Assembly: GCA_027452165.1 (NCBI GenBank)
Contig: DAIDGX010000008.1
Location: 1-64,000, forward strand
DNA length: 64,000 nucleotides
Origin: Vulcanimicrobiota bacterium
Lineage (GTDB): Bacteria; Vulcanimicrobiota; Vulcanimicrobiia; Vulcanimicrobiales; Vulcanimicrobiaceae
Direction of reading: 5' to 3'
Shown: in pieces, positions 1 through 64,000 of the stretch
Layout: every line of letters begins with the position of its first letter
How positions within the stretch are numbered: position 1 is the first letter of the stretch
Notes under the pieces: model-generated
Told to the model about the DNA's origin: nothing
Seen by the model: only the letters and a program-made list of their open reading frames with translations
Databases searched by the model: none
Position numbers and translations under genes: made by a program

Positions 1-893
1 CCGGCTTGGAGCAGCTTGCCCAGACCGCCCACGCCACGATCGAAGCCGCGAACGAGGTGCTCGAACTCTCCGGCTCGGCCGGTTCGAGTGCCGACGCCGC
101 GTCGGCGGCGATTCTGCAGGCCGACCGCACGAGCGAAGAGGCGGCCGACGTGATCGCGGAGCTCGTGAAGACGATGGAGTCGCTGCGCATGAGCTCGCTG
201 CAGATCGGCTCGATCACCGAAAAGATCGACGAGATCGCCGATCAAACCAACCTGCTCGCGCTCAACGCCGCGATCGAGGCTGCTCGCGCCGGTGAGCACG
301 GTCGCGGCTTTGCCGTCGTCGCCGACGAGATTCGCAAGCTCGCCGATTCGTCGGCCACCGCCACCAAAGAGATCGCATCGCTGATCCGCACCGTGCAGGA
401 CGAGACCAATCGCGCGGTCTCGGTGACGCGCCGCGGCAACGACGCCGTGGAGCTCGGCCGCGAGAAGACCGCGCTCGTCGCCGACGCGCTCTCGCGCATC
501 GTCGATAGCGTGAACATGGTGCGCGCGCGGATCGAGGCGGTCGTTTCGTCGCAGAAGGAGCAGAAGCGCGCGACCGATGCGCTCGTGGAATCGACGTTTT
601 TGGTGGAGCGCCTCACCGGCGACAACAACGAGATGGCGGTCTCGCTTGCTGCCCTGGCGGAGAACTTGGAGCAGTCCTCCGCCTCGGGCGCCGACGCCGT
701 GCGAAAAACGAACGAGAACGTCTCCGCCGTCACGCAGCGCGGCGAGCGCATCGTCGGCGCTTCGAGCGAACTGCTCGGACTCACCGGTTCCCTGCGCGGC
801 GAGGCGGAGCGCATCCGCGGCGCCGTCGCGGAGTTTACGGGCGACAAGGCCATCGGCGGCGGCGGCGACGAACGGACGGCCCTGCCGCGCTAG
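1..893 (+). CDS. Methyl-accepting chemotaxis protein, 3' part (5' end outside window)
   Basis: This is the C-terminal signalling part of a chemoreceptor, which controls CheA through CheW. The frame is open to the window edge, so the N-terminus and any sensor domain are missing. The conserved hairpin tip is clear at about residues 75-115 of the visible part, with [20 protein letters not shown] followed by [15 protein letters not shown]. Coiled-coil helices with alternating Ala, Glu and Ser flank it. No membrane segment is visible, but one could lie upstream. The next gene on this strand is the tmRNA. A second receptor lies at 12645-15302, so the region may hold several. The family is certain; the ligand cannot be judged. 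Confidence 0.93.
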
Positions 894-917
894 CGGGGCG
901 CTCGAGTGCCACCCCGC
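893..917 (+). terminator. Hairpin at the end of the chemoreceptor gene
   Basis: GCGGGG at 893-898 pairs with CCCCGC at 912-917 over a 13-nt loop and overlaps the TAG stop. No T-run follows, so it is at best a weak terminator or an mRNA 3'-end stabiliser. Confidence 0.3.
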
Positions 918-932
918 GGTTGCATCGCGTGT

Positions 933-938
933 TATAGT
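933..938 (+). promoter_or_regulatory. Candidate -10 element for ssrA
   Basis: TATAGT lies 15 nt before the mature 5' end of the tmRNA. That would put transcription start near 945, leaving a short leader for RNase P to remove. No convincing -35 was found at 16-18 nt spacing, so this is a weak call. Confidence 0.35.
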
Positions 939-953
939 GAAGTGTCTGACCAT

Positions 954-1308
954 GGGGCTGAACTAGGCTCGACGAGGAGATCCGTGGTCGGCGTCAGCAA
1001 GCGGAGTTGCGAGCTCTCCTAAAACGATCGCAACGGCAATACCTGCCAACAACGAATACGCACTGGCTGCCTAATTTAGGCTAGTCACCGGACGCAGAGA
1101 GTCGGCCCGAACCGCTCTGCCTTCCGGCCAAAAACTCGGGCTGGTACGACGGCGTGATTCGACCGGCGTACGAGATAAAGGATCTGCTGCGTACGGTAAG
1201 TCCCGCTTTGAGACGTCCGTCCGAGTAAGTCAAAGTCAAAGCTGAGCTTGGAGAACGCGCCGGTTAGGCTTTTCGGACTCGGGGGGCAGTACCCCGACAG
1301 CTCCACCA
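954..1308 (+). ncRNA. ssrA: Transfer-messenger RNA (tmRNA), one-piece
   Basis: tmRNA rescues ribosomes stalled on broken mRNAs and tags the product for proteolysis. The 5' end GGGGCTG (954-960) pairs with CAGCTCC (1298-1304), including one G-U pair, and encoded ACCA follows (1305-1308). The D-loop-like block GGCTCGACGAGG follows the 5' strand as in known tmRNAs. A reading frame at about 1051-1077 encodes the tag ANNEYALAA and stops with TAA, close to the E. coli tag ANDENYALAA; upstream codons are also open, so the exact resume codon is inferred. The T-arm is odd: a 6-bp stem TCGGGG/CCCCGA encloses GGCAGTA rather than the usual TTCRANN loop. A strong terminator follows. No protein-coding gene is needed to explain this 500-nt gap. 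Confidence 0.93.
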
Positions 1309-1316
1309 GAATTTTG

Positions 1317-1368
1317 CACAACGGACGAATGCGAGCAAATGAGCTCGGATTCGTCCGTTGTGTTTTGC
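1317..1368 (+). terminator. Rho-independent terminator of ssrA
   Basis: A perfect 14-bp stem is formed by 1317-1330 and 1349-1362 (arm CACAACGGACGAAT). An inner CGAG/CTCG pairing tightens the loop, and a short TTTT run follows at 1363-1366. It begins 9 nt after the tmRNA CCA end. The opposite-strand side lacks a T-run, so it mainly serves ssrA. Confidence 0.85.
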
Positions 1369-1406
1369 GTGGAATCGATTTGTTGTGGAACGAGCGCACG
1401 ATTCAT

Positions 1407-3521
1407 CTAGTCCGTCACCGGCACTTTTTCGACGGTGGTATCGAGCGCGTTCGTGCAGTCCCTCGCGGGGAGTGGGCGCGAGATGTAGTAGCCTTGTGCG
1501 TGACGGCAGCCAAGTTGGCGCAGCATGCGGAGTTGCTCGGCGGTCTCGACGCCTTCGGCGATCGTCGTGAGTTCGAGGCTTGTACCAAGTTGCGCGACCG
1601 CGCGTACGATCGCGCAATCTTCCTGGTTGTCCGGAAGGCCGTTTACGAACGACCGGTCGATTTTGAGAAAGCGCACGGGGAAGCGCTTGAGATAGAGCAG
1701 CGACGAGTAACCCGTACCGAAGTCGTCGATGCCGAGCCGTACGCCCATCCCGGCGATATCGTTCAAATGACTCACTGCGGACTTTTGCAGGTCGAGTAAC
1801 ACGCTCTCCGTTACTTCAACATGCAGGGTTGCGGGCGCAATGTTGAACTCGTGAAGTAACTCCGCGACGGTGTGGACGAATGCGCCGTCGAGTTGGCGCA
1901 ACGATAGGTTGACTGCCATCGTCAGGCGGGGATGCTTCTGTTGCCACTGCGCGAGCTGGCGGCAGGCGGCGCGCAGCACGGTTGCGCCGACTGCGCCGAT
2001 CAGGTGCGTCTCTTCGGCGATCGGCAAGAAGTCGTTGGGGAGGATCAGGCCGCGCTCGGGATGATGCCAACGCGCCAGAGCTTCATAGCCGACGATGTTG
2101 CTCGTCTCCACGGCGACGATCGGCTGATAGTATGGTTCGATCTCGCCGTTGCTCAACGCTCGTCGCAGATCGCGCTCAACCTCGACGCGATCGAGAGCAT
2201 TGCGCCGAAAGAGCTCGTCGAAGAGTTCGATCGTGTTCTTGCCTTGCTGTTTGGCGCGGTAGAGCGCGAGGTCGGCGTCGCGCAGCAGCTGTTCGGGTGG
2301 CTCCTTGCCGCGACCGATCGCGATGCCCACGCTAACGGTCGTGATGAACTCCTGTGCGCCGACAACGACCGGCGCCGCAAGGATCGCAGCCAAACGCTGC
2401 GCGAGGGCAACGGTCTCGCCGTCGTTCGCGACACCTTCGCAGATCATCACGAATTCGTCGCCGCCGATACGTGCCGCTGTGTCGCTGGTGCGCGATGCAC
2501 CCTGGAGCCTGCGCGCCATGGTGCGCAGGATCTCGTCACCGGCAAGATGACCGATCGTATCGTTGATGATCTTGAAATTATCGAGGTCGATGAGCAGCAC
2601 GGCCGCGGCCGTGTGTCCGCGGCTTGCACGGCCGAGCGCGCCACTCAAGCGATCGAGAACCAAATCGCGATTGGGCAGGCCCGTCAGCGGGTCGTGCAAG
2701 GCGGTGTGGCGGACACGCGCCTCGGCCGCGGCAAGGGCCTCTTGTGCGTGGCGCTGCTCCGTGACGTCGTGGCAGATCCCGCAGAGACGCACCACGTTGC
2801 CCTGCGTGTCGCGTAGCGCTTTCACTTGCGAGGCGAGAACGCGCGCTTCACCCGTATCGGCGCGAATGATGCGTTCTTCCATGGACCACGACGAACCCTC
2901 GTCTAGCGCCCGGCCGATCTGCTTCTGCACCGCCTCGCGATCGTCCGGATGGACACGCTCGAGAAAGGCGGCAAGCGTCTTGGGATGTGCGCCCGGTTCG
3001 TATCCGTAAATGCGCGCAAGCTGATCGCTCCAGGTGATCTCATCGGAGCCGACCGTCCACTCAAAGCTACCCATGCCCGCAAGCGCCTCGGCGTCCCGAA
3101 GCAGGCGTTCGTTTTCTCGCAGATGAGCAAGTTTTCTGAACCGTTCACCGACGCGCCGGACGATCGCCGCAACGTAGGTCGCGTCCTCGGAGCGCGCTAC
3201 CGAGAGTGCGGCTTCGACGGGAAATTCACGGCCGTCGGCGGCGCGGGCGATCAGCGTCACATGCGAGACGGGCGGCGTGCCGATCGCCACGATTGCGGCG
3301 ATGCCGCGCTCCACATCCATCGAGAGCCGTTCGGGGACCAGTCGTGATGCGTCGGCGTCGAGTGCGAGCGATTCGGGGTATCCGAACATCGTTGTAGCCG
3401 CAGCGTTCCACAACACGATGCGGCCACGCGCATCGACCACGATCACCGCATCTGCGGCTTGGTGTAGGAGGTTCGAAAATAGCGAGTTGAGATCGTGCGG
3501 TTGCAAGGCCTCACCCTCCAC
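1407..3521 (-). CDS. PAS-PAS-GGDEF-EAL cyclic-di-GMP turnover protein
   Basis: The protein (704 aa) has two PAS sensor domains (about 15-125 and 150-255), a GGDEF diguanylate cyclase domain (about 275-435) and an EAL phosphodiesterase domain (about 445-695). GGDEF is intact at 353-357. The product-inhibition site RTSD lies five residues before it. The EAL motif is at 480-482, and the later IDDFGTGYSSL, LKIDRSFV and TIAEGVE motifs are present, so both activities may work. No membrane segment or signal peptide is seen, so the protein is probably cytosolic, with the PAS domains sensing redox, ligand or light. The start is GTG at 3521 without a clear ribosome binding site. The stop faces the ssrA terminator. 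Its proximity to chemoreceptors suggests a motility or biofilm role, which is inference. Confidence 0.95.
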   Translation of the reverse strand: MEGEALQPHDLNSLFSNLLHQAADAVIVVDARGRIVLWNAAATTMFGYPESLALDADASRLVPERLSMDVERGIAAIVAIGTPPVSHVTLIARAADGREFPVEAALSVARSEDATYVAAIVRRVGERFRKLAHLRENERLLRDAEALAGMGSFEWTVGSDEITWSDQLARIYGYEPGAHPKTLAAFLERVHPDDREAVQKQIGRALDEGSSWSMEERIIRADTGEARVLASQVKALRDTQGNVVRLCGICHDVTEQRHAQEALAAAEARVRHTALHDPLTGLPNRDLVLDRLSGALGRASRGHTAAAVLLIDLDNFKIINDTIGHLAGDEILRTMARRLQGASRTSDTAARIGGDEFVMICEGVANDGETVALAQRLAAILAAPVVVGAQEFITTVSVGIAIGRGKEPPEQLLRDADLALYRAKQQGKNTIELFDELFRRNALDRVEVERDLRRALSNGEIEPYYQPIVAVETSNIVGYEALARWHHPERGLILPNDFLPIAEETHLIGAVGATVLRAACRQLAQWQQKHPRLTMAVNLSLRQLDGAFVHTVAELLHEFNIAPATLHVEVTESVLLDLQKSAVSHLNDIAGMGVRLGIDDFGTGYSSLLYLKRFPVRFLKIDRSFVNGLPDNQEDCAIVRAVAQLGTSLELTTIAEGVETAEQLRMLRQLGCRHAQGYYISRPLPARDCTNALDTTVEKVPVTD

Positions 3522-3667
3522 GCATACGGCAACTTGCTGCGCCCTTCCGCCGCCCAGCGTGGGGCTCCTGTGCCATTTCCCGATGTCTGCGAAAACCCGA
3601 ATGGAACTTCAGAGCACGCAGGATGCGTTCTTTGCTTGAGGCTTCGGCCGGAAGGAAGGACGCGCAG

Positions 3668-4054
3668 ATGAAACGAGTGCTCTTTGGAATGATTGCCGCG
3701 TTCGGGCTCGTCGGTGCATCGCTCGCGCCGGCCAGCGCGCAGTGGTACGGCGGTGGCTTGCCGGGAGGTTCGTACGTTCGTAGTTGCGCGAATGAACGTC
3801 TGCACGGAGCCCGGCTTTTTGCTGCCTGTACGGACATGGATGGCCGCTGGCATCGTACCTGGATCGACGTGCGCGAATGTGGCGGCGGCGGGATCGTGAA
3901 CGATAACGGCCGGCTGACCTGCGAAGACGCCTATCGTTCGTGGCGCGAGCGCGACGGCGGCGCCCCGTTCGATCGCGACGGTGAGCGCGGTGACGACCGT
4001 GGACGCGGCGATGACCGCGGCGGCGGCAACGATAATGGAGGCGGGTGCTGTTAA
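3668..4054 (+). CDS. Secreted CVNH (cyanovirin-N homology)-like protein
   Basis: The ATG at 3668 follows a GGAAGGA ribosome binding site, so the longer frame from 3623 is rejected. The 128-aa product has a signal peptide (MKRVLFGMIAAFGLVGA..., cleavage near ASA-QW). The mature part fits the CVNH pattern: SYVRSC, then LFAACTDMDGRWHRTWIDV, then IVNDNGRLTCED, with paired cysteines. CVNH domains can bind carbohydrate, so a periplasmic or secreted lectin-like role is plausible. The C-terminus is a low-complexity Asp/Arg/Gly tail ending in GGGCC. It stands alone, divergent from the GGDEF/EAL gene and followed by a hairpin terminator. The fold assignment rests on motif spacing only. Confidence 0.72.
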   Translation: MKRVLFGMIAAFGLVGASLAPASAQWYGGGLPGGSYVRSCANERLHGARLFAACTDMDGRWHRTWIDVRECGGGGIVNDNGRLTCEDAYRSWRERDGGAPFDRDGERGDDRGRGDDRGGGNDNGGGCC

Positions 4055-4063
4055 AGCGATGAC

Positions 4064-4094
4064 GGCTCGGCACCATCGGGCGCCGAGCCTTCAT
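4064..4094 (+). terminator. Terminator after the CVNH-like gene
   Basis: GGCTCGGC (4064-4071) pairs with GCCGAGCC (4082-4089) over a 10-nt loop, followed by the moderately T-rich TTCATTC. It lies between two convergent genes. Confidence 0.6.
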
Positions 4095-4109
4095 TCGCGA
4101 TAGCAGTGG

Positions 4110-6233
4110 CTATTTCAAGCCGAGGTCAGACAGGAGCGGGCCTACTTTCGGATCGCTTCCGTAGAACGCACGGAACATGGTGGCGTAATTTTCCGAATGC
4201 CCTTTCGAGAGGATCATCTCGCGGAAGCGCTGGCCGTTCGCACGTGTGAGACCACCGTGCTCGAGGAACCATTGGAACGTGTCGTCATCGAGCATCGCGG
4301 TCCAGGTATAAGCATAGTAGCCAGCGGCGTAGCCGTTCGACCAAATATGCGCAAAATAGCTCGACCGATACCTCGGCGGCACGCTCGGGAAATTTACACC
4401 CGCTGCTGCGAGTGCGTGGGCTTGGAAGATATCGACATTCTGTTTGGGTGCGCTTGCCGGCAGGCTATGCCATGCCATGTCGAGCTCATCTGCGGCCAGT
4501 AACTCGCCGAAATCGTATCCGTTGTTGAACTTCGAGGCGGCTTCGATTTTGTTGACGAGCGATTGTGGAATCGCTTTACCGGTCTTGTAGTTGAACGCGT
4601 AGTGGCGCAGCACTTGGGGATAGAAAGCCCAGTGCTCGTTGAACTGCGACGGGTATTCCACGAAATCACGTGCCGTGTTCGTGCCTGCAAGCGACGCGTA
4701 TTTCTGCGTTGCGAAGAAGGCGTTGAGAGCGTGACCGAACTCGTGGAACATGCCCGTTACCTCACCGGCCGAGAGCAGTGCGGGCTGGCCGGGGGCTGGC
4801 TTTGGAATGTTTTCGACGTTGTATACGACCGGTTTGACGCCGAAGAGTTTGGATTCGTCGATGAAGGTATTCATCCACGCTCCGCCCTGCTTGTTGTCGC
4901 GCTTGAAAAAGTCAAAGTACATCAACGCGAGCGGCGATCCGTTCGCGTCGTACACTTCAAACACACGAACGTCTTTTTGATAGACCGGAATGTTGTGGAG
5001 TTCTTTAAACGTGATACCGTACAAGCGTGTGGCCGCGTAAAAGAGACCCTTGGTGAGCACGTTGTTCAGTTCGAAATATGGCCGCACTTGGCTCTCGTCC
5101 AGATGGAACTTCGCTTCGCGGACTTTTCCGGCGTAATAGTTCCAGTCATAGGGCTCGAGCTTGAAATGATGGCCGTCTTTGTCGATCATCGCTTGGAGCT
5201 CGGCACCCTCGGCTTTGGCGGCCGCTCGCGTCGGCGCGATCAGTTGCGAGAGAAAGTGCTGTACCGTAGCCGGCGTCTTGGCCATTTGATCGGTGAGGGC
5301 GTAGGCGGCGTAGTTGGGATATCCGAGCAGATGCGCCTTCTCGGCGCGCAATTGCGCGATCGTGGCGATCGTGTCGCGGGTATCGTTCGCGTCGCCCCGC
5401 TCGGTGCGCATCCATGAATGTTCGAAGAGCGCCTTACGTGTCGCGCGATCGGAGAGAGACGCGAGTGCGGGCTGCTGCGTCGTATTCTGTAAGGGAATCA
5501 TCCATGCGCCGGGATGCCCGTGGGTCGCCGCCTCGTGCGCGGCGTTGGCGATCGCCGTGGCGCTCAGGCCAGCAAGTTGCGCGCGCTTGGTGACGAGTAG
5601 CGCTCCTGCGGCCGTGCCGTTGAGGAGCTTTTGCTGGAACGCCGTCTTGAGCGTGGCGAGGCGCTCGTTGATCGTCCGTAACTTCGCGCGGTCCGCGGCG
5701 TCGAGCTTGGCGCCTGCCTGCACGAAGTCGCCATAATCGACGCGCAGAAGTTGTTTTGACTCCGGGTCGAGACCGAGCGCATTGCGCTTGGCATAGAGCG
5801 AAGCCACGCGGCGATAGAGCTTCTGATTGAGATAGATGGCGTCGTTTAAGGCCGCCAAGCGCGGCGCTTCCACGTCTTGCACGCGATCGAGCGTCGGATC
5901 GGTGTTGGCCGACTGCACGTTAAAGAAGGTCGCCGTCACGTAATTGAGCAGACGCCCCGACTTTTCGAGCGCCACGATTGTGTTTGCGAAGGTGGGAGGC
6001 GCCGGGTTGTCGGCGATCGCCGCGACGGCGCGGCGTTGTTGTGCGATCGCGTCATCGATCGCCGGCTGGTAGTCGCTGTCGGTGATGAGGTTAAATGGCG
6101 GCGCTCCGAACGGTAAGGTACTCGGGGCGAGGAGCGGATTTACGCGCGCCGCGGGTGCGCCCGCGGTGCAGGTTCCAAAGATGAAAAGCGCGGCCAGAAC
6201 GGCCGAAACGCGTTGATGCAAACGAGCGGTCAT
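4110..6233 (-). CDS. M3 family zinc oligopeptidase (peptidyl-dipeptidase Dcp-like), exported
   Basis: This is a thimet-oligopeptidase-family metallopeptidase that cleaves short peptides. The zinc motif is seen in [14 protein letters not shown], and the downstream [13 protein letters not shown] block supplies the usual third metal ligand. The C-terminus also looks like Dcp/OpdA ([20 protein letters not shown]). The start at 6233 is chosen because it gives a signal peptide ([20 protein letters not shown]..., ending near AGAPAA) and has GAAGG before it. An earlier ATG at 6296 would add 21 unrelated residues. The mature enzyme probably works in the periplasm on peptides. It is divergent from the aldo/keto reductase gene. 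Length (707 aa) is normal for the family. Confidence 0.92.
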
Positions 6234-6320
6234 CCCGTCGCCTTCACGACGACGCAACCGAATCACCTGCAGACAGGGTCGGAAGAGGTCGTCCACCCTC
6301 TTGGGAAAGGAGCCCTCATC

Positions 6321-7316
6321 ATGCTTCCATCGCGCGCTCTCGGCTCACAGGGACTCACCGTCTCGGCGCTGGGCCTGGGATGCATGGGCATGAGTCAGTC
6401 GTACGGTACGGCGCAAGAACGCGACGAGGTCGAATCGGTCGCGACGCTGCATCGAGCACTCGAACTCGGTTGCACGTTCCTGGATACCGCCGAGGCGTAC
6501 GGGCCGTTTACCAACGAGGAGCTCCTTGGCCGGGCGCTGCGCGGCCGGCGCGAGCAGGTCACGCTTGCGACGAAGTTCGGATTTCGCTTCGGTGAAGGCG
6601 GTATCGCCGGCGTGGATAGTCGCCCGGAACACGTACGCGAGGCCGTCGAGGCGTCGCTACGGCGCCTGCAAACCGAGTGCATCGATCTGCTCTATCAGCA
6701 TCGCCTCGATCCTACCGTACCGATTGAAGAGACGGTCGGCGCGATGAGCGATCTCGTGCGCGACGGGAAGGTGCGTTTTCTTGGACTCTCGGAGGTTGGC
6801 GAAGCGACGATCCGGCGCGCGCACGCGGTGCACCCGATCAGTGCGCTGCAGAGCGAGTACTCGCTGTGGGAACGAAATTTGGAACCGCAGATCATCCCGC
6901 TCTTGCGCGAACTGGGCATTGGGCTTGTCGCCTTTTCGCCGCTTGGACGCGGGTTTCTGACCGGCGCCGTGAAGCGCGCTGAAGAGTATCCGGCCGATGA
7001 TTTCCGCCGTAACGATCCGCGCTATCAGGGTGAGAACTTCGATGCAAACATGCGTGCCGCGCAGACGGTTCGCGACGTCGCCGCAGGGAAGGGTGCTACG
7101 CCGGGACAGATTGCGCTTGCCTGGTTGCTGCATAAAGGTCTTGATATCGTGCCGATTCCCGGCACCAAACGCCGCAGCTATCTCGAGGAGAACGTTGCGG
7201 CCGCTGCCATCGCGCTCGACGCGGATGAGGTGGCGCGTCTCGATGCGGCGCTCGCACCGGGCGTGGTCGCGGGGCCTCGATACAGCGCGCGCCAGATGGC
7301 GATGATCGACCGCTAG
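6321..7316 (+). CDS. Aldo/keto reductase
   Basis: An NADPH-dependent carbonyl reductase of the AKR superfamily, 331 aa, probably cytosolic. The catalytic tetrad is visible: Asp and Tyr in [17 protein letters not shown], Lys in ATKFGFRF, His in [10 protein letters not shown]. The phosphate-binding end [13 protein letters not shown] is present. The ATG at 6321 follows GGAAAGGAG by 8 nt, so the longer frame from 6213 is rejected. It resembles the YakC/Tas-like group that acts on small aldehydes; the substrate cannot be told. Its TAG stop shares a CTAG with the stop of the next gene on the other strand. Confidence 0.93.
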
Positions 7317-7708
7317 CGTGGCGGGTCGCCTGTGGTAAGCGGTGTCGCGGTGAAGGTCCACGACCGCATGCGTCCCATCCGAGGTTCGAGCGAGGTTCCC
7401 AGCCCAAGCAATCGATCTCCGTCGGTATGTGCCTCCACGTGGATACCGCCAAGGGTGTGCAGATCGAGCCATATCCGCGAGCCTTTGGTGCCGCCGGTTA
7501 CGAACGTGGGCGAGCCACCCGTATCGGGCGTGTAGGTGCCGTTCACGTAGCCGTCATGGATGCGGATATTGAGCACCCCGGTGTAGCCGATCGCGTGGAA
7601 CCGCTGCGTGATTTGCACGTGGTACCTCCCCGCGCGTGGTGTCTGCGTTGCAAGCGGCGAAGCGTGGGCCATCGGCTGCGCGAGCAAAAGGAGTAGGGCA
7701 AGAAGCAT
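7313..7708 (-). CDS. Small exported protein of unknown function
   Basis: The 131-aa product starts with a clear signal peptide ([17 protein letters not shown]). The rest alternates short hydrophobic stretches typical of a beta-rich fold ([50 protein letters not shown]). There is no cysteine and no motif I recognise. It overlaps the aldo/keto reductase stop by 4 nt and is divergent from the TPR/ATP-grasp gene only 21 nt away. It is supported by the signal peptide and by the tight fit between neighbours. Confidence 0.7.
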
Positions 7709-7729
7709 GGTTCACCTATACCCCGATCG

Positions 7730-9037
7730 ATGCGTGATACCATGTCTTTGATGGACGAGACGAGCACGCACCAGGCGTTGCGCGCGCGCATCGCGCGGCT
7801 GTGCGAACATGCGGTGGCGCCCCCGGCGCTCGAGGAGTTTGGCGGCCTGCGCGAGTTGCGCGCGCAGTTGGAGGCACTTGCCGCCGCGCCCACGAGTGGA
7901 GCGCCCGAGGCCGCGATGCTGGCAAATGCGTTCGTGCGCGAGGGGCGCTACCTCGAGGCAATAGCGGCGTACGAACGGGCGGTGGCGCTCGAGCCTCGTT
8001 TTGCTGCGGCGCATCTGGCGATCGGGGAGCTTGCGTCGATGCTGCACGACGACGAGCGGAGCCGGTGCGCACGCGAAACTGCGCTCGATCTCGAACGTTG
8101 CTATCTCGATCCGTGGCCGGTGGGCGAGCGGCCGGCGGTCGTCTTGTTGCTGCGCGATGCTCCCTACAGCGTCAATACGCCGCTCGAGCTGCTGCTCGAT
8201 CGCTCGCGCGTCGCCCTGCACAAGTGTTACATCGAAGGCGACGTCCAACTTCCGCCGTATGACGTTGCGATCAGCGCGTTCGGTTACGCGCATCATGCGC
8301 GTGGAGCAGTGGAACGTGCGTCGCGCGTCGTCGCGCTCGCGCCCGAACGCGCGATCAACGATCCACGGCGTTTCGAGACGACGGCGCGCGAGGCGCTCGC
8401 GCGTACGCTCGCGGATATCGATGGCGTGCTGCCCTGCGACACCAACATCGTGCAGCGCGAGGGCATCGAGGCGATCGCATACCCTTCGCTTGTGCGTCCG
8501 CGCGATACGCATGCGGGACGCGGCTTGGCCCTCGCCAACTCCGTCGATGAGGTGCGCGCGCACGTCGCGCGTTTTCCGTGCGCGGCATACCATGTCACAC
8601 CGTTCATCGACTATCGCAGCAGCGACGGCTATTATCGAAAGATGCGCGCGATCGTGGTCGATGGGGAAGCGTATCCCTATCATCTGGCGATCTCATCACG
8701 ATGGATGGTGCATTATCAAGGAAGCCCAATGCGCGAACACGCATGGATGCGCGAAGAAGAAGCGCGCTTTTTGCGCGACCCCGCGGTCCTCGTGCCTGGT
8801 TGGAGCGAGCGTCTGCACGCGATCGCGCAAGCGATCGGCCTCGATTACGTGGGGATTGACCTGGGCGTTCTCCCCGACGGCCGCATCGTCGTCTTCGAAG
8901 CCGACCCCGCGATGCTGGTACACGATGAGGACCCGACCGGAATCCTCGGCTACAAGTCATCCTACTTCGCGCGCATTCGCGAAGCATTCCACGCACTCAT
9001 CGCGCGCCGCGTGGAACGCTCGCAGGCTACGGCCTGA
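7730..9037 (+). CDS. TPR and ATP-grasp domain protein, possible RimK-like ligase
   Basis: The 435-aa protein has TPR-like helices at about 60-120 (EGRYLEAIAAYERAVALEPR) and an ATP-grasp-like region at about 200-400. In it YPSLVRPRDTHAGRGLALAN resembles the nucleotide-binding strand and loop, and LDYVGIDLGVLPDGRIVVFEAD has the metal-binding Asp/Glu of the family. Such enzymes join a carboxylate to an amine using ATP, and peptide or amino-acid conjugation is likely, but no substrate is evident. The start is uncertain: ATGs at 7730, 7742 and 7751 are all possible and none has a good ribosome binding site. No partner peptide or transporter is nearby. Confidence 0.8.
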   Translation: MRDTMSLMDETSTHQALRARIARLCEHAVAPPALEEFGGLRELRAQLEALAAAPTSGAPEAAMLANAFVREGRYLEAIAAYERAVALEPRFAAAHLAIGELASMLHDDERSRCARETALDLERCYLDPWPVGERPAVVLLLRDAPYSVNTPLELLLDRSRVALHKCYIEGDVQLPPYDVAISAFGYAHHARGAVERASRVVALAPERAINDPRRFETTAREALARTLADIDGVLPCDTNIVQREGIEAIAYPSLVRPRDTHAGRGLALANSVDEVRAHVARFPCAAYHVTPFIDYRSSDGYYRKMRAIVVDGEAYPYHLAISSRWMVHYQGSPMREHAWMREEEARFLRDPAVLVPGWSERLHAIAQAIGLDYVGIDLGVLPDGRIVVFEADPAMLVHDEDPTGILGYKSSYFARIREAFHALIARRVERSQATA

Positions 9038-9092
9038 GCGGGGCCCGGTCAAAAGCAGGACGTGTGGCCGGTAGGGCCGCACACATCGTATC

Positions 9093-9434
9093 ATGGCTAC
9101 CGTTATCGAAATCCACTACGACGTTGCATTTCTGCTTGCACTCTGCGCGTTGATCTTCAGTTGGAACGCCATGGGTCGCCGCGTGGTCAACGCGGTCGCG
9201 GCGCTGCAGTTCGTCGTCGGCCTCGTGGTCGCGGGGATGCTCGGAAAGGATGCGCCGCCGGTCACCTGGGTCCACCTGCTCGTTGCACTGCTTATCCTCG
9301 GTTCGTACGGCATGGCGATGGCCGTGGGCAAGCGTGAGGGTGGTGCGCAGCGCGCGCTGATGTTTTCGATCCTCGGGTTGGTCCTCATCGCGTGCAATTT
9401 CGCCCTGGGCCTCCATGTGGCTGGAAAGATCTAA
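9093..9434 (+). CDS. Small four-helix membrane protein, unknown function
   Basis: The 113-aa protein is almost wholly hydrophobic, with four likely membrane helices (about 10-24, 32-50, 58-78 and 87-108). Only short charged loops such as GKREGGAQRA separate them. No motif I recognise. It is followed after 3 nt by the GerMN gene and then the amidase and murI, so it may be co-transcribed with a cell-wall set. Confidence 0.7.
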   Translation: MATVIEIHYDVAFLLALCALIFSWNAMGRRVVNAVAALQFVVGLVVAGMLGKDAPPVTWVHLLVALLILGSYGMAMAVGKREGGAQRALMFSILGLVLIACNFALGLHVAGKI

Positions 9435-9437
9435 GCG

Positions 9438-9959
9438 GTGAAGCTCTCTCGCGCCCTGCTGCTCATCGTCGTCTTCGGCATCGCGGCGTTCGGCGCGTGG
9501 TATCTCTTCTCGTCGCGCGTTCCTCGCGTCGGCGATCATCTGGTCGTCTATTACACGAAACTCGACGGCACGAGCCTCGGTCGGTGGACGGTAAGCCTGC
9601 GCCCGCAGCAAGCGGGTGAAAGCAACACCGAGCACGTGCATAACACCGTGCTGTATGCGGCCGTGCAAGCGGTTGCCGGCCCGCCGACCGACGTGCCGGC
9701 GATTCGTTTTCCGCCGGGAACGCATGTGCTCGGCGTCAACGTTAACGGATCGACGGCAACGGTCGATCTTTCCAGTAACGTAGCCTCGCAGCGCGGCGGG
9801 TCGTTCGGCGAGAGCGGCGAGTTCAAGGGACTCGTCTTTACGGTCACCGGTGTTCCGTCGATTGACGCCGTGCAGGTGACGGTCGATGGCCATCGCTTGG
9901 TCACGCTCCCGGGGGGTCATCTTGAGCTCGATACGCCGCTTCGCCGCTCGGACTTTTAG
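9438..9959 (+). CDS. GerMN-domain protein, membrane-anchored
   Basis: The 173-aa protein has one N-terminal membrane helix or uncleaved signal (LSRALLLIVVFGIAAFGAWYL) and an extracytoplasmic GerMN domain. TVLYAAVQAVAGPP, then FPPGTHVLGVNVNGSTATVDLSS, then the C-terminal VDAVQVTVDG-like strand fit the family, which is known from GerM and LpqB and linked to peptidoglycan or spore envelope work. The start is GTG at 9438, three bases after the previous stop. The amidase gene downstream overlaps its 3' end, which supports a wall-remodelling operon. Confidence 0.82.
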   Translation: MKLSRALLLIVVFGIAAFGAWYLFSSRVPRVGDHLVVYYTKLDGTSLGRWTVSLRPQQAGESNTEHVHNTVLYAAVQAVAGPPTDVPAIRFPPGTHVLGVNVNGSTATVDLSSNVASQRGGSFGESGEFKGLVFTVTGVPSIDAVQVTVDGHRLVTLPGGHLELDTPLRRSDF

Positions 9960-11901
9960 CCTCGTCGCGTGCGCCATGCTGCTCGCGACGGCGCACGCGT
10001 CGGCGAGCACGGCCACCTACCGTTTCGAGGGCCGCTCCCTAGCGTTCACGCACGTGTCGCACGCGGCCGGCGCCGCTGCGGTCGGGATCGACGATCCTGG
10101 GTTGCGCTCGCTGCTCGATCGGCTTGGCGCCGTGCTCACCTGGCATCCGGGCGAGCGCTACGTGTTGATCACGACCGCTCAGGCCGTGGTGATCAGTTTT
10201 TCGGTCGGCGATCGCAGCTACGACGTCGGTCCGTTGAGTGCCGACGCGAGCTTTGCTCCCTATTTGGTAGGAAGCGAAGTCTATCTGCCGTTTATCGATC
10301 TGATGCACGCGCTCTCGCTTGCTCCAACGCGGATGGGAGTCGATCGTGTGCTGCAGCGCGAGATCACGTCGATCGACGTGCGCGGCTCGGGAGATCAGGC
10401 GATTCTTGTCGCGCGCGGTGCGGGCTCGCTCGAAGCGCGTGTGGTGCGCGATGACGCGCGGCATGTTGAATACGAGTTTGCCGGTTTCGGATCGACGCTT
10501 GCGGGAACGCGTCCGGTCGGTAGCGGAGGCATTCGCTCGCTCTCGGTGCACGTCGCGGGTAGCGCGGCTAAGCCGGACACGTTTGTAACGCTCGAACTTG
10601 CGCCGGGCGCGCGTCACGACGCGCCGCATAGCAACAACGGCGATTTCGAGGTCGCGTTCGGGGGCGGCGGAAGTGCGCCGCCGCTACTCGCGAACGAAGG
10701 TAGCGCACCGACGATCGCCGAGGCCCCCGTGGCCGGGCCGCCCTTGGCGGCTTCGCAGCAGATCGCATCGCCCGTCTATCCGGGCGGCGAGCCGAGCGCA
10801 TCGCCACTGCCGGTGCCTTCCGGTGCAAACGCGGCGCAGGGCCCCGCGACGGTCGGTGCCGTGAGCGCGCAGAACACGAGCAACGGCGCGATGGTGACGA
10901 TTCCGGTGGCCGGCAACGCACAGTTCGCATGGCATCGCTTGCGTGCGCCCGACAATCGCTTTTGGATCGACATCTCGAATGCCAATCTTTCCGGCGGTCC
11001 GGTCGATCAAACCGAGGCCGATCCGCTGATCTCGATGCGCGTGCGTCAGAACGATCCGCAGACGGTTCGCGTCGCCCTCTCGCTCGTTGGAGCGCAGAGC
11101 ATCATCGTCACCCCGTCGGCGACCGGAATCACGATCGCCATCGGCAACGAGCAAGTCGCCGATGCGCCGCGGTTTGGGTCAGGTAGCGTCGGTACGCTTG
11201 TCTCGTCGAACGAGCCGCAGCCGCTCGTGACGCCCGTGCCGGCCGATATGTACGGCGAGAATGGTTCGGCGCAGGATTCGTCGTGGAAGTTCGGCGGAGG
11301 CAGCACCTACGTCCCGACCAATCCTCGCTTGATCGTGATCGATCCGGGCCATGGCGGGAGCGATCCCGGATCGGAACGCAACGGCGTTACCGAAGCCTCG
11401 CTCACGCTCGACATGGCCAAACGTTTGCAGGGGATCCTCGTGGCCCGCGGCTGGCAGGTGAAGATGACGCGCGAGACCGACGTGGATGTCTATCGGCCCA
11501 ACGACAGCGCCCACGACGAACTCCAGGCGCGCGATAACATCGCCAATGCATCCGGCGGGCTGCTGCTCGTGAGCATCCACGTGAACGCCTTTATCAACAG
11601 CGGCCCGTCAGGCACGACCACATACTACTCGAAACCGATCGACGTGCCGCTCGCGCAAACTGTCCAGAACGAACTCGCATCCACCCTCGGAACCAAGAAT
11701 GACGGCATCATCAAGAGCAAACTCTACGTGACGCTCCACGCGCACATGCCTGCGATCTTGATCGAGACCGCGTTTATTTCAAATCCCGACGACTTTGCTA
11801 AACTCACGTCACCCGACTGGCGTCAGAAGGTGGCGCTCGCGATCGCCGACGGCATCGACCAATACGCGCAACAACATCCGGTGCCGAGTCCCGCCCAGTG
11901 A
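9922..11901 (+). CDS. N-acetylmuramoyl-L-alanine amidase with N-terminal AMIN-like region
   Basis: The 659-aa enzyme cuts the amide between MurNAc and the stem peptide. The C-terminal Amidase_3 domain (about 470-655) holds IDPGHGGSDPGS, TEASLTLDMAK, SIHVNAF and the catalytic Glu in AILIETAFIS. The N-terminal half has a copper-amine-oxidase-N-like stretch and beta-rich AMIN-like segments that would localise it on the wall, joined by a Pro/Ala-rich linker. The TTG at 9922 is chosen: it follows GGGGGG by 5 nt and gives a signal peptide ending at AHASA. The ATG at 9886 would overlap the GerMN gene further and spoil the signal. murI follows with a GTGA overlap. Confidence 0.92.
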   Translation: MSSIRRFAARTFSLVACAMLLATAHASASTATYRFEGRSLAFTHVSHAAGAAAVGIDDPGLRSLLDRLGAVLTWHPGERYVLITTAQAVVISFSVGDRSYDVGPLSADASFAPYLVGSEVYLPFIDLMHALSLAPTRMGVDRVLQREITSIDVRGSGDQAILVARGAGSLEARVVRDDARHVEYEFAGFGSTLAGTRPVGSGGIRSLSVHVAGSAAKPDTFVTLELAPGARHDAPHSNNGDFEVAFGGGGSAPPLLANEGSAPTIAEAPVAGPPLAASQQIASPVYPGGEPSASPLPVPSGANAAQGPATVGAVSAQNTSNGAMVTIPVAGNAQFAWHRLRAPDNRFWIDISNANLSGGPVDQTEADPLISMRVRQNDPQTVRVALSLVGAQSIIVTPSATGITIAIGNEQVADAPRFGSGSVGTLVSSNEPQPLVTPVPADMYGENGSAQDSSWKFGGGSTYVPTNPRLIVIDPGHGGSDPGSERNGVTEASLTLDMAKRLQGILVARGWQVKMTRETDVDVYRPNDSAHDELQARDNIANASGGLLLVSIHVNAFINSGPSGTTTYYSKPIDVPLAQTVQNELASTLGTKNDGIIKSKLYVTLHAHMPAILIETAFISNPDDFAKLTSPDWRQKVALAIADGIDQYAQQHPVPSPAQ

Positions 11902-12677
11902 TCGGCCTCTTCGATTCGGGGCTCGGTGGGTTGACCGTCGTGCGGCGCGTGCGCGAGCGCTTGCCGCGAGCCGATCTGCTCTTTTTCGCCGACCAAGCAC
12001 ACGTGCCATACGGCGAGCGTGCGCCCGATGAGTTGGATCGGCTGATGCGCTCGAATGTGGCATGGCTCGATGCGCGCAACGTCGATGCGATCGTCGTCGC
12101 CTGCAATACGTCGTGCGCAGTCGCCGATGCGTATGGCTGGCCGCAAACGCACGCGGAGATATTCGATTTGATCGACTCGGCGACGATTGCGTTGCAACGC
12201 GCAAGCGCGCGACGCATCGGCGTGGTCGCCACTTCGGCAACGGTTCGCTCGGGCGCCTACGGACGACGCATTCGCAACGCGATCGCGGATGCCGAGGTGT
12301 GGGAGGTGGCCGCACCCGCGCTTGTGCCGCTCGTGGAAGCGGGCCGCATTACGGGCGATGAGCCGCGCGTCGCCGTCGCAGAGGTATGCGCGCAACTGCC
12401 TGACGACCTCGACGCCGTGGTGCTCGCGTGCACGCACTATCCGGTCCTGGCCGAGCATTTCGGCGGCGCGCTCGGAGTTGACGTTTTGCAGATCGATCCG
12501 GCGCTCATTCACGCGGAACGCGTGGCGGCGCTCATCGATCGCGAAGGCGGCGGCGAGGGCTCGGGGACGACCCGCTACGTGACCAACGGCGACGTGGCAC
12601 TCTTCCGGCGCAACGTCGCGAGCATCATGGGCGAGGCGCAGCCCCTAGTCGAAGAGCGCGCGACGCTGGCGTTCTAG
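11898..12677 (+). CDS. murI: Glutamate racemase
   Basis: Makes D-glutamate for peptidoglycan, in the cytosol. [16 protein letters not shown] is the classic N-terminus. The two catalytic cysteines sit in VVACNTSCA and [10 protein letters not shown], and [13 protein letters not shown] is typical. The start GTG at 11898 overlaps the amidase stop as GTGA, so the two are probably translationally coupled. The 3' end overlaps the convergent chemoreceptor gene by 33 nt. Length (259 aa) is normal. Confidence 0.96.
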
Positions 12678-15302
12678 TTCAACGGTGGCTCCAAGGGCTT
12701 CGCGGCTGTCGGCGGCGTGTGACGCGACGAGCTCGGCCATCTGCGAGTAGTCGCCGAACATCGCGTAGGCGCGCGCGGCTTCATCGCCTGCGGCTTCCTG
12801 AGCTTGTTCGAGCGTGCCTTGTGCCGTATCGGCGAAATGTTCGATGCGACCGAAGGCCTCTTGCGCGAGACGTGCCTGCCGTGCGCTCTGTTCGGCCTTG
12901 GAGACGCCGCTTTCGATCGCGACCGCGGCCGATTTTCCGCGTGCTTCGAGATCGCTCAGCACCTTGCGAATGCCGATCGTCGATGATTTGGTCTTGTCGG
13001 CAAGTCCACGAACCTCGCCTGCAACGACGTTAAAGCCCTTACCATGTTCGCCCGCGCGTGCTGCTTCGATGGCGGCGTTGAGCGCGAGCAGGTTGGTCTT
13101 ATCGGAGACCGAGCGCACGAGGTTGATGATCTCGAAGATCTGATGCATCGAACTTGCAAATTTCTCGAGGGCCGTGCGGCTCTGGACCGCCATCGACGAA
13201 AGGACGTTGATCGTGTCGATCAGCGAACTTACCGTATCGCGCATGACGCGAACCTGTGGCGAGACCGCCATGAAACGCTCGGTCAGCGCCTCGAAATCTT
13301 TCGCGAGCGTCTGGTTCGAGGTGCTGAGCGCTTGGGACTGAGCGGCAAGCTTGTTCAGGCTCGCGATTTGCGAACGCGACTGCGTGCCGATCGTATCGCC
13401 GGTGGCTCGTACCGCATTGACCGAGCGGTCCATCGCCTCGACGATGTCGTTCAGCGAGAAAGCGTGGACTGCCGCCTCCGGCGTCGCAAGGTTAAAGCGC
13501 GGGTGCCAGGCGTCGAGGTTGCGATTGAGCAGATGGCGATATACATCGCTCGGAAAGAGCGGCTCCATACGTTCCCATACGAAGCGCGCGGTCTTGACGA
13601 AGGCTTCGCGTTCATCGTCTTGGAGATCGACGATCTCGAGATGCTTGCGTAACTCGGCAATCGCGCCGAGTTCGTCTTCGGCCGCGATGCGACGGTGTAC
13701 CGCGGTCGCTTCGCGGAAGGCTTGCTCGAGGATCTCGCGATCTTCCGGCGGCAGCGAGCGCCAGCGCTCGACGTTCGCAAGCACGATCTGCGTGTTGTAC
13801 GTATGGTTGGTCAGCGTGAGAAAGCGCTGCACTTCGTAGAGCCGCGCTCCGACGATGTTTGCGAGCGGGTTCTCCTGCGCATCGACCTCATGCTGTTGTA
13901 GCGAGCGGTAGACGTCGTTGAAGGCGATGACGCGCGGCGAGGCGCCGAGCGCGTGCATGAGCGCCAGATAGACGACCGAATCTTGGATGCGCACGCGCAT
14001 GCGACGCATATCCTCGGGCCGATGGATGGGGCGCACCGAGTTCGTGAAGTGGCGCATCCCGTTCTCGAAGTATGCGATGCCGTGCAGCCCGAACGACTCG
14101 AAAGATGAGAGAATGTGCGTGCCGAGTGCGCCGTCGAGCAGCGCATGCGCGGCGTTCCGGTTTTTGAAGACGAATGGGAGGTCGAGCAGCTGGGCGAGCG
14201 GCAAAAGCGCGCCCGCAACGAACGTGGTGACGCTCACCATGTCGAGTTCGCCGGAGCGCACGCGCAAGAGCGCCTCTTGTTCGCTGCCGCCGGTAAACGG
14301 AATCTCGAGCTCCAGGCGGATGCGGCCCTTTGAAAGTTCGAGCGCGCGCTGGGCGACGTGCTCCCATGCGCGCGAGGGAGGGTAGCCGGGCGGAAGGAGC
14401 GTCGCGACCTTGATCGTCGTATGCTCGGCGACCGGTGCTTGGGTGCGCGCACGAGAGATGTAGGCGATTTCGGCGCCATAGTAAGCCAGACGCTGCGTTG
14501 CAAACGCCGATTCCAGCGCTTCGCGCCCCTGCGATGCGGCGACACTCGCGAGCGCGTCGGTCTCTTTGCGCATCTGGGCGGCGGCGTTGGAGTGTTCGCG
14601 CCCGGTCACGACCGCGCGGTCGATGCCAACCGAGAGGTCGGCCGCGAGTTCGGCGATCTCGGAGAGCGAGAGTCGTGCCATCTCGGCAAGCGGAGCGGAC
14701 TCCGCGGAGCGTTCGGCGTTGGCGCGTACGGCGCGGATGGTCGCTTCGGCCTCGCGTTGGATCTCGGTGACCAGGTTCTTGATCGTCGACGTGGAGTCGC
14801 TCGTCGTCTTGGCAAGGCGGCCCACCTCGCCGGCGACGACTCCGAAGCCCAGGCCGTGACGACCCGCACGCGCGGCTTCGATCGCGGCATTGAGGGCGAG
14901 CAACTGCGTTTCGTCGGAGACGTCCTCGACGAACTCGGTCATGCGCCCGATTTCGCTCATAAGGCGCCCGAAGTCGTCCATGGCATCGGCCGTACCGGCC
15001 GAGAGTTCGGCGAGTTGCTGGACCGAGGTGAGCAGCAATTCGATCACTTCGAACGAGTCGCCAAGATCGGCGGCGGCGGTGCGGGCCGCGGCCTGTGCGC
15101 TATGCAGGCGCTCCGCGGTTTCGCGCGATGCGACGGCAAGGGTATCGGCCGTATCGGAGAGCGCCACCATCAGGGTGGTCTGCTCTTGCGCCGTAGCGGC
15201 GATCGCTTCCGATGCGTGGCGCACCGCCTCGACCGCTGCCGAGATGCTCGCGTTGAAACGGTCGAATTGCGCATCGTGTTGATGCGCGACACCCCAAGCC
15301 AT
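12645..15302 (-). CDS. Soluble chemoreceptor with MCP-DctP-MCP architecture
   Basis: The 885-aa protein joins three parts. Residues about 25-285 are a first MCP signalling region, with its tip at 130-165 ([20 protein letters not shown]). Residues about 295-600 are a TRAP-type DctP solute-binding domain: [16 protein letters not shown], then [20 protein letters not shown], then [13 protein letters not shown]. Residues about 615-885 are a second MCP region, tip at 733-770 ([20 protein letters not shown]). No signal peptide or membrane helix is visible, so the binding domain should face the cytosol, unlike ordinary periplasmic DctP. The ATG at 15302 is chosen because residues from the earlier ATG (15440) are only the antisense of the response-regulator gene. 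It is divergent from that gene by 51 nt. No TRAP permease genes (DctQM) lie in the window. Confidence 0.92.
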
Positions 15303-15353
15303 GTCTTCGCGTACTACGGGTGGCCTCCGAGGGTTCCTGCCGTCCCGTTCGTA

Positions 15354-16034
15354 ATGGCCTCTCCGGTGCGACTCCTGATCGTTGAAGACGACGAACGGCT
15401 CGCCGACGCGCTGCGTCGCGGCCTCACCGACGAGGGCCATGTGGTCGATTGTGCCGGCGACGGTATGCTCGCGCGCGACCTAGCACTCGATGACGCCTAC
15501 GATGCGATCGTGCTCGATCTGAACCTCCCGCGCGCCGACGGCCTCTCGGTGTTGCGCGCGGTGCGCGCGGCGGGTATCGCCACGCCGATCGTGATCGCAA
15601 CCTCCCGCGACGAGACCGAAGACGTGGTTGCCGGCCTCGACGCCGGCGCGGACGACTACGTGCGTAAGCCATTTGCCCTGCGCGAACTGCTGGCGCGACT
15701 GCGCTCGGTCACGCGCCGTGAGGCGCCGCCCGCCTCGACGCAACTGACGGTTGGGAACCTGAGGTTCGATCTCGCTACGCGTCAGGTGCGCCGCGGCACC
15801 CGCATCGTGCAGTTGACGGCACGCGAGCTTGCGTTTTTGGAATACTTCATGCGCAATGTGGGGATCGTCCTCACGCGCCCGATGATCGAGACGGCGCTTT
15901 GGGATCGCACGAGTGAAACCACCTCGAACGTCGTCGATGTGTACGTTCGACGCTTGCGTGTAAAGATTGATGCCGTGGGCGAGTCGCCGCTCTTTCATAC
16001 GGTGCGCGGCATCGGCTATCGGATGGGCCCGTGA
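15354..16034 (+). CDS. OmpR-family response regulator
   Basis: The 226-aa regulator has a receiver domain (about 5-118) with the acidic pair in IVEDDERL, the phospho-acceptor Asp in [14 protein letters not shown] and Lys in [12 protein letters not shown] winged-helix DNA-binding domain follows (about 130-225; [38 protein letters not shown]). The ATG at 15354 is the first that gives the normal N-terminus. The kinase gene follows with a GTGA overlap. The pair lies upstream of the PepSY and RND genes, so it probably controls them. Confidence 0.95.
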
Positions 16035-17407
16035 CGCTGCGCGCGCGCTTGGCGTGGTCGTACGGCGTTGCGTTCGCCGTGGCAGTGCTGCTCTTCGCGC
16101 TCGTCTCGCTTGCGTCGATCGACCGAGCCCTGCGCAGTTCGCTCGACGCGCGCCTCTCGACCGCAGCAGAAGCGGTCACGGCGCTTGCCGACGTGCACGC
16201 CGGTGCGATCGTTTTCGACGACGAAGATCGCTTGCAGATGGCCCAGGCGCTCGGCGGCGAGATGGAGGGTGTGGTTTTTGGGGCCGGTGACCGGCCACTC
16301 GTGCAGACGACGAGCCCGTTGCCCAGCGCGGTGATCGTGGCAGCGCGCGATGCTCGTACTGGGCTCGCGCGCGTGCGCTTACGCAGTGGCGTGCACGATT
16401 TGCGGGCGGCCGTCAGCACCGTGGATCGGAACGGCCGGACCTTCGGCGTCATCGTCGTTTGGGAAAGCAGCGACTTCATCGACGAATTCGATCGTGATGC
16501 CGCGATCGTGATGTTGGTTGCCGCGCTTGTGCTCGGCGCGGTCGTCGTGGTGCTCTCGTCGATGGTCGCTCGCCGCGCGCTTGCGCCGCTGGAGCGTTTC
16601 ACCGCGATTGCTACCGAAATCGAAGCCCACGATCTCTCGCGGCGTATCGGTCGCGGGGGTGTTGACGAACTTGGGCGTTTGGGATCGGCCTTCGATCGCA
16701 TGCTCGACCGGCTCGAAGCGGCGTTCGCTCGCCAGCGGCAGTTTACCGCGGATGCGTCGCACGAATTGCGCGCGCCGCTCGCGGTGATGCGAACCGAGAC
16801 CGACGTAGCGCTCGCAAAAGAGCGAAGTGCCGCCGAGTACCGCGCCGCGCTCGAGACGATCGCGGGCGAGGTCGAACGCATCGATACGCTCGTGGGCGCG
16901 CTGCTGGTGGCGGCGCGAGCGGACTCGGCGCGATTGCAGATCGAGCCGGTCGATGCTGGTGAGATTGCTCTGCTCACGGTACAACGCTTTGCGTCCGCCG
17001 CCGCCGCACGCGGCATCGCGATCAAGACCGACGCGGGCGATGAGGCCTTCGTGGAGGGCGATGCGCAGGCGCTCGATCGCGCGCTCGCCGCGATCCTCCA
17101 TAACGCGCTCGACCTCGCGCGTGAGTCGATCAACGTCGAAGTCCGGCGAATCGACGATCGTGTCGAGATCGCGGTGGTCGATGACGGGCCTGGGTTTTCG
17201 GACGAGGCTCTGGCGCACGGGACCGAGCGCTTTTGGCGCGGCGAATCGGCACGGCGGCGCGGCAGCACCGGACTCGGGCTCTCGATTGCCGATGCGATTG
17301 CGCGCGCCCATGGCGGGGCGGTGTATTTGACCAACGTCGCACCACATGGCGCTCGTGTAACGATCATCTTGCGTTCATCTCCGCGTCATCTCGATGGAGC
17401 ACGATAG
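16031..17407 (+). CDS. Membrane sensor histidine kinase
   Basis: The 458-aa kinase has two membrane helices (about 12-32 and 155-180) around a periplasmic sensor loop. A HAMP linker follows, then the H-box FTADASHELRAPLAVM, N-box AAILHNALDLARE, and the ATP-binding glycines VVDDGPGF and GSTGLGLSIADAIARAHGG. It should phosphorylate the regulator encoded just upstream. Start GTG at 16031 overlaps the regulator's TGA. The sensor loop resembles no domain I can name. The architecture is that of metal or antibiotic-responsive kinases such as CusS or QseC, consistent with the RND row downstream. Confidence 0.94.
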   Translation: MTLRARLAWSYGVAFAVAVLLFALVSLASIDRALRSSLDARLSTAAEAVTALADVHAGAIVFDDEDRLQMAQALGGEMEGVVFGAGDRPLVQTTSPLPSAVIVAARDARTGLARVRLRSGVHDLRAAVSTVDRNGRTFGVIVVWESSDFIDEFDRDAAIVMLVAALVLGAVVVVLSSMVARRALAPLERFTAIATEIEAHDLSRRIGRGGVDELGRLGSAFDRMLDRLEAAFARQRQFTADASHELRAPLAVMRTETDVALAKERSAAEYRAALETIAGEVERIDTLVGALLVAARADSARLQIEPVDAGEIALLTVQRFASAAAARGIAIKTDAGDEAFVEGDAQALDRALAAILHNALDLARESINVEVRRIDDRVEIAVVDDGPGFSDEALAHGTERFWRGESARRRGSTGLGLSIADAIARAHGGAVYLTNVAPHGARVTIILRSSPRHLDGAR

Positions 17408-17411
17408 GCTC

Positions 17412-17717
17412 ATGAAACAGATCATGATAATCTCTGCGTTCGCCTTGGCTGCAACGCTGGGCATCGCGTCGGCCGCCACCCCGATGCCGCTCAAAGGCTC
17501 GCAGTACCTTGCCAAAGCAAAGGTCACGCCCGCGAAAGCACGCTCGATCGCGCTCGCCAAAGAGCATGGGACGATCGTCGATCAGGAGCTGGAGATGGAA
17601 GGCGGTCGCCTGCGCTACAGCTTCGACGTGAAGGTCGGCACGATCGTGCACGAAGTCGGCGTGGACGCGCTGAACGGAAAGATCGTGGAAGACTCCATCG
17701 ATCGCGATAACGACTAG
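17412..17717 (+). CDS. Exported PepSY-domain protein
   Basis: The 101-aa product has a signal peptide (MKQIMIISAFALAATLGIA) and one PepSY domain: VTPAKARSIALAKEHGTIVD, then YSFDVKVGTIVHEVGVDALNGKIVED. PepSY proteins in two-component loci are thought to tune the kinase or envelope proteases in the periplasm. ATG at 17412 is preferred over 17394 because it gives a clean signal and falls just after the kinase stop. It is the third gene of a regulator-kinase-PepSY set. Confidence 0.87.
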   Translation: MKQIMIISAFALAATLGIASAATPMPLKGSQYLAKAKVTPAKARSIALAKEHGTIVDQELEMEGGRLRYSFDVKVGTIVHEVGVDALNGKIVEDSIDRDND

Positions 17718-17722
17718 CTGCG

Positions 17723-17728
17723 AAGAGG
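17723..17728 (+). promoter_or_regulatory. Ribosome binding site that points to a CTG start for the RND gene
   Basis: AAGAGG lies 7 nt before CTG at 17736. No ATG, GTG or TTG exists in frame between the PepSY stop (17715-17717) and GTG 17787. Starting at 17787 would cut off the conserved first part of membrane helix 1. Confidence 0.6.
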
Positions 17729-17735
17729 TCGTATC

Positions 17736-20700
17736 CTGAACTTCGCATCGTTCGGAGCGCGGTACGAGAAAGTCATCACGTTTCTCGTGGCGGTGCTCAC
17801 CATTCTCGGCGTCTTCGCCTACGTCTCCATACCTGCGAGCATCTTTCCGACGATGACCTTCGCGCGCATCGACGTGGTCGCCGACGTTGGCAACCTGCCG
17901 CCCGATCAGGTGCGCGTTGCGGTCTCCGTTCCGCTCGAGCGGGCGTTTCAGGGATTGCCGTCGGTAACGCGCGTGTTGACCACTTCCTCGCAGGGCAGCG
18001 CCGAGTTCGTCGTCGAGTTCGATCCGAAGACGAGCGTGCAGGCCGACTTGACCTTCGTCAATCAGGCGATCGCACAGTCGCGCTCGGCGCTTCCGCCGAA
18101 CGTTGACGTACAAGCGAATATCATCAATCCAAACAGCGAACCGATCGTTTCTTATGCGCTCACCTCGAAGGTGATGTCACAGACGCTCCTCCACGAACTC
18201 GCCGTGCAGTCGATGGTCCCTCGTTTCTACGGCGTTGCGGGCCTCGCGCGCGTCTCGGTCGCGGGCGGTCCGCAACGTGAGTATCACGTGATGCTCGATC
18301 CGAGCGCGCTCGCACAGTACGGTCTCACCGCCGCCGACGTCTCGCAAGCCGTGGGAGAGGCGACGAGCGTCACTGCGGTCGGCCTGCACGTGCGGCACTT
18401 CGTACGCAATGTCGTTGTCGTCGATGCGGGCATTCGAACCGCCGCGCAACTCGCTCGTATCGAGATTCCGACGCCGAAACACGTTGCGGTGCCGCTCGCG
18501 GCACTCGGAACCGTCGCACTCGGCGTCGCGCCCGAGACCGATCAAGTGAGTTTTGATGCGAAACACTCGGTGATCCTTAGCTTCTATGCACTGCCTGGCG
18601 CGGATGCGGTCAAGATGGCCGACGGCATCGCGACGCGCGCAAAGACGATCGGTGCCGCCCTCCCGGCGCAGACCTCGCTCGTGAAATTTTGGGATCAGAC
18701 CACGCTCGTCAAGGAGTCGCAGAGCTCGCTGCGCGACGCGATCCTGATCGGCGCATTCCTTGCGATTCTCGTGATCCTTTTGTTTTTGCGTAATCTGCGA
18801 ATGACGCTCGTCGCGGCGATCGTGATTCCGCTCGCGATGTCGATCGCGATTTTTTTCATGGGTATCGAAGGACAAACGCTTAACCTCATGAGCGTCGGTG
18901 GGCTCGCCATCGCGGTCGGCCTCATCATCGACGATGCGATCGTTGTCATCGAGAACATCGCGCGCAATCATTTCGAGAATCGAAATCGGCCCATGTCGGC
19001 GATCGTACATGACGCGATGTCGCAAATCGGCGGCGCGATGGCCGCTTCGACCACCACGACGGTAGTCGTCTTTGTCCCGCTCGCGCTGCTCTCGGGCGTG
19101 AGCGGATTCTTCTTTCGCGCGCTCGCCCTCACGCTCTCGACCGCGCTCATTGTTTCGCTCGCGCTCGCGCTCTTTGTCGCGCCGGTGCTCGCCAAGTGGC
19201 TGGTACGGCCAAAAGATCAGGATCACGAGGGCCACACCGATGCGATCGGCCGCGTGCTCGAACGTTACGAACCCTTGCTGCGCTGGTCGCTCGCGCGTCG
19301 CGCCGTGATCTACGCGGCCTCCGGTGTCGTGCTCGTCATTACCGTGCTGCTGCTGTCGCGACTGCCGAGCGACTTTCTGCCGAAACTTGACGAGGGGCAA
19401 TTCGAGATCTCGTATCAGATGCCAGTCGGCACGAGTCTCGCGGCGACGGATCGAGCGGCGACGCAGATGGAACGCGTCGTGAAACGCGATCCGGCGGTCG
19501 TAGCGGTGGGCCGTTGGACCGGGCTCGACACCAATGGTTATTCGCCGACGCCGCAAAATAGCGGCACGATCCGCGTGCAATTGAAGCCCGCAAACGAGCG
19601 CGCATCCTACGATGTGGTCAGCAATCGCCTACGCGACGAGCTGGCGGAGCTCGTACCGTCGGCACAATTTGACTTTCACCAGATTCTCGAAGACATGATC
19701 AACGACGTCTCCGGCGCGCCGGCGCCGCTCGAGATATCGATCATCGGCCCGGATCAGGCAACGCTCGTGAAATACGCGAACGCGATCGCCGAAAAACTCG
19801 GCGGCGTTCCTGGCGTAGCGGACGTTTTCTCTGGCGTCGTCTATACCGATCCTACGATTCGGGTCGCGCCGAACGGGCGGATGCTCTCCGAACTCGGCTG
19901 GCAGCCGTCCTCGCTCGCCGATGCGCTTGCCGCGTCGCAGCAAGGATCGGTCGCGGCGAACCTTCCGGGACCATACAATCTGATTCCGGTACGCGTCGCG
20001 GTCGATGGCGGCGGCGCGCTCGGCGGCGGGAACGTGATTTCGCCAAACGGCCCCGTGGCCCTCAACGCGATTTCGCGCCTTGCGCCCGCGCATCTCGCCA
20101 CCTCGATCTTCGAAGAGAACGGTGCGCGCTTGATCCGCATCACCGCAAGCATCAACGGGGCTAGTCTCTCCTCGGTCGTTGCGGGGATCGACAACGTACT
20201 TGCGCAGGCGCAGCTTCCGCCCGGCTATACCACGCGTATCGGCGGCGAGTATCGCGCGCAGCAGCAATCGTTCCGGCAGTTCGCAACCGTGATCGCGATC
20301 GCGGTCGTGTTGGTCTTTGCGGTGATGCTTGCGACGTTCCGTTCGTTCCGCCTGCCGCTCGTGATCCTCACCGCGATCCCGCTCGCGCTCATCGGCGTCG
20401 CGCTCGGTCTCTTCGTCACCGGGACGCCGTTCAACGTCTCGTCCTTCATGGGACTGTTGCTGCTCGTCGGAATCGTGGTGAAGAACGGCATTCTGCTCAT
20501 CGACGTTGCGAATCAACGTCGCCAGGCGGGCGATAGCGTGGAGGAAGCGCTCGTCGTCGCGGGACGCACGCGCTTGCGTCCGATCCTGATGACCACTTTT
20601 GCGGCGATCGGCGGTTTGCTGCCGCTCGCACTCGGGATCGGTTCCGGTGCGGCGATGGAGCGGCCGCTCGCGATCGCGGTGATCGGCGGTCTCTCGACCG

Positions 20701-20774
20701 CAACGGCGTTTACGCTGGTCGTGATCCCCGTGCTCTACGCCGGCTTCGCCGGACGCCGGGAGGTACAGGCATGA
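17736..20774 (+). CDS. RND-family efflux permease, likely CTG start
   Basis: The protein is an inner-membrane proton-driven exporter of about 1012 aa, the pump of a tripartite system. It has the usual two-fold layout: helix 1, large periplasmic loop, helices 2-7, second loop, helices 8-12. The proton-relay Asp pair is in LIIDDAIVVIENIARNHFEN, and the helix-10 Lys in GIVVKNGILLIDVANQRR. The normal N-terminus (NFASFGARYEKVITFLVAVL) is in frame only from CTG 17736. The next gene overlaps by ATGA and encodes a TolC-like channel, then a membrane-fusion protein. It lies downstream of a two-component pair. Substrate (drug or metal) is not readable. Confidence 0.93.
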   Translation: MNFASFGARYEKVITFLVAVLTILGVFAYVSIPASIFPTMTFARIDVVADVGNLPPDQVRVAVSVPLERAFQGLPSVTRVLTTSSQGSAEFVVEFDPKTSVQADLTFVNQAIAQSRSALPPNVDVQANIINPNSEPIVSYALTSKVMSQTLLHELAVQSMVPRFYGVAGLARVSVAGGPQREYHVMLDPSALAQYGLTAADVSQAVGEATSVTAVGLHVRHFVRNVVVVDAGIRTAAQLARIEIPTPKHVAVPLAALGTVALGVAPETDQVSFDAKHSVILSFYALPGADAVKMADGIATRAKTIGAALPAQTSLVKFWDQTTLVKESQSSLRDAILIGAFLAILVILLFLRNLRMTLVAAIVIPLAMSIAIFFMGIEGQTLNLMSVGGLAIAVGLIIDDAIVVIENIARNHFENRNRPMSAIVHDAMSQIGGAMAASTTTTVVVFVPLALLSGVSGFFFRALALTLSTALIVSLALALFVAPVLAKWLVRPKDQDHEGHTDAIGRVLERYEPLLRWSLARRAVIYAASGVVLVITVLLLSRLPSDFLPKLDEGQFEISYQMPVGTSLAATDRAATQMERVVKRDPAVVAVGRWTGLDTNGYSPTPQNSGTIRVQLKPANERASYDVVSNRLRDELAELVPSAQFDFHQILEDMINDVSGAPAPLEISIIGPDQATLVKYANAIAEKLGGVPGVADVFSGVVYTDPTIRVAPNGRMLSELGWQPSSLADALAASQQGSVAANLPGPYNLIPVRVAVDGGGALGGGNVISPNGPVALNAISRLAPAHLATSIFEENGARLIRITASINGASLSSVVAGIDNVLAQAQLPPGYTTRIGGEYRAQQQSFRQFATVIAIAVVLVFAVMLATFRSFRLPLVILTAIPLALIGVALGLFVTGTPFNVSSFMGLLLLVGIVVKNGILLIDVANQRRQAGDSVEEALVVAGRTRLRPILMTTFAAIGGLLPLALGIGSGAAMERPLAIAVIGGLSTATAFTLVVIPVLYAGFAGRREVQA

Positions 20775-21997
20775 TTCACGGGTTGATTCTCGGCGTCGTC
20801 ATCGAGGGCTTTGCGAAGGTGACGCTCGCCGGCGCGGAACGCGCTGCGATCGCGCACTCGCCCGATGTCGCCGCCGCGACGGCGAAGGTGGACGAAGCGC
20901 GGGCGCTCTTCGATGCGGCGCGGGCATCGTACGGACCGGCGCTCAGCGCAAACTATGCCGAAGCGCCGCAGGGCGGCAACGCGCCGGGCGAGACGATCGC
21001 ACAGCGCTTGACGACCGTCGGCGCGCAGGTAACGCTTGGCGATCTGCTCGCCTATGCGCCCGCGGTCTCGCAGGCCAACGCGGTGCTGCGCGGTGCGCAG
21101 TTCGATCTGGCGAACGCGCAACGTGCCGAGCGCATCGCGGTGATTGGTGAGTATTACGGCGCACTCGCCGCGCACGCGCGCCTGGCCGCGCGTGCGGCGG
21201 CGCTTGCGGCGGCACGTTCCGACGAGCGCGCCGCGACGCTGCGCTATCGTGCGGGCGACGTCCCGAAGCTCGACGTTGTGCGGGCCGAGGTGGCGGTCTC
21301 GGAGGCCCAGGCTGCGCGCGCGCTCGCTCAAGCCGATGTGCAGAATGCGGATGAAACGCTTGCAACGGAACTCGGCATCGACGCCACGCAGCTTGCGAGC
21401 GTCGCGTCAGGCGGCTCGCCGCTGTCGATGCGTGCGCCCGATCCCGCGCAAGCGGTGCACGCCGCGCTTGCGGCGCGCCCCGAGATCGCCTCTGCGAGAG
21501 CGAACGTTGCGGCCGAAGAGCATGCGGTAGCCGTGGCGCAGCGTGGCGGCCTGCCGTTGCTCACGGTGAGTGCGGGGATGACGAGCGGCGTGGACACGGG
21601 AATCGCCGTGCATGGCCCGAGCGTCAATGCGTCGCTCTCGCTGCCGATCGGCGGTGCCGCGCACGATCGCGTGCTCGCGGAACGCGCACGGCTCGCCCTG
21701 GCACAAGCACTGCTCGAGAAGACGGAGCGCGCGGTGCGCATCGAAGTTGGCGCGGCTGCACGCTCGCTTGCAGCGCAGGAGAGCGCGTTCGTCGCCGCCG
21801 AGCGTGCGTTGCACGAAGCGAAGGCCGAGGTAATTGCAACGCAGATCGGCTATCGCAGCGGCGCGAGCTCGAGTCTCGACGTGGAATCGGCCCGCGCAAC
21901 CTATGCGCAGGCCCTCGGTGCGGAGATTACGGCGCGCTACGGTCTCGCGCAGGCTGAAGCGACCTTGCAGTTGGAGATCGGGGAGAGTCATGGCTAG
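20771..21997 (+). CDS. TolC-like outer-membrane efflux protein
   Basis: The 408-aa protein is the outer-membrane channel of the tripartite pump. It shows two long Ala/Glu/Arg-rich helical repeats of OEP type. The first half has VAAATAKVDEARALFDAAR and RYRAGDVPKLDVVRAEVAVS; the second repeats as ARANVAAEEHAVAVAQRG and YRSGASSSLDVESARATYAQA. The N-terminal export signal is short and weak (MIHGLILGVVIEG), which is unusual. It overlaps the pump gene (ATGA) and the fusion-protein gene (8 nt), so the three are translated as one unit. Confidence 0.88.
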   Translation: MIHGLILGVVIEGFAKVTLAGAERAAIAHSPDVAAATAKVDEARALFDAARASYGPALSANYAEAPQGGNAPGETIAQRLTTVGAQVTLGDLLAYAPAVSQANAVLRGAQFDLANAQRAERIAVIGEYYGALAAHARLAARAAALAAARSDERAATLRYRAGDVPKLDVVRAEVAVSEAQAARALAQADVQNADETLATELGIDATQLASVASGGSPLSMRAPDPAQAVHAALAARPEIASARANVAAEEHAVAVAQRGGLPLLTVSAGMTSGVDTGIAVHGPSVNASLSLPIGGAAHDRVLAERARLALAQALLEKTERAVRIEVGAAARSLAAQESAFVAAERALHEAKAEVIATQIGYRSGASSSLDVESARATYAQALGAEITARYGLAQAEATLQLEIGESHG

Positions 21998-23150
21998 ATG
22001 GATCTGGTGGGTGCTCGGTGCGGTGGCGGCGATCGGTGGCGCTATCGCGTTCCTGCATCGCACGCCGCCCGCGACGACGAGCCCGGATCCGGGCGTCTCG
22101 GTACCGCTTGCGATCGTGCGCTACGGCCCATTCGCCGTCGTGCTCGACGAAGCCGGACACATCGGCGCACCCTCGGGCACGCAGTCGCAGCTCGTATTTT
22201 CAAACGCGGGCGTGTTAGGCGCGGTCTACGTTCACGTAGGCGAGCGCGTTCAGGCGGGGCAGGCGCTCGCGGTGCTCGAGACCCGTCCGCTTGCGCTCGC
22301 GGCGCAACAGGCGGCGGCCGATGCGCAGGTGGCTGCGGCGCAAGCGCAGGCTGCCGCAGTCGATAAATATTCGACGCAGCTTTCTGTCGATCGCGCCGCG
22401 CTCGCGCGCGCCCGGCATCTCTACGCGGCGGGCGTCGCGGCCGAGAAAGAGGTTCAGAGTGCGCGTGCACAGCTCGCCGCCGACGAAGCCGCCGCGCAGG
22501 GCGCGAGCGCGGATCGCCGTGCCGCGCAGGCGCAGGCGCAATCGGCCGACGCGCGCGCGGTGCTCGCGTCGACGATGCTTGCGAACGCAACCCTGCGCGC
22601 TCCGACCGCGGGTGTCGTGACCGCAATCATGCGTCGCGCGGGTGAAGGCGTCGATCCCTCGACGCCGGTGATCGCGCTCGGGCCGCCGTCGCAGGGCGAC
22701 GTGACGCTCGCGGTGCCGTCGGGCGACGCCGCTCAGATCGCGGTCGGCGATCCGGCACGCATAATTGTCGGCACGGAACGCGCGGGCGGACGCGTGACCG
22801 CGGTCGTTCCCGCGGTCGATCCCGCCACGCAGGCCGCGACCGTCGTGCTCTCGGGCGCGCCCGCCGACGCCGTCGCGGGCAGTGCGGTGCGCGCGCGCAT
22901 CACGGTCGCACACGTCCACGGATTGCTCGTGCCCGAGAGCGCGATCGTCGCAGATCCGCAGAGTGGCAAGACCGTACTCTTTGTGCAGCAGAAGCAGAAG
23001 GACGGCAGGACGAAGTTTGCCGAGCGCGCCGTGCATGTCGCGCACGAAGACGGCACGACCGCCGAGCTCCGCGACGGCGTGCATGCGGGCGATCGCATCG
23101 CCGCCGAGGGCGCGTTCGACCTCCTCGCGCCTGCGGGCGGCGGCGGCTAG
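21990..23150 (+). CDS. RND efflux periplasmic adaptor (membrane-fusion protein)
   Basis: The 386-aa adaptor is anchored by one N-terminal helix (ARWIWWVLGAVAAIGGAIAFL) and links the pump to the outer channel. A lipoyl-like half (VHVGERVQAGQALAVLETRP) is followed by an Ala/Gln-rich coiled-coil hairpin (about 115-190), the second lipoyl half (ATLRAPTAGVVTAIMRRAGEG) and beta-barrel segments. The ATG at 21990 is chosen; the frame is open further upstream but only inside the TolC gene. The gene order pump-channel-adaptor is less common than adaptor first. The stop shares a CTAG with the convergent permease gene. Confidence 0.92.
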   Translation: MARWIWWVLGAVAAIGGAIAFLHRTPPATTSPDPGVSVPLAIVRYGPFAVVLDEAGHIGAPSGTQSQLVFSNAGVLGAVYVHVGERVQAGQALAVLETRPLALAAQQAAADAQVAAAQAQAAAVDKYSTQLSVDRAALARARHLYAAGVAAEKEVQSARAQLAADEAAAQGASADRRAAQAQAQSADARAVLASTMLANATLRAPTAGVVTAIMRRAGEGVDPSTPVIALGPPSQGDVTLAVPSGDAAQIAVGDPARIIVGTERAGGRVTAVVPAVDPATQAATVVLSGAPADAVAGSAVRARITVAHVHGLLVPESAIVADPQSGKTVLFVQQKQKDGRTKFAERAVHVAHEDGTTAELRDGVHAGDRIAAEGAFDLLAPAGGGG

Positions 23151-24553
23151 GGTGATGCGGGCGGCGTGTTGCGGGTGAGCGTGCGGAGGTGCGATTTGCG
23201 GTAGCCGTATGTTGCGTAGATCGCGATGCCGATTACGAACCATACGCCGAAGCGAATCCACGTCGGCAGCGAGAGTCCGGTGATGAGGTAGAGGCACGAG
23301 CCCGCGCCGAGAATCGAAAAAAGCCACACGGCGGGAGCGCGAAACGGACGCGGCGCGTCGGGTTCGATGATACGCAAAACGAGTACGCCCACACAAACGA
23401 TTGCGAACGCGGCGAGCGTACCGATGTTCACGAGCGTCAGCAACTGATCGAGCGGAAGCGCGGCGGCCAGCACGGCGACGACCGCGCCCGTGATCATCGT
23501 CATCGTGGCGGGCGTGCGAAAACGCGGATGCACGCGTGCGACGCTCTCGGGCAAGAGCCGGTCGCGGGACATGACGTAGAAGATGCGCACCTGGCCAAGG
23601 AGCGAGGTGAGCATCACCGTGGTGTTGCCGGCGAGCCCACCGAGCGCGACGAGCCAATAGGCGGCCGGATTCCGCGTTGCAGCGCTCAGCGCATCGAGCA
23701 TCGCGGCACCGTCACTGAGCTTGCCGAACGGCAGCGCGGCGACGGTGAAGAAGGTGAGGGCGATGTACAGGAGCGTCCCAATGATGAGCGCGAGCACGAT
23801 TGCGAACGGCACGTGTTTGACCGGGTCGTGCGCCTCTTCCGAGGCGACGGTCACCGTGTCGAAACCGATGTAGGCGAAGAAGACGAGCGCGGAGCTCGCC
23901 AAGATGCCGTGCCAACCGAACGGTGCGACGGGGTGGAGGTTCGCGGGGTGAACCGCATGGATCGTTGCGACGATGAAGACGAGCATCGTGACGATCTGAA
24001 AGACGACGAGCGTCGCGTTGACGCTCGCCGATTCACGAATGCCGACGGCGATCAGCAGCGTGATCGCAAGGACGGAGAGCGACGCGACGACGTCGATCTG
24101 CCCCGACATGATCGCTCCCGTCTGCGCCCAGTGCGGCAGCGTGATGCCAAGCTGCCCGAGCAGGTGTTGTGCGTAGTCCGACCACGAGGCGGCGGTCGGT
24201 GCGACCGAGAGTCCGTACTCGAGCACGAGATCCCACCCGATCACCCACGCGACGATCTCGCCGAGCGTCGCGTAAGCGTAGGTGTAGGCGCTTCCCGCGA
24301 CCGGGACCATCGACGCAAACTCCGCGTAGCAGAGCGCGACGCAGAGGCTCACGAGTCCGGAGATGCCGAACGCGACGATGACGCCGGGACCCGCGACGTG
24401 CGCGCCCGCGCCGATGGTCGGAAAGATGCCGCCGAGCATGGTGCCGAGTCCGATCGCGGTAAGCGCCGGCCATCCGAGCGCGCGACGCAGCTTGGGGGCG
24501 TCGCTTTCGGGAGTGCTCCATGCAAGCGGCTGCCGGGCGAAGAGCCCCTTCAA
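23147..24553 (-). CDS. APC-family amino acid permease (cationic amino acid transporter type)
   Basis: The 468-aa membrane protein has 12 or more helices. MKGLFARQPLAW and ALGWPALTAIGLGTMLGGIF match the N-terminus of YfnA/CAT transporters, with the substrate-binding GxG turn in helix 1. AYIGFDTVTVASEEAHDPVK is the helix-6 signature. It probably imports an amino acid by proton symport. It overlaps the aldehyde dehydrogenase gene by ATGA (24550-24553), so both form one minus-strand unit. The C-terminal helices near GYRKSHLRTL are intact. Confidence 0.92.
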   Translation of the reverse strand: MKGLFARQPLAWSTPESDAPKLRRALGWPALTAIGLGTMLGGIFPTIGAGAHVAGPGVIVAFGISGLVSLCVALCYAEFASMVPVAGSAYTYAYATLGEIVAWVIGWDLVLEYGLSVAPTAASWSDYAQHLLGQLGITLPHWAQTGAIMSGQIDVVASLSVLAITLLIAVGIRESASVNATLVVFQIVTMLVFIVATIHAVHPANLHPVAPFGWHGILASSALVFFAYIGFDTVTVASEEAHDPVKHVPFAIVLALIIGTLLYIALTFFTVAALPFGKLSDGAAMLDALSAATRNPAAYWLVALGGLAGNTTVMLTSLLGQVRIFYVMSRDRLLPESVARVHPRFRTPATMTMITGAVVAVLAAALPLDQLLTLVNIGTLAAFAIVCVGVLVLRIIEPDAPRPFRAPAVWLFSILGAGSCLYLITGLSLPTWIRFGVWFVIGIAIYATYGYRKSHLRTLTRNTPPASP

Positions 24554-25929
24554 CGGTACTTCACCACGAGGGTCTTTAACTCGCTCATCTCGTCCATCGC
24601 GTAGCGCACGCCTTCACGGCCGAAGCCGCTCTCTTTGATGCCGCCGTAGGGGAAGTTATCGATGCGCAGCGTCGGATAGTCGTTGATGACGACGCCGCCC
24701 ACGTCGAGCCCATCGTAGGCGCGTGCGATCGCGCGCACGTCGTTCGTGAATACGCCCGCTTGTAAGCCGTAACGCGATGCGTTCGCGCGGGCGATCCCGT
24801 CGTCGAGATCGACGACCGCGGCGATCGTGGTGACGGGACCGAAGATCTCTTCGCATTCGACGAACATCTCGGGTGTGGTATCGGCAAGCAACGTCGGCGC
24901 GATGACGTCGCGTTCGCGCGTCCCGCCGCAAAGGAGCCGCGCTCCCGCGCTCGTCGCCTGTGCGATCCACGCCTGGACTCGGTCGGCCGCCGCGGTGTCG
25001 ATGAGCGGGCCGACGATCGTGTCGTCGTCGCTCGGATCGCCCGTCTTCAGCTTCGCGGTTTCGGCCAAGAACAGATTCAGAAAGGCGTCGTATCGCGTTC
25101 GCGCGACGAAGATGCGCTGCACTTTGATGCAGACTTGGCCGCTCTGCGCGAACGATCCGAGCGCGCAGCGCTGTGCCGCCCAGGCGAGATCGGCGTCGTC
25201 GCAGATGATCGCGGCCGCGTTGCCGCCGAGTTCGAGAGCGACGCGTTTACGACCGGCGATCGACTTCAGGTGCCAGCCAACCTTGCTCGACCCGGTGAAT
25301 GAAAGCATCGCGATGCGGTCGTCGGTTGCGAGCGCCTGCGCAACCTCGACCGGTGCGTGCAAGACGGTGAGCGCATCGGTGGGCCAACCGGCTGCGTGGA
25401 CGATCGTCGCTAGTTCGAAGGCGCAGAGTGGCGCCTGCGGCGGGGCCTTCAGCACGACCGGATTGCCTACCGCGATTGCGGGTGCGAGCTTGTGCGCAAC
25501 CAAATTTAGTGGAAAGTTGAACGGGGCGATGGCGCCGATCACGCCGACGGGGCGGCGTTCGACGAGTGCGGTGTACCCGACGCCCGCGCCCGTGACGTCG
25601 AGCGGAACGATCTCGCCTCCCGTTCGCGTCACCTCGTCGGCCGCGAGCGAGAAGGTCGAGACCGCGCGATCCACTTCGATGCGCGCGAAACGGCGTGGTT
25701 TCCCGGACTCGCGCACCATCAGCTCAGCGAGCCGTTCGCGCTCTTGCGCGAGCCGGGAGGCGATGCGACGCAAGATGGCTTGGCGTTCGTGGCGCGGCAA
25801 TGCCCCCACGACGGGGCGGCTACGGAGCGCCGCTGCAATAGCGGCGTCCACCTCGGCGGCGCCGGCCACTGGGACGCGCCCAACCTCGCGCGCATCCCAC
25901 GGGCTCGTGACGATCAGTTGCTCGGGCAT
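24550..25929 (-). CDS. NAD(P)-dependent aldehyde dehydrogenase
   Basis: The 459-aa enzyme oxidises an aldehyde to the acid. Key residues are visible: Asn in PFNFPLNLVAHK, Glu in VALELGGNAAA, Cys in SGQVCIKVQRIFV and the cofactor loop FTGSSKVGW. The QVCIKVQRI block is typical of the y4uC/phosphonoacetaldehyde/lactaldehyde group. ATG at 25929 is chosen (MPEQLIVTSPWD); the earlier ATG 26010 adds residues unlike the family. It is co-transcribed with a permease and divergent from a permease-aminotransferase-dehydrogenase row, so it may oxidise an amino-acid-derived semialdehyde such as succinate semialdehyde. Substrate is inference. Confidence 0.92.
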   Translation of the reverse strand: MPEQLIVTSPWDAREVGRVPVAGAAEVDAAIAAALRSRPVVGALPRHERQAILRRIASRLAQERERLAELMVRESGKPRRFARIEVDRAVSTFSLAADEVTRTGGEIVPLDVTGAGVGYTALVERRPVGVIGAIAPFNFPLNLVAHKLAPAIAVGNPVVLKAPPQAPLCAFELATIVHAAGWPTDALTVLHAPVEVAQALATDDRIAMLSFTGSSKVGWHLKSIAGRKRVALELGGNAAAIICDDADLAWAAQRCALGSFAQSGQVCIKVQRIFVARTRYDAFLNLFLAETAKLKTGDPSDDDTIVGPLIDTAAADRVQAWIAQATSAGARLLCGGTRERDVIAPTLLADTTPEMFVECEEIFGPVTTIAAVVDLDDGIARANASRYGLQAGVFTNDVRAIARAYDGLDVGGVVINDYPTLRIDNFPYGGIKESGFGREGVRYAMDEMSELKTLVVKYR

Positions 25930-26048
25930 AGGCGCATCTTTGCACGGCTGCCCGCTCCTGCCTTTGGTGTGTGCGACATAAATTTCCGAAAGTTTTGTTC
26001 GTTCATACATGGCCGGGCCCCACAGCCATGGGGTACGCTACGACGTGC

Positions 26049-27443
26049 ATGCAAGAGAAGACCCGTCTCCGTGGAGGCTCGCTTTCGTTTGTCGAGGTGC
26101 TGGCGGCCTCGGTTGCCCTGATCGGACTGAGCATGACGCCGGTGCTGATCGCGCCGTACATGTTCGGCGCCGCCGGCAATGCGTCGTGGCTCGCGTACGT
26201 CTTTGGCGGCGTGATGCTCTTGCTCGTTGCAATGAACCTGAACCAGTTTGCGCGGCGGGCCACCGGGGCGGGTTCGATGTTCCTCTATGCGGCGCAGGAG
26301 CTCGGGCCCGTGCTCGGGACGCTCGCCGGATGGAGCCTCGTGTGGGCGTACGTCTTCGTCGGGGCCTCGCAGTTCGGCGCGCAGGCGCTCTTTATTGGCC
26401 TGCTGGCCGCGACGTTCGGCGGAACCGTTCCGGCACTTGCGGTGATGCTCGGGCTCGGTCTGGTGTGCTGGCTGCTCGCGGTGCGCGACGTTGCGCTCTC
26501 GACCATCATCATGCTGGTGCTCGAGTCGATCTCGGTCGCGATCATCTGCGTGCTCGTCGCAATCGTCCTCTTTAAGCACGGGCCGCACGTCGATCTCGCG
26601 CAACTCCACCTGCAGGGCGCAAGTCATGCGAGCATCGGTCTCGGCATCGCGACCGCGATCTTTAGTTTTGTCGGGTTCGAGAGCGCGACCGCCTTCGGGG
26701 ACGAGGCGCGTAACCCGCTCGTTACGATTCCTCGTGCGGTCGTGTGGAGCGTGGTCGTGGCGGGCGCATTCTTCGTGCTCGTGATGTACACCGAGATCCT
26801 CGGTCTGCACGGGTCGAAGCCGTCGCTGGATCAGATGAGCGCGCCGCTATGGAATCTTGCCGATGCGGTTTCGGCCGGGTATCTCAAGATTCCGATCACC
26901 ATCGGCGCGATTTTCAGTTCGTTCTCGGTGGCGCTCGCGTGCGTGAACACGGCGGCACGCATCGTGCTGCCGATGGCGCAGAGCGGGTTGCTACCGCGTG
27001 GTCTCGGTGCGGTCCATCCGCGCTTTCGTACGCCGCACGTCGCGCTCGCCGTTACCGTCGCGATCATGTTCGCGATCGGCGTGGGCATGTACGCACTCCA
27101 TGTGGCGCCGATCGACATCTTCAACTATTGCGGCACGCTCAGCTCGTTGAGTTTCATCGCGGTCTACCTGCTGATCTCGGTCGCGGCACCGAAGTTTCTA
27201 AAGCGGATCGGTGAACTGCGCGCGATCGACGCGCTCGTAGCGGTGCTCTCATGCCTGTTTCTGGCCGGTACCGCCGTCACGCTCTTCTATCCCGTGCCGC
27301 CGGCGCCGACGACGTGGTTTCCCTATCTCTTCCTCGTCTATCTCGGGCTCGGGCTCGTACTTTATCGAACCTCGCTGCGCAACGCGCGCATCATCGCACC
27401 GGACGTTACCGCGGCGCAGCCCGCATCGGAGTCGAAGTCATGA
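26049..27443 (+). CDS. APC-family amino acid permease
   Basis: The 464-aa protein has about 12 membrane helices and the APC core. Helix 1 has FVEVLAASVALIGLSMTPV, and IFSFVGFESATAFGDEARNP is the helix-6 motif. It likely brings in the amino acid degraded by the next two genes. Start is uncertain: ATG 26049 gives a typical N-terminus (MQEKTRLRGG), with ATG 26028 also possible; neither has a strong ribosome binding site. It overlaps the aminotransferase gene by ATGA (27440-27443), so they are coupled. Confidence 0.9.
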   Translation: MQEKTRLRGGSLSFVEVLAASVALIGLSMTPVLIAPYMFGAAGNASWLAYVFGGVMLLLVAMNLNQFARRATGAGSMFLYAAQELGPVLGTLAGWSLVWAYVFVGASQFGAQALFIGLLAATFGGTVPALAVMLGLGLVCWLLAVRDVALSTIIMLVLESISVAIICVLVAIVLFKHGPHVDLAQLHLQGASHASIGLGIATAIFSFVGFESATAFGDEARNPLVTIPRAVVWSVVVAGAFFVLVMYTEILGLHGSKPSLDQMSAPLWNLADAVSAGYLKIPITIGAIFSSFSVALACVNTAARIVLPMAQSGLLPRGLGAVHPRFRTPHVALAVTVAIMFAIGVGMYALHVAPIDIFNYCGTLSSLSFIAVYLLISVAAPKFLKRIGELRAIDALVAVLSCLFLAGTAVTLFYPVPPAPTTWFPYLFLVYLGLGLVLYRTSLRNARIIAPDVTAAQPASESKS

Positions 27444-28768
27444 CCACGCAATCTGCCGACGTCGCCGCGCTGCATCGGAGGTTCGTCCTCACGCCCTGGT
27501 CTGCGCAGGCGCACCTCTTGATGCCGGCTATCGAACGCGCCGAGGGATCGTATCTGTACGACGTCGATGGTACGCGCTATCTCGATCTCTCGGCGGGCCT
27601 GGTTGCGGTCAATCTGGGACATGGTGAGCCGCACGTGGCGCGCGCGATCGCCGAACAAGCGGCGCGTCTGACCTATGCATCGCCGCAGTTTTTCAATGCG
27701 ACGCGGGCGCGCTTCGCGCAACGTCTCGCCTCGCATGCGCCATGGGAGGACGGCTGTCGCGCGTTCTTCACGACCGGCGGCGGTGAGGCCAACGAGGACG
27801 CGGTGAAGATGGCGCGCGCGATCAGCGGGCGGCACAAGGTGCTTGCCGCATACCGGTCGTTCCACGGTTCCGCGCCCGGCGCGGGGTCGCTCACCGGTGA
27901 GAATCGGCGCTGGGCGAACGAACCCGGCATGCCCGGCGTGGTGCACTTTTTCGCGCCGAATCCGTATCGCAGCCCGTTTCATACGAGCGACCCGCGCGAA
28001 GAATGCGCGCGCGCGATCGAGCATCTCGAATTGGTCCTTACCTACGAAAATCCGCAAGCGGTTGCCGCGATTCTGATCGAGCCGGTGGTCGGCACGAACG
28101 GGGCGATCGTCTATCCGCCGGGGTATCTCGCCGCGTTACGCGAGCTCTGCACGAAGCACGGAATCATCTTGATCTTCGATGAGGTGATGTGCGGGTTCGG
28201 ACGCACGGGGGCGGCGTTTGCATCGCTGAAATTCGGCGTGACGCCCGATATGATCACCTTTGCCAAAGCGGTCACCTCGGCGTACGTGCCGCTCGGCGGA
28301 GTGCTTGTGCGCGAAAACCTGGCGCGCTTTTTCGACGAGCGACCGTTACCGTGCGGGCACACCTTTTCGGGTCACCCGCTCGCGATTGCGGCCGCGTCGG
28401 CCGCGCTCGACGTGTACGAGCGCGACGGTCTCTTCACGCGGGCAAACGAGATCGAGTCATGGATTCGCTTCGGGCTTGCCGGGATCGCCCAGCGCAGTCC
28501 GCTCGTGGGCGACGCGCGCGGCGTGGGCGCGTTCTGGGCGCTCGAATTGGTGAAGGACCGCGGTTCGAAGGAGCCGATCGCGCCCTGGCAGGGCGCGCAG
28601 CCGGGGCCGCTGCCAAAACTCCTCGCCGATCTGCGTGCACGGGGCGTGTATGCCTTCGGGCGCTACAACATCATCTTGATCACGCCGCCACTGACGATCG
28701 CGCGCGCGGAGCTCGATGAAGGCCTGCATGCGCTTGGGGACGCGTTGGAGGTATTCACGTGCAACTGA
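27440..28768 (+). CDS. Class III PLP aminotransferase, probably omega-amino acid type
   Basis: The 442-aa enzyme moves the amino group of an omega-amino acid to pyruvate or a similar acceptor. [12 protein letters not shown] holds the PLP Asp, [15 protein letters not shown] the Schiff-base Lys, and [18 protein letters not shown] the phosphate pocket. [20 protein letters not shown] resembles beta-alanine:pyruvate aminotransferases. The next gene encodes a methylmalonate/malonate-semialdehyde dehydrogenase type enzyme, so beta-alanine to malonate semialdehyde to acetyl-CoA is a coherent route. It is coupled by ATGA to the permease and overlaps the next gene by 10 nt. Confidence 0.93.
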
Positions 28769-30258
28769 ACGTGCGGAGCATCGGCCATTTTATCGGCGGT
28801 GAAGAGATCGCGCCGCACGGCGAGACGCAGGCGGTGTGGAACCCGGCACGTGGCGAGCAGCAGGCCGAGGTGGCGCTCGGCGGCGCTGCGGAAGCTGCTG
28901 CGGCTGTGGAGAGCGCGCAGCGCGCGTTCGATGCGTGGGCCGCGCGAGCGCCGCAGCAGCGCGCAAGCGTGCTCTTCCGTTTCCGCGAATTGATGCATGC
29001 AAACCTCGATCGCCTTGCGGCGCTCGTGAGCGGCGAGCACGGCAAGACGCGCGATGACGCTCGTGCCGAGGTATTGCGCGGCCTCGACGTGGTCGATTTC
29101 GCATGCGGCATACCGCAACTGCTCAAAGGCGAGTTTAGTGCGGGGGTCGGACGCGAGATCGACGCATACGCGCTGCGCCAGCCGCTTGGCGTATGCGTGG
29201 GAATCACGCCGTTCAATTTTCCGGCGATGGTCCCGATGTGGATGTTCCCGGTTGCCCTCGCATGCGGGAATACGTTCGTGCTCAAACCGAGCGAACGCGA
29301 TCCATCGCTCGGGATCGAGATGGCGCGCCTGCTACGCGACGCGGGGCTGCCTCCGGGCGCATTCAACGTCGTGAACGGCGGCGTGGCCGCGGTCGATGCG
29401 TTGATCGCGCACCGGCAGGTTGCCGCGGTGAGTTTCGTCGGTTCGACGCCGATCGCGCGACGCGTCTTTGCCGCCGCGAGCGAACGCGGGAAACGCGTGC
29501 AGGCCCTCGGAGGTGCAAAAAATCATCTCGTGGTGATGCCTGACGCCGATATGGATGCAACGGTCGAGGCGCTCGTCGGTGCGGCGTACGGTTCCGCAGG
29601 TGAACGTTGCATGGCGATCTCGGTGGCGGTTGCGGTCGGCGATGCGACCGCCGACGACCTCGTTGCGCGCATCGCGCGCCGGGTGGCGACGCTCGTGGTT
29701 GACGCGGGTGATGTGCCCGGCGTCGAGATGGGTCCGCTCGTCACCCGCGAGCATCGCGATCGCGTCGCCGCCTACGTGGGGCTCGGATGCGCGGAGGGAG
29801 CGCAACTTGTCGTCGATGGGCGTAGCCACGCGGCCACGCAGCGCGAGGGGTTCTTTCTCGGGCCGACGCTCTTCGACCGGGTCACCGCGTCGATGCGCAT
29901 CTATCGCGAGGAGATCTTCGGCCCCGTGCTCTGCGTAGTGCGCGTCCCATCGCTCGATGCGGCGCTGAAACTCATCGATGCGCACGAGTTTGGTAACGGG
30001 GCGTCGATCTTCACGCGCGACGGAGCACACGCGCGCTACTTCGAGCGCAACGTCAGCGCTGGCATGGTCGGCATCAACGTGCCGATCCCCGTGCCGATGG
30101 CCTTTCACAGTTTCGGCGGTTGGAAGGCCTCGCTCTTCGGCGACCACCATGTACACGGTCCCGAGGGCGTGCGCTTCTACACGCGCCTCAAGAGTGTGAC
30201 GGCGCGTTGGTCGGAGTCGGCCGATCGTCAGGGGTTCTCGATGCCGACGAGCGGCTAG
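28759..30258 (+). CDS. mmsA: CoA-acylating (methyl)malonate-semialdehyde dehydrogenase
   Basis: The 499-aa enzyme converts malonate or methylmalonate semialdehyde to acetyl- or propionyl-CoA. Family marks are [36 protein letters not shown] (Asn/His instead of the usual ELGG Glu) and the Cys in [14 protein letters not shown]. The C-terminus [20 protein letters not shown] is diagnostic. Start GTG at 28759 overlaps the aminotransferase gene. Together with the permease and aminotransferase it makes a short catabolic operon. Stop shares CTAG with the convergent DUF4282 gene. Confidence 0.95.
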
Positions 30259-30578
30259 CGCCGGAGCGCCTCCGTATTCTCTGCGATGCGGAAGACCGCG
30301 ACGATGAACTCCAAGTAGATGCGCGCGCCGAGCGATCCGATTACGAAGATCACCGGGGTGAGCACGATGTGCAACAGAATGCTTCCTGCATTGGGGCCCG
30401 AGTATCCGCCGAGGAAGCCGTACGACGGCGCGAAGCCCGATGCGAGGAAGACGAGCGACCATATCGCGACCGCGGCAAGCGAGAGTACGTACACGATCTG
30501 AATGATCTTCGGCGTCACGAAGGTGCGAAACGACAGATCGTAGAGCGAGGCGAAGAAGCCTTTGTCGGATTCAATCAT
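30255..30578 (-). CDS. DUF4282 membrane protein
   Basis: The 107-aa protein has two long membrane segments (about 25-50 and 65-95). [20 protein letters not shown] matches the start of the DUF4282 family, and [20 protein letters not shown] its amphipathic end. Function is unknown. ATG at 30578. It stands alone on the minus strand, convergent with mmsA. Confidence 0.85.
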
Positions 30579-30646
30579 GGCGACGGTCTTTCGCGCGGAA
30601 AGTCATGCTCTCCGTGAGTCCTTTGGACCAGGCGATCCTGCGGAGG

Positions 30647-31273
30647 TCAGGGTGACGCGGGTTGCGAGGCTTGGCGGCGGACGGTCGCGGCGTCGTCGTA
30701 GAAACGGTAGTTGCTATACGTGACGTCCGCGCGTTCGCGAGCCCAGAAGAGCCACCCATGTCCGACCGCATGCACGTGAACGGCCGATGGCACGACGTAG
30801 CCATCAACCGTTTCGTAGCGCACCTCGAACGCGACCGTCATGTGGGCTGCGTCATTAAGGCCGATTGCGCCGTCCGCCGCGATCGGTTCGAGCGTCTGTG
30901 GATCGGCATAGAGATGCCGGATCGCAACCGTACCGTCGCCCGCCGTGCAGGTTTCGCGTAGCGTGAAGCGGGTCGTCGCGATACCGTTCCAGCGCCAGGG
31001 TACCTCCGCAAGCGGAACGTAGCAGGCCGGGCGGAAGAGCCAGTTGCGCCGGAACGGGTTGTTGCCGTCGCTGTCCGACGAGTCATCGCGTTCGGCGCCG
31101 TTGTTCCTGAAGGTGACGACCGCACCGTCCGAGGTGCGAACGATGCGGCGCGGTATGGCATCGCTGCCGCCGCCTAGGCCACGCGCGCTATCATGTTCGC
31201 GAAACGAGACGTAGGCCGGAAAACGGTGGCGGTTCAGGTATGCGACGGCGTGAGCGTAGTCGGCGGTGAGCAC
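30647..31273 (-). CDS. Hypothetical protein with LolA-like features
   Basis: The 208-aa product is not recognised with certainty. The C-terminal half alternates beta strands (TVAFEVRYETVDGYVVPSAV, then RERADVTYSNYRFYDDA) that resemble outer-membrane lipoprotein-sorting (LolA-like) folds, but there is no signal peptide from the GTG at 31273. GAGG lies 6 nt before that GTG, which supports the start. It has five or fewer charged clusters and one short acidic stretch (DDSSDSDGNN). It is divergent from the cysteine-synthase-like gene. Confidence 0.55.
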   Translation of the reverse strand: MLTADYAHAVAYLNRHRFPAYVSFREHDSARGLGGGSDAIPRRIVRTSDGAVVTFRNNGAERDDSSDSDGNNPFRRNWLFRPACYVPLAEVPWRWNGIATTRFTLRETCTAGDGTVAIRHLYADPQTLEPIAADGAIGLNDAAHMTVAFEVRYETVDGYVVPSAVHVHAVGHGWLFWARERADVTYSNYRFYDDAATVRRQASQPASP

Positions 31274-31311
31274 GGTGATCCTCGCAGGGCTTGCTTGGCG
31301 AAAATGGTTGT

Positions 31312-31327
31312 CGAATCACACGATTCG
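31312..31327. repeat. Short inverted repeat between divergent genes
   Basis: CGAATC (31312-31317) and GATTCG (31322-31327) form 6-bp arms around ACAC in the 80-nt divergent gap. It could be an operator. The evidence is its symmetry and place only. Confidence 0.25.
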
Positions 31328-31353
31328 CCCGATCTACGGCGTGCTGAAACGCA

Positions 31354-32340
31354 ATGTTTCGCCGCCCGGTGACCGATACCTCAACTACGATGGATTGCGC
31401 GCGCGCCGACGATATCGAAGCCGTTGCTGACCTCACCGGACTGATCGGGGAGACCCCGCTCGTTTCGTTGCGGACGCTGATCGTTCAGCCTGACGTCGCC
31501 TGCTATGGAAAAGTGGAGTATTTCAATCCGAGCGGGAGCGTGAAAGACCGGATCGCGGTTGCGCTGCTCGACGACGCCGAACGGCGTGGTCTGCTCGCTC
31601 CTGGAGCCACGGTGATCGAACCCAGCAGTGGTAACACCGGGACCGCGCTTGCGATGGCGTGTGCGATCCGCAGCTACACGTGCGTGATCGTGACGCCGGA
31701 GAAGACGTCGGCAGAGAAGGTGGCGACGATGCGCGCGTACGGCGCGCAGGTGGTCGTCGCGCCGAACGTTGCGCGCGAAGATCCGCGTCATTACACGCGC
31801 GTTGCGGCTCGTCTGGCGGCCGAGACCCCGGGTGCATATATGCCCGACCAATACAGCAACCCGGTCAACGCGCTCGCATGCCGGCAGATCGGGCGTGAGA
31901 TTTGGCGACAAACGCGCGGCCGGGTGACACACGTCGTCGCGGGCTTGGGCACGGGTGGGACAGCATGCGGCATTGCCGCCGCGCTCAAGGGCGAAGATCC
32001 CGCGATTACCGTCGTCGGGGTCGAACCGGGCGGCTCGATCTATGGCGGGGGTGAGCCGCGACCGTTCGCGATCGAGGGCATCGGGCGGCACTACATTCCC
32101 GAGAGCCTCGATCTCTCGCTCATCGATACGATCGAAAACGTCGAAGATGATGAGGCCTTCGCGATGACGCGACGTGTCGCGCGCGAGGCGGGGCTCTTGA
32201 TCGGCGGATCCTCGGGAGCGGCGCTCGTCGCGTCGGCACGCGTCGCGCGCCGCGCTCGGCCGGGGTCGGTCGTCGTGGCGATGCTCCCGGACTCCGGGCG
32301 CGCCTATCTCTCGAAGATCTTCGCCGGCCCGCCGGCGTGA
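31354..32340 (+). CDS. Cysteine synthase / cystathionine beta-synthase family PLP enzyme
   Basis: The 328-aa fold-type II PLP enzyme makes cysteine or cystathionine from an activated serine. The PLP Lys is in FNPSGSVKDRIAVALL, the substrate loop is EPSSGNTGTALAMAC, the phosphate loop GLGTGGTACGIA and the cofactor Ser region IGGSSGAALVA. The FAIEGIGRHYIPESLDLSLID block is closer to CysM/CBS than to CysK. There is no CBS regulatory domain. Start is uncertain: 31354 and ATG 31390 (MDCARADD) are both possible without a good ribosome binding site. No sulfur gene lies beside it. Confidence 0.9.
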   Translation: MFRRPVTDTSTTMDCARADDIEAVADLTGLIGETPLVSLRTLIVQPDVACYGKVEYFNPSGSVKDRIAVALLDDAERRGLLAPGATVIEPSSGNTGTALAMACAIRSYTCVIVTPEKTSAEKVATMRAYGAQVVVAPNVAREDPRHYTRVAARLAAETPGAYMPDQYSNPVNALACRQIGREIWRQTRGRVTHVVAGLGTGGTACGIAAALKGEDPAITVVGVEPGGSIYGGGEPRPFAIEGIGRHYIPESLDLSLIDTIENVEDDEAFAMTRRVAREAGLLIGGSSGAALVASARVARRARPGSVVVAMLPDSGRAYLSKIFAGPPA

Positions 32341-32344
32341 CGCG

Positions 32345-33880
32345 CTAGCGGATGCCGTAGTCGGCGAGAATCTCCTTGCCCGCGGCGATCCCGGTCTCGG
32401 CACCGCCCTCCATGAAGCCCTGGTTCTCAACCGAGCAGTGCTCGCCCGCAAAGTGGACGCGCCCCTGGCGCACGCGCTCGTAACCGGCGATCGTGGTGTA
32501 CTGCCCCACGAGCCAGCACGAATAGCTCGCGAGGATGTTCGGATCGGCCTGTGCGTTGCCGACCGTCGCTTTGCCGTTCCAATGTTGTGAGACGCCGGGC
32601 CAAATCTCGTCGAGTTGTTCGAAGAAGCGCGCAACCACATGGCGTACCTCTGGAGATTGCTGCGCGTCGGCATACGGGCGGCCGGGCACGCCCACCATCG
32701 CCGCGGTTCCATAGGTGAAGCGTTCGATGATCCCGCTTGGGCCATGCTGACCGAGCGAGAAATCGATCGAGTTCTGAAATCCGGTGTCGGTCCAAATCTG
32801 GCCGTCGAGCGGGTGCGGCCACGGACCCTTGCCATACCATGGCTTTCCATCGAACTGTACGTGGAGCTTCGTGTGTTCGCCGTAGCCAAGACGTTCGATC
32901 GCCATGCGCTTACGCGCATCGAAGCCCGCGTGTGCGTAATCGAGTCCACGGAGTACCATGAACGGGATCGCGAGCACGACGCGATCGTAGATTTCGCGAA
33001 CGGTGCCGTGGGGCGTGGTGAAGGTGAGTTGGTAATCCCCGCGCGGTCGCTTGGCGATCGCGGCGAGGCGGTGCTCGAACCGAATGCTGCCCTTGGGGAG
33101 CGAGTTCGCCACCGCCATCGCTAAGCGCTGGTTTCCATAGCGCGTCGTGTAGCGCTGGTCGCTGTAGCCGAGCACGTTCATCTCGCCGCCGTGGTCGCCG
33201 TAGTGCTCTTGGATGCCGAGCATGTAGATCAAATTGAGCGAACTCTGCTCCGCTGAGTCGACACCGTACTCATTCGAAAGCGCGTCATCGATGAGCGCGC
33301 CTAACTGCGATGTGCGTCCGCCGGGAACGTAACGATCGATCCACTGCGCCATGCTCATGTGGTCGAATTCGCGGGCGAGCGGTGTCGCGGTATCCCAGGT
33401 CGGCTGTTCGCCGATCCTTGCGATCTGCTCGCGCAACACGCGGTACACGGGTTCGAAGTCGTGATCCGCCCGCGTCATCGGGTAGTAGGCCCTATGAAAG
33501 TACGAGGTGTCGCGCGCGTGCGGCGCAAGGGGTGCCCATGTGTCGATCAGCGGTTGGTTGAAGCGATGCGCGAGCGCGTGCATGTGAACGTGCTTGGAGT
33601 CGATCATGGCGCCGCACCACTCGGTGTGTTGCCCGTCGTTCCAATAGGTCCAGTTCGAGTGCATGCGCCCGCCGAGCCGATCGGAGGATTCGAAGACGGT
33701 CGCCGGATAGCCGGCATCGTGCAGGGTCATCGCACAGGTGAGCCCGGCGATGCCTGCGCCGACGATGGCGATCTTTTCGCGCCCGGCCGCGATTGAGTGC
33801 GCACGTGCCATGGCGGGAGCGAGGATCGTCGAGGCGGCGGCGCCGAGCGTGAGGCGTGCGAAATCACGGCGCGTCGGCAT
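32345..33880 (-). CDS. Flavin amine oxidase, Tat-exported
   Basis: The 511-aa FAD enzyme oxidises an amine or L-amino acid to aldehyde or keto acid, ammonia and hydrogen peroxide. The dinucleotide fold is IAIVGAGIAGLTCAMTL with TVFESSDRLGGRMHS, and the C-terminal FAD contact is RVHFAGEHCSVENQGFMEGG. The start MPTRRDFARLTLGAAAS carries a twin-arginine signal, so the folded enzyme is exported to the periplasm. ATG 33880 is chosen; ATG 33910, four bases after the receptor stop, would add MPRSIQARAL. It follows the TonB receptor on the same strand and lies near the putrescine genes, so a polyamine or amine substrate is plausible. Confidence 0.9.
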   Translation of the reverse strand: MPTRRDFARLTLGAAASTILAPAMARAHSIAAGREKIAIVGAGIAGLTCAMTLHDAGYPATVFESSDRLGGRMHSNWTYWNDGQHTEWCGAMIDSKHVHMHALAHRFNQPLIDTWAPLAPHARDTSYFHRAYYPMTRADHDFEPVYRVLREQIARIGEQPTWDTATPLAREFDHMSMAQWIDRYVPGGRTSQLGALIDDALSNEYGVDSAEQSSLNLIYMLGIQEHYGDHGGEMNVLGYSDQRYTTRYGNQRLAMAVANSLPKGSIRFEHRLAAIAKRPRGDYQLTFTTPHGTVREIYDRVVLAIPFMVLRGLDYAHAGFDARKRMAIERLGYGEHTKLHVQFDGKPWYGKGPWPHPLDGQIWTDTGFQNSIDFSLGQHGPSGIIERFTYGTAAMVGVPGRPYADAQQSPEVRHVVARFFEQLDEIWPGVSQHWNGKATVGNAQADPNILASYSCWLVGQYTTIAGYERVRQGRVHFAGEHCSVENQGFMEGGAETGIAAGKEILADYGIR

Positions 33881-33914
33881 CAACGCGCGGGCTTGAATGC
33901 TTCTTGGCATGACG

Positions 33915-36900
33915 TCAGATTTTGATATCCAGGTTGGCAGTGATTTGAAATGGTTGGCGCGCCGAGCTGATGCCGACTTGCGTGTTGTTGAACCAGATGC
34001 CGTACGGATAGGCGAGTTGCTGTGGCGGCGTGGTGAGAAACGCGCCTGGCTGCGTGCCGGGACCGTTCGGCGGGAGGATGTTGGAAGGCAGGCTCGAGTA
34101 CCAGCAGGCGGTCGGCGTGTCCCAAGCATAGCCGCGCTGGAAGCACTTGTTATAGAGATTATTCGCAACGACGGTGAGCGTCATGCGGGGGCTGATCTCA
34201 TAGCTCAGTTGCAGATTCGCGACGAGTTGCGAGGGCTCGCGCAGGGTGCCGAGTCCGTCGAATTGCTTGGTGTAGGGATCGGGCACGAAGATCGCGCCGC
34301 CCGAACCGCAACTCACGCCGGGTGTCGTGGGCGTGAGCGAGGGTGCCTGCGAGCATGCCTGCGGAACGTAGCCCGGCACCGAGAGCGGCGAGCCGTAGTA
34401 CGAGCCGGAGTTGAACGTCAAACTGGGCGTCACCGCGAATTTCTTGTGACGATAGTTGATGACAAGCGAGGCGACGTTCGGAACCGCGTAGCTGTTGGCG
34501 CTCGCGAAGGCGCTGGGGATCACGTCGTAGGGCAAGTACCAGCCATTCGGGTCCATCAGCGGTTGCGGCGTGCTGTTGAAATACGGATTGGGAATCGTCG
34601 CGGCGCCGTTCGTAAACGAGGCGGCGCCGTTGGCAGCGTAGAGCCCGCTGCCGCATGCCGCGGCGGATTCGTTCGACGCGCACGCCGAGGTGTACGAGTT
34701 GTACTGCTCGATCGAGCGGTTGAGCACGTCGATGATGTTGAGACCGTTTGAGAGCGATTTATACCGGGTCCGCGTGTTGGTGTAGGTGTAGGAAAGCTCG
34801 GCCGAGAGCCCGTCGCGGCTGAAATCACCGTATTGAACGCCCAGTTCGAGGCCGTACGCGCGCAGCGTGCCGACGTTGATGCCCGCCAAGGTGCCGCCGA
34901 GCGCGCTGATGTTCAGATACTGCAGCTGGTTTCTGGTCGTGCGATAGAAGGGCGAGGCCTTGAACGAGAGCGGCGAATGCGCAAAGCGATGCTCGTAGGA
35001 GAAGTCGGCGTTGGTCGAGGTGTCGGCGCGAACGTTGTGATCGGGAGACAGGTAACCGAGCGCCGAGAATTGGTCGATGAACGATGGCAGATCTTGCTGG
35101 AACGTGTTGTATTCGTGGTACGAGGTTGCCGCGGGGCGGGCATAGACGCCGATCGAGCCGCGCAACACCGTCGTCGGGTTGAGCACGTACGTAGCGGCGA
35201 GGCGTGGTTGGAAGACGTTTTGCGAGGTCGTGCCGCCCGTGGAGTTGACGAAGCCGTATCCCGGCGTGGTCATCGGCGTGTACCCGGACGGGCACGCGAG
35301 CGCTCCGGTTGCCGGATTGAGCGTGCCGAGCACGTTGTTGACACCGGGCGCGCTGCAATGCTCGTTGTTGTAGGCGTTGAACCAGAACGCTCGCGCCGGA
35401 TAATTTGCCGCGAGATTATCGAGGACGTAGGCGAAATGATCGAAACGTGCGCCCACGTTGATCGTGAGTTTGTCGTTCGGGCGATAACTGTCGGTGAGCG
35501 CGATCGACGAAAATTTCGGCGTCACGTTATCCACCTGCGCATTCTGGCCGTTCTCGGTGATCAGGTATTGGGCGCCGTTGACGCAGGCGGGGATTGCCGC
35601 GTTCGGGCATGTGTAGGTCGGTGCCGGCACCGCGCTTCCGGCCCCGAAATTCACCGCCGTCGCGTAGCATGAAGCGTAGGCACCGGTGCCGGGATCGTAG
35701 CAGTGACTTCCGTCGGTGAGGTTCGCAAGAACGCTGCCGAATTGACCGGTTGATCCTCCGTACGTCGTGTCGAACGTCGCGTTGTAGGTTTGCAGTTTTT
35801 GGGTCTGGTACGACAGCGAGCCGGTGATCAGGTGCTTGTCGGAGAGACTGTTCGAGTAGATCAAACTTCCGCCGTAAATGTGACCGAGCACTTCGTAATC
35901 GGCGAGGGTTGCACCATACGTTTGATTCGCGCTGTTTGGCCCGTTGAGGAACCAATTCGTATATTCGGAGTAGCCGATCGCGCGCAGATACGAGCGTTCG
36001 TTGATGTTGCGTTGATACTGGAGTTTTTCGATCGAGTAGCCGTTGCTGCCGCCGTCGCGCAGGTTGGTCGGAATGGGCTGGTTGAGGCCGGTCTCCTGCG
36101 CGCTCGGGAACTGGCCGTTCGTAAACGCGTTGGGGTTTGGGGGGGCAAAGACCGGACCCGTATAGTAGCCGCCGTTGATGCCGTTGGCGTTGGCGACGCC
36201 GGTGTTGGCGTCGAGGTACGTCATTTGGGGCGAGCCGATATCGTTGGCGGAAGAGTAGTAGCTCGTGAAGATGTTGCCCGTGACGTAGAGTGCTTGAATG
36301 TCGTCGCGGCCGTAGCCGTGCTTGTGCGGAATGGCGAAGTGCAGGTTGACGATCGATTCGCGGTCCTCGTTATTGGCTTGAAGCCACGCGTATCCGGGAC
36401 TAAATTGCGCGCCGTAGTTCGGGCCCGGGCACGGCGTCGTGAGGGTCGGATCGCCGCACGAACCGTCGAGGATGTTGAAGGAGCTGTTCGTCGTCGGAAT
36501 CGTGAGCGGATAGAAAAAGAGCGGGTCCGAGGCACCGTTGAATTGATCGCCGTAGCGATAGCCGGCGTTGGCGCCTGCGAGCCCGACGTAATATGAGAAG
36601 GTGCGGTTGGGCGTCGCGCCACCGGCCTCGAGCGAGGCCTTGTGATAAAACGACGGCCCGCCGACGGCGAGCGAGGCGTTCCCGTATCCGGGGTAGGCGC
36701 CGGTCTTGATGACCTGATTGATGTAGCCGGCGAGTCCCGGTGAATCCGACGTGGCGGGCGTACCGCCCGTGTACACTTGCACCTCTTGCTGGCCGAGGAC
36801 CGAGAGCGTGGTGATCGGTGCGCCGTCGGATTCGCGGATGACGGGAATACCATCGAACTCATAGGCGACTTGATCGTAATCGCCGCCGCGAATGAAGACG

Positions 36901-37430
36901 CTCTGATACCAGCCCTGTTGTCCGGTCGGAATGCTCACGCCCGGAACGCTTGCAATTGCGCTGTATGCTTGGTCCAGACTGCCGGAACCGCCGAGCGCCT
37001 GCGTCATCTTTTGGCCGCTCGCGTTGACCGAGTACACGTCGCTCGTGGTGCCTGCGCGGACGAGCGACGTCGAACTCGCGCGTGTGACGGCAATCGTTTT
37101 CAAACTTTTTGCGAGCGTCAAATTGAGTTCGCTCGTTTGATCGGCAAAGATCGTTTGACCGGGTGCGGACGTCACCTCGTATCCGGCGTGGGTGACGTTT
37201 ACCGTGTACGTGTCCGGCCCAAGCGAGATGAAGACGTACGTGCCGGTCGCGTCGGTCGTCACCGTTTCGGTTTGCGACGGAGAGACGGCGGTGACGGTGG
37301 CGCCGGCGATCGGCGCGTGCGTGACGGCGTCGGTGATCTGTCCTTTGAGACTGCCCGTGGTGCCGGCCAGGGCCGGTCTGGTCGCAACAAACAGCGCGAG
37401 CAATAAGCTCGAGGCTAGCAATCGTTTCAT
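33915..37430 (-). CDS. TonB-dependent receptor with carboxypeptidase-regulatory-like N-terminus
   Basis: The 1171-aa outer-membrane protein has a signal peptide (MKRLLASSLLLALFVATRP), a CarboxypepD_reg beta sandwich (about 25-105; GQITDAVTHAPIAGATVTAV), a plug (about 130-240; VFIRGGDYDQVAYEFDGIPV) and a long beta-barrel with Asn/Tyr/Gly-rich loops. This layout is common in receptors for oligomers or siderophore-like compounds. The last residue is Ile (ITANLDIKI), where most barrels end in Phe. Near the barrel end are cysteine-containing loops. The gene is followed by the amine oxidase and preceded by pucR. The ligand cannot be read, though the neighbours suggest an amine-linked substrate. Confidence 0.92.
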   Translation of the reverse strand: MKRLLASSLLLALFVATRPALAGTTGSLKGQITDAVTHAPIAGATVTAVSPSQTETVTTDATGTYVFISLGPDTYTVNVTHAGYEVTSAPGQTIFADQTSELNLTLAKSLKTIAVTRASSTSLVRAGTTSDVYSVNASGQKMTQALGGSGSLDQAYSAIASVPGVSIPTGQQGWYQSVFIRGGDYDQVAYEFDGIPVIRESDGAPITTLSVLGQQEVQVYTGGTPATSDSPGLAGYINQVIKTGAYPGYGNASLAVGGPSFYHKASLEAGGATPNRTFSYYVGLAGANAGYRYGDQFNGASDPLFFYPLTIPTTNSSFNILDGSCGDPTLTTPCPGPNYGAQFSPGYAWLQANNEDRESIVNLHFAIPHKHGYGRDDIQALYVTGNIFTSYYSSANDIGSPQMTYLDANTGVANANGINGGYYTGPVFAPPNPNAFTNGQFPSAQETGLNQPIPTNLRDGGSNGYSIEKLQYQRNINERSYLRAIGYSEYTNWFLNGPNSANQTYGATLADYEVLGHIYGGSLIYSNSLSDKHLITGSLSYQTQKLQTYNATFDTTYGGSTGQFGSVLANLTDGSHCYDPGTGAYASCYATAVNFGAGSAVPAPTYTCPNAAIPACVNGAQYLITENGQNAQVDNVTPKFSSIALTDSYRPNDKLTINVGARFDHFAYVLDNLAANYPARAFWFNAYNNEHCSAPGVNNVLGTLNPATGALACPSGYTPMTTPGYGFVNSTGGTTSQNVFQPRLAATYVLNPTTVLRGSIGVYARPAATSYHEYNTFQQDLPSFIDQFSALGYLSPDHNVRADTSTNADFSYEHRFAHSPLSFKASPFYRTTRNQLQYLNISALGGTLAGINVGTLRAYGLELGVQYGDFSRDGLSAELSYTYTNTRTRYKSLSNGLNIIDVLNRSIEQYNSYTSACASNESAAACGSGLYAANGAASFTNGAATIPNPYFNSTPQPLMDPNGWYLPYDVIPSAFASANSYAVPNVASLVINYRHKKFAVTPSLTFNSGSYYGSPLSVPGYVPQACSQAPSLTPTTPGVSCGSGGAIFVPDPYTKQFDGLGTLREPSQLVANLQLSYEISPRMTLTVVANNLYNKCFQRGYAWDTPTACWYSSLPSNILPPNGPGTQPGAFLTTPPQQLAYPYGIWFNNTQVGISSARQPFQITANLDIKI

Positions 37431-37470
37431 GTTGGAAGTAGTGTACCGCCGATGATTTTCAGTCGCCTAT

Positions 37471-37480
37471 GTAGCGCTAC
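37471..37480. promoter_or_regulatory. Palindrome upstream of the TonB receptor gene
   Basis: GTAGCGCTAC is a perfect 10-bp palindrome 40 nt before the receptor start, in the 107-nt gap after pucR. The GTAG...CTAC arms resemble those of the inverted repeat at 39200-39222, so it may be an operator for the same regulator. Inference from symmetry only. Confidence 0.3.
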
Positions 37481-37537
37481 TACAAAAGTTGCCTGAATTT
37501 CTGTCCTACGATTACAAAGCCGCTGGTTTTGCTCGGT

Positions 37538-39142
37538 TCACCAATCGCGCTGCTCGATATCCAAAAGACGTGCGGCGAGTTGGACGCGGAATTGGACGTC
37601 CGCATCGCTGAGGTCGATGCCGAGGGCGTCGGCAACGCGATCGAGTCGGTAGCGCAGGGTGTTCGGATGAATTGCAAGCGCATCGGCGGCAGCGCGAAAG
37701 CGAAAGCCGTGGCGCGCGAGCGTGAGTAGCGCCGTCGCAAGTTCGCGGCCGTTCTTGCGCTGACGGAGCGGGGCGAAGAAGTCGTCGAGGAACTGCGTGC
37801 GGGCCGACGGATCTCCCAGGATCACGCGTGGGACGAGCAGGTCGTCGTAGGTGGCGATGCGGGGCCGGTCCCGATACGAGAGCAGCGAGAGCGCTTCGCG
37901 GTAGCTCGTTCGAGCGCCATCCACGCCGCGATGCTCGCGACCGATCACGATGGCGAGCGATGGATCGGCGAGCGCGCCGTCGATCGTGGCCGCCGCGATG
38001 CCGGACGGAAGCAGAAACGGCACCAAATTGAGCGAGATGGTTACGAGCGCTTCGCGCCCCGCCTTGCGCAGCGCGTCGCGAACAGCGCCGGCGATGCGAT
38101 CGCGGCGCTCGAGACCGCCGCGATCGAGCGGCAGCGCTTGAGGGATCGCGACAATACCGACCCGGTAGTTCGACGAAGCGTCGAACCCGAGAAGGCGCAC
38201 GCGCTCGTCGGCGATCGGCACGCCGCCGGGTTCGCCTTCGAGGAGGGAGAGAAACGACGCGTACCCGAGGCGGGCCTCGGTCGTGCTCAGTTCGCGCTGG
38301 TGCGCGATGTGGATCGCCGCAACGAGTGCGGCGTACTCGGCAGCGCGATTGTCGAGCTCGTTGAGCGGCTCGGTGCCCTCGATGATCCACACCACGCCGG
38401 CAAGCTCCGTGCCGATACGAATCGGGCACGCGACGCGCGCGTTCATGCCGAGTTCCGGGATCGCAGCGATGCGGAGCGGCTTCTCGGATGCGCGGATGCG
38501 GCGGTTGAGGGCGCCGCGCTCAAGCGTCCCGACGACTTCGAGCGGACTGCGTCCAAGCTCGAGTGTTTGCCGGCGAACGTCGTCGACGTCTTCGGGGAGC
38601 GAGGCGGCGGCGAGCACGCTCCCGGAGGGGTCCTCGAACGTTACCGACCGCGCGATCAGACTCGAGAGTTCGGCCGCGATTTGGTCGAGGGTCACCTCGC
38701 GCGTCGCCATGCGCATGAGCGCGCGGTGAATCTGCTCCGCGCGTTCGATGATCGTGTACGGCTCGGCCATCAGCGCACGGTGGAGCTGCTCCGTGAGCTG
38801 CGCGAATGGCACCTCGAAGGGAATCTCGATCAACGGCAGGCCCGAGAGCTCGGCCTGGTCGCGCTCGGCGGCGGAGAAGTGCTCGACGTAACGCGGCACG
38901 GCGAGAATCACCCCCGCGATTTCACGGGCGGCTAGATCGGCGATCTGACGGCGTTGGGCGGCCTCGTCGCCCGGCCAACTGAACCCGGTCGTCAGTAGCA
39001 AGAAGCCGGGGCGCAGCCACGGCATCGGGTCGGGCATATCGACCACGTGGGACCAACTGATCTCGCGTTCGAGATGGGCCGCGCCGGCGACCACGTGGGC
39101 CTGGGCGAAAGCCGGGAGGGCCAGGACCTCGGCGAGTTTCAT
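37538..39142 (-). CDS. PucR-family transcriptional regulator
   Basis: The 534-aa regulator has an N-terminal PucR domain (about 1-120; MKLAEVLALPAFAQAHVVAG, then LRPGFLLLTTGFSWPGDEAA), a central GAF/GGDEF-like region, and a C-terminal helix-turn-helix (ATALLTLARHGFRFRAAADA, then HPNTLRYRLDRVADALGIDL). PucR relatives respond to nitrogenous metabolites such as allantoin, proline or GABA. It is divergent from gabT-patA-ALDH, so it likely controls polyamine or GABA breakdown. ATG 39142 is chosen because 39196 would add residues not in the family. Confidence 0.92.
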   Translation of the reverse strand: MKLAEVLALPAFAQAHVVAGAAHLEREISWSHVVDMPDPMPWLRPGFLLLTTGFSWPGDEAAQRRQIADLAAREIAGVILAVPRYVEHFSAAERDQAELSGLPLIEIPFEVPFAQLTEQLHRALMAEPYTIIERAEQIHRALMRMATREVTLDQIAAELSSLIARSVTFEDPSGSVLAAASLPEDVDDVRRQTLELGRSPLEVVGTLERGALNRRIRASEKPLRIAAIPELGMNARVACPIRIGTELAGVVWIIEGTEPLNELDNRAAEYAALVAAIHIAHQRELSTTEARLGYASFLSLLEGEPGGVPIADERVRLLGFDASSNYRVGIVAIPQALPLDRGGLERRDRIAGAVRDALRKAGREALVTISLNLVPFLLPSGIAAATIDGALADPSLAIVIGREHRGVDGARTSYREALSLLSYRDRPRIATYDDLLVPRVILGDPSARTQFLDDFFAPLRQRKNGRELATALLTLARHGFRFRAAADALAIHPNTLRYRLDRVADALGIDLSDADVQFRVQLAARLLDIEQRDW

Positions 39143-39199
39143 GGGGCTCGTTTCGTGCGCCGGCACGAAGAATCCGGCAAAAATTGGTTTCGGCAACCG

Positions 39200-39222
39200 T
39201 AGAGTGCGGCCGCAACTCTACC
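39200..39222. promoter_or_regulatory. Inverted repeat between pucR and gabT, candidate operator
   Basis: GTAGAGT (39200-39206) and ACTCTAC (39216-39222) form 7-bp arms around a 9-nt spacer that contains GCGGCCGC. The site lies in the 124-nt divergent promoter gap, where an autoregulated operator is expected. Confidence 0.45.
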
Positions 39223-39266
39223 GTAGGCTTAAGGTGCCACCCCTCTCAGAAAGGATTGCAATCGCC

Positions 39267-40541
39267 GTGCAGGCCCTTCGAACCCATAACGCCGAGATCG
39301 CGCGCCGCCGTGCCGCGAGCGTTCCGCGCGGGGTGGGGTGCGTCCATCCGATCGCGATTGCACGCGGTGAGGGGGCCATGCTCTGGGATGTCGAGGGGCA
39401 TTCCTACGTCGATTTCGTGGGCGGAATCGGCGTGATGAACGCCGGGCATGCCAATCCCGCGATCGTCGCGGCGATCGCGGATCAAGCGCGCGCATTCACG
39501 CATGTGAGTTTCCAAGTGGCCTCGTACGAACCGTACGTGGCGCTCGCCGAGGCGCTCAACCGGCTCGCGCCCGGGACGGCGCCGAAGAAGACGCTGTTGC
39601 TCTCGACGGGTGCGGAGGCGACCGAGAACGCGGTGAAGATCGCGCGCCATGCGACCGGTCGCCCGGGCGTGATCGCGTTTCAGCACGGCTATCATGGCCG
39701 CACGCTGCTCGCCCTGTCGATGACCGGAAAGAACGCGCCGTACAAGCAGAACTACGGACCGTTCTGCACCGAGATCGCGCACGCGCCGTTCCCGCACGAG
39801 TTGCATGGCTGGAGCGTCGAGCGGGCGCTCGACGCGCTCGACGAGCTCTTTGCGAGTACGCTCGCTCCCGAACGCACGGCCGCGATCATCATCGAGCCGG
39901 TGCTCGGCGAAGGTGGGTTCGTACCCGTCCCGCGCGCGTATCTCGAGGCTCTGCGCGAGCGTTGCACGCGTGAGGGGATCCTCTTGATCTGCGACGAGAT
40001 TCAGAGCGGTTTCGGGCGCACGGGAGCCTTCTTCGCAACCGAGCATTACGCAGTCGAACCCGATCTGATCACCACCGCGAAGTCACTCGCCGGCGGCATG
40101 CCGCTTGCCGCCGTGGTTGGACGAGCCGACGTGATGGACGCACCCGGCCCGGGCGGCCTCGGTGGAACCTACGCGGGTAACCCGGTCGCGTGCGCAGCTG
40201 CGCTTGCGACAATCGAGCTGATGGATGCTGCGTTCTTCGTACGCGCGCAGGCGATCGGGGCGCGCGTGCGAGCGGCATTCGAGGCGGTCGCCGCGCGTTA
40301 CCCACAGGCTGTCGCCGAAGTGCGCGGGCTCGGTGCGATGATCGCTATCGAGTTTGTCCGTGGGCACGATCCCGTGGTGCCGCGCATCGTCGCGGAAGCA
40401 CGCGAGCGCGGTGTGCTGCTGATGCCGGCCGGTGAGGGCAACGTCATTCGCACCCTCGTGCCCCTCGTTATCGACGATCCGACGCTCGACCGAGCGCTCG
40501 ACGCGATCGCCACGGCGATCGACCACGTACTGGTTTCCTAA
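39267..40541 (+). CDS. gabT: 4-aminobutyrate aminotransferase
   Basis: The 424-aa class III PLP enzyme turns GABA plus 2-oxoglutarate into succinate semialdehyde plus glutamate. ICDEIQSGFGRTGAFFATEH holds the PLP Asp, LITTAKSLAGGMPLAAVVG the Schiff-base Lys, and LLSTGAEATENAVKIARHAT the phosphate pocket. The C-terminal RTLVPLVIDDPTLDRALDAI is typical. GTG at 39267 is chosen: GAAAGGA lies 12 nt before it and the N-terminus fits. The longer frame from 39141 runs into the pucR start. It is followed by patA behind an AGGAGG. Confidence 0.92.
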   Translation: MQALRTHNAEIARRRAASVPRGVGCVHPIAIARGEGAMLWDVEGHSYVDFVGGIGVMNAGHANPAIVAAIADQARAFTHVSFQVASYEPYVALAEALNRLAPGTAPKKTLLLSTGAEATENAVKIARHATGRPGVIAFQHGYHGRTLLALSMTGKNAPYKQNYGPFCTEIAHAPFPHELHGWSVERALDALDELFASTLAPERTAAIIIEPVLGEGGFVPVPRAYLEALRERCTREGILLICDEIQSGFGRTGAFFATEHYAVEPDLITTAKSLAGGMPLAAVVGRADVMDAPGPGGLGGTYAGNPVACAAALATIELMDAAFFVRAQAIGARVRAAFEAVAARYPQAVAEVRGLGAMIAIEFVRGHDPVVPRIVAEARERGVLLMPAGEGNVIRTLVPLVIDDPTLDRALDAIATAIDHVLVS

Positions 40542-40546
40542 GGAGG
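40539..40546 (+). promoter_or_regulatory. Strong ribosome binding site that points to an ATT start of patA
   Basis: TAAGGAGG overlaps the gabT stop and is followed 8 nt later by ATT at 40555. No ATG, GTG or TTG is in frame near it; the next in-frame candidate would remove part of the conserved N-terminus. Confidence 0.65.
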
Positions 40547-40554
40547 CAAAGAAA

Positions 40555-41931
40555 ATTCTTGAACGATCACATGCGGATGCATATGCCTATACGACGCAGT
40601 TACTCGAACTGATCACATCCTCGTCGATCTCGCCCGAACAGGCGGCGTGGATCACGCGCGAAACCGTGGAAAACTTCCGCGATCACGTCAACCCTGGATT
40701 TCTCGAGTACCGGAAGGCGACGTCAGTCGAACATGCGGCTGCCGCCGTCGAGTGGTCCGACGCGGGGCCCAATAGCTACCGTGACGTCAACGGCAAGGAG
40801 TATCTGGATTGCCTGGGCGGCTTCGGGATATTCAACGTTGGACACCGTCACCCCAAAGTGATTGCGGCCGTCAAGGCGCAGTTGGATCGCCAACCGCTGC
40901 ACAGCCAAGATCTCCTCGATCCGCTGCGCGCGATGCTCGCGAAGACGCTCTCGATGCTGCTGCCTCCGAAGCTCGAATACGCGTTCTTCTGCAACAGCGG
41001 CACGGAAACGATCGAGGCGGCGCTCAAGCTCGCGCGCGCGTACAACCCTCACAAACAGACGATCGTCGCTGCGCTCAAAGGTTTTCACGGGAAGAGTTAC
41101 GGCGCGCTCTCGGTTAGCGCTAAAGGAGAGTTCCGCCGCCCGTTCGGCGCACTGCTTCCCAACGTCGAACACTTTCCGTTTAACGATCTTGCGGAACTTC
41201 GCGGCAAGTTCGAATGGTTGAGGACCGTCGGCGAGGATGTTGGCGCCGTGCTGCTGGAGCCGATCCAGGGCGAGGGCGGCGTCAACATTCCCGATGACGA
41301 TTACCTTCGCGGCGTGCGCGCGCTCTGCGACGAGTTCGGTGCACTCTTGATTCTGGACGAAGTGCAGACCGGGATGGGGCGCACCGGCAAGATGTTCTGT
41401 TTCGAACACTACGGTGTCGAACCCGACATCATCTGTCTTGCGAAGGCGTTCGGCGGCGGCGTGATCCCCGCGGGCGCGGTCGTCGCCACACGCGGCGTGT
41501 TCTCGAGCCTCTTCGACAACCCGTTTCTGCACACGACCACGTTCGGCGGAAATCCGCTCGCATGTGCCGCCGCGATCGCTACGATCAACGTGTTGATCGA
41601 AGAACGGCTTCCGGAGCGTGCCGCGGTCATGGGTGAGCGCATGCTTGCCGGCATGAAGGCCGCGACGCAGGCGTATCCGGAGCTCGTCGTGGACGTTCGC
41701 GGTAAGGGCTTGCTGATGGCGATGGAGTTTATCGACAATCAGACCGGCTTCGAATTGGGTAAACTCTTGCTCGACCGGGGCGTGCTCGTCTCCGGTACGC
41801 TCGTGAATGCACGCGTCGTGCGCGTCGAGCCGCCGCTTACGATCACCGAAACCCAAGCCGATTACGTGTGCGAGCAGATCGCCGCGGCCCTTGCGGTCAT
41901 GGCTAACCAACGCGAGAAAACAGGAGTCTAA
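40555..41931 (+). CDS. patA: Putrescine aminotransferase, likely ATT start
   Basis: The 458-aa class III PLP enzyme converts putrescine plus 2-oxoglutarate to 4-aminobutanal and glutamate. The match to E. coli PatA is long: HVNPGFLEYRK, FGIFNVGHRHP, QPLHSQDLLDPLRAMLAKTL, FFCNSGTETIEAALKLA, LDEVQTGMGRTGKMF, DIICLAKAFGGGVIPAGA and NPFLHTTTFGGNPLACAAA. Expected length needs residues before the first ATG-type codon, and the only well-placed codon is ATT 40555, 8 nt after AGGAGG. It is the middle gene of gabT-patA-aldehyde dehydrogenase, which gives a full putrescine-to-succinate-semialdehyde path. Confidence 0.93.
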   Translation: MLERSHADAYAYTTQLLELITSSSISPEQAAWITRETVENFRDHVNPGFLEYRKATSVEHAAAAVEWSDAGPNSYRDVNGKEYLDCLGGFGIFNVGHRHPKVIAAVKAQLDRQPLHSQDLLDPLRAMLAKTLSMLLPPKLEYAFFCNSGTETIEAALKLARAYNPHKQTIVAALKGFHGKSYGALSVSAKGEFRRPFGALLPNVEHFPFNDLAELRGKFEWLRTVGEDVGAVLLEPIQGEGGVNIPDDDYLRGVRALCDEFGALLILDEVQTGMGRTGKMFCFEHYGVEPDIICLAKAFGGGVIPAGAVVATRGVFSSLFDNPFLHTTTFGGNPLACAAAIATINVLIEERLPERAAVMGERMLAGMKAATQAYPELVVDVRGKGLLMAMEFIDNQTGFELGKLLLDRGVLVSGTLVNARVVRVEPPLTITETQADYVCEQIAAALAVMANQREKTGV

Positions 41932-41936
41932 CGAAC

Positions 41937-43469
41937 GTGGACACGATGGCAAAACCCGGCGTCAACCCCAAAGACCTGTTGCGCAACCTGCCGAGTTCGG
42001 GCGAGACGGCACTCATGTACGTGGACGGCAGTTGGTGCGAAGCCTCCGACGGCGCGACGCGTACGCTCGTCGATCCGGCGACCGGCGCTGCGATCGCGCG
42101 CATCGCCGAAGGTACGCGCGAAGATGCCAAACGTGCGGTGGTTGCGGCGCGCAAGGCCTTTGACGAGGGACCGTGGCGCGAGATGCGTGCGGCCGATCGG
42201 GCCGCGCTGCTCCTCAAGGTTGCCGATGCGATCGATGCGCATGCGCAGGAACTGCAGTACATCGACACGCTCAACAACGGCAAGCCGTTGCGCGAAACGA
42301 TGTACGACGTCGCCGATGCCGCAGGCTGCTTCCGGTACTATGCGGGCCTTGCTACGAAGCCGAGCGGGCAGACGTTCGAGGTGCCCGCGCCATCGCAGAC
42401 GTTTACCGTGCGCGAGCCGATCGGCGTGTGCGGGCAGATCGTACCGTGGAACTACCCGTTGCTGATGGCGGTGTGGAAACTCGCGCCTGCGCTTGCGGCG
42501 GGTAACACCGTCATCCTGAAGCCGTCGGAGCTGACGCCGCTCTCGGCGCTACGCTTGGCAACGATCTTCGAAGAACTCGAGTTTCCGCGCGGCGTGGTCA
42601 ACGTCGTATGCGGTGCCGGGCCCATCGTCGGCGCCGAGCTTGCCGAGAGCGAGTTGGTCGATAAGATCGCGTTCACCGGAGGTACGGTGACGGGACGCTC
42701 GATCGCCCGTGCCGCGGTCGGAAACTTGAAGAAGGTGACGCTCGAATTGGGCGGCAAGTCGCCCAACGTCGTCTTCGCAGACGCCGACTTCGAAACGGCC
42801 GTCGATTACGCGCTCTTCGCTATCTACGCGAATGCGGGCCAGGTGTGTTCGGCCGGTTCGCGCCTCGTGCTGCAAGAGTCGATTGCAGACCGCTTCCTCG
42901 AACGCTTGGTGGAACGCGCGAAGAAGATCCGGGTGGGCAACGGATTCGATCCGAAGACCGAGATGGGACCGATCATCTCGCGCACCCATCTCGAGCGCAT
43001 CGAAACCTACCTCGAAGCCGGGAAGGCTGAGGGCGCGGCGTTACTGTGCGGTGGCGGGCGCTTGGAAGGGCCGCTCGCGGGGGGGAACTTCATCGCGCCG
43101 ACGATCTTCGACCGCACGACCTCGGGCATGAAGATCGTCCGTGAAGAGATCTTCGGGCCGGTGCTCGTGGTGCAGCGCTTTAACGACGAAGCCGATGCGA
43201 TACGTATCGCGAACGATACGCCGTATGGTCTTGCGGGCGCTGTATTCACGAACGACGGCGCGAGGGCACAGCGTGTGATTCGCAGCCTGCGCGCCGGCAT
43301 CACGTGGATCAACACGTACCATCCGACGTACAACGAGGCGCCGTGGGGCGGATACAAGCAATCGGGATGGGGACGCGAACTCGGCACCTACGGCTACGAT
43401 GCCTACACCGAGGTCAAACAGATCAACATCAATCTCGACGTCACCCCATCGGGTTGGTTCGAGGGCTGA
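41937..43469 (+). CDS. 4-aminobutanal / betaine-aldehyde type dehydrogenase
   Basis: The 510-aa enzyme oxidises an omega-amino aldehyde, most likely 4-aminobutanal to GABA, closing the step between patA and gabT. It shows QIVPWNYPLLMAVWKLAPAL (Asn), VTLELGGKSPNVVFADADFE (Glu), NAGQVCSAGSRLVL (Cys) and the C-terminal PWGGYKQSGWGRELG. GTG 41937 lies 10 nt after AGGAG and is preferred over ATG 41946. The gene is five bases after patA. It could also be a betaine-aldehyde dehydrogenase, but the neighbours favour the polyamine role. Confidence 0.92.
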   Translation: MDTMAKPGVNPKDLLRNLPSSGETALMYVDGSWCEASDGATRTLVDPATGAAIARIAEGTREDAKRAVVAARKAFDEGPWREMRAADRAALLLKVADAIDAHAQELQYIDTLNNGKPLRETMYDVADAAGCFRYYAGLATKPSGQTFEVPAPSQTFTVREPIGVCGQIVPWNYPLLMAVWKLAPALAAGNTVILKPSELTPLSALRLATIFEELEFPRGVVNVVCGAGPIVGAELAESELVDKIAFTGGTVTGRSIARAAVGNLKKVTLELGGKSPNVVFADADFETAVDYALFAIYANAGQVCSAGSRLVLQESIADRFLERLVERAKKIRVGNGFDPKTEMGPIISRTHLERIETYLEAGKAEGAALLCGGGRLEGPLAGGNFIAPTIFDRTTSGMKIVREEIFGPVLVVQRFNDEADAIRIANDTPYGLAGAVFTNDGARAQRVIRSLRAGITWINTYHPTYNEAPWGGYKQSGWGRELGTYGYDAYTEVKQININLDVTPSGWFEG

Positions 43470-43487
43470 TCCGATGAAGGTGCGGAC

Positions 43488-44132
43488 CTATAGCGTGACG
43501 GTCGTGCCGACGTGGAAGAGGTGGAAGAAGACGATCGTTGAGATGGTCGCGAGTGCGGCGCCGGCGATTACCTGCATCAGCGTGTGGGCCTTGAGATAGA
43601 CGCGGGCCCAACCGACCATCGGAATCAAGATCAGGAACGGCATCGTCTCGTTTCCGTACAGGAGTGTGAGCGCGACGAGCGGTGCGGTGATACCAAGCGC
43701 GTGCGTGCTGATCTTCCAATACCGCGTGATGTACTGTACGACGAGCGTCGAGAGCGTATAGGCAGCCATCGACGCAACCATCAAGCGCGGCGCGTGCGTG
43801 ACGAACATGGCGACCGTGCCGAGCAGATAGAACACGACGAACGCGCCGAAGACGGCCTCGCGTTCGTGGCGTACCGACATGTCGAGATCGGAGATGCGGT
43901 CGGTTCCATAGAGCCAGAAGACGTAGAGCATCGGCCCGAGCGACGTGAAGAAGGTCGAGAGAAAGAGCAACCACCAAAAGTCGATCGTCCCACGCGCGCT
44001 CGCGTGCGCCAGGATCACGAAGAGGGCAAGCGCCGTCAAGAACGGGTTGAAGACCGTCGAAAGGATGCGAGCGAGGTCGCGCCACGCCTTGCGGTTCTTG
44101 ATCGGGACGAGGTCCGGAAGCTGCTCGTGCAT
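43488..44132 (-). CDS. PAP2-like membrane protein
   Basis: The 214-aa protein has about six membrane helices. HALGITAPLVAL and GWARVYLKAHTLMQVIAGA look like the histidine/arginine blocks of the PAP2 phosphatase fold, though the full KX6RP motif is not clear. It may act on lipid or isoprenoid phosphates. ATG 44132 is chosen after a weak TAGGCGG site; the longer frame from 44468 overlaps dxs antisense. It is divergent from dxs, which is notable because dxs begins isoprenoid synthesis, but the link is only a guess. Confidence 0.7.
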   Translation of the reverse strand: MHEQLPDLVPIKNRKAWRDLARILSTVFNPFLTALALFVILAHASARGTIDFWWLLFLSTFFTSLGPMLYVFWLYGTDRISDLDMSVRHEREAVFGAFVVFYLLGTVAMFVTHAPRLMVASMAAYTLSTLVVQYITRYWKISTHALGITAPLVALTLLYGNETMPFLILIPMVGWARVYLKAHTLMQVIAGAALATISTIVFFHLFHVGTTVTL

Positions 44133-44226
44133 CGGCCGCCTACTTAGTCGCCCGCCCGCGACCCTCCCGGCGGGAGCGGCCCTAGCGGGCCTCTTTGGGC
44201 TCCCCGGAGAATCTTGGCCGGTCACC

Positions 44227-46140
44227 ATGCTCATCGAACGGATCGATTCCCCCGCCGACGTCAAAGCGCTCGCACACGACGAACTCGAGGTTCTCGCGCG
44301 CGAAATCCGCGATATGCTCGTCGTTACCTGCTCGCGCAATGGCGGACACCTGGCGCCGAACTTGGGCGTGGTCGAGCTCACGATCGCGCTGCACCGCGTG
44401 CTGAATCTCCCGGTCGACAGGCTCGTGTGGGACGTCTCGCACCAAACGTACGTGCACAAGATCCTCACGGGGCGGCGCGAGCGCTTTGCGACGCTGCGTC
44501 AGGGTGGCGGCATCTCCGGGTTCTCGATGCGTAGCGAATCCGAATACGATCACTTCGGTGCGGGGCATGCATCGACGTCGGTATCCGCGGCATACGGAAT
44601 GGCGATTGCGCGCGACTTGGCCGGCGGCGACGAAACGGTGGTGGCCGTCCTCGGTGACGGTGCGCTCACCGGCGGCCTCGCCTACGAGGCGCTCAACAAT
44701 GCCGGACAGCTCAAATCAAATTTCATCGTCATTCTCAACGATAACGAGATGTCGATCGCGCCGAACGTCGGCTCGATCGCCTCGTACCTCTCGATCCTAC
44801 GGAGCAAGCCGCTCGTGAACTTCGTGCGCGAACGCGCGAAGGACGTCTTCGGACACATTCCCTTCGGCGGCGCAGCGCGCAAGGCGATCGCCTCGGCGGA
44901 GATGGGAGCCATGCGCTTCGTAGCGCCGGCCGAAAAGACGGCGGTGATCTTCGAAGAGCTCGGGTTTCGCTATTTAGGACCGTTCGACGGGCACAACATC
45001 GATGCGCTCGCCGCCGCGCTCGAAACCGCGAAAGGTGTGCACGGCCCGGTCTTGCTCCACGTGCGCACGATCAAGGGCAAAGGCTACGAGCCGGCCGAGA
45101 AGGACGCGCGCACGTTTCACGGGCTCTCGAACGCATTCGACGTGGAGAACGGGAAGCTCGAGCTCAAGCCCGATGCGCGTCCGACGTTCTCCGATGCCTT
45201 CGCACAGGCGATGAACGCGGTCGCCGCCGCCAACCCGAAGGTGATCGGCATCACCGCCGCCATGCCGGACGGTACCAAACTCTCGAAATTCGCCAAGCAG
45301 TTCCCGGAGCGATTCTTTGACGTCGGCATTGCGGAGGCGCATGCGGTCTGCATGGCGGCGGGGGCAGCGACCTCGGGATTGCAACCGATCTGTGCGATCT
45401 ACTCCACTTTCTTGCAGCGCGCCTACGACCAGATCGTGCACGACGTCTGCGTACAGAATCTCCCCGTCGTGTTCGCGATGGACCGCGCCGGCCTCGTGGG
45501 TGACGACGGTCCGACGCACATGGGGCTCTACGACGTGGCCTATCTGCGTACGCTGCCGAACATGACCGTGATGGCGCCGCGCAACGAAGACGAGGTCCTG
45601 CCGATGCTCGAGCACGCCCTCTCCCTCGGAACGCCGGTGGCCCTGCGTTATCCGCGCGGCTCGACAAGCGGCCGCCATACCGATCCCATTACCCCGGTGG
45701 AGCATGGGCGGGCCGAGGTGCTGCGCCGCGGCGCGGGCGTCGCGATCCTGGCGCTCGGGAACACGGTGGACTTGGCGCTCGATGCCTACGACCTGCTTGC
45801 GAGCGGCGAATTCGGACCCTCGGATCGCCTGCCGACCGTCGTGAACGCTCGCTTCGCCAAGCCCGTCGATGCGGGGCTGCTCGAGGAGCTGCGGCGCGAC
45901 CACGGCCGGATTCTCACCCTCGAAGAGCACGCGCTCGCAGGCGGCTTTGGGTCGGCGGTCGTAGAGAGCGTTTCGGATCGGGGGATGGGGCTTTACGTCG
46001 AGCGCATCGGGATCGCCGATGTGCTCGTCCAACACGATTCCCAAGCCCGGCAACGAGCGCTCTTCGGCCTCTCCGCGGAAAACATCGCGCGGCGGGTCGT
46101 TCGTGCGTTCGAAGATCGTCGTCAGGAGATAATTCGTTGA
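44227..46140 (+). CDS. dxs: 1-deoxy-D-xylulose-5-phosphate synthase
   Basis: The 637-aa thiamine-diphosphate enzyme joins pyruvate and glyceraldehyde 3-phosphate, the first step of the MEP isoprenoid pathway. GGHLAPNLGVVELTIALHRV, HFGAGHASTSVSAAYGMAIA, AVLGDGALTGGLAYEALNN and NDNEMSIAPNVG mark the TPP domain, and DRAGLVGDDGPTHMGLYD the pyrimidine domain. ATG 44227 gives the normal length; the frame is open upstream only against the divergent PAP2 gene. The TTGA overlap with secG suggests co-translation. Confidence 0.96.
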   Translation: MLIERIDSPADVKALAHDELEVLAREIRDMLVVTCSRNGGHLAPNLGVVELTIALHRVLNLPVDRLVWDVSHQTYVHKILTGRRERFATLRQGGGISGFSMRSESEYDHFGAGHASTSVSAAYGMAIARDLAGGDETVVAVLGDGALTGGLAYEALNNAGQLKSNFIVILNDNEMSIAPNVGSIASYLSILRSKPLVNFVRERAKDVFGHIPFGGAARKAIASAEMGAMRFVAPAEKTAVIFEELGFRYLGPFDGHNIDALAAALETAKGVHGPVLLHVRTIKGKGYEPAEKDARTFHGLSNAFDVENGKLELKPDARPTFSDAFAQAMNAVAAANPKVIGITAAMPDGTKLSKFAKQFPERFFDVGIAEAHAVCMAAGAATSGLQPICAIYSTFLQRAYDQIVHDVCVQNLPVVFAMDRAGLVGDDGPTHMGLYDVAYLRTLPNMTVMAPRNEDEVLPMLEHALSLGTPVALRYPRGSTSGRHTDPITPVEHGRAEVLRRGAGVAILALGNTVDLALDAYDLLASGEFGPSDRLPTVVNARFAKPVDAGLLEELRRDHGRILTLEEHALAGGFGSAVVESVSDRGMGLYVERIGIADVLVQHDSQARQRALFGLSAENIARRVVRAFEDRRQEIIR

Positions 46141-46514
46141 GCCACGTCGCAGCAGCGGCTACCGCGCACCCGCACGCCCTCGTCACCTCGTTGCCGGCAC
46201 CGCAGGTATCGGCCCCGCCGCTCACGGCCGCCGCGCCGCCGCCGGCGCCGATGCCCCAGACGTTTCTGCAGATGCATGCAAGCTGGTTGACGCATACCGT
46301 TGCGGGCATCTTCATCCTCGCGGCGATCGCGCTTGTGGTTCTGCTTGCCGTCCAGACGACGAAACAAGAGGGGCTTTCCGGCACGATCGGCGGCCGAGTC
46401 GAATCGGCCTATCGCGGTCGTTTGGGGGCTGAAGAACAGTTGCAGCGTCTCACGGGTATCGTGGCGGGCATCTTCGTGTTCTGCGCGTTTTTCCTGTCGC
46501 TCAGCGGAATCTAA
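46137..46514 (+). CDS. secG: Protein translocase subunit SecG
   Basis: The 125-aa protein has two membrane helices (about 55-75 and 105-122) joined by a cytosolic loop with TKQEGLSGTIGGRVES, the usual SecG Gly-rich turn. The C-terminus RLTGIVAGIFVFCAFFLSLS fits helix 2. SecG aids SecYE in export. An extra 50-residue Ala/Pro/His-rich N-terminus is not usual. Start TTG 46137 overlaps the dxs stop and has AGGAG 9 nt before it. Confidence 0.82.
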   Translation: MSHVAAAATAHPHALVTSLPAPQVSAPPLTAAAPPPAPMPQTFLQMHASWLTHTVAGIFILAAIALVVLLAVQTTKQEGLSGTIGGRVESAYRGRLGAEEQLQRLTGIVAGIFVFCAFFLSLSGI

Positions 46515-46522
46515 CCCCGCCA

Positions 46523-47521
46523 TTGAGCGCGCTGCTCGACGTTAAGAATCTCCGTACGACATTCCGTACGGAGGACGGCCCCGTGACCGCCGTCAACGGC
46601 TTGTCGTTCGCGATACGTCCGGGCGAGACGCTTGGTATCGTCGGCGAATCGGGCTCGGGAAAATCCGTCACGGCCCTCTCGGTGATGCGGCTCCTCTCGC
46701 GCAACGCGAGCATGAGCGCCGACCACATCCTCTTCCACGGCGACGAACTGCAAAAGAAGAGTGAAGTCGAGATGCGTAAGATTCGCGGTCATAAGATCGC
46801 GATGATCTTTCAAGATCCGATGACGAGTTTGAACCCGGTTCTGACCGTGGGCGAGCAGATCGCCGAGGCGGTACGCCTGCACCTCGGCTATTCGAAGAAG
46901 GATGCGCGCGACAAAGCGATCGAGATGCTCAAGCGCGTGCGCATACCCGCGCCGGAGCAGCGGGTTGACGAGTACCCACACCAATTCTCCGGCGGCATGC
47001 GTCAGCGCGTGATGATCGCGATGGCCCTTTCCTGTAATCCTGAACTGTTGATCGCGGATGAGCCGACGACGGCTCTCGACGTAACGATTCAAGCGCAGAT
47101 ACTGGAACTCATGAACGAGATGCAGCGTGAAACAGGCGCGGCAATCATCATGATTACGCACGATCTCGGCGTCGTCGCCGAGGTTTGCCGCAACGTGCTT
47201 GTGATGTACGGCGGCAATTTGGTCGAATACGCAACGGCGGCGCAGATTTTCAAAGAGCCGAAGATGCCCTACACGCAAGGCCTCCTCGCGTCGTTGCCAC
47301 GGCTCGATTCACGCGAGCACACGCGCCTGCAGCCGATCGAGGGACAACCGCCCAACTTGCTGCGTCTGCCGCCGGGCTGTGCCTTCGCCCCGCGTTGCAA
47401 GCAGCGAATGGATCGCTGTGACGAACCGGTTCCGCTCTACGACTTCGGCGACGGACACGTCGCGCGGTGTCGCCTCTACGACGGCGTGATGCCGGTTGCC
47501 GGGGAGATGCGTACGGCATGA
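46523..47521 (+). CDS. Oligopeptide/dipeptide ABC transporter ATPase (OppD/DppD type)
   Basis: The 332-aa ATPase powers peptide import. Walker A is [15 protein letters not shown], the signature is [16 protein letters not shown], Walker B is [19 protein letters not shown] and the switch His is in [11 protein letters not shown]. The C-terminal oligopeptide domain has the Cys-rich [16 protein letters not shown], likely an iron-sulfur or zinc site known in this family. Start TTG 46523 lies 8 nt after secG. It is followed with ATGA overlap by its partner ATPase. No permease or binding protein gene is near. Confidence 0.94.
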
Positions 47522-48546
47522 GCGACGCGACCAAACCCCTCCTCGAGGTGCACAACCTTATCAAGTACTTCCCGATTCACGCGGGACTCATGTCGCGCCA
47601 TGTGGCCGACGTCAAAGCGGTCGATGGCGTCGATTTTACGATCGCTCGTGGCGAGACGCTCGGTCTCGTCGGAGAATCCGGCTCGGGGAAAACGACGGTC
47701 GGGCGGCTGATCTTGCGCCTGCTCGAGGCGACGAGCGGGCAGGTGCTCTTTGATGGGATCGACGTCACCAATGCCGATCGCACCCACGTGCGCAAGCTGC
47801 GTCGCGAGATGCAGATCATCTTTCAGGATCCCTACGCGAGCCTGAATCCTCGCATGTCGGTCGGCGATATCATCGCGGAGCCGCGGCGCATCCATGGTCT
47901 GGCGTCGGGCAAAGCGGTGGACGAGCGGGTCCAGGACTTGCTCAAGCTCGTCGGGCTGCGTCCCTATAGCGCGAATCGCTATCCGCACGAATTTTCCGGC
48001 GGTCAGCGTCAGCGTATCGGCATTGCGCGGGCGCTCGCGGTTAGCCCGAAGTTCATCGTGTGCGACGAGCCCGTCTCGGCGCTCGATGTATCGATTCAGG
48101 CGCAAGTCATCAATCTGCTCGAGGATCTGCAGGAGCAGTTGGGTCTTACGTATCTCTTTATCGCGCACGACCTCTCGGTCGTACGGCACATCTCGACGCG
48201 CGTTGCCGTGATGTACGTGGGCAAGCTGGTCGAGATCGCCGATCGCGATACGCTCTATGAAAATCCTTTGCACCCCTATACCCAGGCGCTACTTTCGGCA
48301 ATACCGATTCCCGATCCGAGCGTCGAGGCGCGGCGCGAACGCATCGTGCTTTCGGGAGATATTCCATCGCCCGTGAATCCGCCGCCGGGTTGCCGCTTTC
48401 ACACGCGCTGTCCGCTCGCGTTCGAGCGCTGCACGTCGGAGATTCCGGCGTTCAAGAGCTACGGCAACGACCACTATGTGGCGTGTCATTGGGTCGAAGA
48501 GCACGCGGGCGCAGCGCCGGCGCTCACGATGAGCGCAACACCATAA
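47518..48546 (+). CDS. Oligopeptide/dipeptide ABC transporter ATPase (OppF/DppF type)
   Basis: The 342-aa second ATPase of a peptide importer. Walker A is [16 protein letters not shown]-loop [20 protein letters not shown], signature [16 protein letters not shown], Walker [20 protein letters not shown]. The C-terminal [16 protein letters not shown] holds the family cysteines. ATG 47518 overlaps the stop of the partner gene, so they should form a heterodimer. A perfect 15-bp hairpin follows at 48572-48603, ending the dxs-secG-ATPase unit. Confidence 0.95.
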
Positions 48547-48571
48547 CGCGCCATCGCGGATAAAAACGAAC

Positions 48572-48603
48572 GAAGAGGGACGATCGAGCGATCGTCCCTC
48601 TTC
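48572..48603. terminator. Strong hairpin between convergent transcription units
   Basis: A perfect 15-bp stem (48572-48586 with 48589-48603; arm GAAGAGGGACGATCG) is followed by TTCATT on the plus strand. On the minus strand a TTTTTA run appears after 6 nt, so it may end both the ATPase unit and the lysine-rich-protein gene. Confidence 0.75.
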
Positions 48604-48624
48604 ATTAGAAGCGTCGGTTAGGCG

Positions 48625-48969
48625 CTAGGCTTTTTTCTTGCGTCCGCCCTTGCGTGCGGCTTTCTTGCGTCCGCCCGCGGCCTTCTTGCGTCCCGCAGCC
48701 TTTTTGCGTCCGCCTGCGGCCTTTTTACGTCCGCCGGCTTTCTTGCGTCCCGCGGCCTTCTTGCGTCCCGCAGTTTTCTTGCGTCCGCCGGCAGCCTTCT
48801 TGCGACCGCCTGCGGCCTTCTTGCGTCCGCCCGCTGCTTTGCGCGTCGCCTTCTTGCGTCCGCCTGCAGCTTTCTTGCGGCCACCGGCCGCTTTGCGACG
48901 CGACGCTTTGCGACGCGGTTTCTTGGCTTCACCCATGGTTTCGCCATTCATCATGGTATCCGAGTCCAT
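48625..48969 (-). CDS. Histone-H1-like lysine/arginine-rich repeat protein
   Basis: The 114-aa product is very basic. After MDSDTMMNGETMGEAKK it consists of about twelve units of the pattern RKKAAGG or GRKKA, ending GGRKKKA. Such tails are like the C-terminal part of histone H1 and of bacterial AlgP/HU-tail proteins, and bind or compact DNA. There is no folded HU domain here. ATG 48969 follows GAGGAGG. The repeat also leaves other frames open, which are not genes. It is divergent from topA, with a 206-nt gap that contains the alternating Y-R tract. A chromatin role near the topoisomerase gene is inference. Confidence 0.85.
   Translation of the reverse strand: MDSDTMMNGETMGEAKKPRRKASRRKAAGGRKKAAGGRKKATRKAAGGRKKAAGGRKKAAGGRKKTAGRKKAAGRKKAGGRKKAAGGRKKAAGRKKAAGGRKKAARKGGRKKKA
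48636..48912. repeat. Degenerate tandem repeat encoding KKAAGGR units
   Basis: About twelve imperfect 15-21-nt units with the core TTCTTGCGTCC (plus strand) encode the basic repeat of the histone-like protein. Unit length varies, which suggests slippage or recombination. It is coding and not a CRISPR array: there are no spacers. Confidence 0.8.
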
Positions 48970-49068
48970 TCATTCCTCCTCGTCCCCCGGGGGACGAACA
49001 GCTATAGTTGGACAGCGCACAATTACGCTTTAAGCGCACTATAAAGGATTTCGACAAATCATGCAAAT

Positions 49069-49119
49069 CGCGCGTACGTGCGCGCACGCACGCGTACGCG
49101 TACACGCGTGTGCGCGCGC
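49069..49119. promoter_or_regulatory. 51-nt perfect alternating pyrimidine-purine tract (Z-DNA prone) upstream of topA
   Basis: From 49069 to 49119 every base alternates pyrimidine and purine with no break; most steps are CG, with some TA, TG and CA. Long CG-rich tracts of this kind can flip to Z-DNA when negatively supercoiled. It ends 19 nt before the -35-like element of topA. A role as a supercoiling sensor is inference. Confidence 0.7.
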
Positions 49120-49138
49120 CCTGGACCAGCGGCGTCGT

Positions 49139-49168
49139 TTGCCCGGGTCTTGACCCCGGGAGTATACT
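49139..49168 (+). promoter_or_regulatory. Probable topA promoter giving a leaderless mRNA
   Basis: TTGCCC (49139-49144) and TATACT (49163-49168) are 18 nt apart. Transcription would start at about 49175-49176, right at the GTG start of topA, which has no ribosome binding site. The spacer contains the inverted repeat GGGTC-TT-GACCC (49145-49156). Confidence 0.6.
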
Positions 49169-49175
49169 TAGCCCC

Positions 49176-51347
49176 GTGAAAAAGCCCCTGATCATCGTCG
49201 AGTCGCCGACCAAGGCGCGCACGATCAAGAAGTTTCTCCCGCCGCGCTACGTGGTGAAAGCGTCGGTCGGTCACGTGCGCGATCTTCCCAAGAGCACGCT
49301 CGGAGTCGACGTGGAGCACGACTTCACACCCAGATATCTGACGATCAAGGGCAAAGGCGACGTCATCAAGGAGCTCAAAAGCGCGGTCAAGGGCGCAAGC
49401 GACGTCTTCCTCGCAACCGACCCCGATCGCGAAGGCGAGGCGATCGCCTGGCATCTGGCGGAGTTACTAAAGCTCGACGATCCCAAGCGGATCGAGTTGC
49501 ACGAGATCACGAAAGATGCGGCGCTCGCGGCAATCAAAGAGCCGCATCGCATCGACATGGATCGCGTGAACGCCCAGCAGGCGCGCCGCATCCTCGATCG
49601 TCTGGTCGGATACAAGATTTCGCCGCTGCTGTGGGCGAAGGTGCGCGGCGGGCTCTCCGCCGGGCGGGTGCAGTCGGTCGCGGTACGCCTGATCGTGGAT
49701 CGGGAACGCGAGATCGGTGCGTTCGTTCCGCGCGAGTACTGGAGCCTTACGGCATCGCTTGCGACCGGCCGCGAGCCGGCGATCGTGTTCCCCGCGGAGC
49801 TGGTGGCACGCCGCGGCGAGAAGTTCGAGATCACGAAGAAATCCGAGGCCGACGAGGCGCTCGCCGCGCTCGAGGGAGCCGCCTTCTGTGTTGCGGGGGT
49901 GAAGCATCGCGAAGTGCGACGCAACGCGCCCGCGCCGTTCACGACCTCGACCCTCCAACAGGAAGCATCGCGTAAGCTGCGCCTGCGCGTGCGCCGCACG
50001 ATGCAGATCGCACAGGGGCTCTACGAAGGTGTCGATCTCGGCGGTAGCGAGGGGACGCAGGGCCTCATCACCTACATGCGTACCGACTCGACGCGCATCA
50101 GCGATTCGGCGCGGGACGCGGCGCGCGAGTACATCGTCGGGGCCTACGGCGAGGCGTTTCACGGTGGCCGGGCGCACAAGGTTCGCGAGGGCGCGCAGGA
50201 CGCGCACGAAGCGATCCGGCCCACGAGCGTGCTGCGAACGCCCGAGAGCGTGGCGCACGTGCTCAAACGCGACGAGCTACGTCTCTACACGCTGATTTGG
50301 GAGCGTTTCGTTGCATCGCAGATGGCTGCCGCCGTCTTCGATCAAACCGCAGTCGATATCGCAGCCGGTGACTATACGTTCCGCGCCACCGGGAGCGTGG
50401 TGAAGTTCCAGGGCTTCACCCGCGTATATGAAGAAGGGCGCGACGAAGAGGTCGCGGCCGATAAAACCGATGCGGGCGCCGCTGCCGGCGCGAAGAGCAA
50501 GGGGCGCGTGCGCTTGCCGGAGTTACACGAAGGCGACGGGCTCGACGTCAGCAAGCTCGATGCCAAGCAGCACTTTACCGAGCCGCCTCCGCGCTTCACC
50601 GAAGCGACGCTCGTCAAGGCGCTCGAAGAGAACGGCATTGGACGTCCCTCCACCTACTCGACGATCGTCGATACGGTCCAAGCTCGCGGATACGTGACGC
50701 AGGAGGATCGGCGTTTCAAACCGACCGAGATCGGAATCGCCGTCAACGATCTCCTGGCCGAGCATTTCAAAGATATCGTCGATCTGAAGTTCACGGCCGA
50801 GATGGAGGGGGCACTCGATAAGGTCGCCGAGGGGAATCAAGACTGGGTTGCGATCCTGCGAGATTTCTACGGCCCGTTCGCAATCGAGCTGGAAGAGGCC
50901 GAGAAGAAGCTGCCGCGACTCGAGATCAAGGACGAGCCCACCGACGAGATCTGCCCGAATTGCAGCCGGCCGATGGTGATCAAGACCGGACGTTTCGGAA
51001 AGTTTATCTCATGCAGCGGATACCCCGAGTGCAAAACCACCAAGCCGATCGTGAAAGATACCGGGGCGAAGTGTCCCAAAGACGGCGGAATGGTCGTCGA
51101 GCGGCGCTCGAAGAAGGGGCGCACGTTCTACGGGTGCGCCAACTATCCGAAGTGTGATTTCGTCTCGTGGGATCGCGTAATTCCGGAGCCGTGCCCGGTG
51201 TGCGGAAGCCACGTTGTTGCGAAGAATCGCCGCGGTGGCGTGGTGCTTGTCGAATGCGCGACCGACAAGGAGCACGACGTTTCGTCGCTCGCACCGAAGA
51301 ACGCTGGAGATGAAGCGCACGACGGGCGCGAGCTCGCGGAAGTTTAG
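49176..51347 (+). CDS. topA: DNA topoisomerase I
   Basis: The 723-aa type IA enzyme relaxes negative supercoils. The Toprim domain begins at once (KKPLIIVESPTKARTIKKFL) with its DPDREGEAIAWHLAE acidic motif. The catalytic Tyr is in GLITYMRTDSTRIS. Three C-terminal zinc-ribbon units follow (CPNCSRPM...CSGYPEC; CPKDGG...CANYPKC; CPVCGS...C). GTG 49176 gives the exact family N-terminus; the frame stays open back to TTG 49008 but translates the alternating tract into Arg/Ala/Thr-rich nonsense. trmFO follows 23 nt later. Confidence 0.96.
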   Translation: MKKPLIIVESPTKARTIKKFLPPRYVVKASVGHVRDLPKSTLGVDVEHDFTPRYLTIKGKGDVIKELKSAVKGASDVFLATDPDREGEAIAWHLAELLKLDDPKRIELHEITKDAALAAIKEPHRIDMDRVNAQQARRILDRLVGYKISPLLWAKVRGGLSAGRVQSVAVRLIVDREREIGAFVPREYWSLTASLATGREPAIVFPAELVARRGEKFEITKKSEADEALAALEGAAFCVAGVKHREVRRNAPAPFTTSTLQQEASRKLRLRVRRTMQIAQGLYEGVDLGGSEGTQGLITYMRTDSTRISDSARDAAREYIVGAYGEAFHGGRAHKVREGAQDAHEAIRPTSVLRTPESVAHVLKRDELRLYTLIWERFVASQMAAAVFDQTAVDIAAGDYTFRATGSVVKFQGFTRVYEEGRDEEVAADKTDAGAAAGAKSKGRVRLPELHEGDGLDVSKLDAKQHFTEPPPRFTEATLVKALEENGIGRPSTYSTIVDTVQARGYVTQEDRRFKPTEIGIAVNDLLAEHFKDIVDLKFTAEMEGALDKVAEGNQDWVAILRDFYGPFAIELEEAEKKLPRLEIKDEPTDEICPNCSRPMVIKTGRFGKFISCSGYPECKTTKPIVKDTGAKCPKDGGMVVERRSKKGRTFYGCANYPKCDFVSWDRVIPEPCPVCGSHVVAKNRRGGVVLVECATDKEHDVSSLAPKNAGDEAHDGRELAEV

Positions 51348-51370
51348 ACGTTTCGGCCGGACGAGGGCTC

Positions 51371-52735
51371 ATGACGAAGGAGCGCCTCACCGTTATCGGT
51401 GGGGGACTTGCGGGGTGCGAGGCCGCGTGGCAAGCCGCCACGCGCGGCGTGGGCGTGGACATCTACGAGATGCGGCCGGTACGGCGGGGACCCGCGCACG
51501 TGACCGATCGCTTGGCCGAACTCGTCTGCAGTAATTCGTTACGCGGCGCGGCCCTCGACAACGCCGTCGGCCTGCTGAAAGAAGAGCTTGCGCGCATGGA
51601 TTCCGCGATCGTGACGGCGGCGCGCGAAGCGGCGGTTCCCGCCGGCGGTGCGCTCGCGGTCGATCGCGAGCGGTTTGCGGCGGCGGTCGAAGGGCGCCTT
51701 CACAACCATCCGAACATCACCGTGCACCGCGAGGAGATCACCGAGATTCCGCGCGATCGTCCGGTCATCGTGGCATGCGGCCCGCTGCCGGGCGAGGCGT
51801 TGGCGCGCGCGATCGACGGGCTGCTGCGAGAAGCTGCGCACGACACGAGAGGACGGTTGCATTACTACGATGCGGCGTCGCCGATCGTTGCCGCAGAGTC
51901 GATCGACGAAACACCGATGTATCGCAAGTCGCGCTACGAAAAGGGCGACGGCGACGACTACCTCAACATCCCGCTCGATCGCGAGCAGTATGCGATGCTG
52001 CTGCACGATCTGCGCACCCTCGAACGCCATCAGCCAAAGGAATTCGAGACCGACGCCGCTACCGTGAAATACTTCGAAGGGTGCCTCCCGATCGAAGAGA
52101 TGGCCGATCGCGGCGACGACGTGCTGCGTTTCGGTCCGCTCAAGCCGGTTGGGCTACGCGATCCGCGCACGGGGAAAACCCCGTACGCGGTCGTGCAACT
52201 GCGCAAAGAGAACGTCGAGGGAACGGCCTTTAACCTCGTGGGCTTCCAGACGCGTCTCTCGTGGTCCGCGCAAAAGATCGCGTTTGGTAAACTCCCCGGC
52301 CTCGCGCAGGCCGAATGGTTGCGCCTCGGTGTCATGCATCGCAACACGTTCATCGACGCTCCGCGTCTGCTCGATGCGCACCTACGCTTGCGCGGGCACG
52401 AGATGCTGTACTTCGCCGGACAGATCACCGGGGCTGAGGGGTACGTCGAGGCGGCGGCGTGCGGTTTGATGGCGGGCATACATGCGGCGCGCCGGATGAT
52501 GGGCCTCCCGGCGATCGACGTTCCTCGCGTCACGGCGCTCGGCGCGGTCGTTGCGCACCTACAGAACACGACCACGCATGATTTTCAGCCCGCCAACGTG
52601 ACGTGGGCCCCGTTTCCGCCGCTCGATCGCGAGGTGCGTGATAAAAAGGCGCGCCGCAGTATGCTCGCGGCGCGCGCGCTCGATGCGCTCGAGGGCTGGC
52701 GGGAAGCGCTTCAGGCTAGCGGATCGCGAAGGTGA
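51371..52735 (+). CDS. trmFO: Methylenetetrahydrofolate-tRNA-(uracil-5-)-methyltransferase
   Basis: The 454-aa FAD- and folate-dependent enzyme makes ribothymidine at position 54 of tRNA. LTVIGGGLAGCEAAWQAATRG is the FAD site, and ELVCSNSLRG with NAVGLLKEELARMDS, YCE-like YHKSRYEKGDGDDYLNIPL region and GQITGAEGYVEAAACGLMAG are family marks. ATG 51371 follows GAGGG. topA-trmFO-hslVU is the Firmicutes order. The 3' end overlaps the convergent SIMPL gene by 20 nt. The product acts on the T-loop U54, which is of interest because the tmRNA here has no normal T-loop. Confidence 0.95.
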   Translation: MTKERLTVIGGGLAGCEAAWQAATRGVGVDIYEMRPVRRGPAHVTDRLAELVCSNSLRGAALDNAVGLLKEELARMDSAIVTAAREAAVPAGGALAVDRERFAAAVEGRLHNHPNITVHREEITEIPRDRPVIVACGPLPGEALARAIDGLLREAAHDTRGRLHYYDAASPIVAAESIDETPMYRKSRYEKGDGDDYLNIPLDREQYAMLLHDLRTLERHQPKEFETDAATVKYFEGCLPIEEMADRGDDVLRFGPLKPVGLRDPRTGKTPYAVVQLRKENVEGTAFNLVGFQTRLSWSAQKIAFGKLPGLAQAEWLRLGVMHRNTFIDAPRLLDAHLRLRGHEMLYFAGQITGAEGYVEAAACGLMAGIHAARRMMGLPAIDVPRVTALGAVVAHLQNTTTHDFQPANVTWAPFPPLDREVRDKKARRSMLAARALDALEGWREALQASGSRR

Positions 52736-53438
52736 TCGTGACGTTCTCCGTGACCGGCACCTTTACGTAATCCTCAGACGTCATCGGACCGCTTGGGGAG
52801 AAGGCGCCCACGTAGTACTGCCACGAGCAGCTATCGCCGGCGAGTTGCGTGTCGAAGGCTGCCACGTTCAACACGCGTCCCAATCGCACGCCTAGTTGCT
52901 TTGCGATCGTCGCGGCCTTTGCGCGCGCGAGCGCGATTGCCCGGGCGCGCGTCGCATCTTGTGCCGCGCCGCAGTGCGCTGCGCTGACCCGGACCATCGC
53001 CGAACCCAAGATCACGTCGGGCAGCCCGGCAATTGCCGTTCCGACCTTCAGGACCCCGTTTTGCAGCATGGCGGCCGTCGGCGCTTCGACGTGCGCGGCG
53101 ATCGAGGCGTTGCTGCTATTGCCGGGCGCGCTCAGGTTGAGCGGCAGTTGGATGGCGTCGCGCGGGATCCCGTCGGCGACGAGCGCATCGATCACCGGCT
53201 GGAGCGTCTGCGCGTTCAGCACGAGCTTTCCGCCGCGTCCGATGAACGAGAGCGTGAGGTCGGCGGAGGTTCCCGGGACCCGTGTCGTGGCGGAGCCGGT
53301 GACGGTGATACCGTGGCTGTCGTTCGACCGCAGCGGCATCGGGAACGATTGGCGCACAGGAATCCCCTGCGCCGACGTCACGAGGGGGAGTAGCGCGAAC
53401 GCGCCGAGCAGGGATAGGGACCGCGCAATGACGTGCAT
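52716..53438 (-). CDS. SIMPL (DUF541) domain exported protein
   Basis: The 240-aa product has a signal peptide (MHVIARSLSLLGAFALLPLV, then TSAQ). The SIMPL/BP26 fold is shown by GITVTGSATTRVPGTSADLT, TLQPVIDALVADGIPRDAIQ, and ATRARAIALARAKAATIAKQ. The C-terminal VPVTENVTITFAI strand is typical. These periplasmic or outer-membrane proteins form ring assemblies; their job is not settled. ATG 53438 is preceded by GGGAGGCGAGG. It is divergent from hslV by 39 nt. Confidence 0.9.
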   Translation of the reverse strand: MHVIARSLSLLGAFALLPLVTSAQGIPVRQSFPMPLRSNDSHGITVTGSATTRVPGTSADLTLSFIGRGGKLVLNAQTLQPVIDALVADGIPRDAIQLPLNLSAPGNSSNASIAAHVEAPTAAMLQNGVLKVGTAIAGLPDVILGSAMVRVSAAHCGAAQDATRARAIALARAKAATIAKQLGVRLGRVLNVAAFDTQLAGDSCSWQYYVGAFSPSGPMTSEDYVKVPVTENVTITFAIR

Positions 53439-53477
53439 GAAACCTCGCCTCCCGCTGCGGGGTAGAAGGGTGTCGAT

Positions 53478-54008
53478 ATGAGGATCCGTTCCACCACCAT
53501 TCTCGCCGTGCGCCGCGATGGCATGCTTGCCATCGCGGGCGACGGCCAAGTGACGCTCGACAAGACGATCGTGAAGCACAGTGCGCGCAAAGTGCGCAAG
53601 ATCGCGGGGGGCAAGGTCGTTGCCGGCTTCGCGGGCTCCGCGGCCGATGGTATCACCCTGCTCGAAAAATTCGAGAAGAAGTTCAACGAGTTCAAAGACG
53701 TGACGCGTGCCGCGGTCGAGCTTGCAAAGGACTGGCGGCAGGATCGTGCGTTGCGTCGCCTCGAGGCACTGCTCATCGTCGGCACGCCGGATCACCTCTT
53801 CGTGCTCAGCGGAACCGGCGACGTGATCGAACCCGATGAGGGTATCGCCGCGATCGGGAGCGGCGGCCCGCACGCGCAAGCCGCCGCGGCCGCACTGGTT
53901 CGCAACACCGCGCTGTCCGCCGACGAGGTTGCGCGAAAGGCGCTCGAGATCGCGGGTGAGATCTGTATCTATACCAACGCCGATATCACGGTGGAGACGC
54001 TGTCGTGA
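53478..54008 (+). CDS. hslV: ATP-dependent protease subunit HslV
   Basis: The 176-aa threonine protease is the core of HslUV. The active Thr pair is in [12 protein letters not shown], preceded by MRIRS, so a five-residue propeptide must be removed to expose Thr6; E. coli HslV has only Met there. [39 protein letters not shown] and [16 protein letters not shown] are family blocks. ATG 53478 follows AGAAGGG. hslU overlaps by GTGA. Confidence 0.95.
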
Positions 54009-55444
54009 GCGCCGCGAACGAGACGGCGCTCACACCGCGCGCGATCGTCGCCGCGCTCGATGCGTACATCGTCGGGCAGGCGAAGGCCAAGCGGGCCGTT
54101 GCGGTGGCGCTGCGCAACCGGCATCGCCGCGCGCTCGTCCGCGACGACTTGCGCCACGAGATCACACCGAAGAATATTCTGATGATCGGACCGACCGGCG
54201 TCGGGAAGACCGAGATCGCGCGCCGGCTGGCAGGGCTTGTTGGCGCGCCGTTCGTGAAGGTCGAGGCGACGAAGTACACCGAGGTTGGATACGTCGGCCG
54301 TGACGTGGAGTCCATGGTGCGCGATCTCGTCGAGGCCGCGGTGCGTATGTTGCTTGACGAGCGCCGCGCCGAGGTGGCCGATCTCGCCGAGAAACAGGCG
54401 ATCGAGCGCATCATCGACGTCCTGCATCCCGAGACCGCCCCGCGCCAGGCGCAGCCCTCGAACAATCCGTTTGCGGCCACGCTCGGATCGATCTTCGGCA
54501 ACAGCTACCCGCAGGCGTCAGCGCCGGCGCCCGCCCCGCCGCAGGCGCCGCCGAGCGAAGCACAGCGCATTCGCGAGCAAGCGCGGGCCGAGATCGAACG
54601 CGGCTTCTACGACGTGCGTTTGATCGAGATCGAGGTGGACGAGCAGCCGACGCTCCCGATCGGCATGATCGGTGGCGGTATGGATCAGCCGGGTATGGGC
54701 GGCGGCGACATCGGTGAGATGTTGGGCGGGCTCATGCCCAAACGTCGCGCGAAGAAGCGCGTGACGGTGGCCGAGGCGCGACGCATCTTCGCGCAAGAGG
54801 AAGCGAACAATCTGATCGATATGGATGCGGTCAAGCGCGAAGCGGTGCGACGCGCGAGCGAGGACGGCATCATCTTCATCGACGAGATCGATAAGGTTGC
54901 GGGCCGCGAAGGGGCGCGTGGCCCCGACGTTTCGCGCGAAGGCGTGCAACGCGACATCCTGCCCATCGTCGAGGGTTCGACCGTCAACACCAAGCATGGT
55001 CCGGTGAAGACCGATCACGTCCTCTTCATCGCTGCGGGCGCGTTTCACGTCAGCAAGCCGTCGGACCTGATCCCGGAGTTGCAAGGACGCTTTCCGATCC
55101 GTGTCGAGCTCGATTCGCTTACCGCCGAGGATTTTACGACGATCCTTACCCAACCGAAAAACGCGTTGATTGAACAGTATCGAGCGTTGCTTGCGACGGA
55201 AAACGTCAATCTCGAATTCACGCCGGACGCAATCGAGCAGATCGCTCGCTTTGCGATGCAGGTGAACGAGCAGGCCGAGAATATCGGCGCTCGGCGTTTG
55301 CATACCGTGCTCGAGCGGGTGCTTGAAGATATTAGCTTCGATGCGCCCGAGACGAACGGACCCGTGCGCATCGACGCGGAGTTTGTGCGCAACCGCTTGG
55401 AAGATATCGTGGAAAACGCCGATCTTTCGGGGTATATTCTGTAA
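54005..55444 (+). CDS. hslU: ATP-dependent protease ATPase subunit HslU
   Basis: The 479-aa AAA+ unfoldase feeds HslV. Walker A is [19 protein letters not shown], the pore/glycine region [20 protein letters not shown], Walker [16 protein letters not shown], and the C-terminus [10 protein letters not shown] is the tail that docks into HslV. The I-domain is a little long because of a Pro/Ala-rich insert near 155-180. Start GTG 54005 overlaps the hslV stop. Confidence 0.96.
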
Positions 55445-55924
55445 ATGCAGTTACGAATGTTGGCCGCCGGTCTGGTGGCGACGGCGGGGGTGCTGGCGCT
55501 TGCCGCGTGCGGCGGCGGGGGCACGACGATCGTTACCCCGGCGCCCGGCCCAACCTGTCTTCCGACGAGCGTGAACAGCGCGCTCGTCTATCCGGCCCCG
55601 GGAGCGATCGGCGTGCCGGATACGATCACGCAAATCGTCGTTGCGGTCTCGACGCCGCTGCCGAACAACGTGTACAACCTGCAACTGGAGAGCACCAGCT
55701 TCTCGGGCGGCATCGCGCAGACCGGGAACTACCTCGTGCAGATCGCGGCAAGTCAACTGCCGGCTGGATCGAAGCCCGCGACCTTCGCGAACCCCACCTA
55801 CGAGCAGGTGCAGTTGCAAACGGCCTTCGCACCGGCGACGCAGGTAAGCGGCATCGGGATCAACGTGCCGGTATCGAGTTGCACGCCGCTTGCGATTCCG
55901 GGCGCGACCTTTACGACCCAGTAG
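55445..55924 (+). CDS. Lipoprotein of unknown function
   Basis: The 159-aa product has a lipobox (GVLALAAC-GGGG), so it should be a lipid-anchored protein. The mature part has an Ig-like beta character (ALVYPAPGAIGVPDTITQIV, then NYLVQIAASQLPAGSKPA) often found in bacterial Ig-type domains, but no family is certain. It starts directly after the hslU TAA. A terminal Cys (SSCTPL) may pair with the one at CLPT. It overlaps the convergent yhhN gene by 14 nt. Confidence 0.8.
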   Translation: MQLRMLAAGLVATAGVLALAACGGGGTTIVTPAPGPTCLPTSVNSALVYPAPGAIGVPDTITQIVVAVSTPLPNNVYNLQLESTSFSGGIAQTGNYLVQIAASQLPAGSKPATFANPTYEQVQLQTAFAPATQVSGIGINVPVSSCTPLAIPGATFTTQ

Positions 55925-56474
55925 CCCGGTCGCGTAGGATGCCCGCGACGATCAGCATCTGGGCGGCATAGTAGGTCGCGAGCACGACGGGCGGGGTGTC
56001 GATCGGCGCAAGCGGCGATGCGGGCCAGAACCGCGCGAACGCGAGCAACATATCCGAGGTGACGAAGAGCGCCCCACCGGCTGCCGTCATCGCACCGGAG
56101 CGAGTGGCGAAGGACGCCATCGTGACGAGCACCACGCTGTATGCGACGAGGGGCAGGGCGAAGGCGCCTGCCTTGGGCGCGAGCATCGCGAGCACGCTCA
56201 ACGCCACGAGGGCGTAGAGCGCGGCGAGGATCGCGGTGTACGGACGGCGAGATCCGCAGCGCGAGAAGGCGGCGATGTAGCACGCGTGCATGGCGACGAA
56301 CGCGAGCATCCCGCAGAGAAACGCGCCGTCACCCGCGCGCAGCAGGATGGCGTCGCCGGTTGCGGCACAGACGAGGCCGGCGGCGAGGAGGCGCGCGGGT
56401 CCGCCGCTGCGCCAGGCCAGGAGGCCGAGCGCAAGCGCGGGCAGGGGCTTGAGCAGTGCGACCAAGGCGAGCAT
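55911..56474 (-). CDS. YhhN-family membrane protein (lysoplasmalogenase-like)
   Basis: The 187-aa protein has about seven membrane helices. LVALLKPLPALALGLLAWRS, AAGLVCAATGDAILL and FVTSDMLLAFARFW contain the family's conserved acidic residues, and YYAAQMLIVAGILRD is the usual end. Relatives include mammalian TMEM86 lysoplasmalogenase. ATG 56474 is chosen; 56510 would overlap the def start. It is divergent from def. Confidence 0.85.
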   Translation of the reverse strand: MLALVALLKPLPALALGLLAWRSGGPARLLAAGLVCAATGDAILLRAGDGAFLCGMLAFVAMHACYIAAFSRCGSRRPYTAILAALYALVALSVLAMLAPKAGAFALPLVAYSVVLVTMASFATRSGAMTAAGGALFVTSDMLLAFARFWPASPLAPIDTPPVVLATYYAAQMLIVAGILRDRATGS

Positions 56475-56508
56475 GAGGCGCCCGCTTCGCGGTGTAGAAT
56501 AGGAGCCC

Positions 56509-57033
56509 ATGCCCTACATCCGCGAGATCATCCATGACGGCCATCCGACGCTGCGCAAAGTGGCGAAGAAGGTGGACCCGAAGGAGATTCACGACCCGCT
56601 CTTCCAGCAACTGATCGACGACATGTTCGAGACGATGTACGCTGCGCCGGGCGTCGGCCTGGCCGCGCCGCAGGTGAACGTCTCCAAGCGCCTGTTCGTG
56701 ATGGACGTGCAAGACGACGAGCACGAACCGGCGGTGGTCATCAATCCGAAGGTCGAGCTTGCGCAGGACGAGGTGGAGATGACCGAAGGTTGTCTCTCGG
56801 TGCCGGGATACGTGGGCGAGATCACGCGGTTCGATCATGTGGCGATCACCGGTCTCGATCGCCACGGTCAGAAGATCCGCCTGGAGGGGCGAGGCCTCTT
56901 CGCGCAGTGCTTGCAGCACGAAATCGATCACTTGAACGGCGTACTCTACGTCGATCGCGCGAAGAACGTGCGCATTCCGGAGACCGAAGAAGAACAACAG
57001 ATCGCGGACGCCGCGCAAGCCGAAGCGTCCTGA
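56509..57033 (+). CDS. def: Peptide deformylase
   Basis: The 174-aa metallo-enzyme removes the N-formyl group from new proteins. The three motifs are GVGLAAPQ, EGCLSVPG and QHEIDHLNG. A start ATG at 56509 follows AGGAG by 3 nt, and TAGAAT (56495-56500) could be its -10. fmt begins after 8 nt and uses the opposite reaction, so the pair is a functional unit. Confidence 0.96.
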   Translation: MPYIREIIHDGHPTLRKVAKKVDPKEIHDPLFQQLIDDMFETMYAAPGVGLAAPQVNVSKRLFVMDVQDDEHEPAVVINPKVELAQDEVEMTEGCLSVPGYVGEITRFDHVAITGLDRHGQKIRLEGRGLFAQCLQHEIDHLNGVLYVDRAKNVRIPETEEEQQIADAAQAEAS

Positions 57034-57041
57034 CGCGCACC

Positions 57042-57881
57042 GTGCGTTCGCTGTTTTTCGGAACGAGCGCGTTCGCCGTTCCGAGCTTGCGCATCGTCGC
57101 TGCGAAAACCGATTGCGTGGGCGTGGTCACCCAACCGGATCGTCCGGCCGGACGCGGGCACAAACTGACGCCAACCCCGGTGAAGATCGCGGCGCTGGAA
57201 TTGGGGCTGCGTGTGTACGAACCGGTGCGACTCAAGCCGTTCGTCGAGGCGATTGCATCCGAAGGTCCGTTCGATCTCTTTGCGCTCGCGTCGTACGGAC
57301 GCATCCTGCCGCAAGCGCTCCTCGACGTGCCGCGGTTGGGTGCGCTCAACGTGCATCCTTCGCTCTTGCCGCGCTATCGCGGCGCCACGCCGATTCAAAC
57401 CGCGCTGCGCAATGGCGAAGCGACGACGGGCGTGAGCATCATGCTGATGGACGCGGGGATGGATACCGGCGATCTCGTGCTCCAGGAGCCGGTGGCGATC
57501 GAGGAGGCGGAAACGTACGGTGAATTGCACGATCGTCTTGCCGCGATCGGCGCGGCGATGCTCGGGCGAGCTATCGAACTCGCGGCGCAAGGACCGCTGC
57601 CGCGCCGTCCGCAATCGGGTGAGGCAAGCCTCACGTCGCCGATTACGAAAGATGATACGATCGTGAATGTACAATGGCCCGCGCAGCGCGTGGTACGGAT
57701 CGTACGCGCCTTTTCTCCGCAACCGGGCGCGCGTGCGGATATCGACGGCGAGAGCGTGAAGATATTGCGCGCGCATGTCGAAGGCGACGAGCTTGTTTTG
57801 GACGAGGTGATCGCGCCGAATCGCGGTCGCATGACGGGTGATGCATATCTGCGCTCGCGTGGAATGCGGGGGCACGCATGA
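57042..57881 (+). CDS. fmt: Methionyl-tRNA formyltransferase
   Basis: The 279-aa enzyme formylates initiator Met-tRNA. MRSLFFGTSAFAVPSLRIVA is the N-terminus, LNVHPSLLPRYRGATPIQTA the formyl-folate and catalytic block, IMLMDAGMDTGDLVLQ the Asp site. The C-terminal OB-like part is shorter than usual (family about 310 aa) but holds the VEGDELVLDEVIAPNRGRMT strand. GTG 57042 is the natural start. rsmB overlaps by ATGA. Confidence 0.94.
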   Translation: MRSLFFGTSAFAVPSLRIVAAKTDCVGVVTQPDRPAGRGHKLTPTPVKIAALELGLRVYEPVRLKPFVEAIASEGPFDLFALASYGRILPQALLDVPRLGALNVHPSLLPRYRGATPIQTALRNGEATTGVSIMLMDAGMDTGDLVLQEPVAIEEAETYGELHDRLAAIGAAMLGRAIELAAQGPLPRRPQSGEASLTSPITKDDTIVNVQWPAQRVVRIVRAFSPQPGARADIDGESVKILRAHVEGDELVLDEVIAPNRGRMTGDAYLRSRGMRGHA

Positions 57882-59209
57882 ACGCTCGCGAGGTAGCGCT
57901 GCAAACGGTTCGCGACGTGTTCCCGCTGCCGGGAGCCGGCATGGAGCGGGGAGCCCAGGAAGCGCTCGACTATCGCGCGACCAAAGCCCACCTCGACGCA
58001 CGCGACCGCGCGTTTGCAACCGAGCTTGCGTACGGTTCGATCAAGATGCGACGCGCGCTCGATTGGTATCTCGAACCGTTCATCGGCGAGCGTGCGGCGC
58101 AGTTGCCGGCAGCGATTCGCGAGATCTTGCGCCTGGGCGTATACGAACTCGTGTACACGCGCGCGGACGCGCATGCAACGGTCTTTGAGTTTGTGAATCT
58201 CGCCAAGCGTCACGGCCACCGCGGCGTTGCAAACCTGGTCAACGCCGTGCTTCGCGGCATGCTGCGCGAACGGCGCCCCGAACCGGCGCGCGAGCAGTTC
58301 GCCGACGAGGACGACTATCTTGGCACGCGCTACTCGCTGCCGTCCTGGATCGTACGGCAGTTTCGCAGCGTCTTCGGGCCGATGGCAGAGGCGGTCTGCG
58401 CCGCCGTGAATGAACCTGCACGCGCGGCGATCAGCGTCAACGCGGGCATGACGACGCCCGGCGAGGTGATCGAGCGCTTCGCGCACGAGCATGTACGTGC
58501 AATGCCCTCCTCCATCGTCGCAAGCACGCTGCTGGTCGATGATGCCGGGTACGTCCGGCGCAACGAAGCAAGCGCCGGCGGCGCGTGGTGGGTGCAATCG
58601 GAGAGTTCGGCGATGCCGGTCGATGTGCTCAACCCGCAGCCGGGCGAAGCGATTCTCGACGTGTGCAGCGGTCGCGGCAACAAGGCCCTACAGATCGGGG
58701 CGCGGCTTGCCGGTGAAGGCAGTCAGTGCTGTATCGAACTCGAACCGCGTAAGGCACACCTTGCGCAGCAGCGTCTCGCGGCGGCGGGTTTTCCGGCCGC
58801 GATGGTGCTCGGTGACGCCACGACGGAACTGCTCGCGCCGGGGCAGCGTTTCGACCGCGTGCTGGTCGATGCGCCCTGCTCCGGTATCGGCGTAATCGGG
58901 CGCCATCCGGAGGCACGCTGGAAGAAGCGGCCGAACGACGGCGAACGGCTAGCGCAGACGCAAGTGGCGATCCTCGAACGGGTCGCAACCGCAGTTCACG
59001 AAGGCGGAGCGCTGGTGTACGCCGTGTGTTCAACGGATCCGAGGGAGACGACCGACGTCATCGCATGGTTCCTCGCGCACCACAATTTCGACCGGGGGCT
59101 CATTCCTTCGGCCTACGAGCACCTGCTTACCGAGGCGGGCGATGTGCTGATCCCGCCCGGACTCGACGGACGCGACGGGTTCTTCATCGCGAGGCTCGAG
59201 CGGCGCTAG
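57878..59209 (+). CDS. rsmB: 16S rRNA m5C967 methyltransferase
   Basis: The 443-aa enzyme methylates C967 of 16S rRNA. The NusB-like N-terminus (AREVALQTVRDVF, RDRAFATELAYGSIKMRRAL, ANLVNAVLRGML) is followed by the SAM domain with ILDVCSGRGNKALQIG, VDAPCSGIGVIGRHPEARWK and the catalytic-loop YAVCSTDPRE. ATG 57878 overlaps the fmt stop. The def-fmt-rsmB order is common in Terrabacteria. Confidence 0.95.
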   Translation: MNAREVALQTVRDVFPLPGAGMERGAQEALDYRATKAHLDARDRAFATELAYGSIKMRRALDWYLEPFIGERAAQLPAAIREILRLGVYELVYTRADAHATVFEFVNLAKRHGHRGVANLVNAVLRGMLRERRPEPAREQFADEDDYLGTRYSLPSWIVRQFRSVFGPMAEAVCAAVNEPARAAISVNAGMTTPGEVIERFAHEHVRAMPSSIVASTLLVDDAGYVRRNEASAGGAWWVQSESSAMPVDVLNPQPGEAILDVCSGRGNKALQIGARLAGEGSQCCIELEPRKAHLAQQRLAAAGFPAAMVLGDATTELLAPGQRFDRVLVDAPCSGIGVIGRHPEARWKKRPNDGERLAQTQVAILERVATAVHEGGALVYAVCSTDPRETTDVIAWFLAHHNFDRGLIPSAYEHLLTEAGDVLIPPGLDGRDGFFIARLERR

Positions 59210-59231
59210 CGCGGGTAACGGAGTACGTGCG

Positions 59232-59930
59232 ATGAGCTGGTTCACCCGCATCGAGGCTGCCTGCGCCGCGTTCATCGAACGCGCGTTTGCCACGACCTTT
59301 CCGAGCGATCTCGAGCCGGCCGTCGTCGCTCGCAAACTGATCGCGACGATGGAAGCGCGTACGCGCGGCGACGAGGGGCATCTGCTCGCGCCCGGTTCGT
59401 ACGTGGTGTACGTGCATCCCGACGACTACGCCCGGTTGGCCGAACATCGCGGGTACCTCGAGCGCGAGTGGGCCGAGCTCTTGCGCGATATGGCCGGGCG
59501 CGTCGGCGTGTATTTCTACGACGGCGGCCCGAACGTGGCGATGGAATCGCGTGAGAGCGTGGCCGTGGGTATGGTCGATATCGTCGTCGCTAGCGACATG
59601 ACCGTCTCGATTCCGCGAACGAACGACGCGCCGATCGCGCGCCGGTACCACTTGCGCATGCTCAAAGGCGTGCCCGCATACGGCGTCTATTTTATCGACG
59701 AACGCGCGTCGGTCGGGCGAAGCGAGGACAGCGACATCTTCCTCGTCGATCCGAGCGTCTCGCGCAACCACGCCGAGATCGTGATCGATCGCGGCACCGT
59801 GACGTTGCGCGATTTCGGATCGACGAACGGTACCTTCGTCAACGGGGAGCGTGTGACCGAGCGCCGGCTTGCGCCGGGCGACGAGGTCATCTTCGGGAAC
59901 ACGCACATGCGCTTGGAAGCGCGCGAATGA
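59232..59930 (+). CDS. FhaA-like protein: DUF3662 plus FHA domain
   Basis: The 232-aa protein has the FhaA N-terminal domain (about 1-125; WFTRIEAACAAFIERAFATT, then LLAPGSYVVYVHPDDYARL) and a C-terminal FHA phosphothreonine-binding domain (about 145-230; VGRSEDSDIFLVDPSVSRNH, then STNGTFVNGERV). Arg, Ser, His and Asn needed for phosphothreonine binding are present. In mycobacteria FhaA binds phosphorylated wall-synthesis proteins. ATG 59232 follows GGAG. It overlaps the next FHA gene (ATGA). Confidence 0.92.
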   Translation: MSWFTRIEAACAAFIERAFATTFPSDLEPAVVARKLIATMEARTRGDEGHLLAPGSYVVYVHPDDYARLAEHRGYLEREWAELLRDMAGRVGVYFYDGGPNVAMESRESVAVGMVDIVVASDMTVSIPRTNDAPIARRYHLRMLKGVPAYGVYFIDERASVGRSEDSDIFLVDPSVSRNHAEIVIDRGTVTLRDFGSTNGTFVNGERVTERRLAPGDEVIFGNTHMRLEARE

Positions 59931-60346
59931 TCGCCGCGTCGATGCGGGTCGGTTCGCTCGAGATGCTCGCCGCGCTCGCCGTGGTCACCGCGATTGCGGC
60001 GGTGCCCCGGCGCGATGCCGTCTCCGAGATCGAACGCTTCGCACCACTGGGGGTGCGCACCACGGTCCTCGAGGGAGGCGTGACGCGCGCGTACGAAGCG
60101 GCTGCGCCCTTCGAGATCGGGCGCGGCGAGACGTGCGGCCTCGTCCTGCGCGACCCCGAGGTGAGCCGGCGCCACGCTCGCTTGGAGGCGCAACGCGGGG
60201 TTCTCTACCTGCGGGACCTGGAGAGCCGGAACGGAACCTTTTTAAACGGACGCCGGGTCACGAGCCCCATCGAAGTTCGCGTGGGGGACGAGATCGACGT
60301 CGGCGTCACCCGCATCACCGTCGAGGACCTGCAACCGTGGACGTAG
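59927..60346 (+). CDS. FhaB-like membrane-anchored FHA protein
   Basis: The 139-aa protein has one N-terminal membrane helix (SLEMLAALAVVTAIAAV) and an FHA domain (about 50-135; EIGRGETCGLVLRDPEVSRR, then LESRNGTFLNGRRV). The phosphothreonine contacts (Arg, Ser, Arg-His, Asn) are present. Like FhaB/FipA it may bind a phosphorylated kinase or divisome protein. Its overlaps with both neighbours (4 and 10 nt) argue for tight co-expression. Confidence 0.9.
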   Translation: MIAASMRVGSLEMLAALAVVTAIAAVPRRDAVSEIERFAPLGVRTTVLEGGVTRAYEAAAPFEIGRGETCGLVLRDPEVSRRHARLEAQRGVLYLRDLESRNGTFLNGRRVTSPIEVRVGDEIDVGVTRITVEDLQPWT

Positions 60347-61092
60347 CGATTCGAGGCGACCGCGCTTCGTGTCTGTCGGTGCGAATAGGGCCGCATGCGT
60401 GGCTCTTTGCGGTCGCGCGCGGCTTTGGCAGCATCGACGGCGTGGCGGCCGCTCCGGCGGCACTCGGCCGGCTGCGCGCCGAGTGCGAACGCCGCGCTCG
60501 CGGCGAGCGCTTTCGTCGTGCGATCGCGCGCACGAACACCGCCGCCGCCGCACTGCTCGGCGTACTCGCACGCGTAAACGGCGAGCTCTTTGCGCGCAGC
60601 GCCGGGAACGACGACTACGTCCCGGCGGGCTGCTCGCTCACGGCCGTGCTCGTGCTGCACGAGCATCTCTACGTGATGCATGCGGGCGGCACGGCGGCGT
60701 ACCTGGCCCATCGCGGTGAGGTGCGCGCCCTGACGGCCGACGATCTGTTGGACGATGCCGCGCTTCCGCTCTTGGGACGCGCGCTCGGCACGAGCGCCGC
60801 GCTCGACATCGCCGTTACGTGCGTTGACGTGGAGCCGGGTGACGTGATGATGTTGCTCGGGCATCGCGTGCGCGGCGAGGTGGATCGACGCGCGCTGATC
60901 GCGCACGTGGAGCGGGCGGGGCCGAGCGAGCATATGCTCGTCGTACGCTTTGACGACGGCGATGCGGCGTCGCAGGGCGCGCTCGTAGCGCACGAGGCCA
61001 AGCGCACACTGCTCTCGGTCGTGGTACGCGTGGTGCTGGCGATCGGTGCGCTCGCGACGGTGTTGATCTCGACGACGGCGTGGATACACTGA
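60337..61092 (+). CDS. PP2C-fold protein lacking metal-binding aspartates (probable pseudophosphatase)
   Basis: The 251-aa protein aligns by spacing with PP2C phosphatases of fhaA-fhaB-pstP loci. However LFAVARGFGSIDG stands where ADGMGG is expected, YVMHAGGTAAYL replaces the usual GDSRAYL, and MMLLGHRVRG replaces the SDG motif. All three metal aspartates that I can place are missing. A C-terminal membrane helix (SVVVRVVLAIGALATVLIST) anchors it with the catalytic-like domain in the cytosol. Start GTG 60337 overlaps FhaB by 10 nt; ftsW/rodA begins 13 nt before its end. It may be a sensor or scaffold and not an enzyme. No kinase gene is in view. Confidence 0.75.
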   Translation: MDVAIRGDRASCLSVRIGPHAWLFAVARGFGSIDGVAAAPAALGRLRAECERRARGERFRRAIARTNTAAAALLGVLARVNGELFARSAGNDDYVPAGCSLTAVLVLHEHLYVMHAGGTAAYLAHRGEVRALTADDLLDDAALPLLGRALGTSAALDIAVTCVDVEPGDVMMLLGHRVRGEVDRRALIAHVERAGPSEHMLVVRFDDGDAASQGALVAHEAKRTLLSVVVRVVLAIGALATVLISTTAWIH

Positions 61093-62348
61093 TCCGCGGC
61101 GCGCGCCGCGTGGTGCCGATGCTGGGCGCGCTTGCCGTGTCGGCCGTGTTGCTCGCGTTCGTGCCCCCGCACAGCCTTGGCTCGCCGTGGTTGCTCGCGC
61201 TCCTGGGCGCGCTTGCGCTCTTTTGGACCGCATGGCAGCCGCCGACGACCGTACGCGACGACTACCTTCCGGCACTTGCGGTCGTGCTCGCGGCGCTCGG
61301 GCTTGCGCTCGTGGCACGGTTGTCTCCGGCTCTTGCGCAGAAGCAAGAGATTTGGCTCCTCGTCTCGCTCGCGCTTGCGATCGCGGCGGGACCGATCTTT
61401 ACGACGTTCCGGCGATTTGCGGCGATCAAGTACCTCTGGGTCGTGGGATCGCTCGTGCTCTTTGGACTCTTGCTCGCCTTCGGACAAGAGGTCAACGGCG
61501 CGCGCTTGTGGATCAAGATCGGCCCCGTCCAGTACGAACCGGTCGAGCTCATCAAGCTCTTCATCGTGTTCTTTCTCGCGGCGTATCTGGCCGAAACCGC
61601 CGATGTGATCGCCGCAGCGCGTCCGTGGTCGGTGCGCGCGAATCTCAAATACCTCGGGCCGCTCTTCATCGGCTGGGTTGCCTCGATGGCGATTCTCGTG
61701 GTACAACGCGATTTGGGAATGGCGGCGCTGCTGCTCTCGACCTTCGCGGCGCTTCTGTACGTCGCGACGCGGCGGATCGATATCGTGATCGCGGGCGTTG
61801 GCATCTTTGCGTTGACCGCATTTTGGGCCATGCATCATTTTCCGTACGTGCAGACCCGCGTCGCGGTATGGCGCAACCCGTTCTCCGATCCGCTCGGCGC
61901 GGGGTATCAGTCCTCGCAGGCGTACTACGCCCTTGCGGCCGGCGGGATTTTCGGCACCGGTTTCGGTCTTGGCCATCCGACGTTTATCCCCGACGTCGCG
62001 ACCGATTACATCTACGCCGCGTTCTCCGAGGAGTTCGGCTTGCTCGGTGCGTTCGTGCTCATCGCGTTCTTCGCCGTGCTCGTGCGCCGCATGCTCGCCG
62101 TCGGGCGCGATCAGCCCGATCTCTACGCAAAGCTGCTCGCTACCGGTCTTGCCGCGACGCTTGGATTCCAAGTTGTCATCATCATCGGTGGCGTCATCGG
62201 TGCGTTCCCGCTCACGGGCATCACGCTACCGTTTCTTTCGTACGGGGGAAGCTCGCTCGTCGCGAATTTCCTCATGATCGCGCTCATCTGGGCGATGAGC
62301 GCTCGCGTATGCGCACCAACACGATCTCGCTCGTCGTCATCGCCTTAG
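61080..62348 (+). CDS. FtsW/RodA-family (SEDS) peptidoglycan glycosyltransferase
   Basis: The 422-aa membrane protein has about ten helices and polymerises lipid II at division or elongation. NGARLWIKIGPVQYEPVELI is the SEDS hallmark, RNPFSDPLGAGYQSSQAYYA and FIPDVATDYIYAAFSEEFG carry the catalytic-region residues (Asp in TDYIYA), and GITLPFLSYGGSSLVANFL is the last signature. Start GTG 61080 overlaps the PP2C-fold gene. The C-terminus has a short Ser/Arg tail because the next gene starts inside it. No pbpA-type transpeptidase follows. Confidence 0.94.
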   Translation: MDTLIRGARRVVPMLGALAVSAVLLAFVPPHSLGSPWLLALLGALALFWTAWQPPTTVRDDYLPALAVVLAALGLALVARLSPALAQKQEIWLLVSLALAIAAGPIFTTFRRFAAIKYLWVVGSLVLFGLLLAFGQEVNGARLWIKIGPVQYEPVELIKLFIVFFLAAYLAETADVIAAARPWSVRANLKYLGPLFIGWVASMAILVVQRDLGMAALLLSTFAALLYVATRRIDIVIAGVGIFALTAFWAMHHFPYVQTRVAVWRNPFSDPLGAGYQSSQAYYALAAGGIFGTGFGLGHPTFIPDVATDYIYAAFSEEFGLLGAFVLIAFFAVLVRRMLAVGRDQPDLYAKLLATGLAATLGFQVVIIIGGVIGAFPLTGITLPFLSYGGSSLVANFLMIALIWAMSARVCAPTRSRSSSSP

Positions 62349-63103
62349 CGCTGCTCGCCATCGGCGCGGGTTTTGTGAGCGGCGCGGCGGGAAGCCGCCC
62401 TCCGGCGGTCGTGACGTACCGGCCGCAACCGCTCGCAAGCGTGCACGCGCGCGCGGGGGCGGATGCATCGGACATTGCGGTGGATGACATCTTCAGTCGC
62501 GACGACGTTGTCGTCGATCGTCACGCGAGCGCTTCGACGACCTGGCGCCCGGCGCGCCTTGCGATCGTCGTCGGGTTATGCGGCTACTCCGTGCGGATCG
62601 AATCGGCGTTTTTGCATCTGGGAGTGCCGCTTGCGTTCGACGTGGACCCCCATGGGGCCGATGCGGTGCGTTTTGCGCATCTCGCACAAATGGCGAAGAT
62701 GCCGTTCTTCCTCCACGTGAACGACGTTCCGTCCGCGGCGATGCTCACGTCGTTGCGCGCGCGCTTCGGCACCTTTACGGGCATCGCGTCGCGCACGAGC
62801 GCGGGCATGGCGCGCGCGCTCGCCGGCACGGGCTTCACGTTCTTCGACGAACGTGGGGACGCGAATCCGACAGCCTTTTTCGCTGCGCGCGTACCGTTCG
62901 TGGCCCGCGACGGTACGGTGGACGATCGCGCCGCCGAGAGCTACATCCTGTTCATGCTGCAACGCGCCGCCGATCGCTCCGAGCACGAGGGAGCCTTGAC
63001 CTTGCTCATGCGGCCGCTGCCGGCGTCGCTTGCCGCGTTCGAGAGCTTCGTGCAAACGAGGAGTGTCCAAATCGCAGCGCTAACGCCCGAAAGCACGAAC
63101 TGA
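62309..63103 (+). CDS. Divergent polysaccharide deacetylase-like protein
   Basis: The 264-aa protein has an N-terminal membrane anchor or signal (TISLVVIALALLAIGAGFVS) and a fold like the YibQ/DUF610 group: LAIVVGLCGYSVRIES, VPLAFDVDPHGADAVRFAHL, GIASRTSAGMARALAG and FFAARVPFVARDGTVDD. The usual catalytic Asp pair (IDDLG) reads VGLCG, so catalysis is doubtful. ATG 62309 lies inside the 3' end of the SEDS gene, so both are co-translated. The position after FtsW/RodA suggests a wall link. Confidence 0.75.
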   Translation: MRTNTISLVVIALALLAIGAGFVSGAAGSRPPAVVTYRPQPLASVHARAGADASDIAVDDIFSRDDVVVDRHASASTTWRPARLAIVVGLCGYSVRIESAFLHLGVPLAFDVDPHGADAVRFAHLAQMAKMPFFLHVNDVPSAAMLTSLRARFGTFTGIASRTSAGMARALAGTGFTFFDERGDANPTAFFAARVPFVARDGTVDDRAAESYILFMLQRAADRSEHEGALTLLMRPLPASLAAFESFVQTRSVQIAALTPESTN

Positions 63104-63114
63104 AAGGAGCGAAC

Positions 63115-63621
63115 ATGGAGCGTTTTTCCAAGATCGGACTCGTCGGTGTCGCACTCGTGCTTGCGCTGGGTGCTTGCTCGAAGAGCAGTACGTCGAGCAG
63201 CACGTCGTCGGCCTCGACGGCTCCTGAAGCCACGGCAGCGGCATCGGCTGCCGCATCTCCGGCGGCATCGGTCGCTGCGGCACCGCAGAACGCTGCGGCT
63301 GCGGCAGACGGCGGTAAGGTGTATCAAACGAACTGTTCGAGTTGCCACCAAGCCGAGGGCACGGGTCTGGCCGGATCGTTCCCGCCGCTTGCGGGCAACC
63401 CAGTCGTGACGGGTGACGCGACCAAAGTGGCGCACATCGTGAAATATGGCTTGAGCGGCAACATTACGGTGGCCGGCAAGGCCTACAACGGGATGATGCC
63501 CGCGTGGGGGCAATCGCTCTCGAACGCCGACATCGCCGCGGTGCTCACGTTCATCCGCTCGTCGTGGGGGAACAAGGCCGGCGCCGTGACGGAAGCGCAG
63601 GTCGCGGGCGTAGCGCAGTAG
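63115..63621 (+). CDS. Class I cytochrome c lipoprotein
   Basis: The 168-aa protein has a lipobox (VLALGAC-SKSS), a long Ala/Ser/Pro-rich linker (about 25-65), and one cytochrome c domain with the haem motif CSSCH and the axial Met in YNGMMPAWGQSL. It should carry electrons at the membrane surface. ATG 63115 follows GAAAGGAG by 5 nt, which rules out the longer frames. Confidence 0.93.
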   Translation: MERFSKIGLVGVALVLALGACSKSSTSSSTSSASTAPEATAAASAAASPAASVAAAPQNAAAAADGGKVYQTNCSSCHQAEGTGLAGSFPPLAGNPVVTGDATKVAHIVKYGLSGNITVAGKAYNGMMPAWGQSLSNADIAAVLTFIRSSWGNKAGAVTEAQVAGVAQ

Positions 63622-63623
63622 CG

Positions 63624-64000
63624 CTAGCCGAAACGAACGCTTAGCATCGAGATGGAGCCGCCGTCGATTCCTTCGACCGGAAACGTTACCGCGTCGTCGG
63701 GCGTGGCGGCGCCCATCGCATAGATCAACGGAAGATAATGATCGGGCGTCGGTGCGGATCGTAGCGCGTCGTCACCCAGCGTCTCATAGTCTACGAGCGG
63801 ATCGAACCGGCGCGCGAGCATCAACTCGCGCGCCGTCGTTTCGAAGCGCATGGCCCAGTCGTAGGGCTCCTGGACATGGCGTCCCCATGCGTACGCGTGC
63901 AGATTGTGCACGATGTTTCCACTCGCCGCGATGAGCACGCCCTCGTCACGCAGCGGACGCAAGCGCACTCCGAGCTCGTAGTGGTACGAGGGCGGCTGCA
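63624..64000 (-). CDS. LigB/DODA-type extradiol dioxygenase, 3' part (start outside window)
   Basis: The visible 125 residues match the C-terminal half of the YgiD/4,5-DOPA dioxygenase family: PSYHYELGVRLRPLRDEG, VLIAASGNIVHNLHAYAWG, ARRFDPLVDYE and SAPTPDHYLPLIYAMGAA. These enzymes open catechol-like rings or act on similar substrates with a non-haem metal. The frame stays open to the window end, so the N-terminal His ligands are not seen. It is convergent with the cytochrome c gene, 2 nt apart. Confidence 0.9.
   Translation of the reverse strand, partial: QPPSYHYELGVRLRPLRDEGVLIAASGNIVHNLHAYAWGRHVQEPYDWAMRFETTARELMLARRFDPLVDYETLGDDALRSAPTPDHYLPLIYAMGAATPDDAVTFPVEGIDGGSISMLSVRFG

Follow-up and report, generated by a model that had tools for sequence, protein, structure and literature searches.

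What kind of receptor is formed when a transporter-type solute-binding domain lies between two chemoreceptor signalling domains in one soluble chain? This question is raised by a gene on the minus strand (12645..15302) of a 64,000-nucleotide stretch of DNA, the window analyzed here, from a soil bacterium of the uncultured and almost unstudied phylum Eremiobacterota. The original prediction, which did not give the strand, described an 885-aa soluble protein with two MCP tips, a DctP domain between them and no standard family to which this order could be assigned. The question has a wider reach as the subunits of ordinary receptor dimers are identical and yet hold different jobs in the chemosensory array, which makes their roles hard to separate by mutation.

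Domain layout, distribution and locus

The 885-aa receptor (P0001) is real, and both MCP tips and the DctP domain lie where they had been placed. In a whole-genome scan with domains scored separately, the protein has two MCPsignal (PF00015) stretches of 101 and 99 bits, both exceeding the curated cut-off of 34.6 and identifying it as an MCP. Pfam further matches DctP (PF03480) to residues 302-579 with an E-value of 4.5e-71, and the NCBIfam models TIGR00787 and NF037995 are also matched. The AlphaFold2 model, based on a 29-sequence alignment (mean pLDDT 84.1, pTM 0.63), begins with two 141-residue helices (residues 5-145 and 147-287) that make up the N-terminal MCP hairpin (residues 5-287; 14442..15290, minus strand, as are all parts of the receptor). 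These are followed by a mixed alpha/beta DctP domain (residues 296-592; 13527..14417), a flexible linker (residues 593-616; 13455..13526) with pLDDT below 50 at about residues 603-614, and a long helix with a second tip that forms the C-terminal MCP hairpin (residues 617-884; 12651..13454).

Comparison of the middle domain with 4p47 reveals a full-length TRAP solute-binding fold, with a Foldseek TM score of 0.89 and a VIA-align Z score of 38.3 (rmsd 1.8 over 305 residues). The DctP-like character of the middle part, a claim that could have failed at this point, is thus agreed upon by the AlphaFold2 model, Foldseek and VIA-align; the VIA-align matches cover the DctP region only, and the MCP folds are assigned from sequence and from the predicted helices. 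R438 (13989..13991) corresponds to an Arg in all five PDB alignments shown and does not vary among the 29 aligned sequences; it occupies the position of the carboxylate-clamping Arg of TRAP solute-binding proteins. Both the fold and the ligand Arg of this protein class are present, but its periplasmic export is not. No membrane helix was found in the receptor, where the peak 19-residue hydrophobicity window reaches 1.8 and falls within the DctP core, and a signal peptide is excluded by the orthologue loci L010, L012, L013, L015 and L018, in which the reading frames extend upstream of the aligned N-terminus by about one residue at most.

The complete MCP-DctP-MCP architecture occurs in 23 of 100 genomes of one Ca. 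Eremiobacterota family (the host included), spread over 11 genera, and in two further genomes of that family the receptor is split by contig ends. The 22 orthologues share 53-90% identity with the receptor and contain no internal stops. An assembly or annotation artefact fusing two genes, the error that could have undone the original prediction, is refuted by these full-length copies in independent assemblies, and as we found no evidence in its favour we rate its chance as practically nil. Within the phylum, 149 sampled genomes yielded no complete copy outside this family. In a tblastn search over 72,556 plasmid records, 80% coverage of the query was not reached anywhere; the matches listed extend to at most 39% and fall in the DctP region. 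No record of DctP-MCP fusions was found in open-licence papers; the domain order is confirmed and conserved, and we did not find it described in the literature that could be searched.

The receptor gene is flanked by a convergent glutamate racemase gene (murI; 11898..12677, plus strand), which serves as a locus marker, and by a divergent gene for an OmpR-type response regulator (15354..16034, plus strand), which starts about 51 bases from the receptor start and is followed by its kinase at 16031-17407; the identities of murI and the regulator were assigned from sequence. The 3' ends of the receptor gene and murI overlap by 33 bases (12645-12677). The OmpR-type regulator adjoins the receptor in the nearest relatives only. 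Outside genus g12, most loci have amidase and murI genes adjacent to the receptor or close to it, a pattern indicative of vertical inheritance. No partner gene emerged from the receptor neighbourhoods, which hold murI, the amidase, the OmpR-type two-component pair (in near relatives), a peptidase M3 and an ECH gene, and no consensus sigma-70 promoter was found upstream of the receptor. Another MCP, cut by the contig start, lies at positions 3-890 (plus strand) of the window, and its canonical tip is identical to that of a further MCP of the genome (L006).

Divergent tips on register-matched hairpins

The tips were numbered as in Tsr by alignment to N381, and a strict asymmetry emerged. In the N-terminal tip (residues 130-163; 14814..14915), position 376 is Gln or Glu, position 394 is Leu and position 404 is Gly in all 23 orthologues, while position 391 is non-acidic in 22 of them; in the receptor itself N376, R394 and R404 are replaced by Q133, L151 and G161, respectively. 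The C-terminal tip (residues 734-767; 13002..13103), in contrast, carries Asn at 376, an acidic residue (Glu or Asp) at 391, Lys or Arg at 394 and Arg at 404 without exception (23/23 each). The canonical residues at 376, 394 and 404 are present in each of 41 comparison MCPs, a set made up of 35 tips of other MCPs from these genomes plus six of the shorter MCP-DctP proteins. Neither tip has lost E385, R388 or E402, and the first two of these are invariant in both.

The altered positions coincide with known contacts. In E. coli, the outer subunit contacts CheW through E18-R394, R40-E402 and D107-R404 (PMC6954272), R394 switches between CheA P3 and P4 (PMC6746300), and the trimer is locked by E385-R388' (PMC8144572). 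In the host CheW, alignment places Glu at position 107, the partner of R404, in place of Asp and hence still acidic, and Ile at position 40 with an Arg adjacent. Judged by these residues, a canonical CheW/CheA-binding tip appears to be present at the C-terminal end and absent from the N-terminal one. The fixed N-tip change suggests that the two stalks have separate, built-in roles. Signalling through two MCP stalks, as originally proposed, thus holds insofar as two domains exist, but their equivalence does not, as the N tip is without the CheW/CheA contact residues in every orthologue.

Apart from the tips, the two hairpins are closely matched. Their best alignment lies at an offset of 604 residues in all five segments and is gapless across the orthologues, and a core heptad phase is common to both arms of both hairpins over 27 layers. 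Orthologue insertions and deletions are confined to the DctP borders (residues 287-290 and 604-613) and otherwise to single residues at 338 and 646. Across the 23 orthologues, 44% of columns are invariant in the N hairpin versus 28% in the C hairpin, and 72% in the N tip versus 64% in the C tip; the greater conservation of the N hairpin indicates that the N tip is under selection rather than in decay. A layer-volume test of packing between the N and C hairpins gave a correlation of r = +0.73 between them, which is what shared descent predicts and therefore does not discriminate. The hairpins also differ in how they are joined to DctP, as the N hairpin runs as helix to residue 287 and connects by a short, near-constant link, whereas the C hairpin connects through the disordered, length-variable linker of 24 residues. 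The predicted coupling of DctP is therefore rigid towards the N hairpin and loose towards the C hairpin. A methylation-like motif is conserved solely at residue 39, in the N hairpin, and a CheR is present in the genome.

Shorter MCP-DctP proteins that lack a second hairpin are encoded in the same bacterial family (L062, L063 and L067-L070); genome G093 has one alongside the long form, and an MCP-DctP fragment was found in a second family (G130). These two-domain proteins have the same N-terminal order, are likewise soluble and share 30-35% identity overall, with hairpins near those of the double form in the tree, but they lack the C-terminal hairpin and their tip is canonical. In the hairpin tree the N and C hairpins are sisters (97/92). 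This grouping is suggestive of an internal duplication, which we nevertheless do not adopt as a settled origin as topologies pairing the N hairpin with MCP-DctP proteins (p-AU 0.52) or the C hairpin with other MCPs (p-AU 0.49) pass the AU test.

Several further arrangements were observed in relatives. A second double-MCP family of about 900 aa is represented by L114 (3914-6685, minus strand), L115 (3260-5968, plus) and L116 (3551-6259, minus), in which two tandem MCP domains precede a conserved C-terminal region; Pfam names MCPsignal alone in L114, and both tips deviate, the R388 position being His as in EAAHAGEAG. In genome G093, the neighbouring plus-strand frames L117 2499-4901 and 4905-5720 (801 and 272 aa) encode two degenerate MCP domains each. 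The MCP-DctP receptor L069 (4465-6432, minus strand) belongs to a genome, G087, that is 86% complete and in which no CheW was found, reflecting either an assembly gap or an arrayless receptor.

Cellular setting and candidate ligand

The host genome, which is 95% complete, encodes six MCP proteins (the receptor included), one CheR and one adjacent CheA-CheW pair, which settles the presence of CheA and CheW and is followed by CheC-like, PilZ, FlhA, FlhB and FliR genes. Its CheW repertoire consists of one free single-domain CheW and the CheW domain of CheA, with no concatenated triple CheW (CheW3) in the genome, and CheW was present in all 13 receptor-bearing genomes tested. Neither a second DctP domain nor a DctM permease (PF06808) was found in the 95% complete genome, indicating that the DctP domain is a sensor and not part of a transporter. 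Without an export signal in the protein, a cytosolic organic acid is the simplest and most likely candidate for the ligand. The cytosolic, carboxylate-type ligand first proposed is accordingly probable in its location, while the choice between a C4-dicarboxylate and a keto acid cannot be made from sequence, in which the carboxylate-clamp Arg alone is conserved. A periplasmic transporter-type binding domain would thus have been put to use in the cytosol of a host that does not encode the transporter.

Assembly of the receptor and relation to known systems

Precedent for two MCP hairpins in one chain comes from Mowery and colleagues, who fused two Tsr subunits head to tail and obtained near-normal function with linkers of at least 22 residues (PMC4692393). 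The same study describes how the subunits of a dimer differ in place, one lying at the trimer axis and the other peripherally by CheA/CheW, and notes natural soluble single-chain MCPs whose function is not known (PMC4692393). The receptor has two register-matched hairpins and an adequate joint, in the form of the 24-residue flexible linker plus DctP, and is in this sense a single-chain MCP.

We favour a cytosolic receptor in which DctP reads an intracellular carboxylate-type metabolite while the two hairpins pair within one chain and report to the CheA/CheW array, a proposal that we hold to be about evenly balanced between right and wrong; the intramolecular receptor pair offered as one option by the original prediction is supported to this extent. 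We infer that sensing in vivo would be cytosolic and that the two hairpins most likely pack in register as one four-helix bundle, with the DctP domain capping the end away from the tip in place of the Tsr~Tsr linker. The N hairpin, which is without CheW/CheA contacts and keeps the trimer contacts, would be the inner one at the trimer-of-dimers axis, and the C hairpin, whose tip is canonical, would lie on the outside and make the contacts to CheW/CheA. With a rigid joint to the N hairpin and a loose one to the C hairpin, DctP closing on its ligand should act on the N hairpin first, pulling it and altering the packing of the bundle; the resulting output would pass to the only CheA/CheW array of the cell, that of flagellar chemotaxis. 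That the receptor is naturally asymmetric, with a gene-internal fusion fixing which hairpin lies at the axis and which binds CheW/CheA and with a cytosolic solute-binding domain serving both to join and to sense, we put forward at just short of an even chance.

Several observations weigh against this single-chain pairing. The AlphaFold2 output came without inter-domain distances and its pTM is only 0.63, which bears on the pairing of the N and C hairpins. The E402-R404 pair has also been reported as an inter-receptor salt bridge that stabilizes trimers, and the N tip has lost the R404 of this pair. A separate MCP origin of the C hairpin is not rejected by the tree (p-AU of about 0.5), and the methylation-like motif is conserved in the N hairpin alone.

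The main rival is suggested by DosM of Vibrio cholerae, a soluble chain with two signalling domains that forms a rod bridging two baseplates (PMC7534058). By analogy, opposed hairpins of the receptor would each pair with their counterpart in a second chain, and the dimer, with DctP at its center, would span the two CheA/CheW baseplates of a cytoplasmic sandwich array. A soluble chain with two signalling domains and hairpins of matching length agrees with such a rod, but docking to a second baseplate would require CheW/CheA contacts that are missing from the N tip, and between the hairpins lie a globular domain and a disordered linker instead of a continuous helix. Furthermore, 98% of DosM homologues are without a sensor domain, and the F9 class to which they belong is marked by the triple CheW and almost never includes a sensor (PMC9321776), whereas the host has one single-domain CheW and not the CheW3 that is the F9 signature. 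We consider the rod unlikely and do not claim membership of the DosM/F9 class.

We also doubt that the receptor is a conventional homodimer, in which two chains would form two side-by-side bundles by like-with-like pairing, the C bundle alone signalling and the N bundle acting as a regulatory or structural stalk. Relatives with the N-type MCP-DctP layout alone are presumably homodimers, and the core patterns of the hairpins are correlated by descent, both of which accord with this arrangement; it leaves the fixed, position-specific N-tip changes and the stronger conservation of the N hairpin unexplained. The lost contact residues of the N tip, together with the usual sensor-then-hairpin order of the C half, could alternatively mean that the N hairpin survives from an MCP-DctP ancestor in a state of decay and that DctP and the C hairpin act as an ordinary receptor. 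This reading is very improbable, as the N tip is more invariant than the C tip across 23 species, the whole N hairpin is the more conserved, and decay would not fix the same Leu and Gly everywhere.

Set beside known systems, the receptor shares with the single-chain MCPs of Rhodospirillum centenum and a few other bacteria, and with the engineered Tsr~Tsr, two covalently joined MCP hairpins, and the range of working linker lengths in Tsr~Tsr includes its own (PMC4692393). It differs from Tsr~Tsr, and may differ from the R. centenum proteins, in being joined by a 300-residue ligand-binding domain and in its fixedly diverged tips, and it has no membrane part. From the TRAP solute-binding proteins (DctP/SiaP), whose full fold and ligand Arg it shares, it is set apart by the absence of export, by a genome without DctM and by MCP hairpins on both sides. 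Like DosM it is a soluble chain with two MCP signalling domains, but DosM is a two-ended rod of CheW3 sandwich arrays and nearly always sensorless, whereas the receptor has a DctP sensor, a single-domain CheW in its genome and one non-canonical tip. The view that no standard family has this order therefore holds for the exact order but not for the broader type, which has precedents in double-signalling-domain receptors such as DosM and in single-chain MCPs, both natural and engineered (PMC7534058, PMC4692393). Tsr~Tsr was built to separate subunit roles and was limited by subunit swapping (PMC4692393); a natural protein in which the two tips differ in a fixed manner would already provide such a system, and its tip residues name the positions to test. 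The receptor is best classed as a variant of the single-chain MCP and the double-signalling-domain receptor; the fixed difference between its tips was unexpected and makes the array question testable.

Follow-up and report, generated by a model that had tools for sequence, protein, structure and literature searches.

An alternating pyrimidine–purine tract, predicted to form Z-DNA, between the divergent promoters of topA and a histone-H1-like gene in a clade of Vulcanimicrobiaceae

The topA region of the source genome

The window analysed here is a stretch of 64,000 nt on contig C8 of the source genome (G000; 2.64 Mb in 27 contigs). It carries topA, encoding DNA topoisomerase I, and, transcribed away from it, a gene for a protein resembling histone H1. 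The features that we recognize at this locus are as follows, with coordinates given for the window.

48625–48969, minus strand: divergent gene for a Lys/Arg/Ala/Gly-rich, histone-H1-like protein of 114 aa
48980–48997, minus strand: inverted repeat TCGTCCCCCGGGGGACGA, located in the H1-like gene's 5' leader and touching its Shine–Dalgarno sequence
49038–49043, minus strand: −10 box TATAGT of the divergent H1-like promoter
49062–49067, minus strand: −35 box TTTGCA of the divergent H1-like promoter, part of the conserved ATGCAAAT; the tract is 1 nt away
49069–49119, no strand: uninterrupted 51-nt alternating pyrimidine–purine tract, predicted to form Z-DNA
49120–49138, plus strand: fast-evolving spacer between the tract and the topA −35 box, part of the local control for type of substitution
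49139–49144, plus strand: −35 box TTGCCC of topA
49150–49154, plus strand: TTGAC element within the spacer of the topA promoter
49163–49168, plus strand: −10 box TATACT of topA, 7 nt upstream of the GTG
49176–51347, plus strand: topA, DNA topoisomerase I (Toprim, Topoisom_bac, Zn ribbons)

Pyrimidines and purines alternate perfectly at all 51 positions of the tract, as the initial annotation had stated, and 16 of its 25 pyrimidine–purine steps are CG. It is a long, uninterrupted, CG-rich alternating run, as is looked for in a Z-DNA-forming sequence. The longest other alternating run in the window measures 17 nt, and in 60 sequences simulated from the window with a third-order Markov model the maximum was 15–25 nt, against the 51 nt of the real sequence. 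The rest of the genome contains six alternating runs of at least 22 nt (sizes 22–26 nt), all of them inside open frames of 311–862 codons each. Most of the space between the two divergent promoters consists of the tract, which leaves 19 nt between its end and the topA −35 box.

The topA promoter reads TTGCCC-N18-TATACT, with a spacer of 18 nt and a G/C-rich discriminator (TAGCCCC) before the GTG start codon at 49176, and its boxes stand where they had previously been placed relative to the tract and to the GTG. The earlier description of the layout as leaderless holds in the form of near-leaderless: of 90 promoter rows, 65 place TATACT no more than 9 nt from the start and the other 25 place it 31 nt or more away, and this predicted layout is conserved in relatives. 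The rows derive from a family sample of 99 genomes, of which 90 gave a topA match and 88 a readable start, and comprise these 88 genomes plus two second copies.

The divergent gene, whose −35 box is touched by the tract, had been missed by the initial annotation. Its promoter reads TTTGCA-N18-TATAGT, and an H1-like open reading frame is divergent from topA in 87 of the 90 family rows, which makes a conserved pair of a relaxing topoisomerase and a chromatin-like protein. The protein carries AAGGRKK repeats; it has no Pfam match, and its name reflects composition alone.

Distribution of the tract and selection on its alternation

The pattern (YR)14 occurs in 10 of the 99 family genomes and, among the matches listed, lies in the topA gap in nine of these; the count of 12 in G001, a congener of the source genome, is the number that one 51-nt tract yields. 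The tenth genome has a CGCGTG repeat at a contig start (G091:C188:6-39; L072), the only run of at least 28 nt outside the topA gap among the matches listed for the 99 genomes. Across 149 genomes of the phylum, (YR)18 is present in six, and every match listed falls in the gap between topA and the H1-like gene. These six genomes (three species of the source genus, two of genus g52 and one of g31) form a single clade on a topA tree of 41 rows, with support of 98/91, while the nine genomes with runs of at least 28 nt require three changes on this tree.

The nine long tracts are 30–61 nt in length. All nine start 0–3 nt from TGCAA of the H1-like −35 box (in G002, this applies to the first of two sub-runs), whereas the distance from tract to TTGAC on the topA side, computed from gap, offset and run, varies between 29 and 49 nt. 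The tract had been described as lying beside the topA promoter; it is indeed upstream of the topA −35 box, but the promoter that it adjoins is that of the H1-like gene. As the tract touches this −35 box, the element is better regarded as shared, and as anchored at its H1 end, not its topA end.

Shorter alternating runs begin at the same place in other genera. Runs of at least 12 nt, the long ones included, are found in 37 rows and begin no more than 5 nt from TGCAA in 24 of these; roughly one row in two lacks a run of this length. Genera g26 and g19 have no tract worth the name and, with relatives such as these lacking a long tract, topA can evidently do without it. The best genome reached p ≤ 0.01 in 15 of 31 genera against mononucleotide shuffles and in 8 of 31 against dinucleotide-preserving shuffles, after removal of rows whose gap was below 25 nt, that contained N or in which no divergent box had been located; the second figure makes the case weak outside the long-tract clade. 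On the genomes compared, the long tract is thus a trait of a clade and not of the whole family. No such tract was seen in the rows examined from family f3 and from families beyond it in the phylum, nor by the (YR)18 search. A general feature of topA can be rejected, as the longest upstream run was 12 nt among 75 topA loci of other bacteria (75 of 80 loci, with up to 400 nt upstream; we removed L087–L090, of which L087 is a near relative with a 91% identical topA, and one locus with too little upstream DNA).

The initial annotation had made its reading depend on conservation in related genomes, and within the long-tract clade alternation is kept while the sequence itself turns over. The 51-nt tracts of the congeners G000 and G001 align without gaps and differ by 15 transitions and no transversions (29% divergence), whereas the next 30 nt, up to TTGAC, contain no transitions and 7 transversions (Fisher's exact test, p = 5.9e-6). 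The 366 topA fourfold sites of this pair show 41 transitions and 103 transversions, and at the fourfold-site rate the probability of zero transversions over 51 sites is 5e-8; fourfold sites carry codon bias, and the spacer supplies an independent rate of similar size (7/30 versus 103/366). Sequences alternating in phase can differ by transitions only, so the informative facts are that alternation has persisted at all and that transversions are free in the neighbouring bases. The six clade members, 324 nt in all, break alternation at only two steps, each of them in G002, with pairwise differences of 12–20 in 44–59 nt (25–43% of tract positions), nearly all of them transitions and 0 or 1 a transversion. 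Because the tract departs in this way from both spacer and fourfold sites, we attribute the pattern in the long-tract clade to purifying selection on alternation and not on sequence. Conservation of alternation beyond sequence identity is the behaviour looked for in functional Z-DNA.

Several other readings of the tract were rejected. DNA folding of the nine tracts was no better than that of YR-dinucleotide shuffles (z +0.1 to +1.4), which speaks against a hairpin or cruciform, and the RNA fold of the whole gap between the H1-like gene and topA was unremarkable (z −1.1). The best tandem-repeat scores, 47 and 31, lie below the default threshold of 50 for a microsatellite. Coding is disfavoured by the spacing between tract and topA start, which is not constant modulo 3 among clade members; open frames across the tract carry no information, as a strictly alternating sequence cannot contain a stop codon. 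Five Rfam hits all scored far below the gathering scores for structured RNA.

Predicted B–Z transition and its possible role

The flip of the tract from B to Z form was calculated with the quadratic supercoiling energy 1100RT/N. B–Z energies and the junction cost were those printed in the accessible part of PMC3024258, and the calculation treats a single site within a large domain; the model ignores competing transitions, protein binding and protein-bound supercoils. The source tract has a computed threshold at a superhelical density (sigma) of about −0.028, with an uptake of 9.7 turns on flipping. All six clade tracts have computed flips at −0.0275 to −0.0285, a near-equality due in part to the model, in which the junction cost is fixed and is shared out over the length of the tract. 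The best other site in the window flips only at −0.0355. A B–Z transition is therefore predicted by the model at physiological superhelix density, in line with the earlier suggestion that the tract would form Z-DNA under negative supercoiling, and the Z-DNA reading appears well supported by evolution and calculation.

Since the 1980s there has been debate over whether bacteria make use of Z-DNA, for the most part on the basis of synthetic inserts. Here a natural tract with selection on alternation is found at the gene of topoisomerase I, which relieves the very stress from which Z-DNA arises, and the old question of a bacterial function for Z-DNA becomes testable by one swap of ~51 bp. For E. 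coli, Rahmouni and Wells reportedly described in 1989 Z-DNA that local supercoiling induces, and Sheridan, Benham and Hatfield are said to have reported in 1999 that promoters are changed by a distant B–Z transition; both are said to have used experimenter-made inserts. The E. coli systems, as reported, resemble the present one in having alternating pyrimidine–purine DNA near promoters, with Z form driven by transcription-made or global negative supercoiling and able to change the promoter response. Unlike these inserts, the tract described here is natural, conserved and located at genes setting DNA topology, and its Z form is predicted.

Supercoiling-sensitive topoisomerase I promoters are described in the accessible parts of studies of mycobacteria (PMC4770202), where neighbouring transcription also matters and a −35/−10 spacer of 14–16 nt is held responsible, and of Streptomyces (PMC5055605), where a 13-nt spacer is held responsible; in the main text of both, the word Z-DNA is absent. 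The topA control region is likewise expected to answer to supercoiling here, but in place of the suboptimal 13–16 nt spacer that marks such promoters it has an 18-nt spacer and a Z-prone tract. The accessible part of PMC3024258 deals with Z-prone promoter DNA that flips with transcription at c-myc and other eukaryotic promoters and mentions divergent transcription; the flip is predicted in our case, and the c-myc type is eukaryotic and without a link to a topoisomerase gene. A search of titles and abstract openings, with thin coverage of subscription journals, found no Z-DNA tract at a bacterial topA promoter. Z-DNA near promoters is itself known, and what seems to be new is that a Z-prone promoter element occurs naturally, is conserved and is located at topology genes.

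With somewhat more confidence than doubt, we propose that the tract is kept for its Z-DNA-forming ability and serves as a torsional relief valve between two genes of DNA topology. According to the twin-domain model, divergent polymerases leave negative supercoils behind them. The tract would lie untranscribed between the promoter of topoisomerase I and that of a lysine-rich nucleoid protein, which point in opposite directions, and polymerases departing both ways would send negative supercoils into the gap. Once the local superhelical density passed about −0.028, the tract would change from B to Z and take up ~10 negative turns. Such a flip would act as a cap, allowing little torsion beyond this value at either promoter, and may thereby couple or limit their output. 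As a G/C-rich discriminator is favoured by negative supercoiling in a published model (PMC8422995, accessible in part), buffering in the gap would limit this response of the topA promoter. The H1-like promoter is probably at least an equal partner of topA, because its −35 box is at a fixed distance from the tract and the distance to topA varies; the position as such does not imply a direct effect on topA. A further step, which we hold tentatively and with rather more doubt than belief, would be to see here a natural, maintained bacterial Z-DNA switch with a fixed threshold near −0.028 in the region controlling both topoisomerase I and a histone-like protein, acting as a homeostat of supercoiling and compaction without a regulator protein.

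The interpretation given in the initial annotation is partly supported, namely in the conserved alternation, the predicted flip and the near-leaderless promoter. The built-in supercoiling sensor for topA that it proposed would be one way to read the tract. An activating sensor, in which the Z flip, or torsion diverted past the tract, raises topA under excess negative supercoiling, would draw on the same selection and threshold data, on a discriminator of the type raised by negative supercoiling in the accessible part of PMC8422995, and on the sensitivity of mycobacterial topoisomerase I expression to supercoiling (PMC4770202, likewise in part). However, the tract is fixed to the other promoter, its flip would absorb the very torsion that would open the topA promoter, and this promoter could be supercoiling-sensitive without it. 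Since a distant B–Z transition is said in the title of the 1999 study to inhibit supercoiling-dependent activation, a buffer or clamp is no less probable than an activating sensor; the latter we consider unlikely. The close and constant start of the tract at TGCAA could instead mean that the element belongs to the H1-like gene, with Z-DNA or a B–Z junction at the −35 box controlling that gene (for example by exclusion or recruitment of the lysine-rich protein itself) and topA a mere neighbour; the topA promoter is, however, also within reach, and we rate this explanation slightly lower again.

Much less probable is an array of sites for a sequence-reading protein, with alternation as a by-product. 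The tract ends (CGCGCG... and ...GCGCGC) are alike in the closest genomes, and 5- to 7-mers are shared slightly above shuffles when all nine tracts, kin included, are counted (p 0.018–0.035), but this excess disappears with one tract per genus (p 0.25–0.81) and the extent of change within the clade, nearly all by transitions, argues against conserved sites. Neutral CG-rich dinucleotide expansion yet to decay, or a site-specific mutation process, strikes us as the least probable explanation: slippage can create alternating runs and tract lengths do vary, but the tract is hardly repetitive, the congeners have diverged substantially without one transversion, and such tracts occur, among the matches listed, at one place only in 149 genomes.

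Further elements of the two promoters

The arrangement TTGAC-N8/9-TATACT is present in every one of the 90 family rows, none having failed the search, and at one site only in the whole source genome. TTGAC also stands 8–9 nt ahead of the −10 box in all four rows of family f2 and in 12 of 13 rows of family f3, where it precedes TATAGT. TTGACA-N16-18-TATAGT is likewise present in 10 of the 13 f3 rows, so that the f3 promoter has two TTGAC boxes spaced by about one helical turn. This conserved box is perhaps an operator or a special polymerase contact. In the source sequence, TTGAC at 49150 forms a second TTGAC box, about one helical turn from the −35 box. The operator-like dyad GGGTC-TT-GACCC noted earlier in the same spacer is present in the source sequence but was rejected as an operator, as just 3 of 90 rows retain all five arm pairs.

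The leader of the H1-like gene folds well (z −3.75), with TCGTCCCCCGGGGGACGA forming a strong hairpin. A pattern search finds a TCGTCC...GGACGA hairpin, with variable inner bases, in 58 of the 90 family rows; it may control translation of the histone-like gene. In many of the family rows inspected, we also observed an operator-like inverted sequence, AGCGC...GCGCTTTNAGCGC, around the predicted start point of the H1-like gene (48999–49043, minus strand).
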